DNA of 42,337 bases from a virus: positions 1-42,337 of IMG/VR virus record IMGVR_UViG_3300038738_000016. One strand, 5' to 3'. The position numbers and the translations under genes are program-made. The notes under the pieces are model-generated. The model had not been told where the DNA came from. It did not search any database and saw only the letters and a list, made by a program, of their open reading frames with translations. Numbering within the stretch: the stretch's first letter is position 1; every line of letters begins with the position of its first letter. Shown here in pieces: positions 1-42,337 of the stretch.

Positions 1-228
1 AAGGTACTGGCCGTTCGTACAGCGAATCACGGCCACTTTCTTACCCACGTCTTCCGGGCGCCATGCGGTGGGGTTCAGCCTCACCAGTTCGTTCTCTTCA
101 AGTGGTGCTGGATCCTCGTCCAGTTTGACTGACAGGGGAGACAGCGAAAGAAGGTTACCGAGTTCCACTTTTGTATCCGTTAGCCCATCACGGGCACCTT
201 GAAAAAGCTTCTGTAATGCTGCTTGCAT
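1..228 (-). CDS. XkdR-like (DUF2577) tail protein, 3' end cut by window edge
   Basis: An open frame of 76 codons starts with ATG at 228 and runs off the left edge, so the C-terminus is missing. A GGGGG ribosome site lies 6 nt before the ATG. The protein begins MQAALQKLFQGARDG and continues through a short beta-rich stretch (LSLSPLSVKLDED, then ENELVRL). This shape and its place directly after the XkdQ-like hub gene match DUF2577 proteins (PBSX XkdR), a small baseplate-hub-associated protein of contractile tails. The family call rests on order and style more than on a diagnostic motif. It is the last gene seen of the tail operon; XkdS/T-type wedge genes would be expected beyond the edge. Confidence 0.6.
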   Translation of the reverse strand, partial: MQAALQKLFQGARDGLTDTKVELGNLLSLSPLSVKLDEDPAPLEENELVRLNPTAWRPEDVGKKVAVIRCTNGQYL

Positions 229-231
229 AGG

Positions 232-1185
232 CTACCCCCTCCTTTCCAATTGCAAATCCATTGTGTATTGACCGCCCTTCCAGCGTGCATTGCAGCTGGT
301 GACGATCCAGTCCGTGATGGTCACGTTATCCCTCTCCAAGATTTTGATATGCCAGCCTGCGCGGAGCCGGGCTGCCTGATTGTCTTCGTGCTTAACGGTT
401 ATGGGTCGGGTCTTGGGTATTTTCGACAGGTTCGCCAGCTGTTTTGAAGCGAGAGCATCCAGTCCCTTTTCTTCACCGGCATCGATCACCTTTTTCATTC
501 GTCCGATCTGCTTGATCAGGTTGGCGTTTTCCTTCGTCACGCTGGCAGCTACTTTGTCATCTTTGTACCGTTCCGCTGTAACGACAGTGTACACTTCCTC
601 GATCGACTCGCCCGTTGAGCTGCTTTCGAGCAAGCTTGCCGCGAACATTGGGACTACGCTGTTCCCGCCTTCTGGGAGAACGGTCAGCTTGTCTCGTTCA
701 TGTTGGACGAAATACCTCTTGCCCGTCTTGTCATAAGCCTGCTCTGTCAAAGTCGTGAATAAGGAAGCAAAGGATTGGGAAGCAAGCCGGTCCTTTACTT
801 CAAAGCCAAAGGCCGGACAGCTGAAGTTGATTCCCGTTGCCCGGATAAGTCGCTCCAGCTCCTTACCGGCATCACCATTTAGCTTAATCCGTGACGTTTC
901 GTTCTTCTGTAGGTACCAGCTTAGCTCGTACGCTGTTGCCGATGTGTCGCCGCTCTTATCGTCACGCTCAAAACGGACGATTGGCCCGTGGAAAAACTGC
1001 TGCGACTCTTTGAGCAGATCACCGGAGAATAGCATTAAAAAGCCCGCCGATTCGATAGGCGGGGCATTCAGGACTTGGATATCGCAGTTTTGGGCGATCT
1101 GGCCGCGAGAGGAAGCCCAGGACAACTCCTTCGTCGCTGGCGTCAGATCGATGCGGGTCGACTCTTTACCATAGATGACTTTCAT
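232..1185 (-). CDS. xkdQ: XkdQ-like baseplate hub protein (phage late control D family)
   Basis: This 317-residue protein fits the central hub of a contractile tail (gpD/gp27-like fold; PBSX XkdQ), a ring that joins the tube to the spike. The size is close to XkdQ. Recognisable stretches are an N-terminal beta domain (MKVIYGKESTRIDL), HGPIVRFERDD near residue 67, AYELSWYLQKN near residue 86, and a C-terminal barrel ending TDWIVTSCNARWKGGQYTMDLQLERRG. GAGGTGG precedes the ATG. It sits 12 nt after the XkdP-like gene and just before the DUF2577 gene, the standard PBSX order. No catalytic residues are expected. Confidence 0.8.
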   Translation of the reverse strand: MKVIYGKESTRIDLTPATKELSWASSRGQIAQNCDIQVLNAPPIESAGFLMLFSGDLLKESQQFFHGPIVRFERDDKSGDTSATAYELSWYLQKNETSRIKLNGDAGKELERLIRATGINFSCPAFGFEVKDRLASQSFASLFTTLTEQAYDKTGKRYFVQHERDKLTVLPEGGNSVVPMFAASLLESSSTGESIEEVYTVVTAERYKDDKVAASVTKENANLIKQIGRMKKVIDAGEEKGLDALASKQLANLSKIPKTRPITVKHEDNQAARLRAGWHIKILERDNVTITDWIVTSCNARWKGGQYTMDLQLERRG

Positions 1186-1197
1186 GGAACCACCTCG

Positions 1198-1788
1198 CTA
1201 CGTTCCGATAGCCCGGTTCAGACTGGCTAGTTTTCGGTCAATCCTGTCACGTTGTATAGCTTGAATGTCAGACGCAACTAATGACTGGCTAGCGCTCTTT
1301 TTCGCCTTTTTACCGCTCGTGTTCGGTCGGGCTTTCTGCTGCTTGGCTATCACTTTTTCGGGGCTTAGAAGTTGAGTTTGATTGCTCCAAGTCACAAACT
1401 CTTCTTTTACATATAAAGGCAGTTCAATCGATCCGTGATAATCCACATTCTTGCCTGAAAACCTGCCGTCACATGGTCCAACGAGAACATTCCAAGCCAA
1501 GTTTAGCTCGTCTATTGTAAGCAGAACCTCTGCCCCAGTTAGCCTATCCAGACCGGCCAGCCACGCTCGCGGCCCCTGGTATCCTTCGACCTCGATAAAA
1601 GGCGACTCAAGATTTCCCGGTAAAAAAAACTCAAAGGCTATAGATTTCGGGCGTCGGCCAGATATCCGGTTATTTGTCAGGAGCGTTATGGTTGTCGTGC
1701 TTTCTACTTCATTTCCACAGCCTCGAAACTCCACTTCCCCAGGAGTGACTGGAAAGGTAAGGCGATATTTGCCCTGCAGCCGAATCAT
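1198..1788 (-). CDS. xkdP: XkdP-like tail/baseplate protein without a visible LysM
   Basis: This 196-residue protein sits between tape measure and XkdQ-like hub, the position of XkdP in PBSX. The first 130 residues are a beta-rich domain (IRLQGKYRLTFPVTPGEVEF; then SIAFEFFLPGN and WLAGLDRL), typical of the XkdP N-terminal domain that binds the tube-baseplate junction. Many XkdP relatives end in a LysM peptidoglycan-binding repeat. Here the C-terminus is instead a basic, Lys/Ser-rich linker (SGKKAKKSASQ) and a short charged helix, with no LysM signature. The ATG overlaps the tape-measure stop in ATGA and has GGAGGTG upstream. Role inferred from synteny. Confidence 0.72.
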   Translation of the reverse strand: MIRLQGKYRLTFPVTPGEVEFRGCGNEVESTTTITLLTNNRISGRRPKSIAFEFFLPGNLESPFIEVEGYQGPRAWLAGLDRLTGAEVLLTIDELNLAWNVLVGPCDGRFSGKNVDYHGSIELPLYVKEEFVTWSNQTQLLSPEKVIAKQQKARPNTSGKKAKKSASQSLVASDIQAIQRDRIDRKLASLNRAIGT

Positions 1789-4250
1789 CAGGTCACACCT
1801 CCGCTGGTTTCTAGTGCATCGATGATGAATTTCTCCATCATTTTTTTAAATTGAGCGCTTACTTGTGGGTCCTGCATCATCTTGAGCATGGTTGGAATAT
1901 CTTGAAGTATCCCAGCTGCATGTACCGGTATATTCAGACTCTGAATGTTCACGGATGCCGCCTTTGGTTTCTCTGTGGCTGTTTTTCCCGGCGGTGTGTT
2001 AGGAGCCGGAGGGCCAAACACAACTGGTTTCGGACGTAGCCTTTGTAGCTCCTCCTTTGGGATCGGCTTCATCATCGGTCGTGGGCCTTTCTCATTCAGC
2101 ATTTCTTTTGCCCCATCATAAAGTGCTCCGCCGCCATAAGAACCGCCAATACCCCCGATAATCCCGCCAATTGCTCCGCCTATGGCCGTCCCTAAGAGAG
2201 GGATTACTGATCCGACAAGCGCCCCAGCCGCTGCCCCGGCTGCCGCACCTCCCCAGCCGCCCAAAGCCTCAGCTCCCAAACGGCCGGCAGCATCCAGTTT
2301 GTTGTCAGCTGTAGCGACCTCTGCAACCCCCAAGGCAGTCCCCAGATAGGGCACTTTCCGTATAACGCCACCCGCCTTGCTTACTTCCGGTATGAGTTTG
2401 TTGGCTTTTGAGATATCGCCCAAGGTCTTTTCAAACTTGTAGTCTCGATAGGCAGGGTCTTGCTTCCATGCCGTTCCTTTCCCCAACCCTATGTTTGAAT
2501 AGTCCGGGCCTTTTGTGGGCAAATCGACCGGAGAACTTTGCTTGTTTCCGAATGGATTAATTTTGTCCAGCCAACTCCATCGCTCTTTTCGCCCGGCCTG
2601 TTTCTCAAGCCGCTGCTCCTCCTTTTCCAGCCAGTATTCAGGGGAGCTTTTATCCCGGCCATTCCCGCCCCATGAACGAGGGTTCCACCATCTTCTTCTG
2701 CCTTTCCCGGAGACTTTCTTTCCACCGTCAACGTCGATATCCATGCCACCGACACCACCCGAAACGCCAGCTCTCGCTAAGGCTTTGGCGGCTAACAGTT
2801 GCATAGACGCTGCTCGGATCAGCATGTAGGCTCCAGCAGATATGGCAACGCCAGCACCAACGAATTCAAGGCCATATCGGGCCATGTCCGGCATCGCGTT
2901 AAATTTATCGGTCACCCACTTGGCCGCTTCGGATAAACCTGCTAAAGCAGGGGTAACGTCTTGCGCGATCTTTGCTCCAAGATCAAGAGCGGCCTGCTTT
3001 GCTTCGTTTTGCGCCTTCTGGTATTCAAACAAAGGGTTGCTATCGACGGCAGCTTTGTATGCTTTCTCCAATTCGTTCCCGATTTGCGGCCTTATTTCTC
3101 CTATGGAAAGCTTACCCGCGTACTCCAACAGCGGCGCAAAATGTCTGCCAAGGTCTTCCCCCGGACCAGCACCTAACTCATTAAGAACTTGTCTCTGGAC
3201 GTTCTTATCCTGAATGGTTGCCAGGCTCATCATCATACGCCCCATGGCCGTACGAGAATCATCTTCATTTCCGGAATGGATGAGTTCATTGATAAGAGCA
3301 GCCTCTTTTTCAGCAAGCTTTCTGGCTTCGTCTGCTTCCATCCCCTGCGTTTCATATCCAGTCTTCAAGACATTGGCCAGATCCCCTTGGTTGGTTAATT
3401 TCAGGGTGCTTTCTTTTAGAGCGTCGAGAGCTTTATCGTCTGACCAGATGCCCATCCTGCCAATTTCCCCGACGAGGGCCGCGATCTTTTCAGGGGTATC
3501 CAGGAACTTACCCATCTGTACGGAGTATTCAATCATACTGTCAACAAATTCATCCCTGAAGTCTTTCATATTGTTGGACATATACTGAATGGAATTGCCT
3601 AAACGCTCAGCATCTTTCACACCCGTTTCATTACCCATAACAGCCATGACCTTCAAGTGCTCTTCAGGAGAAAAAGCCGTTGTAACACCGAGCTTAGCTG
3701 CCGTTTCAGCGTACTTGCCGGAAGCATTCGCACCGTTCAGTTTCTCGCTTTTGGAGACGAGTGCCATTGCCTCTGTACGATTAAGAAAAGGATTCTTGAG
3801 AAGCATCTCTTTGGCTTTTTGGTCGAACATTTCCAGCTCTTGCTGTGTCTTACCCTTTGCCGCATATAGGGCTCGTTCTTTAAATGCGGCCTCAATTTCA
3901 CTCATCGCTCCCCCAACATTAGTTCCAATAGATAAGCCAACAGCCAAGCCTCCAAGCCCCATTAATTTTTCGCGAAGGTCGGCTATGTCCTGGCTGGCCC
4001 TATCATCGAGCTCGACACGCGGCTTTTCTTTCATGCTCCCAAGCCGATTTAAGTCTTGGCGAATTTCTTGAATTTCTCGCTGAATCCGACTCGAGTCACG
4101 TTGGAAACCTCTTGCTGATCGATTAAAGCCGCGCTCAATCCCTCCAAAAGAGCGTTCCGTTTGATTGACGTCTCGCCTGATCTTCACCAGCTCTGGGGTT
4201 ATTCGGTCCTTTGCTTCTAATATCGCAGTAACCCGTGCCAAAGGTATCAC
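1788..4250 (-). CDS. xkdO: Tail tape measure protein (XkdO-like)
   Basis: At 820 residues this is the longest gene of the tail block. It shows the tape-measure pattern: charged helical N-terminus (residues 1-100, AILEAKDRITPELVKIRRDVNQ), long helical body, and a Gly/Ala-rich hydrophobic segment near residues 663-715 (AAAGAAAGALVGSVIPLL, then GGAIGGIIGGIGG) that can insert in a membrane. It sets tail length and helps DNA entry. PBSX XkdO is about 1,300 residues, so this tail should be clearly shorter. No peptidase or lysozyme domain is visible. The start is GTG at 4250; a TTG at 4241 with AGGTGAT before it is an equally good start. Confidence 0.85.
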   Translation of the reverse strand: MIPLARVTAILEAKDRITPELVKIRRDVNQTERSFGGIERGFNRSARGFQRDSSRIQREIQEIRQDLNRLGSMKEKPRVELDDRASQDIADLREKLMGLGGLAVGLSIGTNVGGAMSEIEAAFKERALYAAKGKTQQELEMFDQKAKEMLLKNPFLNRTEAMALVSKSEKLNGANASGKYAETAAKLGVTTAFSPEEHLKVMAVMGNETGVKDAERLGNSIQYMSNNMKDFRDEFVDSMIEYSVQMGKFLDTPEKIAALVGEIGRMGIWSDDKALDALKESTLKLTNQGDLANVLKTGYETQGMEADEARKLAEKEAALINELIHSGNEDDSRTAMGRMMMSLATIQDKNVQRQVLNELGAGPGEDLGRHFAPLLEYAGKLSIGEIRPQIGNELEKAYKAAVDSNPLFEYQKAQNEAKQAALDLGAKIAQDVTPALAGLSEAAKWVTDKFNAMPDMARYGLEFVGAGVAISAGAYMLIRAASMQLLAAKALARAGVSGGVGGMDIDVDGGKKVSGKGRRRWWNPRSWGGNGRDKSSPEYWLEKEEQRLEKQAGRKERWSWLDKINPFGNKQSSPVDLPTKGPDYSNIGLGKGTAWKQDPAYRDYKFEKTLGDISKANKLIPEVSKAGGVIRKVPYLGTALGVAEVATADNKLDAAGRLGAEALGGWGGAAAGAAAGALVGSVIPLLGTAIGGAIGGIIGGIGGSYGGGALYDGAKEMLNEKGPRPMMKPIPKEELQRLRPKPVVFGPPAPNTPPGKTATEKPKAASVNIQSLNIPVHAAGILQDIPTMLKMMQDPQVSAQFKKMMEKFIIDALETSGGVT

Positions 4251-4306
4251 CTACCTCTCATCCAATTGTGGTAATATATCCCTATACGAAAATAGGAGGG
4301 TCACTT

Positions 4307-4531
4307 ATGGAATTCCTCAAAATCATTCCTATGGCTCTATTCGGGATATTCCGTGTCCTTGTCAAATTCTTTCTATTCGTGGGTGTTTTAATTTTAATTG
4401 GTGTCCCCGCTTTCTTACTCTGTTGGATTCCGCAGGTTTTGTGGGACTGGGGGCCAGGTCCAAGTTTGGGCCTTACCTACGGCATCTGTCTGCTTACGTA
4501 CATCGGTTATCGAATGAACAGAGGATACTAA
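4307..4531 (+). CDS. Small membrane protein, moron-type gene on the opposite strand
   Basis: A 74-residue protein lies on the plus strand inside the minus-strand tail operon, between the tape measure and the tail chaperone. ATG at 4307 is preceded by GGAGGG with good spacing. The sequence shows one long hydrophobic segment (LVKFFLFVGVLILIGVPAFLL, residues about 17-40) and a second weaker one near the C-terminus (LGLTYGICLLTYIGY), so a two-helix membrane protein is likely. No signal-peptidase motif or known family is recognised. Its orientation matches the repressor and integrase genes, so it is probably expressed in the lysogen. It could be a superinfection-exclusion or other conversion protein; a holin is less likely because it is away from any lysin and faces the wrong way. 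Function unknown. Confidence 0.62.
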   Translation: MEFLKIIPMALFGIFRVLVKFFLFVGVLILIGVPAFLLCWIPQVLWDWGPGPSLGLTYGICLLTYIGYRMNRGY

Positions 4532-4534
4532 CCC

Positions 4535-4562
4535 TCTCCCCGACCAGCAGACGTCCGGGAGA
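4535..4562. terminator. Hairpin between the small membrane gene and the tail operon
   Basis: TCTCCC-C-GAC pairs with GTC-C-GGGAGA (one internal mismatch, 8-nt loop), 4 nt after the plus-strand stop codon. The nearest T-run on the plus strand (TTTTT at 4577-4581) is about 15 nt further on, so this is a weak intrinsic terminator. It also lies just downstream of the minus-strand frameshift product, with which the transcripts converge. Confidence 0.35.
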
Positions 4563-4573
4563 AGGGGAGAAAT

Positions 4574-4738
4574 CTATTTTTCTGATCTCTCCACTTCGAT
4601 CTCTTGGCAGGCAAAAATGAAAAGCTTTTGTTTGTACGGGTCCACTTCATAATCAAGTAAATCCGACGGCTTTCCCCGGCCATTTAAAAAAGCTTGGCAC
4701 ATATGCCAGGCTTCGCCGTCGGTCATGATTAGTTTTTT
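4574..4738 (-). CDS. -1 frame extension of the tail assembly chaperone
   Basis: After the slippery A AAA AAC, the -1 frame stays open for 52 codons, starting LIMTDGEAWHMCQAFLNGRG and ending EIEVERSEK before TAG at 4574-4576. Read with the upstream gene it gives a fusion of about 178 residues. The extension has sensible composition (amphipathic helix, KPSDLLDYEVDPYKQ, then KLFIFACQE). It has an internal ATG but no ribosome site of its own, which favours frameshift expression. Long tail chaperone isoforms (gpGT type) bind the tape measure, and the tape-measure gene is next downstream. Confidence 0.72.
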   Translation of the reverse strand, partial: KKLIMTDGEAWHMCQAFLNGRGKPSDLLDYEVDPYKQKLFIFACQEIEVERSEK

Positions 4739-5109
4739 GCCTCGTCCACCGCTTCTCTTTCCGATTGATCTGCGTTCACACGTCTCACTGCATCAAGGAG
4801 CTTGCTGTATCCATCTAGGTTGTGCTCAAAGAGTTTGGCAGGCAACTCGTACTTAGTATGGACTCCATATGCCTCTTTCAAGGAATTGTCGTTCCACGGA
4901 AAGTCATGCTCTGTTGCTTTAACGATACGAGCATCATTAAAGCGATGCCAGTCAAACTTTTCTCCTTTATCGGCTTGATTTTCGCAAGCACGAATTTCCG
5001 TAAGGCTCAACTGCCGAACTCTCCACGTATCCCCGTCGATTTCAACTGTAATCTCTTTACGAACTACATCCTGGCTGGCCTTTGCTAAAAATTTCTCCAA
5101 TTTACTCAT
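4729..5109 (-). CDS. xkdN: Tail assembly chaperone, XkdN-like (zero-frame product)
   Basis: This 126-residue protein is the G-like short form of the tail assembly chaperone. It coats the tape measure while the tube polymerises and is not part of the finished virion. Typical features are the DGDTWRVRQLSLTEIRACENQA segment common to XkdN proteins, small acidic/helical composition, and position between tube and tape-measure genes. The frame ends DEAKN at TAA 4729-4731, directly after a slippery sequence. The start ATG is 2 nt after the tube gene stop, so translation is probably coupled. Confidence 0.8.
   Translation of the reverse strand: MSKLEKFLAKASQDVVRKEITVEIDGDTWRVRQLSLTEIRACENQADKGEKFDWHRFNDARIVKATEHDFPWNDNSLKEAYGVHTKYELPAKLFEHNLDGYSKLLDAVRRVNADQSEREAVDEAKN
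4732..4738 (-). promoter_or_regulatory. -1 ribosomal frameshift site A AAA AAC
   Basis: In the zero frame the codons are GCA AAA AAC TAA, so the canonical slippery heptamer A AAA AAC sits directly before the stop codon. Slippage to AAA AAA moves the ribosome into the 52-codon extension. A short stem TGGCA-TATG-TGCCA follows about 30 nt downstream. Programmed frameshifts at this gene are known across long-tailed phages, including PBSX-type myoviruses. Confidence 0.75.
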
Positions 5110-5111
5110 TC

Positions 5112-5567
5112 TTAATCCTCCTCGTATTCAGGCAATTTATTGATAAACACTGGTTCGTCACTGGACATTCCCTTCAATTCGAACGTGGCGATATCATTTC
5201 CCTCGGCTTTTGCTGCCCACAGTATGATTTCCTCGGGGTTAAGGACAATATTTGTAAGCTTCACCCGCTCAATGTTGCCTGCTTCCTTATCCCATTGCTC
5301 ACCAATCATCATCGGAATCACCGGCGTCTTTCCTTTGTGGAGCTGACTCACGACGTAATATTTCAGATCGGCGTTGACCGAGGAAACTCTGATTGTCACT
5401 TCGACGTGCGCCTCGTCAATCGATTGCGTTTTCCCCTTTTGCAGCCGGTTTACATCCACATACGAGAATTTGGAAACAAAAGATGCCTCTTGGACAGCGA
5501 GAAAAACATCTCCGTTTTCATCATAAAGCTGGTTATTTTTGAGTTTTATATCTCTCGCTCTTGCCAT
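5112..5567 (-). CDS. xkdM: Tail tube protein (XkdM-like, DUF2001)
   Basis: This 151-residue protein is the inner tube of the contractile tail. It follows the sheath gene directly, and its composition (DIKLKNNQLYDENGDVFL at the start; HVEVTIRVSSVN; beta-rich throughout; acidic end LPEYEED) fits the XkdM family, which is about 145 residues in PBSX. The frame is open further upstream, but GGGGGGTGG lies 7 nt before the ATG of MARARDIKLKN, so the start is placed at 5567 just after the sheath stop at 5570. Confidence 0.85.
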   Translation of the reverse strand: MARARDIKLKNNQLYDENGDVFLAVQEASFVSKFSYVDVNRLQKGKTQSIDEAHVEVTIRVSSVNADLKYYVVSQLHKGKTPVIPMMIGEQWDKEAGNIERVKLTNIVLNPEEIILWAAKAEGNDIATFELKGMSSDEPVFINKLPEYEED

Positions 5568-5569
5568 CG

Positions 5570-6904
5570 TTATTCCACCCCCCATTCGATATCAAAGTAC
5601 TCGACTGCATCCAACGGTTTCGCGCCAAGATAAAACTTGCGCCGATCCCCTTCGCCGCCGCGATCCTCAAACACCCAGCCCGCGTCAATGGCCCCCTGTC
5701 GCTCCCTTTCTGCCAAATAGGTATCTGCAGCTCCAACAAAAACAGCGCCGCCTAAGTCGTTGTTATTGAGCCTGCCCTTGTACTTTTTGGCTACCGTCAT
5801 CAGGTCGTTGACGATTTGATCCAGCGTCATGGAAACTCGGATTTTCCCGTAGTCCTCGCGATCTTTCGGGCCGAGTACAGACAGCGTATTGACCGCGCTT
5901 TCGATGATGTAGACGTCACCGTCCCGGGTGGCAATCAAAGTGCCGGTACTAAGCGCGTTCAGGATCTCCGTGTAACCCCAATCCTTCAAAGCTTTTTTCA
6001 AAGGGACAACAACCGCTGTCAATGACTCGTGCGCAGGTGTCGCCGCGATCATCCCGGCTACCCATGCTGCCCACGCCAGACTGTCGTACGTCTTGCCATT
6101 GTTATGCTGGCCCGCGATGGCACAGTTTACAACGTACCGTGCGTTTTGCGCGACGGAGCGCTCCACGTGTTTGTCCATGTTTTCGTCATCGTTACTGTTC
6201 CCGCCGATGACCAGCGTGCTGAGCTTTTTGTTTTTCGTCCGGCGATCAGTCATGAACTGTTTGGCTGCAGCTTGGATAGCTGGATCGTCGAACGGCAAGT
6301 ACATCGCGTCGAAGTCGGCGCCAGATACGGTAAGAAACAGCTTTGTACTATCTGTGGAAGTCAACGGAGCCGTACCGCTCGTCCCGCCTTCCAGCGCTGT
6401 TTCGTCCAGGTCGGTAACAGCTGTTGTTCCGAGGCGAGTTACACGCACGTAAATAGATTGAGCCGTCTTTTTCACCAACTCGTCGGCATCTGTAAAGGAA
6501 AATTTCTCAGTCCTGATAGGGCCGGTTACCTGCAGCTCCTTCTTACCTGGTTCAGCTGTAGACGGCGCAATGGAGATTTTCAAATCGTTCCCACGGAGGC
6601 CAGGGTACAGTGCCTCTACTTTGATCGAATCCATCTGCGTGTAGGACGCTTTCGCAGCGCTACCATTGGTCATCCGGTAGCCGAGGACGGTTGCACCGCC
6701 TTCCGCTGCCAATTCGATAACATCCACTTCTCCGAATGTCTCCGTAATCCGCTCGTCGTAGCCGGTCATTTTGACCATCGTGTCGGGGGCACCCCATTCA
6801 GCCTGATAAGGCACCAGAACAACACCGCTTTTTGGAAGGACACGCTCTTTTGCCTTTGCAATCAGCTCCACCCTTGCACCGGGTCTTTCACGCATGATCG
6901 TCAC
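5570..6904 (-). CDS. xkdK: Contractile tail sheath protein (XkdK-like)
   Basis: This 444-residue protein has the pattern of phage sheath subunits: an N-terminal strand region (SGVVLVPYQAEWGAPDTMV), an inserted beta domain (LYPGLRGNDLKISIAP and IYVRVTRLGTTAVTDL), then the conserved C-terminal core with the Asn/Gly-rich AGMIAATPAHESLT and KIRVSMTLDQIVNDLM, ending in a strand that hooks onto neighbouring subunits. XkdK is of similar size. GTG at 6904 overlaps the stop of the preceding small gene and has AGGGGTG upstream. The sheath shows that this is a myovirus, not a siphovirus with HK97-like head genes. Confidence 0.92.
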   Translation of the reverse strand: MTIMRERPGARVELIAKAKERVLPKSGVVLVPYQAEWGAPDTMVKMTGYDERITETFGEVDVIELAAEGGATVLGYRMTNGSAAKASYTQMDSIKVEALYPGLRGNDLKISIAPSTAEPGKKELQVTGPIRTEKFSFTDADELVKKTAQSIYVRVTRLGTTAVTDLDETALEGGTSGTAPLTSTDSTKLFLTVSGADFDAMYLPFDDPAIQAAAKQFMTDRRTKNKKLSTLVIGGNSNDDENMDKHVERSVAQNARYVVNCAIAGQHNNGKTYDSLAWAAWVAGMIAATPAHESLTAVVVPLKKALKDWGYTEILNALSTGTLIATRDGDVYIIESAVNTLSVLGPKDREDYGKIRVSMTLDQIVNDLMTVAKKYKGRLNNNDLGGAVFVGAADTYLAERERQGAIDAGWVFEDRGGEGDRRKFYLGAKPLDAVEYFDIEWGVE

Positions 6905-7113
6905 AGTCTTTCACCCCTGTATGCTTTGATTTTTGATCGGACTTCAGATTCCCTAATCAAATCCGTGTCCCTCAAATGAAAGAGAGCGCCTGCAATCTCG
7001 AACCGTTCGGCCCCGAGGTAAGCTGCGCTCTCGATCCATTCTTGTTTTGTTTTTTGGCTCTCGCTCCTGAGGGGCTGCCCATCTGATACCTCTTTTTTTT
7101 TTCGCACAGCCAC
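6901..7113 (-). CDS. Small phage protein upstream of sheath (YkzL position)
   Basis: This 70-residue charged protein lies between tail terminator and sheath, where PBSX has the small ykzL gene. GTG at 7113 is preferred because GGAGG is 7 nt upstream; the ATG at 7119 would abut the ribosome site. The C-terminal half (EWIESAAYLGAERFEIAGALFHL followed by KIKAY) looks like a short helical domain also seen in related phage proteins of unknown function. Codons near the start contain a run of ten A residues (RKKKE), a possible slippage site. Function unknown; translational overlap ties it to the sheath gene. Confidence 0.7.
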   Translation of the reverse strand: MAVRKKKEVSDGQPLRSESQKTKQEWIESAAYLGAERFEIAGALFHLRDTDLIRESEVRSKIKAYRGERL

Positions 7114-7115
7114 GA

Positions 7116-7562
7116 TCATCCCTCCATTTCTACTTCAAATGTGTTGATCTTCGTTACCTCTGGTTTCGGTATGGATACCCGATACTCAAAACGGAATGTG
7201 ATTTCGGTCCGGTCTTTCTTTTCGGAGTCGATTTCCAAAGTCTCGTTATCGATATCGATGTATAGAGCCTCCGCCGTTCCCCGGAAGCTGTATTTTTCTC
7301 TCCGAAGCAGGCTTCGAAACGGCTCCGAGGATATAGGTTGATAAATGCCCTTCACTTTCGGGTGGTGCAACACAATACCAGCATCTGCTAGAATCTTGTA
7401 ACTGGTTAGGGTGTTCCCTCTCTCCGTAACCGCTTGAGTCTGGATAAAGGCGCACGGCGGTTTAAAGTTCCCTGCCAGCCATTCCTCCAAGTCAGTAATG
7501 ATGGTTATGGATGGGTAGGCTGCATGGACCAATTGAACCACGGTCAATAATTCTTTTTCCAT
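7116..7562 (-). CDS. Tail terminator / head-tail joining protein (DUF6838-like)
   Basis: This 148-residue protein occupies the tail-terminator slot (PBSX XkdJ region) between the gp10-like gene and the sheath. It starts MEKELLTVVQLVHAAYPSI and continues with FIQTQAVTERGNTLTSY and YRVSIPKPEVTKINTFEVEM. The alternating helix-strand pattern fits the terminator fold that caps the tail tube and joins it to the head. The ATG overlaps the upstream stop (TAATG). The family name is from memory; the positional argument is stronger. Confidence 0.7.
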   Translation of the reverse strand: MEKELLTVVQLVHAAYPSITIITDLEEWLAGNFKPPCAFIQTQAVTERGNTLTSYKILADAGIVLHHPKVKGIYQPISSEPFRSLLRREKYSFRGTAEALYIDIDNETLEIDSEKKDRTEITFRFEYRVSIPKPEVTKINTFEVEMEG

Positions 7563-8059
7563 TAACCTAGCACCTTCTTCAATTCTTTTTCGAATAGCCG
7601 GTCAATCAGTGCCACCATTCCACCCTGAAACCCTTCCAGCGCGATATCGATGTAGTGACGACCGATGAACGTCCGTGGCTTCATGATCACACCGCGCTTT
7701 ACGCCGATTGCTTTTCCATAGCCTTCGTAGACAAACTTGGAACCGGAAAAGTACCCAGGTACAAAGTGCGGCTCCTTGATCTCGTATCCTTCATCGAGAA
7801 ACCGAGCAACATACCACCAGGAGCCCACTTCCAGCGTGAACGTATTTCGATCCTTGTCCAGCTTCCATACGTTTCCGCGCTTCCCTTTCATGAAAGATTG
7901 CCAAGTCTTTTTGCTGTCCGTCAAACCTTGTCTTTTCAATTCGTCGCGGATCATTTTCAGGAAGGTAATCCCTATTCTCTGCATGATCCTTTTTTCGATC
8001 TTTTCGAGTTCCCTTTCTGACAACCGTTTCAAGAGCGCCCCATACTTATCAAAATCCAT
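7562..8059 (-). CDS. HK97 gp10-like head-tail protein
   Basis: This 165-residue protein resembles the HK97 gp10 / SPP1 gp17-like family that works at the head-tail interface. It has a basic helical N-terminus (LSERELEKIEKRIMQRIG), a beta region WWYVARFLDEGYEIKEPHFVPGYF with the invariant R-x-L-x-E-G-Y pattern, and a C-terminal helix after RTFIGRHYID. It begins at ATG 8059, overlapping the stop of the adaptor gene in ATGA; a GTG one codon earlier is possible. Confidence 0.78.
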   Translation of the reverse strand: MDFDKYGALLKRLSERELEKIEKRIMQRIGITFLKMIRDELKRQGLTDSKKTWQSFMKGKRGNVWKLDKDRNTFTLEVGSWWYVARFLDEGYEIKEPHFVPGYFSGSKFVYEGYGKAIGVKRGVIMKPRTFIGRHYIDIALEGFQGGMVALIDRLFEKELKKVLG

Positions 8060-8664
8060 CACTCTGCACCCCGTTTCGCTTGTGTAGCTGTCACCGTCAA
8101 AAAATGCTTGGTTGGCCGGGCTTCCGTTACAAAGAAGTCTCCAAGATCAGACAATCTGATCGTGTCTCCCTGTATCACGTCTTCGCCCAAATAGCAATCA
8201 ATCTGAATTTTTGTTTGCCAAGTAACCGGGTCTGTACCAGCTTGATTATGATTGTGCTGAACGTCAACGATGCAACAAGAAATTTCACGAGGCGGCAATG
8301 GCACAGATGTAACGACATTGTAGGCTCCAACCTTGCTTTCTGACCGTATCACCGACACGGTATCGTACATTTCGTGCAGCTCCTCACAGATCATCTCTTG
8401 ACGATCCCGGTCCCGGTAGTGAGGTAAAATGGATTGGATGTCGTAGATGCGACCGGCGAACAGCAAACGCATGGTAGACTTGACGTCTTTTCGCCGTCGA
8501 ATCACGACTCGATGGGTGGCATTCTGCTGTACGTCCCCCCGGTCAAATGGTTCTTTCGCAGATAGAGGGTTGATAGCAGCCCAAACCTGGACGTAATCCT
8601 TCCACAAACCCGCTGAATCCCTTTCCTGAATCGTGATCCGGTTTTTCAAATCGCCGATATTCAC
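8059..8664 (-). CDS. Head-tail adaptor/stopper with an added C-terminal domain
   Basis: Residues 1-105 (NIGDLKNRITIQERD, VQVWAAINPLSAKE, MRLLFAGRIYDIQSILPH) match the SPP1 gp16-like head-tail joining family (PF05521), a ring that closes the connector after DNA packaging. That family is usually about 110 residues. Here a second segment of about 95 residues follows (ISCCIVDVQHNHNQAG, VTWQTKIQIDCYLGED), probably another beta domain. The frame is open upstream of the real start; GTG at 8664 with GAGGTG 8 nt before it is chosen, 10 nt after the gp6-like stop. It overlaps the next gene by 3-4 nt. Confidence 0.78.
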   Translation of the reverse strand: MNIGDLKNRITIQERDSAGLWKDYVQVWAAINPLSAKEPFDRGDVQQNATHRVVIRRRKDVKSTMRLLFAGRIYDIQSILPHYRDRDRQEMICEELHEMYDTVSVIRSESKVGAYNVVTSVPLPPREISCCIVDVQHNHNQAGTDPVTWQTKIQIDCYLGEDVIQGDTIRLSDLGDFFVTEARPTKHFLTVTATQAKRGAE

Positions 8665-8674
8665 CGTCTGCACC

Positions 8675-8959
8675 TCACTTGCTTTCCGGATAACAATAGG
8701 ACAATTGGGCGAGGATGCTTTGCACTGTTTGCCGTGTGTTTTCACTGATCTTTCCGACCGCCTGGCGATTTTCAAACCAATCAGCTACCAAAACGAGAAC
8801 AAATAGTTTGGCCAGGTCATTTGAGCTGTCAAATTGCTTCCCCGTAGCGTTGATCAGATATGTTTCGGCAGCTGCGATCAGCGTCGTAATGGTTGTATCC
8901 TCTTCGTCACCATCTACCCGCAGCCAAAGCTTCGTTTCCTCAAGTGTCAGAATCGACAT
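8675..8959 (-). CDS. Head-tail connector, HK97 gp6-like
   Basis: This 94-residue all-helical protein starts MSILTLEETKLWLRVDGDEEDTTI, the signature beginning of gp6-like connector adaptors that bind under the portal. It continues with AAAETYLINATGK and LVADWFENRQAVG, both common in the family. Size is right for gp6 (about 100 residues). It overlaps the end of the upstream gene by 20 nt and is closely followed by the gp16-like adaptor, the usual order. Confidence 0.85.
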   Translation of the reverse strand: MSILTLEETKLWLRVDGDEEDTTITTLIAAAETYLINATGKQFDSSNDLAKLFVLVLVADWFENRQAVGKISENTRQTVQSILAQLSYCYPESK

Positions 8960-9302
8960 CGGTCTTCACGTCTCCGTCATTTTCTGAACCTGTTGGACCC
9001 GCTGCCTCGCTGCCAAGGTATTGCTTGTAGAGTTCTTCCCGCTTTTGTGCGTTGCTATCGTCACCATGGATACCCAAACTGGTGAGCAGCTTTTTCTGAT
9101 CAACTGCTGAGAGGTCTGTAAATTCTTCGAGCGTTAGCTTTTCAGAAGATGCGGGGGCAGCTTCGTTGGTTATCTCCAAAAATCCCTGAGACACCAGATA
9201 CTCCACTCTTTTTTCATCCTCCACCCGATACGTATCCCCAATGGTGTAGAGCCTCATATCTTGGTATCTCTCCCGGAAAGCCTTGATTACTTTTACAGCC
9301 AT
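8940..9302 (-). CDS. Hypothetical protein between capsid and connector
   Basis: This 120-residue protein starts at ATG 9302, where GGAGG has 9-nt spacing; an ATG two codons upstream is too close to the ribosome site. The N-terminus (AVKVIKAFRERYQDMRLYTIGDTY) is a short basic strand-turn motif often found in small head proteins coded after HK97-type capsids. The C-terminal part (LTLEEFTDLSAVDQKKLLTSLGI) looks like a helix-extended-loop-helix segment, and the tail is acidic. It could be a head decoration or connector-associated protein. No firm family assignment. Confidence 0.65.
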   Translation of the reverse strand: MAVKVIKAFRERYQDMRLYTIGDTYRVEDEKRVEYLVSQGFLEITNEAAPASSEKLTLEEFTDLSAVDQKKLLTSLGIHGDDSNAQKREELYKQYLGSEAAGPTGSENDGDVKTDVDSDT

Positions 9303-9325
9303 GAGCATTCACCTCCAAATGGGAA

Positions 9326-9347
9326 AGAGGCCAGTTTCCCGGCCTCT
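9326..9347. terminator. Hairpin after the capsid gene
   Basis: A perfect 7-bp stem, AGAGGCC with GGCCTCT, and an 8-nt loop lies 15 nt after the capsid stop. On the minus strand it is followed only by TTCCC, so it probably attenuates or protects the capsid message rather than ending it. Such placement would give more capsid transcript than connector transcript. Confidence 0.45.
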
Positions 9348-9361
9348 CTGTTCATCGGTTT

Positions 9362-10549
9362 TTAGGGCGTTGGTGTAATGTCCAGTTGGCCGTACACGGC
9401 TGCCGCTGTATCCCACTTCACATAGTCGTCGCGCATAATGGTTCGCATCTCTGTTGTATTTCGACGCCATGCGTCACCGCCCTCTTTGGTAGACGCGAGC
9501 TCAAAGAATCGACGATTAAACAGCACCATGAATTGCTTCAGGTTGCCAATGATAAGTGGTGCTTTTGTCCCGTCAGAAGGGAGGTTGCGGTTGCTCATGA
9601 CGGCAATCGGACGTCCTTTGAATAGTTTTCGGCCTGGTTGTGTAATGTCATCCATAAGGATAGGTCGCCCCATGCCGTCAACCTGGTTGTCGAGCCAGTT
9701 GAATCCGTCTTGGTTTGTTAAAATAACCGAGCTGCGGCTAATTGCCGGATCAAGGTCGACGTTAAGGACAGTATTGATTGCTTTCAGATCGGCCAATGTC
9801 TTTGGCGTCAAGGTTTTGAGCAATTTAATGATATGCACATTGCGCGTATGGGTCGCCTTTCGAGCAATCCAGTTCGTGATATATCCGATCAGGTTGGCGT
9901 CGTTATCAGCAAGCAAATCATTAGTGAGAGGTAGAAAGCCTGCCCGAGATTTGACCTTATAGCTGATCGAAGTGAAATTCGGATTGTCTGTCTCTTTGAT
10001 CGCGCCGTACTCATCCATATCTGCGAATGGAGTCATGTCTGCATCTGTTTCAAGAACACGAGATCCTGAAAGTGTCGAGACATTCTCAATCGTTACATAC
10101 TGGCTTATATCGTTCCAGTCACGCATCAGCTCATTGATACGAGTTTGGATATCCTGCGGGACAATGATGCCAACGTCACCTTCCGGAATGGGCGGGTTCG
10201 TGTTGCCTTCGTTCATAACCGCTCGTTTCTCGTATTCATAGACAACACTACGCATTTCTTCCGAGATTGGACGACGACGGATGCCGCGCAAAACAATGCC
10301 GGTGTACTCTTGCTCCAACTCCTTCATGTCGCGCTCTTCCACATTCCCGTCATCGTTCAATTCACGTCCGCCAAGACCGCGGGCTTCGGTTTCTTCCAGC
10401 TCGCGTTGCAGGTCCACCTTCGCCTGTAAGGTTCGTACTTCATCCATCTTCTCTTTCGCTTCGGTCACCTTATCCTCGGCCAACAGGCTACGAGCTTCTT
10501 GTTTCGCGTTGTCCAACTTCTGGAGCAGCGCACGCAATTCTTTTGTCAT
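9362..10549 (-). CDS. Major capsid protein, HK97 fold
   Basis: This 395-residue protein has the two-part layout of HK97 gp5. Residues 1-105 are a highly charged coiled-coil delta domain (LLQKLDNAKQEARSLLAEDK, then AKEKMDEVRTLQAKVDLQ) that acts as scaffold and is removed by the prohead protease. The mature shell domain follows, with IVPQDIQTRINELMRDWNDI, FTSISYKVKSRAGFLPLTNDLL, and a C-terminal half ending DYVKWDTAAAVYGQLDITPTP. Length and order (portal, protease, capsid) agree. ATG has GAGGTGATC before it. A HK97-type head on a contractile tail is normal for this phage group. Confidence 0.93.
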   Translation of the reverse strand: MTKELRALLQKLDNAKQEARSLLAEDKVTEAKEKMDEVRTLQAKVDLQRELEETEARGLGGRELNDDGNVEERDMKELEQEYTGIVLRGIRRRPISEEMRSVVYEYEKRAVMNEGNTNPPIPEGDVGIIVPQDIQTRINELMRDWNDISQYVTIENVSTLSGSRVLETDADMTPFADMDEYGAIKETDNPNFTSISYKVKSRAGFLPLTNDLLADNDANLIGYITNWIARKATHTRNVHIIKLLKTLTPKTLADLKAINTVLNVDLDPAISRSSVILTNQDGFNWLDNQVDGMGRPILMDDITQPGRKLFKGRPIAVMSNRNLPSDGTKAPLIIGNLKQFMVLFNRRFFELASTKEGGDAWRRNTTEMRTIMRDDYVKWDTAAAVYGQLDITPTP

Positions 10550-10586
10550 GGGATCACCTCATGGGATATTTGGTAATACAAAAAGC

Positions 10587-11168
10587 TCAACCAAATAGGT
10601 CGAGCTCAATCAACATCTTTTCTTTTTCATACTGATCAGCGGCCCGCTTTTCGGAAGCTTTGAATTCCTCGAAGGACCGAGCGGAAACTTCATTGGCCGG
10701 GTAAGCCGGAAAGGCTACCGGGCTAATCTCGTACAGTTCTGCTGACAAAATGGTGCGGCGATACAGCTTGCCGTTTTCTCGTTTTTCGGACGACCATTTA
10801 TCCTTGGTGACACGCATACCGAAGGACACACCGTCTACATCTCCGCGTTGAACGAGCGTCCATGCGTCGTTCCCCACCGCTGTGTCGGGGAGGTCAATCT
10901 CAAAACGTAATTCCTTTGCTCCGTCAAACAATCTCACCGTACCTGATTTGGTATTACCCAGAACCTGACTTGTATCGTGGCTCCACAACCCGACGACCCC
11001 GCGCGAAGCGATGCTATCGGCAAATGCGCCAGCCGCGATTTGCTCCACAAATGGGTCGCCATACCAGTCGCGCATTTCTGCACTGTCTGTCTCGTACTTG
11101 ATCGCTCCGGTGATGGTCCGTTTTCCTTCGTCACCTTCACTCGCTCGAATTTCAAGCTTCACCGGCAT
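10587..11168 (-). CDS. HK97-family prohead protease
   Basis: This 193-residue serine protease trims the capsid delta domain during head maturation. Family marks are GAIKYETDSAEMRDWYGDPFVE near the start, the catalytic His in GLWSHDTSQVLGNT, the catalytic Ser in DGVSFGMRV, and the conserved ISPVAFPAYP motif before the C-terminal helical tail. Length is within the usual 180-220 range. Its ATG overlaps the end of the portal gene by 17 nt and has AGGAGATC upstream, consistent with coupled translation. Confidence 0.92.
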   Translation of the reverse strand: MPVKLEIRASEGDEGKRTITGAIKYETDSAEMRDWYGDPFVEQIAAGAFADSIASRGVVGLWSHDTSQVLGNTKSGTVRLFDGAKELRFEIDLPDTAVGNDAWTLVQRGDVDGVSFGMRVTKDKWSSEKRENGKLYRRTILSAELYEISPVAFPAYPANEVSARSFEEFKASEKRAADQYEKEKMLIELDLFG

Positions 11169-12483
11169 CGCCCGGATCTCCTTTGCCTGGGTCGTCTTTT
11201 TTTCCTTGTCCAGCTACAACACCCCCTTTCGCTTGATATGCCTTTCCAGCATCGGTAATCGGGACCACGCTTCCGTTCACGAGCAACTGATCTCCACCCT
11301 CTGCTGGCGGCAGCTCCTCTTTCGCCCGTGCTTCATTCGGTTTCAAGAAGCCGCCTTGCACGCCGATTCGATATGCTTCATACCTTGTTTTGATATCGCT
11401 GCGAAGTATCGCGTCGACGTTGAAACGGAAAAAGAATCCGTTCTGAATCTCTTCGTCAAGCAGAAGCTTATATGTCAGCTCCTGCTCGTACATCGTCAGG
11501 ATCGGCTGCAGCGTGTCAGTGTAAAATTCCTTTTGCTGCTCGGCCACGTTCGTATGCGTTGCCCTGGATAGATCGTTGAGCTGGTGCATTTTAATGCCGA
11601 AAGCAGAAGCGATTTGTCGTATTGTCAGTTGGTTGTTTTCAAGAAACTGCGCATCGTGCATATTAAGCGCAATCGGCACAAACTGATAGCCAACCGGCAT
11701 TAAAGCAATCCGATGGCTATTGTTTAATCCTGATGACATCGATTCGAATTTTTCTCGGAAATTACGCTTTGCCCTCTCGTCAAGGTCCCCAACATACTGG
11801 ACAATTCCCTTTACCTGCAAGCCCTGCTTGTAGAAATTGTTTACAAACTTGTTTGCCATTGCTCCGTTTTCAAGCGTTGCCCGTAAGCAGTCCAGTGCTG
11901 ACATCCCAACGATCCCGTCGAGAGTCACACCTCCTTTGAAATGCAGGACCTCATGTGGCAAAAGCTTTCTTTTCTCATACCCGAGATTCACCTCATACCA
12001 TAGCCTGGACTGATTGGTCAGGATACGACCTGCACTCGTGTCATTGTCGACGATGATTTTTGTCCGGCTTGCGTCCATCGGCCATAGTCCGACGATGCGC
12101 CCGCTCATATCAAACTCGATGGATGCGTATGCGTTTCCGTACATACCGTTTTGAGCCTCGATACACTTCCAAAAATCGTAAGCAGACATATATGGATTTG
12201 GCCGTAATTTTAAGAGCTGATAGACTTGATGTCGTGCCTGCTTCTGTACTCCCGTTTCGTCTTCCTGGTAGACCTTGATTGGAAGTTTTGCTACCGACTC
12301 AGATCGGATACGCACACAAGCATAAACAGTATCTACCTTGAGGGCATTTTTTCCTTTTACGTTTACATCACCAAGATCGATTCCTAGGACTTCAAGTAGG
12401 CGCTTGTCATGTACATTCAACTCCAGCGTTTCGCGTTTCTCTTTTACGCCAAACATCCGCTTGACATAGCCAATCATTTTCAC
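11152..12483 (-). CDS. Portal protein, HK97 family
   Basis: This 443-residue protein forms the dodecameric portal through which DNA is pumped. Conserved segments are VDTVYACVRIRSESVAKLPIKVY, LKLRPNPYMSAYDFWKCIE, NGMYGNAYASIEFD, PHEVLHFKG and LTIRQIASAFGIK, all typical of HK97 gp3-like portals. The frame is open up to 12510, but the strong AAAGGAGG best fits GTG at 12483 (or ATG at 12477). The C-terminus is Asp/Gly/Lys-rich and disordered. The gene follows an intrinsic terminator that ends the preceding accessory gene, so it may have its own promoter or read-through. Confidence 0.92.
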   Translation of the reverse strand: MKMIGYVKRMFGVKEKRETLELNVHDKRLLEVLGIDLGDVNVKGKNALKVDTVYACVRIRSESVAKLPIKVYQEDETGVQKQARHQVYQLLKLRPNPYMSAYDFWKCIEAQNGMYGNAYASIEFDMSGRIVGLWPMDASRTKIIVDNDTSAGRILTNQSRLWYEVNLGYEKRKLLPHEVLHFKGGVTLDGIVGMSALDCLRATLENGAMANKFVNNFYKQGLQVKGIVQYVGDLDERAKRNFREKFESMSSGLNNSHRIALMPVGYQFVPIALNMHDAQFLENNQLTIRQIASAFGIKMHQLNDLSRATHTNVAEQQKEFYTDTLQPILTMYEQELTYKLLLDEEIQNGFFFRFNVDAILRSDIKTRYEAYRIGVQGGFLKPNEARAKEELPPAEGGDQLLVNGSVVPITDAGKAYQAKGGVVAGQGKKDDPGKGDPGDAGEA

Positions 12484-12508
12484 ATCAGCACCCCCTCCTT
12501 TCAACAAC

Positions 12509-12537
12509 AAAAAAGGCCACCATTCCGGCGACCTTTT
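12509..12537 (-). terminator. Intrinsic terminator of the accessory gene
   Basis: On the minus strand the stem AAAGGTCGCC/GGTGGCCTTT (two G-U pairs, 5-nt loop) is followed by a run of T, a good rho-independent terminator about 10 nt after the stop of the 12547-13359 gene and 26 nt before the portal start. A terminator inside the structural operon suggests that the accessory gene is a self-contained transcription unit inserted there. Confidence 0.65.
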
Positions 12538-12546
12538 ATGTGTAAT

Positions 12547-13359
12547 CTAAGATTTTAATTTTCCTAGTATCGAAGCTACATTTCTTGAGGCAGCTTTTAA
12601 CTTTTCTTCTCTTTCCAACGTCTCTATTCTCTCATCTAAAATTAGTTCAATGCCAATTTGCATCGCAGGAAAAAACTCAATACACTCAGCCTCACTCAAC
12701 TCATGAACCCCTTTGCTTAGAATAGAGTACATTCCCTTATTATCAACTAGGAATTTTGGAAGGTACTCTTTAAGCATAGCGATTTTATCGGTAACTCTCG
12801 CCTGACGGTATTCTTCTTCGTCCCATTCAGGGGCAGCTTCTTTGGCAACATTGTGCGCTTCTTCGATCAAACCCTCTAAAATACGTCTTAGATATATAAA
12901 AGAACCAATCCCAATCCCGTGAGATGCTAAACCTATTGCTTTACTAAATTCTCTATACTTTTCATCGCCAAGTATTTTTCTATACTTTTTGCTCTCTTGA
13001 TTGGTTATGTCTGCTGTTGATGGAAACTGACCTATTTTTATGACAGTGGTATCCTTACCATAAAAAACATGAAGCATACGATGTGTTGAGTCTCTGAGAC
13101 ACTTCGATATTATGACATGTACACCTTGTAATCTTACAAGATTAGGCTCACGTATTATCTTTCCACCTATAATTTTTGGTGTCGAGTTAATTACTATTTG
13201 GAATGTTGTTTCTTTGCTACATTTGATGCAGTAGCAATCATATTTGGATTCACTGAAGAGAAAATTGTGCAATTTATCAATATCCTCTTCTTTGTCTAAA
13301 ATGAACGTCTGGTATAACTGGGCTTTCGTTAACACGTCGCTTACGTTTTCAGGAAGCAC
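12547..13359 (-). CDS. AT-rich accessory gene (moron) between terL and portal, unknown function
   Basis: The protein is 270 residues from GTG 13359, chosen because GGGGG lies 7 nt before it; the frame is open to TTG 13404 (285 residues). Counted from 13404, residues 57-62 hold three cysteines (CYCIKC) and C102/H108 follow (KCLRDSTH), so a small zinc-binding domain is possible. The C-terminal half is helical, with SHGIGIGSFIYLRRILEGLIEEA and SILSKGVHELSEAECIEFFPAM, a pattern seen in uncharacterised DUF4145-like proteins. The gene is visibly richer in A/T than its neighbours and interrupts the normally adjacent terminase and portal genes. It has its own terminator. Function unknown; a defence or exclusion role is an inference from position only. 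Confidence 0.75.
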   Translation of the reverse strand: MLPENVSDVLTKAQLYQTFILDKEEDIDKLHNFLFSESKYDCYCIKCSKETTFQIVINSTPKIIGGKIIREPNLVRLQGVHVIISKCLRDSTHRMLHVFYGKDTTVIKIGQFPSTADITNQESKKYRKILGDEKYREFSKAIGLASHGIGIGSFIYLRRILEGLIEEAHNVAKEAAPEWDEEEYRQARVTDKIAMLKEYLPKFLVDNKGMYSILSKGVHELSEAECIEFFPAMQIGIELILDERIETLEREEKLKAASRNVASILGKLKS

Positions 13360-13432
13360 ATGATTTCCCCCTATACATATTTTGTATATGGGAAATTTCG
13401 ACAATAAATTTACTAATCCTTTATACCGACGT

Positions 13433-15031
13433 TCACCCCCAGAGTTTATCCAGGAAATCCCCTTCCGCGAACTCTCCGAAATTTATGTCAATCTCTTCGA
13501 AGAGCATGGCTGTAGCCATCGCATTGATCATGGCCACGATCAAGTCAATTCGGTCCTTTGATTTGTTTTTCATTGGCTTGATATTCTCGTTTCCGTCAAT
13601 GGCGACGACTAAATTCCCCCAGCACCAGCGTGCAACGGGGTTTACCTCGTGTGTCATCAGCCCACGTTTCATTAGCTGCTCGATCAATTTCATGGCCGGG
13701 GACATATGTTTCATGTCCTGTGGAATCTCTATGACGTCTACCCCGCCCCGTATAAGCCGCTGGGATAGCATGCGGCTGTTCCAAGGGTCAGTCCCTAGCG
13801 TATGGACGTTATATTGCTTGTTGGCAGCCAATAAACGTGCTTCCACAAATTCATAGTCGACAACATCCCCTGGAGTCGTATGGAGATACTTTTGATTCAC
13901 CCATTTGTCATATGGGACCTTATCCTTTCGGACACGCTCATTCATGTTTTCTTCTGGAATCCAAGCTTCGAAAATTACTCGCCAATCTGGTATGCCTTCT
14001 TGCGGAGGAAACAGATAGCAAGCCGCTGTAATATCCGTGGTGCTCGATAAGTCCACGCCTGGATAACATCGTTTGCCCACCAGATCGGATAGATTCCATG
14101 TTCCGTTTGTTTTATCCCATAACGAAAGGGGCTGCCACCCTGTCCGCTTGAGACTGATCCACTGATTTAACCGGAGCCAACGAAAAAGACGCTCCGCTGA
14201 CTCTTTGTTTCGAGCAGCAAGCGCCTCTTTTCGAACTGCCTCTATGTCAATAGTATGACCGAGGCTTGGATTTACCTCGTACCAGAGTTTTTCGTCAAAA
14301 ATATCGATTTCTTCGCCGTTTTCGTCTAGGCCATCTTCCGGAATGCCGTATATTTTAACATACCAGGTTGGGTCCTCGATCTCGCCTTTCAGGACTTTCT
14401 TGGCATACTCGTGTTGTTCCCAGCCTACTGAATGGCGATCCGGGTCGTCACCGGCAGTCGTAATAATCCACCAAATCGGCTCTTTACGCGCGGCTCCGGC
14501 TCCAAACGTCATAACATCCCACAAATCGCGGTTCGGTTGAGCGTGCAGCTCGTCGAAAATGACAACCGTTGGGTTAATCCCGTGCTTCGTGTAAGCTTCT
14601 GCGGACAAGACTTTCATGACCGTACCCGTGATCAGGTTCTTGATCTCTTTGGAGCTGTCCAAAACCTTCAAGATACCTTCAAACTCCGGCTCCTGCTCAA
14701 TCATGGCGCAAGCCGCTTTGTACACAAGCTTTGCCTGCTCTTTATCGGCTGCACAGCAGTAGATTTGCCCACCTGGAGGATCACATGTCAAATGGTAAAG
14801 CGAAACTGCTGCTATCAGACTCGTTTTCCCATTCTTTTTTGGGATTTCCAGATAGGCATATTGGTATTGACGGTATCCTCGATCCGTCACCGTCCCGTAG
14901 ACATCCCAAAGGATTTGATACTGCCAATCCAGCAATACAAACGGCTGGCCGTAGAAGTCATCAACTGCGTGTAGCATCTGGATGAATTCAATTGGTTCTA
15001 AGGCCCTGCTCTTATCATGGGGCATGGCCAC
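13433..15031 (-). CDS. terL: Terminase large subunit
   Basis: This 532-residue packaging motor has an ATPase domain with Walker A-like PKKNGKTS (residues 64-71) and Walker B VVIFDELHA. A nuclease domain follows with the acidic GVDLSSTTDITA motif and a second acidic site in TLGTDPWNSRM. The sequence belongs to the HK97/P27-partnered terminase group. The start codon is GTG 15031 or ATG 15025; both overlap the small-subunit stop at 15015. It pumps DNA through the portal coded downstream and cuts concatemers. Confidence 0.94.
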   Translation of the reverse strand: MAMPHDKSRALEPIEFIQMLHAVDDFYGQPFVLLDWQYQILWDVYGTVTDRGYRQYQYAYLEIPKKNGKTSLIAAVSLYHLTCDPPGGQIYCCAADKEQAKLVYKAACAMIEQEPEFEGILKVLDSSKEIKNLITGTVMKVLSAEAYTKHGINPTVVIFDELHAQPNRDLWDVMTFGAGAARKEPIWWIITTAGDDPDRHSVGWEQHEYAKKVLKGEIEDPTWYVKIYGIPEDGLDENGEEIDIFDEKLWYEVNPSLGHTIDIEAVRKEALAARNKESAERLFRWLRLNQWISLKRTGWQPLSLWDKTNGTWNLSDLVGKRCYPGVDLSSTTDITAACYLFPPQEGIPDWRVIFEAWIPEENMNERVRKDKVPYDKWVNQKYLHTTPGDVVDYEFVEARLLAANKQYNVHTLGTDPWNSRMLSQRLIRGGVDVIEIPQDMKHMSPAMKLIEQLMKRGLMTHEVNPVARWCWGNLVVAIDGNENIKPMKNKSKDRIDLIVAMINAMATAMLFEEIDINFGEFAEGDFLDKLWG

Positions 15032-15545
15032 CAGCTCGTCTGCTCAAGAATTGCGCCATAGCTGACTGTTTTGGCTCTTCAGACGGTTGTTTCGGAATCG
15101 ACTTTATACGAGCCGTCGGATTCAAAAACATTCGGTCTTCCAGCTTGAGCAGCATGTCCCGCGTCTTCATGACCTTATCAGTCACACCGGCAATTGATTC
15201 GTATATCCGAAGTCGGTCTTCTACTTCCTCGACCTCGTCAATGTCCAAACGCATGCGATCCATCATCTTCGCCAGCGCCTGTTCCTGGCTGATCAGTAGA
15301 CAATACCGGTTGATGATCTGCTCGTCCAACCCATCGACATATTGGATGGATTTGTACAGCTTTTTGAGCCTCAGAAATTCTCGGTGAGCAATCGGGTCTG
15401 CCTTCACGGCGGGCGACTCCTTAAAAGTCGTGCCGGTGTAAAGGGACTTTTCGGCCTTCTCCCGATGCTTCAGCTCTTCCTTTGTCCGGTGACTTTTGCC
15501 CTCCAGTTTTAACAGTTGGACTGGCTTGCTGGGTCGTCCTGCCAT
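15015..15545 (-). CDS. terS: Terminase small subunit, P27 family
   Basis: This 176-residue protein starts with the P27-family signature MAGRPSKPVQLLKLEGKSHR and has a helical body (EFLRLKKLYKSIQYVDGLDEQIINRYC) and coiled-coil middle (MMDRMRLDIDEVEEVEDRL). It recognises the packaging site and recruits the large subunit. GGAGGTGATC precedes the ATG with ideal spacing. It follows the HNH gene by 113 bp, a gap likely to include the packaging site. Confidence 0.9.
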   Translation of the reverse strand: MAGRPSKPVQLLKLEGKSHRTKEELKHREKAEKSLYTGTTFKESPAVKADPIAHREFLRLKKLYKSIQYVDGLDEQIINRYCLLISQEQALAKMMDRMRLDIDEVEEVEDRLRIYESIAGVTDKVMKTRDMLLKLEDRMFLNPTARIKSIPKQPSEEPKQSAMAQFLSRRAGGHAP

Positions 15546-15585
15546 ACGATCACCTCCAAAAAATTTTCATTTTGGGAAAAAAGTT

Positions 15586-15649
15586 TGCGCGAAGGTGGGG
15601 CGCGGTGTATGAAAACGCCTGCCTGAAATTTTTGACTCTCCCCCTGGGG
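15586..15649. other. Candidate cos region between HNH and terS
   Basis: The 113-bp gap between the HNH gene and terS contains a strongly GC-rich tract (GCGCGAAGGTGGGGCGCGG, 15587-15605) and a second tract CTCCCCCTGGGG near 15637-15648, separated by AT-rich DNA. HNH/P27-terminase phages generally have 3' cohesive ends cut close to this gene junction. The exact nick positions cannot be read from one sequence, so this is a placement only. Confidence 0.4.
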
Positions 15650-15658
15650 CTTCTCCTG

Positions 15659-16021
15659 CTACCTTTTCCCTCCATGCACCTTGTTATGGCACGTATTGCA
15701 CAGGCTGATGAGATTTGAAGGGACGAGGCGTAAATGCCAGTTGTCACGCAACGCGTGGATATGGTGAACCATCTCTGCTTTTGTAACCCGCTTCTGCTTC
15801 AAGCAATGTTGGCAGAGGTAGTGATCGCGGATGAGAACCTGCTCACGGACCCGCTGCCACTCCTGGCTGTGATAAAACTGATCTGCCTTTTTGTCGCGGA
15901 CGAATCGATCATAGTAGCGCTGGTTTTCCTTTTCCTTGTCCTGATGCTTGTCGCAATATCGCTGCCGGGTCAATCCAGAACATCCAGTAGAGGCACATGG
16001 TTTTAATGGTCGAAATGCCAT
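15659..16021 (-). CDS. HNH endonuclease associated with packaging
   Basis: This 120-residue protein has two Cys pairs typical of phage HNH nucleases: CQHC in HYLCQHCLKQKR, and CNTC in ISLCNTCHNKVHGG. The HNH core is MVHHIHALRDNWHLRLVPSNL. The N-terminus carries an extra Cys/His cluster (CASTGC, then RYCDKHQ). HNH enzymes beside terS help terminase make the cohesive ends in HK97-type phages. ATG at 16021 has a modest GTGAGCTGAT upstream. It is the first gene of the late block after a terminator. Confidence 0.9.
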   Translation of the reverse strand: MAFRPLKPCASTGCSGLTRQRYCDKHQDKEKENQRYYDRFVRDKKADQFYHSQEWQRVREQVLIRDHYLCQHCLKQKRVTKAEMVHHIHALRDNWHLRLVPSNLISLCNTCHNKVHGGKR

Positions 16022-16050
16022 ATTATCAGCTCACTAAATTAGGAATACAG

Positions 16051-16079
16051 AAAAGCCACCCGGTAAATGGATGGCTTTT
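16051..16079. terminator. Bidirectional hairpin terminator between early and late blocks
   Basis: AAAAGCCACCC pairs with GGATGGCTTTT over 11 bp (one G-U, 7-nt loop), and the stem itself supplies A- and T-runs on both strands. It lies about 90 bp after the ArpU-like gene stop and 30 bp before the HNH start. It therefore separates replication from packaging genes. The 16080-16167 stretch between it and the regulator has no recognisable gene. Confidence 0.6.
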
Positions 16080-16167
16080 AGTTCCTGATCTATATTATTT
16101 TCCACACTATCATACTACCACGGATTAAATGACGTGAAAATGCACTCTTTTTGACATCGTATTGACT

Positions 16168-16707
16168 TCACGCCATTTGAACACCATCGACCCCAAACAC
16201 CAGGACCGACAGGGCTTCGACGGCTTCGTTTATATCCCGATAAACCGTCCGTGGCTCGATATTGTGACATTCGGCGATTTGTTTTATGGTCAGTTTTTCC
16301 TCAGTAATGTATAGGTCATTGATGATTTGGTACCTCCTAAAGTCTTCCGGCTGCCCTGAAGATTCGCACATTGCCTTGTAAACACCCAGCATTCGCTGGA
16401 TAAACTGTACCATCGCTAATGTCCGTTGCTTACTACGCTTAATGGTCTCGATCGCCAGCTCGTCGGTGTAAATCTCCCCGATTGCCACGGCATTATCCAT
16501 GGCAGTCAGCTTTTCCTTGACACCTTCGCTATGCTTTACAAAAGATCGATAGTGCTTCAGCAGCAGTTTCGTGTTCCGCAGCCGCCAGTCTCTTTTCGCT
16601 TTCTGCTGTTTTTGTTTTTCCTTCTCTTGAAAGTCCATTGCTGCTTGAATAGCGATTCGTGTAACTTCTTCGATCTGCTTTGGACTTAAAACTTGTTTTT
16701 GTGTCAA
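16168..16707 (-). CDS. ArpU-like late-gene transcription regulator
   Basis: This 179-residue basic protein ends with a sigma-70 region 4-like helix-turn-helix (LTIKQIAECHNIEPRTVYRDI, residues about 141-161), after a helical region with RSKQRTLAMVQFIQRML and FRRYQIINDLYI. Proteins like this (ArpU, RinA relatives) close the early region in many Firmicutes phages and activate packaging and structural genes. That is exactly its location, the last gene before the HNH/terminase block. The frame is open to 16737, but AGAGGGTG fits TTG at 16707 best. The late promoter it would act on is not identified. Confidence 0.7.
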   Translation of the reverse strand: MTQKQVLSPKQIEEVTRIAIQAAMDFQEKEKQKQQKAKRDWRLRNTKLLLKHYRSFVKHSEGVKEKLTAMDNAVAIGEIYTDELAIETIKRSKQRTLAMVQFIQRMLGVYKAMCESSGQPEDFRRYQIINDLYITEEKLTIKQIAECHNIEPRTVYRDINEAVEALSVLVFGVDGVQMA

Positions 16708-16749
16708 CTTGTTCACCCTCTCTGTTGAAATTCCCAAGCGTTTGGGATT

Positions 16750-18138
16750 TTACTCTCCTTTGACTCTTTCAATCCGCGCCTTCAAAGCCTCTAGCAGCTT
16801 ATCCTGTGTCGCCGCCTTCCCCTCAAGCGCTGCCATGACGTCCTCATCTGCTCCCCCTTGTACGACCAGATGGTGCAGGATAACCTTCTGTTTTTGCCCT
16901 TGCCTGTGCAAACGCTTGTTGGCCTGTTGGTAAAGCTCCAGGCTCCAAGGCAAGCCATACCACACGACATGGTTACCGCCATCCTGCAAATTGAGGCCGT
17001 GACCTGCGCTTGCCGGATGGGCAAGCAGAACGTCAATTTGACCAGCGTTCCAGTCATCCTGGTCCTGCATTGTTTTCAGTTCTCTCACCCGCAGCCTGGT
17101 CGGCTCAAGCGCTTTTTTAATCCGGGCAAGGTCGTGCTGGTAGCTATAAAACACAAGCGCCGGTTTGCCGTTCAGTTGTTCGATAAGCTCTAGGAATGCC
17201 TCGATCTTGTTGTCGTGGATCTCGTGGACATTTCGTTCTTCGTCATACAGCGCCCCGTTGCACAACTGCAGCAATTTTCCGGTTAGCACGGCAGCGCTCG
17301 TAGCTGTAATTTCGGTATCCTCGATCTGCAGAAGCAGCTCCTTTTCCATCCGCTCGTAAAGTTTCTGCGCCTTAGCGTCAAGAACGACAGGAATAACGTT
17401 CGGAATCGCATCCGGCAGTTCCAGGTAATCCTCCGATTTCATGCTGATGCATATATCCGCGATTTTGCTATGGATCACTTCATCCGCGCCTGGCTTGGCT
17501 GTGTAGCCAAAGCCGTTATAGTTTTTTTCGAAATACTTCGTTCGGTAATGCGTGATAAACTTCTCCAAGCGTTGTCCCTGATCCAGCAGAAATATCTGGG
17601 CCCACAGGTCCAGCAACCCATTCGGTGCTGGCGTCCCGGTCAATCCGACGACGCGTTTGATATGGGGGCGAACCCAAGTTAAGACTTTGAAACGTTGAGC
17701 CTGATGATTTTTGAAGCTGGAGAGCTCGTCGATGACTACCATGTCGAAAGGCCAGGCATTGCGGTAATAGTTTACGAGCCAAGCCAAGTTATCGCGGCTG
17801 ATTACCCAGACGTCCCCTGGTGTGTTCAGCGCCCGGATTCGCTTTTGCTGGCTCCCAAGCACCGGCACCACCCGTAGTAGTTTTAGGTGCTCCCATTTCG
17901 CTGCCTCTTTGCTCCAAGTAGCCTCTGCCACTTTTTTGGGCGCAATCACCAGCACTTTTCCGACAGCAAAGCGGTTGTATTTCAAATCATTTACGGCGGT
18001 CAAGGTGATCACTGTTTTTCCAAGCCCCATGTCCAGAAAAAGCCCTAGCGCCTCATCGGCCAAAAGGCGGTTGATGCAATACCGCTGATACGCATGCGGT
18101 ACGTATTTCGCTCTGGGCTTGGCTACGGCACCTGCCAT
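16750..18138 (-). CDS. SNF2-family DEAD/DEAH helicase
   Basis: This 462-residue SF2 enzyme carries motif I DMGLGKT (residues 36-42), motif II VIDELSSF, motif III VGLTGTPAPNG, motif V HPASAGHGLNLQ and motif VI HRQGQ, complete for a SNF2-type translocase. Such phage helicases usually sit beside a VRR-NUC nuclease, as here, and work in replication or recombination. The ATG overlaps the end of the nuclease gene (GGGGTG upstream). The last residues are Lys/Glu-rich. Confidence 0.9.
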   Translation of the reverse strand: MAGAVAKPRAKYVPHAYQRYCINRLLADEALGLFLDMGLGKTVITLTAVNDLKYNRFAVGKVLVIAPKKVAEATWSKEAAKWEHLKLLRVVPVLGSQQKRIRALNTPGDVWVISRDNLAWLVNYYRNAWPFDMVVIDELSSFKNHQAQRFKVLTWVRPHIKRVVGLTGTPAPNGLLDLWAQIFLLDQGQRLEKFITHYRTKYFEKNYNGFGYTAKPGADEVIHSKIADICISMKSEDYLELPDAIPNVIPVVLDAKAQKLYERMEKELLLQIEDTEITATSAAVLTGKLLQLCNGALYDEERNVHEIHDNKIEAFLELIEQLNGKPALVFYSYQHDLARIKKALEPTRLRVRELKTMQDQDDWNAGQIDVLLAHPASAGHGLNLQDGGNHVVWYGLPWSLELYQQANKRLHRQGQKQKVILHHLVVQGGADEDVMAALEGKAATQDKLLEALKARIERVKGE

Positions 18139-18431
18139 AGCTGCACCCCTTTCTGCGCTTGCATCTGCTGGAGAAGCTTGTCGACACCGTCCTTACTGTC
18201 GATCACCACTACCTGCTGGCCAAGGCGAGCGATAAAACCCTGCTGGTTGACTTGCAAGACCGTCGGTTTTTTACCGGGTGCCTTCAGCTCAACAAATGCA
18301 ATCCTGCCGCCTGGCAATAAAACAATTCGGTCCGGTACGCCGTTATTGCCTGGGCTCACCCACTTGTATGCTTTTCCGCCTGCTGCCTTGGCTTGCTCAC
18401 GCAAATATTTCTCTATGTCACGCTCTCGCAC
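18123..18431 (-). CDS. VRR-NUC domain nuclease
   Basis: This 102-residue single-domain protein of the PD-(D/E)XK group has the VRR-NUC core GNNGVPDRIVLLPGGRIAFVELK, where D (of VPD) and E-x-K (VELK) are the metal-binding residues, then KPTVLQVNQQGFIARL. These stand-alone nucleases are common in phage replication modules and resemble Holliday-junction resolvases and FAN1. GTG at 18431 has GGAGG with 8-nt spacing. It is coupled to the SNF2 helicase gene by overlap. Confidence 0.9.
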   Translation of the reverse strand: MRERDIEKYLREQAKAAGGKAYKWVSPGNNGVPDRIVLLPGGRIAFVELKAPGKKPTVLQVNQQGFIARLGQQVVVIDSKDGVDKLLQQMQAQKGVQLWQVP

Positions 18432-18463
18432 TTTTCAAACCTCCGATCAAATTCCTTGGGGAT

Positions 18464-18718
18464 GTAACTTGCGCCCTCAAAATCCTATATTTATATGCGT
18501 ATAGGCGCGTTAGGCGTATTAGAGGTATACGTATACCCTCTATTCTCTCTATTTCTTATTTCTTTAGAATTTAAAGTTACAAAGTTACATATATAGAGAA
18601 AACCTAATACTGTCGCGGCTTCGGGGTTGTAACTTTCTCCGTAACTTTTGAATTTTTCAAAGTTACAAAGTTACAAGAGAAAGTTACGTCTACGGCCAAA
18701 GTTACACCTGAAAGTTAC
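18464..18718. repeat. Cluster of AAAGTTAC octamers downstream of the primase gene
   Basis: The octamer AAAGTTAC starts at 18573, 18581, 18659, 18667, 18680, 18698 and 18711, and its complement GTAACTTT at 18629 and 18641; a 7-base copy GTAACTT is at 18464. That makes nine perfect copies in 146 bp. Spacing is 8, 13, 18 and 13 bp within the main direct array. Between the inverted and direct copies is a near-perfect hairpin. The rest of the 283-bp gap (18432-18714) is AT-rich and without a gene. It looks like iterons of a replication origin or a regulatory array; the last copy overlaps the primase stop. Confidence 0.75.
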
Positions 18719-21111
18719 ACCTTTATAAACCCTTTTTGCGGCCCGTAACACCCAAAACGTGCAGCGGTATTATGCCGTTTCCAGCCAGGAATCATGGATA
18801 AAATGCCATTTATCTCCATCGCGTCTGAACGTTTCATATACTTCAGATCGCCGCCCAGGCATTCGCACCACACCTCTGCAGCACATATCCGATCGCGCTC
18901 CACGGTTTCACCCTCCGTGCGCCCGAACTCACCCGACCAATAGAGTCGCCTCTCTGCCAACGAACGTTTTTCCCATCCTACCGGTACCCGTCTTTCAACA
19001 AATTCGCGGATGACGCCTTCCTTTGCGCTACTCTCCCTGTGGGCTTCCTGCTGCTCCTTCGCTTCGACTTCCGCCTGGCCAGACAGATACAATGGCTCTC
19101 CCAGCTGCCAGTACACAAACGCCTCTGCGTATATCTGCGGAACTTCATCCTCCAACTGTGTGAACACGCTTTTCGTAGGCGGCTGCAGTCCCACATCCAC
19201 CGGCCAAAAACGACGGTTCCCGGTCCTGTCCTTGAGAAACTCGCTATCGTTGGTCGTACCGAAGAAAACGCAACGCCGCGGGTAATTACTCGTCCGGCGC
19301 CCAAACGGCTCCCGGTAAATGTCCTCTGTCCGGCTGAGGAATTGCTTAACAGCGTTCGCCTCTGACTTCGACATCCCCGTCAGCTCCCCGATCTCATTAA
19401 CCCAAACGCCCTGGATCATTTCACTGGCTTCCTTGCCTTCAAACGTCTGCAGGCTATCCGAATACCATCGTCTGCCAAGCAGCCGTAAAAACGTGCTTTT
19501 CCCCAGCCCCTGCGGCCCCGCAAGAATCGGCATATAGTCGTATTTGCATCCCGGCGTCATGGCCCGGGCAACAGCGGCCACAATCGATTTCCGGGACACA
19601 GCCCGGGTGTACACGCTGTCCTTGGCCCCCAAATAATCCGTAAGCAGGGTGTCCAGCCGTTTCACGCCGTCCCACTGCAGACTCGAGAGCCATTCCTTTA
19701 CTTCATTGATCGTATGCTTGTGAGCGCACAGGGCAACGGCGTCAAAAATACGCTCTTTGCCCGTGATCCCATAAGTGCGCTCCAGGTAATGCCGCAAGCC
19801 AGCATCGTCCACGTCGGTCCACTGACGCCGATCCGTCCGGCCATCCCACGGCAGCGGCCCAAGCACCAGCCCCCTGTTGGCGAACTCGTCGAAAGCCAGC
19901 TTGCCTTTCAGCAGCGGATCGTACTCGAGTATGATCAGCACATTGTCCGTCGTCTTCGCAGGCATTCCGGTTGTTGCGCTGACCTGCAGCTTACTGATCC
20001 AGTTGGCCGTTTCCTCTTCACCTGCCGGCAGGTTGCCGAAGTCCTGAATGGCCTTTTCATAGCGCTCCTGGTTCAACAGCGCGGCCACGCCACCATCCTG
20101 GAGGGCAAACGCGCACATGGCCGTGAAGGAGGGTAACCGGTTTGTCGGTGTTCCCGGTACCGCCTCATCGTCCAGCTCGCCGAATTTGTGCAGCCGGACC
20201 AGGTCAAACGCATTAACCAGTCTACCGCCACACGGATCCGTGGCATGGTGGGAGTAAAGGAATGCGCCATTGTCGTAGATAATCGCACCGCCCGATGTGC
20301 TGCCACCGCTGTACGTGTACCTGCCAGAGCCATCGTCAGTCGGGATGTACACACCCGGCAGGAAGATTTCCATGGCCCGGTACACGTCATATTGGCGGCA
20401 GAACGCCCCAACGACGCCTTGCTTGGCCGTCGGGTCACCTTGCTTGGCTGCCAGCCGGACATGAGCCTGCTGCGCCCCCGGCACCTGCGGCCACTCCGCC
20501 ACGTTGCGCCAGTCAGCGTACATCGCCAGCAGGCCGTCTGTGTCCAGGAATGGCTTATCGCCGAAGTGGAACACATATTGGCTGTCAGCGCAGCAGCTGG
20601 GCCAGTACATCAGGCGAAAAGGCTGGAATGTCGATGGGTCGCACAGCTCAATCCCGATGATGGCACCCAGCTTGCGGGCGATTGGCTCGTATTCGTCTGC
20701 GGTGGACGTCCGGCTGAGGGGGAGAAGCACCCGCAAACGGGGCTTCGCCTCCTCGTGCTTACGGGTGCTGTAGACCGCATAAGCGCATCCCAGACCATCC
20801 AGACGCCGCAGGACGTCCGCCGTGCCGCCAGCAGGGATATTGTCCAAGTCAAGCGTAATGATGTCCCTGCCGGTGACAGCGCTGGCTTTACGCCGGTTCC
20901 CTGCCAATGTCCCCGCCACAAAACCGCCGACGTCCTTGAGGTCGTCCTGCTGTTTCTTTGGCAGCTGCAGATATTCAGCAAGCGTTTCGGTGCCGCGAAC
21001 CGCAACCCGCAGTCGCTCCACCAGCTCTGACCAGTAAATCTGTTGTGCTGGCCAGTACGTCGCCTTCCGGCTGCCAGCAGAGGATATGGTAAGTTGTCGG
21101 TTGTATTGCAC
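18715..21111 (-). CDS. VapE-type primase-helicase
   Basis: This 798-residue protein has a primase-like N-terminal part (DIITLDLDN near residue 84; YSTRKHEEAKPRLRVLLPLSR near 114) and a C-terminal virulence-associated-E (SF3-like) ATPase. The ATPase shows GPQGLGKSTF (Walker A), VWVNEIGEL (Walker B), EPFGRRTSNYPRRCVFFGTTN and GNRRFWPVDV. It would start and unwind phage DNA synthesis. GTG at 21111 has GGAGG 10 nt upstream. It directly precedes the octamer array, a usual place for the origin it would act on. Confidence 0.92.
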   Translation of the reverse strand: MQYNRQLTISSAGSRKATYWPAQQIYWSELVERLRVAVRGTETLAEYLQLPKKQQDDLKDVGGFVAGTLAGNRRKASAVTGRDIITLDLDNIPAGGTADVLRRLDGLGCAYAVYSTRKHEEAKPRLRVLLPLSRTSTADEYEPIARKLGAIIGIELCDPSTFQPFRLMYWPSCCADSQYVFHFGDKPFLDTDGLLAMYADWRNVAEWPQVPGAQQAHVRLAAKQGDPTAKQGVVGAFCRQYDVYRAMEIFLPGVYIPTDDGSGRYTYSGGSTSGGAIIYDNGAFLYSHHATDPCGGRLVNAFDLVRLHKFGELDDEAVPGTPTNRLPSFTAMCAFALQDGGVAALLNQERYEKAIQDFGNLPAGEEETANWISKLQVSATTGMPAKTTDNVLIILEYDPLLKGKLAFDEFANRGLVLGPLPWDGRTDRRQWTDVDDAGLRHYLERTYGITGKERIFDAVALCAHKHTINEVKEWLSSLQWDGVKRLDTLLTDYLGAKDSVYTRAVSRKSIVAAVARAMTPGCKYDYMPILAGPQGLGKSTFLRLLGRRWYSDSLQTFEGKEASEMIQGVWVNEIGELTGMSKSEANAVKQFLSRTEDIYREPFGRRTSNYPRRCVFFGTTNDSEFLKDRTGNRRFWPVDVGLQPPTKSVFTQLEDEVPQIYAEAFVYWQLGEPLYLSGQAEVEAKEQQEAHRESSAKEGVIREFVERRVPVGWEKRSLAERRLYWSGEFGRTEGETVERDRICAAEVWCECLGGDLKYMKRSDAMEINGILSMIPGWKRHNTAARFGCYGPQKGFIKV

Positions 21112-21161
21112 GGCGCCGTGGCCTCCTTCAAGTAGTATATTTGCCTTCTATTACCTAATTT

Positions 21162-21228
21162 TGCTAGCATTCTAATCATAGGTTGTGCGATAATTATTGT
21201 TGATAAAATTCAGAAAGGGGGTAGCAAA
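21162..21228 (+). promoter_or_regulatory. Probable promoter and ribosome site of the 74-residue plus-strand gene
   Basis: An extended -10 TGCGATAAT (TG-C-GATAAT) lies about 35 bp before the GTG at 21229, with no clear consensus -35 (best CTAGCA at 19 bp). A second A/T-rich element, TTGATAAAAT, follows. GAAAGGGGG sits 7 nt before the start codon. The features support independent transcription of the plus-strand gene. Confidence 0.4.
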
Positions 21229-21453
21229 GTGTCTCAATTCAGTGGAACAGGTTCATTTCGGTTTGTAGCTCCAGCCAAAGTCATTGATCAAAATGTGCAA
21301 ACGGAACCTAATGGAGATATGCTGATCAAGGTTACATATGCTGACGGGACTATCTTTCAAGCAAAAATGAATCAAGATACGATCGAAGTCAAAGTCAACA
21401 AGGAAATTAATATCGATCAAACTACGAAAACAATTTCTGTAGTGGGTGACTGA
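21229..21453 (+). CDS. Plus-strand moron gene, small beta-rich protein
   Basis: This 74-residue soluble protein lies on the plus strand in the middle of the minus-strand replication operon. It has a strong ribosome site (GGGGG, 7 nt), GTG start, its own likely promoter and an excellent terminator. The sequence alternates hydrophobic and polar residues (GSFRFVAPAKVIDQ, MLIKVTYADGTIFQAKM, TIEVKVNKEI, TKTISVVGD), suggesting a small beta-barrel or sandwich. No membrane segment or Cys. No family recognised. Its direction matches the repressor and integrase, so it is a candidate prophage-expressed gene. Transcription through it is antisense to the replication operon. Confidence 0.7.
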   Translation: MSQFSGTGSFRFVAPAKVIDQNVQTEPNGDMLIKVTYADGTIFQAKMNQDTIEVKVNKEINIDQTTKTISVVGD

Positions 21454-21469
21454 ACCGTCGGTACAACAA

Positions 21470-21498
21470 ATGGCTTCTCGCTGAGGAGCTATTTTTTT
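21470..21498 (+). terminator. Intrinsic terminator of the plus-strand gene
   Basis: ATGGCTTCTC pairs with GAGGAGCTAT over 10 bp (two G-U pairs), with a 3-nt loop and seven T residues following. It lies 17 nt after the stop codon of the 74-residue gene and points on the plus strand. Confidence 0.8.
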
Positions 21499-21546
21499 CT
21501 TTGTTTTGGATTTCCGCCTTCTCATTTAGTTCACTTTTTTTCTTAA

Positions 21547-22386
21547 TTACCGAAGTGTATCCGACATCTTCCCTATCAGCCCAAGCACCGCACCCCTGTA
21601 TTTTTCGTGCATATCCGGATCGGCCCCCTGGATCTCCGCCAGCGTGGCCAGCAGATCGCGGAAGCCAGCTCCAAGCGCTTCAAACTGGACCTTGAACTTA
21701 ATAGCAGTTTCATTACCTGGCTGAGCGACCTTCTTCCGGAGCTCAGCCAGTTCCTTTTCCACTTCTTCCGGAATCTTCTCCACCACCGCTGGCACATCGA
21801 TCGGCTTCGCCCGCAATTCCTTTTCCAATTGCTTCACCTTGACCTGAGCCTCTGCCAGCGCCTCCTGCAGCTTCTGCGCCTGCTCGGCGTCGCCAGCGAT
21901 CTTCGCATCGGCCAGCTCAATCTGCAGCTGGGAAACACGTTCTGCCAGTTCCTCTCGCGCCTTGCGGTCCTTTTCAGCAGCCTGCTGGATTTTCTTCAGT
22001 TCCTTTTCAAGCTGCTTCTTCTCTTTGATAGCCTGTTGCAGTTCGCGGGTAGAAAGGTTTTCCGCATCTACCTCGGCCGCAAACTGCTCTCTTTCTTCCG
22101 CCGGTACACCCAGCAGTGCAACAGCTTGCGAATAGGACAAATTACCAAGCGTTTGGGAATCTTTATACTCCTCCGCGACGCGCATGAAATTGTTGGCGGT
22201 GGATTGGCTGTAGTTGACATTCGTCTCCAGCCAGGCTCCCCATTCACCATGAGGAACAAGAGCCTTTGCCTCGTTCAAGCGCTTGCCGATTTCAATTGCG
22301 CTACGCAGTACAATCTCTCGAGTCTGCGCATCGATGCTCCGGATCTCGGCTGCGATAACCTGCGCGGACCGTACCAGTTCGCTCAT
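21547..22386 (-). CDS. DUF3102 protein with long coiled coil
   Basis: The 279-residue protein begins with a DUF3102 domain (EIRSIDAQTREIVLRSAIEIG, then LNEAKALVPHGEWGAWLETN and YSQSTANNFMRVAEEY, residues about 14-72). This phage and plasmid domain resembles a DNA-binding helix bundle. Residues about 110-225 form a charged coiled coil (IKEKKQLEKELKKIQQ). A short helical tail follows. ATG has GGAGG upstream and overlaps the PcfJ stop. It may be a replication-associated or partition-like DNA-binding factor; function unproven. Confidence 0.82.
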   Translation of the reverse strand: MSELVRSAQVIAAEIRSIDAQTREIVLRSAIEIGKRLNEAKALVPHGEWGAWLETNVNYSQSTANNFMRVAEEYKDSQTLGNLSYSQAVALLGVPAEEREQFAAEVDAENLSTRELQQAIKEKKQLEKELKKIQQAAEKDRKAREELAERVSQLQIELADAKIAGDAEQAQKLQEALAEAQVKVKQLEKELRAKPIDVPAVVEKIPEEVEKELAELRKKVAQPGNETAIKFKVQFEALGAGFRDLLATLAEIQGADPDMHEKYRGAVLGLIGKMSDTLR

Positions 22387-23915
22387 ACGGCTACCTCCTG
22401 TTGGGCTACTGCCTTAACGCGGGCCCGTTTCTTTTCAAGTTTTTCGGCTTTGAACAACTCAACAAACGCCTTTACCTCGTCCGTCATACTGCAGTTTTTG
22501 AACCCTCGGCACTGCATGACTTTTCCGATACAGACCTCCATCGTGTAAAACGGCTTGTCTGGCTCCCCGATTCGGCGGATGACGAATAATTCAATGTGCC
22601 CTTCAGCGTACCGCTGAGCATACCCTCCCACGCAATGCTGTAATGCCTTTCCTTCCTGAAAGAGCTCTTGAATGGAGGCTGCCGGGCGAATCATTAGACC
22701 GTTGTACTCAAAACGGTATTGTTGGTCCAACTCTTTTGCCCGGAGAATGATTTTGGTATTGAGCTCCTCGTCCCGTTTAAATTTGATCTTTTTTATTGTT
22801 TTCTGATGAGCATCATGCAGGCTATTAGGGAATAACACGCTCTCTTGTCTCGTATCCATCCCCAGCTCGTGGCATTCTTTGAGATAATCCTGCCAGTCTC
22901 GAACGAGCGTAAAGGCACTATGGCCACGGTGTTCCTTGCGGTTGATTTGGCGCAAGATATACAGCAATATCTTTTTGAGAGGTGCGTATGATACAAGGGG
23001 CATTAAGTCGTGAAAATACTCTTTTCTGGCGAGACTGGCTAATTGGTGCGCCTGTTCAAATGTAAATCCCATGTTTAGCTTCTTGTTGAAAAACTGGTAG
23101 GCATAGAGGGAAAGCAACCCGCCTTTAAACGGCTGTTTCACCCATTCCTTTGCTTCTGCTTTGCTCAATCTCAGAACCTTGTCGATAGACGTACCGCGCC
23201 AATTAATCGCTCCAAAGGTGGGTTGACCGTATAGCTTTGCGTTTATGACTGCCCCCATACCCAATTTGGTCAGATACTCCATGCAAGGGTATTTGGCAGC
23301 AAAGTCAAATACTTCTACTCGATCGGTGAAACCATACTGCTCCCACGTGCAATATTGAAACGGCGTGTTTTGAACGGCTGCTTTCATGTTTTCAACACTG
23401 TGGTAGCAAGATGTGTATTTCATACTTCGAGTAGCTTCTGAGTAAACAGTTTGGGACTCGTACCATTTTGTACTTCGGTCCCAATGGTCGCGACGGAACA
23501 TCTTCCCGCCTTTCCCCCATTCAAAGAGATATAAAGCAATAACTCTGATCTCCGTTTCCGTTTTTTGGTAATCTTTCGTATAATCGCGAGTGGCGTAAAA
23601 GCCGCGGGCAATGATCACTGCTGGATCGATAATAGATTTTTCATACCACAGCAGATATGCCGTATCGATCAGAGTTTTCCGACCGCGTCCGCTGGCTTTT
23701 ACAAAGGCCTCTGAGCCGCAATGCGGGCACTCCTCTAACTGGCCGTGGCGAAGTCCATTGGTCAGATACTCTTGCTTGCAATGCGTGCAGAAGCCGTATT
23801 GCTTTTTCCCTTTACGATGTGTGAAGAGGTAGCGGCTCCAGTCCATTACGTCATTGGTGATATAATCTCTAATTTCTTGACTGATCTCGTTCGGGAAATG
23901 CTCAAAGAAATTCAA
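22383..23915 (-). CDS. PcfJ-like protein
   Basis: This 510-residue protein matches PcfJ, first named on an enterococcal conjugative plasmid and widespread in Firmicutes prophages. It has a zinc ribbon near the start (CTHCKQEYLT and CPHCG) and the conserved C-terminal block GKALQHCVGGYAQRYAEGHI, then KPFYTMEV and QCRGFKNC. The full GGAGGTGATC ribosome site best fits TTG at 23915; a GTG at 23924 would overlap it. The PcfK-like gene is immediately upstream, and the pair is normally found together. Biochemical role unknown. Confidence 0.88.
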   Translation of the reverse strand: MNFFEHFPNEISQEIRDYITNDVMDWSRYLFTHRKGKKQYGFCTHCKQEYLTNGLRHGQLEECPHCGSEAFVKASGRGRKTLIDTAYLLWYEKSIIDPAVIIARGFYATRDYTKDYQKTETEIRVIALYLFEWGKGGKMFRRDHWDRSTKWYESQTVYSEATRSMKYTSCYHSVENMKAAVQNTPFQYCTWEQYGFTDRVEVFDFAAKYPCMEYLTKLGMGAVINAKLYGQPTFGAINWRGTSIDKVLRLSKAEAKEWVKQPFKGGLLSLYAYQFFNKKLNMGFTFEQAHQLASLARKEYFHDLMPLVSYAPLKKILLYILRQINRKEHRGHSAFTLVRDWQDYLKECHELGMDTRQESVLFPNSLHDAHQKTIKKIKFKRDEELNTKIILRAKELDQQYRFEYNGLMIRPAASIQELFQEGKALQHCVGGYAQRYAEGHIELFVIRRIGEPDKPFYTMEVCIGKVMQCRGFKNCSMTDEVKAFVELFKAEKLEKKRARVKAVAQQEVAV

Positions 23916-23930
23916 GTCGATCACCTCCGC

Positions 23931-24314
23931 CTACAGAAGAAAGTCGTCCAGCTTGACGTCGAAATCTGGTACAGCTGGCTTGGCAGCCGGAGCCGACGCC
24001 GCCCGGTCACTGGGTGGAGCTACAGGTGAAGAGCCGACGACAGGTTCACCCTTAATCCCGAAATATTTGAGCACAATAGCGAAGCCCTCTGCATCAGTCA
24101 GCATTGCCATGCCGTTTTGTTGCTTCTTCTTCGCTTCAGCCTTCATGGCGTCCAGGCTCTTCGCGATCGTCTTGTCAGCCGCCATGATCTTCTCAGCGGC
24201 TTCGGGGTCCGTCTCCAGGTGGCGGAGGAGGAAGTCCCCCACCACCTTGATATATAGATTGCTTTTGCTGCCATCTATCTCGGCTTTGATTTTGGCGATT
24301 GCATCAGCTTTCAT
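23931..24314 (-). CDS. PcfK-like protein
   Basis: This 127-residue protein fits PcfK: an N-terminal helical stretch (AIAKIKAEIDGSKSNLYIKVVGDFLL), ETDPEAAEKIMAADKTIAKSLDAM, EGFAIVLKYFGI, and a variable Pro/Ala-rich linker ending in an acidic FDVKLDDFLL tail. A hydrophobic acidic tail is typical of proteins that bind polymerase clamps or SSB partners, which is only an inference here. The ATG overlaps the upstream stop (ATGA), and the PcfJ gene follows 16 nt later. Confidence 0.82.
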   Translation of the reverse strand: MKADAIAKIKAEIDGSKSNLYIKVVGDFLLRHLETDPEAAEKIMAADKTIAKSLDAMKAEAKKKQQNGMAMLTDAEGFAIVLKYFGIKGEPVVGSSPVAPPSDRAASAPAAKPAVPDFDVKLDDFLL

Positions 24315-25093
24315 CCTGCCTCACCCTCCAGTTCGGCGATCAGCCGGTCGATATACCAGCGCGCCTTTTTCAAATCCTCTGCCCCGCCTTTCCGAGACCA
24401 CCGCCACAAGTATTTGATCGCGGCACCGGTGCTGTATGCCCGGCCTCCGGCCAGACCGGTCGTTGCCGACTCGATCGCATCGATGCATTCAATGCTGCCG
24501 GCCGTATAATGCGGCGGATGGTTTACAGGATCGTGCTGCTTGACCGCCTTATCGATTGTTTCCAGGAGCAGGCCGCGATCCGCGCTTAACTCGTCAATCA
24601 ACTTCTGCTTTTCATCCAGTTCTTTCAAAAGACGATCATTTTCTGCACGTTCTCCACGCAACTCCGAGATATAGTCTTGGATTTCCTTTTCCAAAACTGA
24701 GATTTTTTCATGTAGCTCGGTGAGCTGCGCATCTTGCAAATTCGGATCAATGACAGGGTCTGCTGCTTCTTGTTTCTTCGGCGGTACCATTAAATCCAAA
24801 GCCCTCTCCTCGGCATCTTTCTCTTTCAAGCCCCATTCCGAGAGCAGAGTGTAAAATTTTGGCGGGTTGCTGGGATAGTAATTGCGCTGGATGTGTGTAC
24901 GCGACATCCCATCCAGACGGAGCTGCAAATACTTTTCGCGTGTAAGCATAGGGTTAAGCCCCTCCCTTTTCCAGTTTTCAATTTCTTCTGGCTTTAATCG
25001 ATACGAGATAACCGGCCCACTGCCGGATGATTTCAACTCGACTTCTCGGTTGGGCACTGAAGTTCCAGCCATTTTTACTCGGTAGTTTGGCAT
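24311..25093 (-). CDS. DUF3310 protein with N-terminal HTH-like region and coiled coil
   Basis: This 260-residue protein has three parts. Residues 45-90 hold an HTH-like region (YLQLRLDGMSRTHIQRNYYPS, then FYTLLSEWGLK), as in phage proteins that use a resolvase-like helix pair. Residues 118-185 form a charged coiled coil. Residues 189-255 are a DUF3310 domain (VNHPPHYTAGSIECIDAI, then AAIKYLWRWSRKGG and DLKKARWYIDRLI), a common phage domain sometimes tied to nucleotide metabolism. The start follows the polymerase stop by a few bases, with AAGGA upstream. The fusion of the three parts is worth note. Confidence 0.82.
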   Translation of the reverse strand: MPNYRVKMAGTSVPNREVELKSSGSGPVISYRLKPEEIENWKREGLNPMLTREKYLQLRLDGMSRTHIQRNYYPSNPPKFYTLLSEWGLKEKDAEERALDLMVPPKKQEAADPVIDPNLQDAQLTELHEKISVLEKEIQDYISELRGERAENDRLLKELDEKQKLIDELSADRGLLLETIDKAVKQHDPVNHPPHYTAGSIECIDAIESATTGLAGGRAYSTGAAIKYLWRWSRKGGAEDLKKARWYIDRLIAELEGEAG

Positions 25094-25098
25094 TTACA

Positions 25099-27060
25099 TC
25101 AGTCCTTCTGATAGTAATCCGTCACGAAGCCGTCAGCCTTGAGAGGCAGCCCAGGTGCCCAGGGAACCGGCTGACTCATGATCGCCAACATTCGGTCAAG
25201 CTGATCGTCGCTACCCTCTGCCCCTACTTCGTCATGGACGTGCAGCACGATCTCATAACCGGCTGCTGCGAGCCTCATCATGGCTACAGCCAGGCAGTCC
25301 CGGGCAATAGCCTGGACGCAGTTCTCCGTCAGCTTTCCGCCGTAAGTGGACAACACGGTCCACTTCTTCTTGGTCTGGTCAACGCCCCAATAATGAAGCG
25401 CTGGCTTACCAAAGTCGTTTTCCTTGAGAAAAGGCTTTGCATAATAGAGCTTCCGACCACTTGGCAACGTGATCGTGAAAAAATCCTGCTGTGTCTGGTA
25501 ATGGCTCTCCCTCTCAAAGATCAATCCCTTCACACCGACCGGCTGCCCGGTCTGCATGACCTCCAGAGCTGCAGCTTCCATGCTGTACCACAGGTCCACT
25601 ATCCGGCGATTGGCGTTCCGCCAGCGTAGCACGATCTCGGGAAGTTCATCTTCGGTAAGCCCTTTCTCTAAGGCTCCCATGCTGATTAATGCACCTTTGC
25701 CTCCCTGATAACCAAGCGCCAGTTCAGCAACCTTCCCTCGTTGCCGTAAGTCACTGCCCTTCCCGATCTCCTCGATCGGCACGCCGAACATCTGACTAGC
25801 TGACGCTTCATAAATCTTGCCGTGTGTCTTGAAGACTTCCAGGCGCCACTGTTCACCGGCCAGCCAGGCGATGACACGGGCCTCGATCGCGGAAAAGTCA
25901 GCCACAAGAAGCGCCTTGCCGTCCGGTGCAACAAATGCCGTCCTGATGAGCTGCGAGAGCGCGTCAGGTATGTTTCCGAAGATCAGTCTCAGCGCTTCGA
26001 CATTCCGAGCCTTTATGAGCTGCCGAGCCAGACCCAGCAGGAAGCCGTCCTTATTTTTCGGGAGGTTTTGAATTTGTACGAGCCTACCCGCCCAGCGCCC
26101 GGTGCGGTTCGCGCCGTAGAACTGCAGCAGCCCCCGAACCCGGCCATCGTTGCAAGCGGCTACCCGCATCGCAGCGTACTTCTTGACGCTGGTCTTGCTG
26201 AGCTCCTGCCGGATCTCAAGCACACGTTTGGCCTTGCCTTCGTCCAGCTTATCGATCAGCTTGCTTACAGTTCCTTTTTGCAGATTCTCAACCTCTTCGC
26301 CTGTCTCTTCCTCTAGCCATTTGGTAAGCTGCTGAACAGACTTCGGATTGTCCAGCCCGGTCAGCCTGATCGCCTCTGATCGCAGTTCGCCGCTCACTTG
26401 TTGATCGACGGCCAGCGCTCCCTCTACCATCTGAAGATCGCAGGCCAGACCGCGAGCGTTGATCCGCTGATCAAGATACCAGAGCTGCCACTCCTGCTCA
26501 GGCACCGGGAAAGCCGATAACCGGCGCAGTATCTCCATTTCCGCGACCACGTCGCCGATACAGTATTGTTTAAAGAGCTTCCATTTCTCTGGCTCATGGT
26601 GCGGTAGTGTCCGTGTACGGAAGCCGTTCGCCTTGGTCGGTTTCGTCGGCACACAGAACGTCCGGATTAACGCGTTGCCTGTACCAAGTTTTCGCTTGTC
26701 CTGTGGGATACCCAAGGCCTCACCCAACGCAGCCAGACCGGCCGGATAGCCGTTGTACAACCCGTGGACTTGTGTGCAGCGCCACTGCTCAAGCGGCGAG
26801 GAGAAATACTTGTTCAGGCAGTACCACTCGAATGCCGCGTTGTACGCACTCTTGGTGACGTTCGGATCGGCCAGTGCGTGAATTACTTCTGGTGGTATCA
26901 GCTCTCCCTGGGCCAGATCGACAATCTGCACGGGGCTACCGTTCCAGGAGTAGGCAAACAGGAGGATTTGAAAATCGGGGGACTGCACGTATTTGTACAG
27001 TCCCGCCTTCTTGATGTCGACGCTGGAATACGTCTCAATGTCTATGGATAGATGATGCAT
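25099..27060 (-). CDS. Phage DNA polymerase, family A
   Basis: This 653-residue polymerase has an N-terminal 3'-5' exonuclease (DIETYS at the start, with the acidic pair D-x-E) and the polymerase domain. Motif A is VADFSAIEARVIAWLAG, motif B is RQRGKVAELALGYQGGKGA, and motif C is LHVHDEVGAE. It is the replicative DNA polymerase of the phage. ATG at 27060 is 2 nt after the DUF2815 stop (TGAGGCCATG), so coupled translation is likely; an upstream GTG at 27084 is in frame but overlaps the preceding gene. Confidence 0.95.
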   Translation of the reverse strand: MHHLSIDIETYSSVDIKKAGLYKYVQSPDFQILLFAYSWNGSPVQIVDLAQGELIPPEVIHALADPNVTKSAYNAAFEWYCLNKYFSSPLEQWRCTQVHGLYNGYPAGLAALGEALGIPQDKRKLGTGNALIRTFCVPTKPTKANGFRTRTLPHHEPEKWKLFKQYCIGDVVAEMEILRRLSAFPVPEQEWQLWYLDQRINARGLACDLQMVEGALAVDQQVSGELRSEAIRLTGLDNPKSVQQLTKWLEEETGEEVENLQKGTVSKLIDKLDEGKAKRVLEIRQELSKTSVKKYAAMRVAACNDGRVRGLLQFYGANRTGRWAGRLVQIQNLPKNKDGFLLGLARQLIKARNVEALRLIFGNIPDALSQLIRTAFVAPDGKALLVADFSAIEARVIAWLAGEQWRLEVFKTHGKIYEASASQMFGVPIEEIGKGSDLRQRGKVAELALGYQGGKGALISMGALEKGLTEDELPEIVLRWRNANRRIVDLWYSMEAAALEVMQTGQPVGVKGLIFERESHYQTQQDFFTITLPSGRKLYYAKPFLKENDFGKPALHYWGVDQTKKKWTVLSTYGGKLTENCVQAIARDCLAVAMMRLAAAGYEIVLHVHDEVGAEGSDDQLDRMLAIMSQPVPWAPGLPLKADGFVTDYYQKD

Positions 27061-27064
27061 GGCC

Positions 27065-27829
27065 TCACAGCCCCATAATTCCACCGTTCAGAGGCTTACC
27101 GGTGATCGGGTCGATCTGCGGCGCTGATTGCGGTGCTTGACCGAACTGCTGCGGAGCTAGTTGGCCGTAACCGGGAGCCGGTGCTCCGTACCCTTGCTGT
27201 GGATACCCGTATACTTGCTGTGGCTGTTGACCATATGCAGCAGGCTGCGGCGGAGCTGCAGGAGGTGAATACTGTTGTTGAGGAGGAACCGGAGTGCCTC
27301 CAAAAGCTTGTTCTGCGCTGACACGTCCGCCCAGCGGCTCACCATCACGCAATTTTTGTACCGGTCCCAGGCCTGCGCCGACTCCGCGATTGCCTGAATT
27401 GTTGTAAGGGAAAAAGTTGATATTTACACGACCATACATGCCGGAGTAAACTTCCGTTTGATTGATGATTGGATTGAGATTTGCGTCCACAACCTGCTGT
27501 TGCTGCTTGCTGCTTGCTGTCACTACCCAGTGGCCTGCGCATTCAGGACCGAAAGCCTCGCCGTTTGGGCGCAGGCCGTCGCCATCGTAGATCGGGACTT
27601 TCGGTTGTGGAGGTCTCGCGCCTGCCCACACAGTTTGTACGCCTTTGTTAATGGCGGCTGCGATCGCAGCATCAATACGCTGTTTAGTGGCAACGTCGCT
27701 TTTTGGGATCAGGATCGTAACACTGTATTTTGGTTCTTGCCCCGGTTGATTCGCCCGTGGTGTAAACAGATTCACATAGCTAAGTCTCACTTCACCAGTC
27801 GTAACATTTGTCTCTTGTCCAGTTGTCAT
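27065..27829 (-). CDS. DUF2815 ssDNA-binding-like protein
   Basis: This 254-residue protein is of the DUF2815 family, an OB-fold group (T7 gp2.5-like) found beside family A polymerase in many phages. Conserved parts are VRLSYVNLFTPRA, EPKYSVTILIPKSD, YDGDGLRPNG and EVYSGMYGRVNINFFPYNN. The last 80 residues are a Pro/Gln/Gly/Tyr-rich disordered tail, as in SSB. AGGAGG lies 10 nt before ATG 27829. A second in-frame start, GTG 27913 with its own GGAGG, adds 28 residues (MGEIADYHIEQMASGRW first), so two forms may exist. Confidence 0.87.
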   Translation of the reverse strand: MTTGQETNVTTGEVRLSYVNLFTPRANQPGQEPKYSVTILIPKSDVATKQRIDAAIAAAINKGVQTVWAGARPPQPKVPIYDGDGLRPNGEAFGPECAGHWVVTASSKQQQQVVDANLNPIINQTEVYSGMYGRVNINFFPYNNSGNRGVGAGLGPVQKLRDGEPLGGRVSAEQAFGGTPVPPQQQYSPPAAPPQPAAYGQQPQQVYGYPQQGYGAPAPGYGQLAPQQFGQAPQSAPQIDPITGKPLNGGIMGL

Positions 27830-27915
27830 ATTGTCTCTTCCTCCTCGATATTTTCCGCTTGGCCACCTACCGCTGGCCATTTGTTCAATGTGATAATCCG
27901 CTATTTCGCCCACGC

Positions 27916-29097
27916 TTACTGCCCTCCAAAAGCCTGCTCCGGAGTAACCTGATCGCTGATAGCCTGGCGGCCGTCGTCAATCGGCACAAGTGTAGGAGCT
28001 CCTGGCTGCTTTACCACAAGGCCTGACTCTTCAAGCAGCTCGCGGTACTGCTTTTTGCCAATAGCCTTTTCCACAGCTGCAGGTGTCAATGGTTTGCGTT
28101 CGTACAGCAGTGCCTCATCGATACCGTTGGCCTGCAGATGGGCAAAAGCGGCGTCCAGGTCGGCATACTGTCGGGAGCCCCGGCCCTCGACCGCTTTCCA
28201 GCCGGGTACTTCTCCGCCGCGAAGAGCCTCAGCAAGAGCTGCCTCTTTCAAGCTTTTGTACCAACTCACGATGCCCTCAGCTCTGCGGAGCACTTCCCCG
28301 ACTTCATCCCAGCTGATTAGCGGCGGCTTCATCGGCGCGTACTGCTCAACAGAAAGCAATTGCTCTACCCTTGCGCGGCAAGTGTCCCGCGCCCGACAAA
28401 AGCCGCAATGTTCGCCAACCTTATACTCACCTTCACCGGCGAACGCCTTGGCCGCAATCGGCTTGATCGACTCGCCCCAGGCCAACAACTCCGCTGCTGG
28501 AATCGACCACTCTGACGGCTGCTCCCATACCTTTGGCTGCACGATGGACATGTGAACCGTTTCGATCTCGTAAAGCATGGAATATGCCTGCAAAGCCCCG
28601 AGCGCATACAGCATCATCTGCGGATTGTTCTCGGCGGGAACCGGCACGCCTTGACCATTCTTGTAGTCAATGACGTGCAGCTGCTTACCCCCGATCACGA
28701 TGCAGTCTGATGTTCCAGACGATTCCGGCACATATGCGCTCAGATCAACGCGACGTTCGATTGTCACATACGGCGGCGAGCTGAAGCCGTGAACGATTGC
28801 TTGCACGTACTCCAGGTACATGGTTGTGTGTGCATCCATTTCTGGCTCGAACAGAGGGTTTTCCTTGAACTTTTTCAGTGCGTTGGCAAACTTCCTTGGC
28901 CCTATTGGTTCAACAAAATGCTTCCGCAGTTTAAGCTCCGCGATCTCATGGGCAAGTGTTCCTTTCTGAGCTGCTTCGCTCGTAGTATCCGGAAGTGTCG
29001 CTTCAAGCCGGGCGCTCGGCGTGCAAATGAGCCATCGATGCGCCCCACTGGGGGCGAGGAGCGCGTGAGAGCGTTCCGCATGTGAAATTGCCGTCAT
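27916..29097 (-). CDS. DUF2800 Cas4-like nuclease
   Basis: This 393-residue protein is of the DUF2800 group of PD-(D/E)XK nucleases. It begins SHALLAPSGAHRWLICTPSA and carries the KGTLAHEIAELKL helix. Catalytic residues sit in LHVIDYKNGQG (D then K). A Cys cluster (HCGFCRARDTCRA) could bind a 4Fe-4S centre, as in Cas4 and AddB. GGGGG 8 nt before ATG 29097 sets the start; the frame extends 3 codons further. It opens the replication block and overlaps nothing downstream; recombination end-processing is the likely job. Confidence 0.88.
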   Translation of the reverse strand: MTAISHAERSHALLAPSGAHRWLICTPSARLEATLPDTTSEAAQKGTLAHEIAELKLRKHFVEPIGPRKFANALKKFKENPLFEPEMDAHTTMYLEYVQAIVHGFSSPPYVTIERRVDLSAYVPESSGTSDCIVIGGKQLHVIDYKNGQGVPVPAENNPQMMLYALGALQAYSMLYEIETVHMSIVQPKVWEQPSEWSIPAAELLAWGESIKPIAAKAFAGEGEYKVGEHCGFCRARDTCRARVEQLLSVEQYAPMKPPLISWDEVGEVLRRAEGIVSWYKSLKEAALAEALRGGEVPGWKAVEGRGSRQYADLDAAFAHLQANGIDEALLYERKPLTPAAVEKAIGKKQYRELLEESGLVVKQPGAPTLVPIDDGRQAISDQVTPEQAFGGQ

Positions 29098-29414
29098 ACG
29101 CCACACCCCCGTTGTTCCAGTTGCTCCTGAAAGATGTCGAGCTCATTCCGTAGTCGATCAATTTCTCGCTCCAAGCTCATAGCATACCGAATCGTCTCGG
29201 GCCATCCCTCGCGGGCTTCTGCAACAAAACGGGCATCGTTTATACGGGGCTTTCTAGGATAGTCATTCTCCACTCTGGCAACGGCTCCGTATCCCGGCCC
29301 TTTGGGGCCCCATACGATGTTGTCTTCATACATATCAGAATCATTCATTCTCCACGGTCCCGGCGTAGCAGCTTCGCATATTTTGAGGTCAGCCTGCAGA
29401 TCGCGCCGAATCAT
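29094..29414 (-). CDS. Small phage protein with ATPGPW motif
   Basis: This 106-residue protein has an N-terminal motif KICEAATPGPWRM that recurs in phage early proteins of unknown function, a central DYPRKPRINDARFVAEAREGW segment, and a coiled-coil C-terminus (LEREIDRLRNELDIFQEQLEQ). It overlaps the 160-residue gene and the nuclease start. GGGGG lies 7 nt before the ATG. The family is recognised by motif only; function not known. Confidence 0.72.
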   Translation of the reverse strand: MIRRDLQADLKICEAATPGPWRMNDSDMYEDNIVWGPKGPGYGAVARVENDYPRKPRINDARFVAEAREGWPETIRYAMSLEREIDRLRNELDIFQEQLEQRGCGV

Positions 29415-29893
29415 ATCTTCGCCCCCAGCGCCCGCAGCTCCGTTGCAACTGCACCGTAATGCTCTTTTGGAACGGCTGTTAATGGCGGACCTCCGAATCT
29501 TTGCAACATTTGAATTACCTCAGCCTGACGCCCAGCGTCCACAAGTTGAGTCGCTGCAACAGCCAGCTGATCCATAGAGTAAGTTTGCGTTGTCGTCGGA
29601 ACTACTCCAGGGGCCTGACCGGGTGCTACAGGTGGTATTGCAGGGACTCCCTGTACCGGCGGAGCCACGGGTGGCGCTAAAGGTGCTGACTGCGCGAATT
29701 GCTCCGTTTGGTAGGACGGCTGAGTCAACGGGACCACGTTCTGCGGCGGGGCTTCTTGCTGCGGTTGTTGCACCGGCACAGATGCTTGGGGAGCTGCAGC
29801 AGCGGCAAAAGATTGATTGCCAGCAAGAGATTTCGACAGAGCATGAATCGCACTGACCAGTTCAGGGGCATTGATCGTAACGGTAATGTTCAA
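29411..29893 (-). CDS. Pro/Gln-rich early protein
   Basis: This 160-residue protein has a short hydrophobic helix at each end (ITVTINAPELVSAIHALSKSL; and YSMDQLAVAATQLVDAGRQAEVIQML, residues about 108-133) joined by an 85-residue Pro/Gln/Ala-rich linker without order. The last part, HYGAVATELRALGAKI, matches small regions at the ends of similar phage proteins. TTG at 29893 has GGAGGG with good spacing. Opposite-strand promoter elements overlap its ribosome site (29906-29934). Not recognised further. Confidence 0.72.
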   Translation of the reverse strand: MNITVTINAPELVSAIHALSKSLAGNQSFAAAAAPQASVPVQQPQQEAPPQNVVPLTQPSYQTEQFAQSAPLAPPVAPPVQGVPAIPPVAPGQAPGVVPTTTQTYSMDQLAVAATQLVDAGRQAEVIQMLQRFGGPPLTAVPKEHYGAVATELRALGAKI

Positions 29894-29905
29894 AATGAAC
29901 CCTCC

Positions 29906-29934
29906 TTGTTTTTGCGCCTCCAGAAATGTACAAT
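29906..29934 (+). promoter_or_regulatory. Plus-strand promoter of putative short RNA 2
   Basis: TTGTTT, 17 bp, TACAAT fits a sigma-A promoter reading on the plus strand, against the early operon. Expected start near 29941. A hairpin terminator follows at 29963, so the transcript would be roughly 50-55 nt. The -35 lies over the ribosome site of the 160-residue gene. Confidence 0.5.
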
Positions 29935-29940
29935 AGAGGC

Positions 29941-29994
29941 AATCAATATGTGTTTTGTTTTGGACTCAGCGTTGCCGCGCTGGGTCTTTTACTT
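29941..29994 (+). ncRNA. Putative 50-55 nt antisense RNA 2
   Basis: Predicted unit from TSS near 29941 to the T-run after GACTCAGCG/CGCTGGGTC (9-bp stem, 6-nt loop, 29963-29986, then TTTTACTTTT). No open reading frame of note. It is complementary to the 3' end and stop codon of the 40-residue zinc-ribbon gene and to the leader of the 160-residue gene. The same layout occurs at 30317-30378. Prediction from sequence only. Confidence 0.42.
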
Positions 29995-30111
29995 TTCATC
30001 CGCACAATCTTCACATGTTCTGGGGTACCCAGGTTCTGCAAAATCGTCCATATACGTGCCGCATACTTGACATAGCAGACCAGATAGAATCATTTCAGCT
30101 ACTTCTCCCAA
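29989..30111 (-). CDS. 40-residue zinc-ribbon peptide
   Basis: A short frame starts at TTG 30111 with GGAGG 9 nt upstream (GTG 30120 abuts the site). It encodes MGEVAEMILSGLLCQVCGTYM and then DDFAEPGYPRTCEDCADEK. The two CxxC pairs 16 residues apart form a small zinc ribbon. Peptides of this type (GEVAEMILEGxLCxxCG...GYPRTCxDC) are common in early regions of Firmicutes phages; function unknown. Its start overlaps the stop of an upstream frame, and its stop lies in the terminator stem of the plus-strand RNA. Confidence 0.72.
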   Translation of the reverse strand: MGEVAEMILSGLLCQVCGTYMDDFAEPGYPRTCEDCADEK

Positions 30112-30330
30112 TCCAAACACCCTCCTTCCGTTTGGTCACGAGGCCGCCGACAGCCCAACCTCTCTGCCAGCCGTTGCATTTCCTTGAATGCTCCACGCTT
30201 TGGCCTCGCTTATGTAGACCTGTCTCATCAGTGCCGGACGGTCATCCCCGGCAGACCAGGGAATCCCCTGGTTTCGACTAGTTGCACGCGTTTTCCCATG
30301 CGGGTATAATTGGATTGAAATCAATTCCAA
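30099..30330 (-). pseudogene. Possible frameshifted small early gene
   Basis: Two overlapping frames together look like one protein. Frame A (30136-30330) reads MRQVYISEAKAWSIQG and then becomes unconvincing. Frame B, shifted by one base, reads AFKEMQRLAERLGCRRPRDQ and stops at 30099, 12 nt inside the zinc-ribbon gene start. The switch point lies near 30190-30205. Helical SEAKAW...AFKEMQRLAERLG would be a normal continuous phage helix. A one-base indel (mutation or sequencing error) or a programmed shift would explain it. Frame B alone gives a 26-residue peptide from an internal ATG. Confidence 0.45.
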
Positions 30331-30541
30331 TGCTGTTTGCTGAATGGCCGTCCTGCACGACGGTCATTTTGCATTTTCGGCCCTGGTGTGCGGCTGCAAT
30401 CTCCTCTTCCAGCTCAGCGATCTCTGCCTCGATCCACCAGTCCCATGTGCCGTCCGTGTGACAGCTGCGACGCATCTGCCGATAAATGATTTTCAAATCT
30501 TCAATCCTTTGGCGAGCTGCTCGGAAGCCGTATCTCCTCAC
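30278..30541 (-). CDS. Small helical early protein
   Basis: This 87-residue protein begins at GTG 30541, overlapping the upstream stop as GTGA, so translation is coupled. It is basic and helical at first (FRAARQRIEDLKIIYRQMRRSC), then acidic (DWWIEAEIAELEEEIAAAHQG), then CKMTVVQDGHS. No known motif. The 3' 90 bp are covered on the other strand by a promoter and hairpin of a putative antisense RNA. Confidence 0.65.
   Translation of the reverse strand: MRRYGFRAARQRIEDLKIIYRQMRRSCHTDGTWDWWIEAEIAELEEEIAAAHQGRKCKMTVVQDGHSANSIGIDFNPIIPAWENACN
30282..30310 (+). promoter_or_regulatory. Plus-strand promoter of putative short RNA 1
   Basis: TTGCAC, 17 bp, TATAAT: a near-consensus sigma-A promoter pointing on the plus strand inside the minus-strand early operon, at the 3' end of the 87-residue gene. 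No plus-strand gene follows; instead a terminator-like hairpin lies about 27 bp after the expected start. Confidence 0.65.
30317..30378 (+). ncRNA. Putative 55-60 nt antisense RNA 1
   Basis: Predicted from TSS near 30317 to the T-rich tail of the hairpin ATGGCCGTC/GACGGTCAT (9 bp, one G-U, 6-nt loop, 30344-30367, then TTTGCATTTT). It is antisense to codons 55-75 of the 87-residue gene. It shares layout and T4-gap-T4 tail with the unit at 29941-29994. No plus-strand coding capacity. Sequence prediction only. Confidence 0.5.
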
Positions 30542-30717
30542 ACTCTCCCGCCTTTCTCCAGTGCCTTCCGGTTTTCTTGGAGTCGATCGTGATAAGAAGC
30601 TACTGCCTGGTGTGCCCCTGGAAGGTTTGCTGCCGTCATGTTCCTTGCTTCACGGCCAAAGGTTTTCTCCAGGATTGCTTGCTGACGATTGTTCCAGTCA
30701 CATTTGTTGCTATTCAT
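30538..30717 (-). CDS. 59-residue early peptide
   Basis: ATG at 30717 is directly after the upstream TAA and has GGGGATGAGG before it. The frame ends at TGA 30538, overlapping the next GTG. It encodes MNSNKCDWNNRQQAILEKTF then GREARNMTAANLPGAHQ and ends ENRKALEKGGRV, a basic helical peptide. Tight coupling on both sides supports it as a real gene although it is short. Function not recognised. Confidence 0.7.
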   Translation of the reverse strand: MNSNKCDWNNRQQAILEKTFGREARNMTAANLPGAHQAVASYHDRLQENRKALEKGGRV

Positions 30718-30939
30718 TTACCTCATCCCCTCTTCAAATTGTTTAAGGATCTGATCACGCTCAACGCGCAGTTGGTTGATTCTGGCTTTCATCTTGGTAA
30801 CCGCAACTTCTGAGAGCTGTTTCCCCTCTTCAATCAATTGTTTTGCAAGTGATGCATGCTCCCTAGAGATTTGAACCAGACGGTCACCGTGCCCGGAATT
30901 AACTGCCATCCAGATTGCCCGTTTGCTGAAGTTACTCAC
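30718..30939 (-). CDS. Small coiled-coil early protein
   Basis: This 73-residue protein starts at GTG 30939 with AGAGGTGG upstream; a TTG at 30960 is also in frame but lacks a ribosome site. The sequence SNFSKRAIWMAVNSGHGDRL is followed by a charged coiled coil (SLAKQLIEEGKQLSEVAVTKM, then RINQLRVERDQILKQFEE). No family recognised. It is tightly packed with its neighbours in the early operon. Confidence 0.68.
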   Translation of the reverse strand: MSNFSKRAIWMAVNSGHGDRLVQISREHASLAKQLIEEGKQLSEVAVTKMKARINQLRVERDQILKQFEEGMR

Positions 30940-30956
30940 CCTGACTTCCACCTCTC

Positions 30957-31181
30957 TCAATAAAGCGTGAGTTTATCGATTTCACGACAAATATCGTGCT
31001 GCCACTCAACGTCTTCGCTAATGTGTGCAAGCTGACTCATCGTCAGTAGGCAGTTCAGCTTCCATTGCTTGTTAACAAGGGCAGTGTGGCAATGCTTTAA
31101 TTCACGCCACTCATCATGTGTCAGTTGGCGTTTCAACATAAACCCAACCAGCTCCAGCAAGCGATTTTCCACTACAGGCAT
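30957..31181 (-). CDS. Small helical early protein
   Basis: This 74-residue protein starts at ATG 31181 with AAGGGGTG upstream (GTG 31190 lies in the site). It is helical and Leu-rich (RLLELVGFMLKRQLTHDEW, HTALVNKQWKLNCLLTMSQL, WQHDICREIDKLTLY). It lies 12 nt after the DNA-binding protein gene. No known function; early lysis/lysogeny or replication accessory roles are possible. Confidence 0.66.
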   Translation of the reverse strand: MPVVENRLLELVGFMLKRQLTHDEWRELKHCHTALVNKQWKLNCLLTMSQLAHISEDVEWQHDICREIDKLTLY

Positions 31182-31193
31182 GCTGTTCACCCC

Positions 31194-31472
31194 TTATCGT
31201 TGTTCCATCAGCCAGGTTTCCAAGAAGGCTCTTGTTTCCCTTGCCGGAAAATACCATTTGCTCCCTACCTTCCGTTTTGGAAACCGGGGATCGAAAAAGA
31301 ATGCTTCTTGAATGGTGTTCCAACTCATACAGGTTCGCTTTTTCAGCTCTGCCGAATCCCAAAAAACGTACTCCCCCTCAACCTCCTTAACCAGTTCACC
31401 GATCCTTTCACGGCAAAATTTTAGGACTTCGCGCTCATCCACTTGAACGTTGATCAATTGGTTCACATTCAT
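31194..31472 (-). CDS. Excisionase-like DNA-binding protein
   Basis: This 92-residue protein has a winged-HTH-like core: YVFWDSAELKKRTCMSWNTI, then FFDPRFPKRKVGSKWYFPARET, typical of small MerR/Xis-type phage proteins where the hydrophobic KWYFP strand forms the wing. It ends in an acidic helix. As the first gene after the Cro-like gene, with the perfect operator 31485-31499 only 13 bp before the ATG (GGGGGTG site), it may be an excisionase or early regulator. The precise role is inferred. Confidence 0.68.
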   Translation of the reverse strand: MNVNQLINVQVDEREVLKFCRERIGELVKEVEGEYVFWDSAELKKRTCMSWNTIQEAFFFDPRFPKRKVGSKWYFPARETRAFLETWLMEQR

Positions 31473-31484
31473 ACACCCCCTAAC

Positions 31485-31593
31485 GGTATTTTAAATACCC
31501 AACAATTCAAAAAAATAATTAGGGCATACTTAAATAAAGGTATTGACGATACCCCTTCTATTACTTATACTGGTAACAGGTATTAAAAATACC
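31485..31593. promoter_or_regulatory. Operators O1-O3 in the early control region
   Basis: Three 15-bp inverted repeats: GGTATTTTAAATACC (31485-31499), GGTATTGACGATACC (31539-31553) and GGTATTAAAAATACC (31579-31593). All keep GGTAT and ATACC half sites. Two more copies lie at 31843-31857 and 31862-31876 beside the repressor promoter. They are most likely binding sites of the ImmR-like repressor and/or the Cro-like protein. Confidence 0.8.
31543..31571 (+). promoter_or_regulatory. Plus-strand promoter antisense to the Cro-like gene
   Basis: TTGACG, 17 bp, TATACT is a strong sigma-A match reading on the plus strand. Operator O2 covers its -35 and O3 lies just past the start. Its transcript would run antisense through the Cro-like gene (31601-31801) and into the repressor gene 31910, like the establishment promoter of lambda. 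Confidence 0.62.
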
Positions 31594-31600
31594 CTTTGAC

Positions 31601-31801
31601 CTAAAACAAATCTTCCGCCTTACCTTCTAGGATCTCGCAGAGCTTCATCATTAGGCTGAAACTCGGATTGACTCTACCGTATTCTAGGCTTTTGATTGTC
31701 TCCTTTGAAACACCGGCAGCCTCAGCGAGCTGTTCCTGAGTAAGGCCCTTTTGAAGACGTTTTGTTCTTAGGTTTTCTCGCTTTTTCAGCGTTCCGTTCA
31801 C
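31601..31801 (-). CDS. Cro-like Xre-family regulator
   Basis: This 66-residue single-domain HTH_3 protein has KRLQKGLTQEQLAEAAGVSKETIKSLEYG, in which helix 2-turn-helix 3 is QEQLAEAAGVSKETIKSLE. Length fits Cro-type proteins. GGGAGG is 8 nt before GTG 31801; GTG 31810 abuts the site. Its promoter (TTGACG-17-TATAAT) is divergent from the repressor promoter. It is the first gene of the minus-strand early operon and should oppose the repressor at the shared operators. Confidence 0.82.
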   Translation of the reverse strand: MNGTLKKRENLRTKRLQKGLTQEQLAEAAGVSKETIKSLEYGRVNPSFSLMMKLCEILEGKAEDLF

Positions 31802-31821
31802 TGCTTTCACCTCCCGGTAAT

Positions 31822-31850
31822 TTGGTTAACTTGATTATAGACGGTATTTT
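31822..31850 (+). promoter_or_regulatory. Candidate repressor (immR) promoter
   Basis: TTGGTT, 17 bp, TATTTT reads rightward to the repressor gene. It overlaps the strong leftward promoter at 31834-31862 and operator O4 (31843-31857), so the two promoters exclude each other. The -10 is imperfect, consistent with a promoter that needs activation or is deliberately weak. Confidence 0.45.
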
Positions 31851-31862
31851 AACTACCGTCAA
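31834..31862 (-). promoter_or_regulatory. Early (Cro-like) promoter, minus strand
   Basis: TTGACG (-35), 17-bp spacer, TATAAT (-10): almost consensus. The spacer contains operator O4 (GGTAGTTAAAATACC read on this strand), and O5 (31862-31876) abuts the -35, so a bound repressor would block polymerase. It drives the Cro-like gene and probably the whole early operon. Confidence 0.82.
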
Positions 31863-31876
31863 GTATTTTAAATACC
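31843..31876. promoter_or_regulatory. Operators O4 and O5
   Basis: GGTATTTTAACTACC (31843-31857) and AGTATTTTAAATACC (31862-31876), centred 19 bp apart, roughly two helical turns, suited to cooperative binding of repressor dimers. They sit inside the overlapping divergent promoters. Confidence 0.75.
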
Positions 31877-31909
31877 CTTTTTTAATTTTGATTTTGGAGG
31901 GCAACTATT

Positions 31910-32347
31910 ATGTCACTTGGGGAAAGAATTCGCGATCGTCGAAAGCAGCTCGGTCTAACGCAATTGGAGATAGCGCAACAGCTCAATATGGGCCGATCAA
32001 ACTTCGGCCACATTGAAAACGGCAGAGTAGTGCCGTCGAGTACCGATCTCGATAAGATCGCAGATATTTTAAAGACCAAGCCTGATTATTTATTAGGGAA
32101 AACAGATGATCCTTCTTTATTAACTAATGAAGACTCAAATGCCCTTACCCCCAAGGAAGAAAAAGATATAGCTGTCAAATTGCAAAAGATGATGGACGAG
32201 CTCGAAAACGACTCATCGCTTGCCTTTATGGGGGAACCACTCGATGAAGAGGAGCGGGAGTTACTACGCATTTCATTAGAAAATACCCTTCGCTTGTCTA
32301 AGCAAATGGCCAAAAAGAAATTCACTCCTAAAAAATACAGAAAGTAG
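31910..32347 (+). CDS. immR: ImmR-like phage repressor
   Basis: This 145-residue repressor has an N-terminal Xre HTH (LGERIRDRRKQLGLTQLEIAQQ, then LNMGRSNFGHIENGRVVPS, residues 1-55) and a helical C-terminal half (DPSLLTNEDSNALTPKEEKD...ISLENTLRLSKQM) instead of a LexA/CI autocleavage domain. No Ala-Gly cleavage site or Ser/Lys pair is seen. Together with the ImmA-like protease it matches the ImmR/ImmA pair of ICEBs1 and phi105-type phages, where the repressor is cleaved by ImmA. GGAGGG is before ATG 31910. Confidence 0.85.
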   Translation: MSLGERIRDRRKQLGLTQLEIAQQLNMGRSNFGHIENGRVVPSSTDLDKIADILKTKPDYLLGKTDDPSLLTNEDSNALTPKEEKDIAVKLQKMMDELENDSSLAFMGEPLDEEERELLRISLENTLRLSKQMAKKKFTPKKYRK

Positions 32348-32364
32348 TCTCCGGGGGTTATCCA

Positions 32365-32781
32365 ATGGCTCGAACAGATGATATTATCGGACGAATCATC
32401 CACGCCCACGGAACCAATGACCCGCATAAAATCGCAGCACAGAGTAAGATAATGGTTCTGTTTGAGGAATTGGGAAGAAACATTTGGGGATATTACGCTT
32501 GCATAAACCGTATACCCAGCATCCATATCAATAATCGTCTTGATGAATTCAGAACCAAATTCGCAATCGCTCACGAATTTGGGCACCACAAGCTTCATCC
32601 AGGAGTCAACACTCCTTTTCTTCGTAAAAACACTCTTTTCTCGGTCGACAAGATTGAACGCGAGGCAAACAATTTCGCAATAAAACTCATTGTTGGAAAC
32701 AACACACCAGAATACGGCGAAACCAAACAAGGCTTTCTGCTCCGCTGCGGTATTCCGGAAGAATTCCACGTTTTTTATTAA
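32365..32781 (+). CDS. immA: ImmA/IrrE-family metallopeptidase
   Basis: This 138-residue zinc protease carries the HEXXH motif as AHEFGHHKLH (H70, E71, H74) and the downstream IEREANNFAIKLI helix that supplies the third ligand. ImmA cleaves ImmR-type repressors after DNA damage or quorum signals and so starts induction. GGGGG is upstream of ATG 32365, 17 nt after the repressor stop, so the two are one operon. The C-terminus (QGFLLRCGIPEEFHVFY) is shorter than in ICEBs1 ImmA, which may change control. Confidence 0.88.
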   Translation: MARTDDIIGRIIHAHGTNDPHKIAAQSKIMVLFEELGRNIWGYYACINRIPSIHINNRLDEFRTKFAIAHEFGHHKLHPGVNTPFLRKNTLFSVDKIEREANNFAIKLIVGNNTPEYGETKQGFLLRCGIPEEFHVFY

Positions 32782-32793
32782 TCCTGGTAGTAC

Positions 32794-32810
32794 CCGCCAC
32801 CAGGCGGTTT
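32794..32810 (+). terminator. Weak hairpin after immA
   Basis: CCGCC-ACCA-GGCGG followed by TTTACT, 12 bp after the immA stop. A 5-bp GC stem with a short T-rich tail could end the immR-immA transcript or act as partial terminator before int. Confidence 0.4.
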
Positions 32811-32826
32811 ACTATACACCTAAAAA

Positions 32827-32838
32827 GAACATATGTTC
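32827..32838 (+). promoter_or_regulatory. SOS (LexA/DinR) box at the integrase
   Basis: GAACATATGTTC is a perfect 12-bp palindrome and matches the Gram-positive LexA consensus CGAAC-RNRY-GTTCG in all positions of the central GAACATATGTTC. It ends 19 bp before the integrase GTG, overlapping the likely -10/start region. The integrase is thus probably repressed by host LexA and induced by DNA damage. A weak upstream TTTACT could be the -35. Confidence 0.68.
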
Positions 32839-32857
32839 CTAAGGAAGGAGAATTGCA

Positions 32858-34021
32858 GTGGCAACATTTCGGAAACTCCCTAGTGGTAAATGGCAAGCAA
32901 GGGTGTCCCGTGACGGGAAAGAATTCAGCATTGGTACTTTTCGAACCAAAAAAGAAGCTGAAATCGAAGCAGCAAAGGTCGAGGAACGGATCTACTATGG
33001 GCAGGTCTTGAATGATCGCAACATGTTGTTTGATGAGGTAGTGGATAGCTGGTTGGCCCATAAAAAGAATGAGCTTAAGGAGTCGACTTATAGGCAAATC
33101 GAAGTTATTATTCGGTTGCACATTAAGCCAGATTTTGAGAACAAACGGATTATGAAGATAAGGCGAGCCGACATTAAGAAGTGGATACAAGATTATGTTG
33201 ATCAAACGGACAAGAATGGCAACCCAAAATATTCATTCGGATCATGTCTGAAATACTTGTCCGTTATGAAGAGTATTTTCCATTATGCCGTTCATGAATT
33301 GGAGGTGCTAGAGAAAAGCCCGGCGGATCGCTTGAAAGTACCAGTAAAGGATTCGACCGAGAAGAAAGAAAAAATTAAATATTTCTCATTGGACGAATTA
33401 AACAAGCTCCTCGACTTTATGAAATCTTATAAACACCAACGTTTTGAGGGGTATCCACTCTATTATATGCTGATGTACTTTTTAAGCAAAACCGGCCTGA
33501 GGATCAGCGAAGCTTTGGCTCTACGATGGACCGACATTAACGGGAACCAGCTCACTGTGGAACGCCAAACGAGCAGAGATGATAACAATAATCTAAAGTT
33601 AACCACTCTAAAAAATACGTCATCCTACCGTACGATAAGGCTGGATGATGATTTGTTAAGAGAGCTTAAAAAGTTCAAAGCGAAGCAGAACGAATTGATA
33701 TTAGGCAGTGAAACATTCCGACAGAATAAGGACGGGGTAATTTTCCAAAATTACTTAGGAAACTATCTGACGCCCTCTACAGTCCGAGAATCGATTGAAA
33801 ATTACTGCAAACAGGCAGGGGTTCCATATAAAGGTACCCACGGGTTCAGGCACACCCATGCGGTGCTACTGCTTGAATCAGGAGCAAGCCTAGTCTTTGT
33901 CTCAAAACGACTTGGGCATAAGACAATTAAAACAACCGCGGACACGTACCTCTCCATTACCCAGAAAATAGAAGAAGACGAACTTAAAAAGTTCGCCTCC
34001 TACACTAAAAGACAAATTTGA
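32858..34021 (+). CDS. int: Tyrosine-recombinase integrase
   Basis: This 387-residue integrase has an N-terminal AP2-like arm-binding domain (FRKLPSGKWQARVSRDGKEFS, then FRTKKEAEIEAAKVEERI), a core-binding SAM-like domain, and the catalytic domain. The latter has Arg in SKTGLRISEALAL, HxxR in THGFRHTHAV, the LGHKTIKTT motif, and Tyr in ADTYLSIT. GTG start has AAGGAGG upstream. It catalyses integration and, with an Xis, excision. The gene ends about 80 bp from sufB, next to the expected attachment site. Confidence 0.95.
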   Translation: MATFRKLPSGKWQARVSRDGKEFSIGTFRTKKEAEIEAAKVEERIYYGQVLNDRNMLFDEVVDSWLAHKKNELKESTYRQIEVIIRLHIKPDFENKRIMKIRRADIKKWIQDYVDQTDKNGNPKYSFGSCLKYLSVMKSIFHYAVHELEVLEKSPADRLKVPVKDSTEKKEKIKYFSLDELNKLLDFMKSYKHQRFEGYPLYYMLMYFLSKTGLRISEALALRWTDINGNQLTVERQTSRDDNNNLKLTTLKNTSSYRTIRLDDDLLRELKKFKAKQNELILGSETFRQNKDGVIFQNYLGNYLTPSTVRESIENYCKQAGVPYKGTHGFRHTHAVLLLESGASLVFVSKRLGHKTIKTTADTYLSITQKIEEDELKKFASYTKRQI

Positions 34022-34040
34022 ATCGGCACGAAATCGGCAC
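34021..34040. repeat. Direct repeats AATCGGCAC, candidate Int arm sites
   Basis: AATCGGCAC occurs at 34021-34029 and 34032-34040, an 11-bp period, one helical turn. An inverted relative, ACGATTTCG, follows. Repeats directly downstream of int are typical arm-type binding sites of tyrosine integrases with an AP2-like N-domain. Confidence 0.55.
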
Positions 34041-34130
34041 AAACGATTTCGACCAATATATTAATAGCCTACAAACCTTGTTGCAGCAAGGCTTGAGAGG
34101 TATTACCCAATACTACCTTCCATCTCGAAC
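34041..34130. other. Expected right attachment site (prophage-chromosome junction)
   Basis: Between int and sufB lie the arm repeats, an AT-rich stretch, the imperfect hairpin CCTTG-TTGCAG-CAAGG (34076-34091), and the sufB stop. The junction must fall here or in the first bases of sufB's 3' end, because int is phage and sufB is host. The matching left site is outside the window, so the core cannot be defined. sufB looks full length, so the phage restores its end or inserts past it. Confidence 0.5.
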
Positions 34131-35500
34131 TTGATCAGTCGGTTCATCTCGACAGCGTATTCCATCGGCAGTTCTTTTGTAAACGGCTCGATGAAGCCCA
34201 TGACGATCATTTCAGTCGCTTCGGCTTCGGACAGGCCGCGGCTCATCAGGTAGAAGAGCTGGTCTTCCGATACCTTGGAAACCGTCGCCTCGTGCTCAAG
34301 CGTGATGTTGTCGTTCATGATTTCGTTGTATGGAATCGTGTCCGAGGTGGACAGTTTATCCAGAATCAGCGTATCGCATTTGATGTTCGACTTGGAGCCT
34401 TCCGACTTGCGGCCGAACTGAGCCAGTCCGCGATACGTTACTTTTCCGCCATCGCGAGAGATGGACTTGGAAATAATCGTGGATGTGCAGTCCGGAGCCA
34501 GGTGGATCATTTTCGCACCTGCGTCCTGATGCTGTCCTTTGCCTGCTACGGCGATAGAAAGAACGGTACCTTTGGCACGCGGTCCTTTCATGATCACCGC
34601 AGGGTATTTCATCGTCAGCTTGGAACCGATGTTGCCGTCGATCCACTCCATGTTGGCGTCAGCGTATGCAACCGCACGTTTGGTCACGAGGTTGTACACG
34701 TTGTTGGACCAGTTTTGGATGGTCGTGTAACGGCAGCGAGCGCGTTCCTTGACGATGATTTCCACGACTGCGGAGTGCAGGGAGTCTGTGCTGTAGATCG
34801 GTGCGGTACAACCCTCTACGTAGTGCACGAACGCATCCTCATCGACGATGATCAGCGTGCGCTCGAACTGACCCATGTTCTCCGAGTTGATGCGGAAGTA
34901 CGCTTGCAGCGGCGTTTCTACCTTGACGCCTTTTGGCACGTAGATGAAGGAACCGCCGGACCATACAGCAGAGTTCAGCGCCGCGAACTTGTTGTCCGCC
35001 GGCGGGATGACTGTCGCGAAGTACTCCTTCACGATGTCAGGGTACAGCTTCACGGCAGAATCCATGTCGCAGAAGAGAACACCCAGTTTTTCCAGGTCTT
35101 CCTGCATGTTGTGGTACACAACTTCGGATTCGTACTGGGCGGATACGCCGGCCAGGAACTTCTGCTCGGCTTCCGGAATACCCAGCTTGTCGAAGGTAGC
35201 TTTGATTTCTTCCGGTACTTCATCCCAACTGCGGCCCGCTTTTTCAGACGGCTTCACGTAGTAGGTGATTTCGTCAAAGTTGAGGTCGTCCAGATCGCCG
35301 CCCCATTTCGGCATGGGCAGCTTTTCAAAAATTTCCAGTGATTTCAGGCGGAATTCCAGCATCCATTCCGGTTCTTCCTTGATGCGGGAGATTTCCTCCA
35401 CGATCTCGCGAGTCAGACCCTTCTTGGTACGGAAAATGGAGACGTCCTTGTCGTGAAAGCCGTACTGGTATTCCTGTATTTCCGGGGCTTTTTTCGCCAT
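34103..35500 (-). CDS. sufB: Fe-S cluster assembly protein SufB
   Basis: This 465-residue scaffold protein is full length for SufB. It has the family beta-helix region ([49 protein letters not shown]), [22 protein letters not shown]-type conserved segments, and ends with [20 protein letters not shown]. It binds SufC and SufD and builds Fe-S clusters in the cytosol. AAGGAG precedes the ATG. It is the last gene of the suf operon and the site beside which the prophage sits; its coding sequence shows no damage. Confidence 0.96.
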
Positions 35501-35520
35501 GTGATTTCACTCCTTACGAT

Positions 35521-37171
<1,651 letters not shown>

Positions 37172-38470
37172 TTAACCCAACTTCCTTTCGAGCGCCTGAC
37201 GAAGCCGGTTGCGAACCTCTTCAACCGGAATCTCGGCTACGACAGGGTCCAGGAAGCCCAGGATAATCAGGCGTTCTGCATCCTGACGGGTGATCCCCCG
37301 AGACATCAGGTAGTAGATGCTCTCTTCGCTGACGCGGCCTACGGACGCTGCGTGGCCTGCCTTTACATCATCCTCGTCGATCAGCAGGATAGGGTTGGCG
37401 TCCCCGCGGGCTTTTTCGCTCAGCATGAGAATGTTCTCAGCCTGTACGCCATTTGCCTTTTCGGCGCCTTTTTCGATTTTGGTGATTCCGTTCAAAATGC
37501 TGGTCGCTTCATCCGTCATGACGGCTTTGCTGACCATGTCGGACTCGGAATGAGTACCGATATGCTGTACTTGGGATGTCAGGTTTTGACGCTGGGAACC
37601 GGTACCTACCGAGATGCTCTTGGTCTCGGCGATAGAACCGACCCCTTGGAGGATGGTCGTGTTGTTTGCCACAGTGTTTCCGTCGTTCATCTCGCCCAAG
37701 ATCCACTCCATCTTGCCGTCGCGGTCCACGCTGGCGCGGCGGAAGGAGTAGTCGTGCACTTCGGTGGAAAGAGAACGCACGGATGCGACTTGCACGGTTG
37801 CTCCTGCGCCTACATATACTTCAACAACGCTGTTTGCTACCATATTTTTGCCTTCGCCGGATACATACGTGTCTACGTAAGTAACCTTGCTGTGCGCTTC
37901 CGCAACGATCAGCACGTGCGGACAAACAAGCGCATCATCGCCTGCCACTTCAAATACGGCTTGCACAGGCACGCTTACTTCCACGTTTTTGGGAACGTAG
38001 AGGAAAACGCCGCCATTGACCACTGCTGTGTGCAGCGCGGTCAGCTTGTGCTCATCATATTTTACGACAGTGCCCAAGTATTTTTGCACGAGCTCGCCGT
38101 GTTCTTTCAGCGCAGTTGCCAGGTCGGTAAAGATAACGCCCTGGTTCTTCAGCTCTTCGTCTGCGGACTGAAAAACGACGGATGCGTTTTTCTGCACGAT
38201 CAGACTTTTTACGCTATCTGCATCGATTTGTCCTTTGACCAGATCGTCCAGCTCTTGGGCTGTTGCCACTTTGCCGGAGGTTTGGAACGGTACAAACTGA
38301 TCGATATTCCACTTGTCTATTTTCGTTTTCTCCAAGACGGGCAGTTGCAGCTCGCCCGCTGCCTTCAGACCGGCCAAGCGCTTTTCCAAAAACCATGCAG
38401 GTTCAGAATTAGCCTTGGAGAACTCGGTGATCGCTTCGGAATCGAAGCGGAGCTGTATATCTACACTCAT
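37172..38470 (-). CDS. sufD: Fe-S cluster assembly protein SufD
   Basis: This 432-residue protein is a SufB paralogue with the same beta-helix core (NGGVFLYVPKNVEVSVPVQAVF, HVLIVAEAHSKVTYVDTYV) and C-terminal helical part (EESIYYLMSRGITRQDAERLII, DPVVAEIPVEEVRNRLRQAL). It forms the SufBC2D complex. AAGGAGG lies before ATG 38470, 20 bp after the sufC stop. All suf genes here are complete. Confidence 0.96.
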   Translation of the reverse strand: MSVDIQLRFDSEAITEFSKANSEPAWFLEKRLAGLKAAGELQLPVLEKTKIDKWNIDQFVPFQTSGKVATAQELDDLVKGQIDADSVKSLIVQKNASVVFQSADEELKNQGVIFTDLATALKEHGELVQKYLGTVVKYDEHKLTALHTAVVNGGVFLYVPKNVEVSVPVQAVFEVAGDDALVCPHVLIVAEAHSKVTYVDTYVSGEGKNMVANSVVEVYVGAGATVQVASVRSLSTEVHDYSFRRASVDRDGKMEWILGEMNDGNTVANNTTILQGVGSIAETKSISVGTGSQRQNLTSQVQHIGTHSESDMVSKAVMTDEATSILNGITKIEKGAEKANGVQAENILMLSEKARGDANPILLIDEDDVKAGHAASVGRVSEESIYYLMSRGITRQDAERLIILGFLDPVVAEIPVEEVRNRLRQALERKLG

Positions 38471-38490
38471 CTCACTGCTGCCTCCTTCTC

Positions 38491-39279
38491 TTACACGTTT
38501 GCGTTGACGGTTTCATCGACGATGCCGAGTTCTTCCTTGATCCAGTCGTAGCCTTCCGCCTCCAGGCGTTCAGCCAGCTCAGGACCACCGGACTTCACGA
38601 TTCGTCCTTGCATCATCACGTGTACGAAGTCAGGCTTGACGTAGTTCAAGAGGCGCTGGTAGTGGGTAATGATCAGGAAGCCGCGATCAGCGGAACGCAT
38701 TGCATTTACGCCGTTCGCTACCACTTTCAGCGCGTCGATGTCGAGACCGGAGTCGATTTCGTCGAGAATGCAAATGGCAGGCTCCAGCATCATCATTTGC
38801 AGAATCTCGTTGCGCTTCTTCTCACCGCCGGAGAAGCCTTCGTTCAGATAACGGTGGGCAAAAGCTTCATCCATTTCGAGGGCGCCCATTTTCTTGTCCA
38901 ACTCGCGGATGAACTTCATCAGCGAAATTTCATTGCCTTCGCCGCGGCGTGCGTTGATCGCAGAGCGCAGGAAGTCCGTGTTGGTAACTCCGCTGATTTC
39001 GGACGGATATTGCATCGCCAGGAACAGACCTGCGCGTGCGCGCTCGTCCACTGCCATTTCCAGAACGTCTTCGCCGTTGAGGATCACTTCCCCATCGGTT
39101 ACTTCGTATTTCGGGTGGCCCATCAAAGTGGAAGCCAGGGTGGATTTCCCCGTCCCGTTCGGTCCCATGATCGCGTGCACTTCTCCGCCTTTGATCTCGA
39201 GGTTGAGACCTTTGATGATTTCCTTGTCTTCAATCTTGGCGCGTAGGTTTTTTATCTGCAAATGCGGTACTGCTGTCAT
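38491..39279 (-). CDS. sufC: Fe-S assembly ATPase SufC
   Basis: This 262-residue ABC-type ATPase powers the SufBCD scaffold. Walker A is GPNGTGKST (residues 39-47), the signature [10 protein letters not shown] and Walker [13 protein letters not shown] are intact. Unlike transporters it has no membrane partner. The frame is open to 39300, but GGAGGG 9 nt before ATG 39279 fixes the start ([12 protein letters not shown]). It is the first gene of the operon; a promoter is seen 57-90 bp upstream. Confidence 0.96.
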
Positions 39280-39318
39280 TTTCTTTTCCCTCCATGACAC
39301 TCAAAAATGAGTTGACTT

Positions 39319-39371
39319 ATTCTCAATCCATTCTCAATACCCATCTTATAATAAGAATAATTATAAATCAA
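39319..39371 (-). promoter_or_regulatory. suf operon promoter with direct-repeat operator
   Basis: On the minus strand TTGATT (39366-39371), 17 bp, TAAGAT (39343-39348) make a good sigma-A promoter. Just after the -10 come two copies of ATTGAGAAT, 11 bp apart (39319-39327 and 39330-39338), overlapping the start. GAGAAT units resemble the Fur hexamer GATAAT, so an iron- or redox-responsive repressor is possible. The regulator is not identified. Confidence 0.55.
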
Positions 39372-39379
39372 GGAATGAA

Positions 39380-39977
39380 ACATATCTGTAATTTTTAAAT
39401 CATTATATTTAAAAAGTATCACCTCGTTGACCGGGCATTTGCTTATTTTGGCTAATTTTGGAGAAATCATGCGGATTGCTCTCAAAGTGGCTGCGGATAT
39501 GTTTTTTGGTGCGGTCCGGGCTTTGGTGGTGGAGATGAAAAAAGGAGAAAACGGCTGCAGGTTCGGTGGGCCACTGCGAGGGAGCTGAACTGTCCGGCTC
39601 CATTCCAAAAGCAAAACCGCGTCCAAAAGCAGTAGACACGATGAGGGGTCTCAGAGTTGGACGCTAAAAGCGTGTTTTGCTTTTTCCATTCCGCCTGGGA
39701 GGTGTCCCAAAGACCTTTTCCGTTTTCTCCTTTTTCATCTCTACAGCTTGGTTCTTCGACCGCAACTTATTGCCAGCAATTCAAGAAGGGCTGTTCCCTC
39801 TTGCAGCAGTTTGAACCGTTGCAAAGGGACAGCCCCAGGAATATCCTATATTTCTCTGTATCGCTTGATAGCTTGATTTCTCGCATGCGATTTCAGGTCG
39901 CCTTTGCCTGCACATTGCCGACTCGGCGTTGCCACGCATGTTCGCTATTCATTATTCCCTGTTCCTTGCTCCCGGTC
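39380..39977. other. 600-bp intergenic region without a supported gene
   Basis: Between the suf promoter and the pckA stop there are open frames on both strands, but none has a good ribosome site together with a recognisable protein. A possible 39-codon plus-strand frame (MRIALKVAADMFFGAVRAL first, near 39468) is the best candidate, unproven. Two weak hairpins with T-runs (ACGCT-AAA-AGCGT near 39660; AGGT...ACCT near 39700) and one strong hairpin (39788-39835) suggest convergent terminators or a degenerate element. Confidence 0.4.
39788..39835. terminator. Strong hairpin downstream of pckA
   Basis: GGGCTGTTCCCTCTTGCA (39788-39804 region) pairs with TGCAAAGGGACAGCCC (39820-39835) with one or two bulges and a 15-nt loop. 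It lies about 140 bp after the pckA stop. On the minus strand it is followed by TTCTTGAATT, a weak T tail. It may be the pckA terminator or a copy of an intergenic repeat common in such genomes. Confidence 0.42.
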
Positions 39978-41558
39978 TTACTGAACCTTTGGACCTGCTG
40001 CAGCGATTTCGGCTGCATTCGGGAACTTCTTCTGGAAGTTTTCGATAAAGCGGTTGGCCAGATCGCGGGCCTGCTTGTCGTAGGCGTCTTTGTCCGCCCA
40101 CGTGTTGCGCGGGAGCAGGACTTCCGCCGGGACGTTCGGGCAAGAGGTTGGCACTTGCACCCCGAAAGTCGGGTCTGCCACATAGTCGACCTTGGCCAGC
40201 TCGCCGTTCAGAGCCGCGGTGACCATTGCGCGGGTGTAGGACAGCTTCATGCGTTTTCCTACGCCGACCGGTCCGCCGGTCCAGCCGGTATTGACCAGGT
40301 ACACCTGCACGTCGCGCTCATCGATCTTTTTCCCGAGCATTTCCGCGTAGACGACTGGGTGAAGCGGCAGGAACGGGGAACCGAAGCAAGTGGAGAATTC
40401 GGTTTGCGGAGTGGTCACGCCGCGCTCTGTCCCAGCCATTTTGCTTGTATATCCGGACAGGAAATGGTACATTGCCTGTTCTCTTGTCAGTTTGGAGATG
40501 GGCGGAAGCACTCCGAACGAGTCAGCTGTCAGGAAAATGATCACATTCGGATGACCGCCGACACCTGGGATTACAGCCCCTGGAATGGCTTCGACCGGAT
40601 AGGCTGCCCGGGTATTTTCCGTGTATTTGTCGCTGTCGTAATTTGCCTCGCGAGTCTCAGGATCGACTTCCACGTTTTCCAGCACTGTACCGAACTGGAT
40701 CGCTTTCCAGATCTGTGGTTCGCCTTCTTCGGACAGTCGGATGCACTTGGCGTAGCAGCCTCCCTCGATGTTGAACACGCCGTTGTCAGACCAGCCGTGC
40801 TCGTCGTCGCCGATCAGGAAGCGGTCCGGGTCAGCGGACAATGTTGTCTTTCCTGTTCCTGACAGACCGAAGAAAAGAGCCACATCTCCGTCTTTGCCTA
40901 CGTTTGCTGAGCAGTGCATCGAGAGAACGTTTTGTTCAGGCAAAAGCAGGTTCATTACGCTGAAAATCGATTTTTTCATCTCGCCGGCGTATTCGGTACC
41001 GCCGATCAAAACGGTTTTTTGCTCAAAGCTGGTGATGATGAACGTCTCCGAGTTGGTGCCGTGCACTTCCGGATTTGCCTTGAAGGTAGGTGCGTATACT
41101 ACGGTAAACTCCGCTTTATGGGCTGCCAGCTCTTCCGCGCTCGGGCGAATGAACAGCTGGCGGGCAAACAAATTGTGCCACGCGTATTCATTGACCACCC
41201 GGATCGGCAGGCGGTAGGTTTCGTCCGCTCCGGCAAAGCCGTCGAAGACAAACAGTTCTTTTGTTTGCAGATATTCCATGACGTCCTGGTATAGCACCTG
41301 GAATTTTTCCGGGGTAATCGGCTGGTTCACAGGGCCCCAGTTTACTTTATCGTGTACGGATGCTTCGTCCACTACGAATTTGTCCTTTGGGGAACGGCCC
41401 GTAAACTTACCTGTCAACGCGTTGAGCGCCCCTCTATCTGTCATCATGCCTTCGCCGCGCTGTACCGCCATCTCAACGAGCCTTGCGACTGGCAAGTTTG
41501 CATACACCTTTGTATTAGCCAGTACGTCAGCAAGCTTGTGAACCGTCTTGGTTTCCAT
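39978..41558 (-). CDS. pckA: Phosphoenolpyruvate carboxykinase (ATP)
   Basis: This 526-residue enzyme converts oxaloacetate and ATP to PEP, CO2 and ADP, the entry to gluconeogenesis. The kinase-1a P-loop [16 protein letters not shown] and the metal site [22 protein letters not shown] are intact, with [12 protein letters not shown] near residue 53. Length fits the ATP-dependent family. ATG 41558 has AAGGAGAT 12 nt upstream. A CcpN-like box overlaps the -10 of its promoter, in line with control by glucose in Bacillus. Confidence 0.96.
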
Positions 41559-41624
41559 GTGTGAACGATCTCCTTCCCGTATCTATCCGTTAACATGTTT
41601 TCTAATCATCGTTGATTTGCAATT

Positions 41625-41635
41625 AGTATATCACA
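41625..41635 (-). promoter_or_regulatory. pckA extended -10 and CcpN-like box
   Basis: TGTGATATACT on the minus strand fits TGn-TATACT, an extended -10, and matches all 11 positions of the CcpN operator consensus TRTGHYATAYW as I recall it. CcpN represses pckA and gapB in B. subtilis during glycolytic growth. The start should be near 41618, giving a 60-nt leader. A -35 is poor (TTGTAG at 19 bp), as expected for an extended -10. Confidence 0.55.
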
Positions 41636-41830
41636 TTTGATCAAATAAGCTACAAGATTTTAATTTTTAGGTGTGAAGAAAATGTGAAGGCTCGTCCCAC
41701 AAACGCAAGACTCCCTATATTATATGACATTTGTCGAAAAACAACATTCAAGGAAACAGGGAACCTGCGGAAAATAGCAAAGGATTAGAGCAACAGACCG
41801 TCGCTGCCTCCCTAGCCACATCTGCAGCCT

Positions 41831-42337
41831 TTATTGCTTCTCTGCCAGGTTTGGAGGGTTTTTGGTCCGGACTACATGAACCGCGTACCCATCCGGCTTG
41901 ATTTCCAGACAGTTCAACTGAGATCCATACACGCAAGCGCCATCAATCCCGATTTTCCTCTCCCCAAACCATACATCCGGCTTTTCGTGCAGCGTACTGC
42001 AAGTCGTGTGGCCAAATACAACCGTTCGCGCTTCCTTCACCGGCTGATGATAAAAGGCATCCCTGATCCAGATCATCTCGTAGGGAGGAGTCTCTCTCCA
42101 GTCCTCGTACGCCGGATTGATGCCTGCATGCACAAAAATATGCTCTTTCGTCTCATAATAATAGGGCAATTGCTGCAAAAATGCGACTTCCTCCGCATAG
42201 TGCTGCAAAATATGCTCCCTGGCACTCTGGAGCTTCTGGTCCGACACTTCATTTTGAAACCAGTCGGTACCGCAAAAGCTCTCCAGCGTGGCTTTGCCGC
42301 CATTGCGCAAATACCGTTCCGTCTTTTGCGGCTCCCC
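41831..42337 (-). CDS. Metallophosphatase (PPP-type), N-terminus cut by window edge
   Basis: At least 168 residues of a calcineurin-like serine/threonine phosphatase or diadenosine tetraphosphatase remain. Motifs in the visible part are IFVHAGINP (HAG block), VVFGHTTCS (GH block) and IGIDGACVYGSQL (third metal-site His replaced by the usual GxxYG). The N-terminal GDxHG and GDxxDRG blocks lie beyond the right edge; the frame is open there (RYLRNGGKATLESF). It is a separate host gene from pckA; a 270-bp gap without a gene separates them. Confidence 0.85.
   Translation of the reverse strand, partial: GEPQKTERYLRNGGKATLESFCGTDWFQNEVSDQKLQSAREHILQHYAEEVAFLQQLPYYYETKEHIFVHAGINPAYEDWRETPPYEMIWIRDAFYHQPVKEARTVVFGHTTCSTLHEKPDVWFGERKIGIDGACVYGSQLNCLEIKPDGYAVHVVRTKNPPNLAEKQ

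Follow-up and report, generated by a model that had tools for sequence, protein, structure and literature searches.

Two plus-strand units, each made of a sigma-A promoter followed by an intrinsic terminator, face the minus-strand early operon in the viral DNA analyzed here, a stretch of 42,337 nucleotides that is called the window. Each unit is probably a small-RNA gene placed head-on in the early operon, and its product is proposed to be a cis-antisense RNA that works like the OOP RNA of phage lambda. A probability of about 0.6 is given to this reading, which draws on the analogy with lambda. Since comparable units occupy equivalent positions in dozens of Bacilli phages that are only distantly related, it is very likely that they encode two antisense RNAs. 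A hammerhead ribozyme and a conserved three-way-junction RNA, both missed in the first-pass annotation of this DNA, were found between the two units on the other strand.

Two promoter-terminator units opposite the early operon

The early operon of this prophage is on the minus strand, with its promoter at 31862-31834 (TTGACG-17-TATAAT). Both plus-strand units sit in the operon region that extends from an 87-aa gene (30541-30278) to a 160-aa gene (29893-29411). The 87-aa gene (PHROG 31314) has homologs in the relatives L006, L049-L052, L055, and L065, and its 3' end overlaps unit 2. An early gene of 40-43 aa with a Zn-ribbon-like CxxC...CxxC pattern (29989-30111, minus strand) is located between the three-way-junction RNA and unit 1. 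The 160-aa gene encodes a low-complexity protein; DUF2800 and then an Enc34 ssDNA-binding protein were identified downstream of it by Pfam. A separate strong promoter on the plus strand (31543-31571, TTGACG-17-TATACT) crosses the cro-like gene toward the repressor gene, which is the position of lambda's pRE.

The promoter of unit 1 covers 29906-29934, with TTGTTT (29906-29911), a spacer of 17, and TACAAT (29929-29934). The TTG of its -35 is the complement of CAAGGAGG, the ribosome-binding site of the 160-aa gene. The 9-10-bp hairpin (29963-29986) starts 28 nt after the -10, and the terminator (29963-29996) reads GACTCAGCG-TTGCCG-CGCTGGGTC followed by TTTTACTTTT. With the start placed 7 nt after the -10, the predicted RNA 1 is about 55 nt long (29941-29996), and its computed fold contains a U-rich 5' segment, the hairpin, and a U tail. 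Inverted repeats lie over the -10 or the spacer of unit 1 promoters, for example at 29916-29941 in the window, and vary between phages (GCCTCC/GGAGGC, CAAGC/GCTTG, CTTG/CAAG); they may serve as operators or form hairpins in the leader of the sense transcript.

The promoter of unit 2 (30282-30310) is within the 3' end of the 87-aa gene and is composed of TTGCAC (30282-30287), a spacer of 17, and TATAAT (30305-30310). The hairpin (30343-30368) follows the -10 after 32 nt, and the terminator (30343-30378) reads AATGGCCGTC-CTGCAC-GACGGTCATT and then TTGCATTTTC. The predicted RNA 2, from its estimated start and its computed fold, is about 62 nt long (30317-30378).

The coordinates and the layout of the two units had been given correctly in the first-pass annotation, and they form the only such pair on the plus strand of the 42 kb. 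Its statement that no plus-strand gene exists there also held, as no credible one was found at either unit. A tiny peptide in unit 1 (ATGTGTTTTG...) was rejected; its reading frame continues across the terminator, no ribosome-binding site precedes it, and it is not conserved in L050. The length of 50-60 nt that had been suggested for each RNA agrees with the predicted 55-62 nt. Each RNA had further been described as antisense to the end of a small early gene. This applies to RNA 2, which lies opposite the 3' end of the 87-aa gene. It does not apply to RNA 1, most of which lies opposite the 95-nt leader of the 160-aa gene and which touches the stop codon of the 43-aa gene with its T-tail alone.

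A combined finder was applied, in which a sigma-A weight matrix (an approximation made for this analysis) was joined to a hairpin-plus-T score, with a promoter score of at least 8.2, a terminator score of at least 30, and a distance of 12-60 nt from the -10 to the stem. Generic promoter and terminator scans alone gave no excess over shuffles in the window (13 vs 10.4; 21 vs 17.9). The combined finder returned exactly two units on the plus strand of the window, units 1 and 2, and one on the minus strand at 16138-16052, far from the early operon. Eight whole-window shuffles searched on both strands yielded 0, 0, 0, 0, 0, 0, 0, and 1 combined units. Unit 1 had already been scored when the thresholds were fixed; the case therefore depends on the comparisons with relatives and controls, which were run at identical thresholds.

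Recurrence of the units in diverged phages

Among 285 kb of 37 diverged phage loci, 32 antisense units and 0 sense units were found, and one shuffle of each locus gave 0. Loci that were picked solely by the three-way-junction RNA or the hammerhead contained 29 antisense units and 1 sense unit. Of the 17 genome loci, each 3 kb long, 15 contained at least one unit and 7 contained two. Random phage contigs, used as the control, gave 1 unit in 260 kb. When the window and the relatives were pooled, 63 antisense units were obtained, although many relatives are close kin and these counts are not counts of independent events. The promoter spacer was 17-18 nt in 60 of the 63, and the distance from the -10 to the stem was 18-36 nt with a median of 27. 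The 63 units contained 51 distinct hairpins and 60 distinct 5' segments. The promoter hexamers, the spacing, and the pairing persist across relatives, whereas the letters of the spacer, the 5' segment, and the hairpin change. These scans bear out the earlier proposal of a family with a shared design, and the alignment of homologous phages that had been suggested as its check shows promoter, spacing, and hairpin kept jointly where the relatives are otherwise diverged. In the genome loci, the typical upstream unit is TTGTCC-17/18-TGnTATTCT with GCCGTCTG-TTGCGAG-CAGGCGGT, and the typical downstream unit is TTGATT-17-TACGAT with GACTCAGCG-...-CGCTGGGTC. No relatives were returned when genome contigs were searched with a 77-aa protein or when viral contigs were searched with the 87-aa protein.

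Unit 1 was compared through the 160-aa gene, which has 37 relatives in IMG/VR; the 130 nt before the start codon were analyzed in 37 upstream regions, the window included. A T-tailed hairpin scored above shuffles on the antisense strand in 20 of the 37 regions (p 0.016-0.033 each, near the floor of the test) and on the sense strand in 1 of the 37. Within the 20 hairpin-bearing regions, a promoter with p<0.05 was present between the start codon and the hairpin on the antisense strand in 14 and on the sense strand in 0, and the -10 was 21-28 nt from the hairpin in all 20. The remaining 17 relatives have no significant terminator at this position, and five of the 17 bear a unit elsewhere. The promoter TTGTTT-17-TACAAT/TAAAAT is retained in L048-L052, L054, and L110. 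Other relatives have other sigma-A-like promoters at this place (TTGCTT-18-TATAAT, TGATATAAT, TGATAAAAT, TTGATT-17-TACGAT). The hairpin arms belong to about nine sequence types with no relation to each other (GACTCAGCG, GCAGTCG, GTCTCACT, GCTCATG, GCTGAC, CTCACTG, GTCTGATG, GTCCGATG, GACTCTGCG), and the gene that precedes the 160-aa gene varies from phage to phage.

Similarly, unit 2 keeps its design with different letters. Its promoter is TTGCTC-17-TATAAT in L006, L055, L065, and L103, and TTGTCC-18-TAGGAT in L049-L052, L111, and L113; these promoters reach p 0.003-0.03 against shuffles. In L006, L055, and L065, the hairpin is ATGGCCGTC-CTGCCC-GACGGCCAT, and the amino acids encoded at the -35 are unlike those of the window. 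An unrelated but paired hairpin, GGTCACTG-TTGCGAG-CAGTGGCC, takes its place in L049-L052. Some motifs in the predicted RNAs recur at the level of subgroups, such as CTGTTGCGAGCAG in unit 2.

The hairpin of unit 2 (the upstream unit) also forms the last codons of small genes in at least five protein families (the L097 type, the L024 type, the L099 type, L107, and the 87-aa family), which are not joined by blastp once the tail is removed. Four of the five families share C-terminal tails resembling TACSxQTA, whereas a different frame of the same DNA, CTGCTCGCAACAG, is used in the 87-aa family (L049, L111, L113) and gives ATARNSD. Because the hairpin is read in different frames in unrelated genes, selection appears to act on the element and not on the protein. 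No clearer sign of selection on the element was seen than this use of its DNA.

Proposed function and competing explanations

The host sigma-A RNA polymerase would start near 29941 or 30317 and would halt about 55-62 nt further on at the intrinsic terminator, a step that is strongly supported by conservation. The predicted RNAs would be perfectly complementary to the early mRNA. RNA 2 would pair with the 3' end of the 87-aa message, and RNA 1 with the leader that immediately precedes the ribosome-binding site of the 160-aa gene. Pairing would most likely give a duplex that is cut by RNase III, as with lambda OOP. This would limit leaky early messages in the lysogen and perhaps also those of a superinfecting sibling phage, and the level of these early genes would be set in this way until full early transcription outruns the antisense RNA.

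In lambda, the pO-oop-tO RNA is antisense to the end of cII and leads to RNase III-dependent decay of the cII message (PMC5869508; PMC12197685). The units resemble it in that each has its own promoter against the early operon and an intrinsic terminator, giving a predicted RNA under about 100 nt. Like OOP, unit 2 also overlaps a small early gene at its end, shortly before the next gene begins. The lambda pO-oop-tO unit was itself picked out by the same finder at the same thresholds. The loop of tO, TTGCCG, is identical to the loop of unit 1, and the hairpin arms differ. Lambda has one such unit, whereas two per phage are found here, opposite other genes and in Bacilli hosts, and they are separated by the hammerhead and three-way-junction locus. 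No sequence homology to lambda oop is shown, and the neighboring genes, by their PHROGs, are not cII. Several observations are counted against the OOP-like reading. RNA 1 ends short of the Shine-Dalgarno sequence of the 160-aa gene, the genes next to the units belong to PHROGs of no known function, and no LexA-type operator CGAACNNNNGTTCG with up to 2 mismatches is present near 29900-30400, unlike at lambda pO. LexA control of the units was rejected, as no box was found.

The candidate functions given by the first-pass annotation fared differently: a role as an immunity or lysis-lysogeny antisense RNA fits, and a type I antitoxin fits poorly. Bacillus prophages encode type I toxin-antitoxin antisense RNAs, for example txpA/RatA and bsrG/SR4. 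These are likewise head-on antisense RNAs over the 3' end of a small prophage gene and are linked to RNase III; the RNAs predicted here are shorter and have no hydrophobic toxin peptide opposite them. The type I antitoxin was rejected because no small hydrophobic toxin ORF is opposite either unit, the neighbors being a Zn-ribbon protein, a soluble 87-aa protein, and the 160-aa low-complexity protein. Since neither a LexA box nor an opposing toxin gene was found, the family is named only as working like OOP. Phage antisense RNAs that act in lysogeny or immunity also include P22 sar and P1/P4/P7 C4 (PMC12197685). Those RNAs target antirepressor genes or come from leader processing, and no such gene is opposite the units.

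Other explanations were weighed against the same data. In the main rival, the head-on promoters would matter and not the RNAs, with short convergent transcription lowering early transcription or setting up nearby replication initiation, as with lambda pO versus pR; pO activity lowers pR transcription, and the loss of pO harms replication (PMC3985674). The location of unit 1 just upstream of the ssDNA-binding/exonuclease gene block and the wide variation of the RNA sequences beside a constant promoter and terminator agree with this idea. It is considered unlikely, as a strong terminator after about 55 nt limits collision, and an origin is not suggested by two units per operon or by the units away from the 160-aa gene in L057, L058, L068, L075, and L083. 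In another alternative, the RNAs would act in trans, and the U-rich 5' segment, the hairpin, and the U tail would make a small RNA that either functions as a decoy or pairs with host messages or other phage messages. Predicted RNAs of about 50-60 nt with a free 5' segment and a terminator hairpin do resemble small regulatory RNAs, and the subgroup motifs such as the one in unit 2 point the same way. A fixed host target should hold its seed, yet 60 distinct 5' segments occur in 63 units, which favors a cis target, whose complement co-varies automatically. The terminator loop of unit 1 is moreover inverted between the close relatives L062 and L063 (TGGCAG vs CTGCCA), so the strand of the loop seems unimportant. 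Trans action is accordingly judged distinctly improbable.

It might also be argued that the hairpins act in the sense early mRNA as 3'-end or inter-gene structures and that the promoter-like strings are by-products of ribosome-binding sites and codons. The hairpins form on the sense strand too, and CTCC, the complement of the Shine-Dalgarno GGAG, is found shortly before the -35 in 25 of the 63 units, so the TTG of the -35 often overlaps the complement of CAAGGAGG. The T-runs are on the antisense side only (20 vs 1), the -10 hexamers are retained where codons and spacers differ, and antisense units far outnumber sense units at the same thresholds; this explanation is therefore very hard to sustain. 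Accidental promoter- and terminator-like strings in AT-rich phage DNA would explain why generic consensus scans show no excess over shuffles. They would not explain 63 antisense units versus 1 sense unit over a background of about 1 per 260 kb, and they are scarcely credible. As a general account, chance is already refuted by the scans of relatives and of the independently chosen loci.

OOP-type antisense RNAs are known chiefly from lambdoid phages. The open-access literature was searched, and no antisense small-RNA pair in the early operons of Bacilli phages or Bacillus prophages was found described. If Bacilli prophages have a paired and widespread OOP-like version, this would show that phages generally use small-RNA genes placed head-on in their early operons, and many natural variants of the paired units are available for testing this strategy.

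The hammerhead and three-way-junction locus between the units

A predicted type II hammerhead ribozyme (30279-30214, minus strand) directly follows the stop codon of the 87-aa gene. It matches Rfam RF02276 (Hammerhead_II) with 46.2 bits, above the curated gathering threshold of 37, and an E value of 1.8e-6. The core CUGAUGA and GAAA, the cut site GUC, and the pseudoknot GACC/GGUC are all present, and the computed fold displays an NUH cut site, closed stems I and III, and an open stem II. A pseudoknot between loop and tail has been described for type II hammerheads (PMC3088659). The cut is predicted to fall after GUC, between 30254 and 30253. The element differs from the Rfam family in that it leads directly into a three-way-junction RNA that is absent from Rfam.

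This three-way-junction RNA (30134-30215, minus strand) is directly 3' of the hammerhead and consists of P1 (GCGAGGC/GCCUCGU), a variable P2, and P3 with the loop AGAGGUUGGG. In an alignment of 19 sequences, 96% of the cells pair and 10 pairs are changed on both sides, which is reached by 0 of 500 shuffles; this alignment was fitted to the model, and a smaller seed alignment shows the same covariation. At E<=1e-4, the model found the RNA in 28 of the 399 Bacilli genomes searched, and E values below 1e-8 were reached in about 17 of these; the weakest matches appear to be another RNA. It is present in many Bacilli prophages, in Brevibacillus phage Emery, and in two Brevibacillus plasmids. Neither plus-strand RNA covers 30134-30279, and a role for them as ribozyme regulators was rejected.

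Among the 17 strong genome loci (L097-L113), inspection by eye placed a hammerhead directly 5' of the three-way-junction RNA in 8 and a tRNA T-arm-like hairpin, reading GGAGGTTCGAACCTCC or similar, in 9. All 17 inspected loci thus have one or the other directly before the same RNA, which gives a clear context for natural hammerheads and makes the purpose of phage hammerheads directly testable. When the T-arm-like elements of the phage relatives were scanned with ARAGORN, no standard tRNA was identified. Rfam gave no hammerhead match in Emery, L003, L004, and L006; by eye, Emery has the core and L006 has a variant that carries two inserted hairpins. Most simply, the hammerhead and the T-arm-like element would both release the 5' end of either the three-way-junction RNA or the message that follows it. 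In the window, as its motif suggests, the hammerhead between the two antisense targets should split the 87-aa message from a downstream message that starts with the three-way-junction RNA.

It is possible, and is proposed only tentatively, that all these elements make up one RNA control locus common in temperate phages of Bacilli, with two antisense genes and a three-way-junction RNA that is released by a ribozyme or a tRNA-like element. The cut between the targets would allow the two halves to be controlled separately, and silencing in the lysogen would be specific to the phage type. No composite of a hammerhead and a three-way-junction RNA was found in the open-access literature searched, and the RNA pair and its locus appear to be undescribed.

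Variants of the upstream element were also observed. The hammerheads at L006:4262-4350, at L024:7982-8080, and, immediately before the three-way-junction RNA, in L106 have two additional hairpins that separate CUGANGA from stem II. The insert strand can pair with the catalytic strand or with its own partner, possibly as a bistable switch. A non-hammerhead motif, (A)CGCNGGCUU..CCUGCGYG-long hairpin-GGAGGUUCGAACCUCC, takes this place in L049-L052, L055, L065, L085, L086, L099-L102, L107, L109-L111, and L113. It is not in Rfam where tested, and it could be another ribozyme or a substrate of RNase P/Z. Additional tRNA-like domains with acceptor-like ends and long inserts are found 5' of the three-way-junction RNA in L085, L107, and L109.

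Three of the weakest matches of the three-way-junction model (L114-L116), which are in Bacilli chromosomes, are the reverse complement of Rfam BsrC (RF01410). They are on the opposite strand to BsrC, score weakly (about 41 bits), and are not shown to be phage; they may be a different RNA from the three-way-junction RNA. These matches hint that BsrC may have been modelled on the wrong strand, or that it may have a structured antisense partner.
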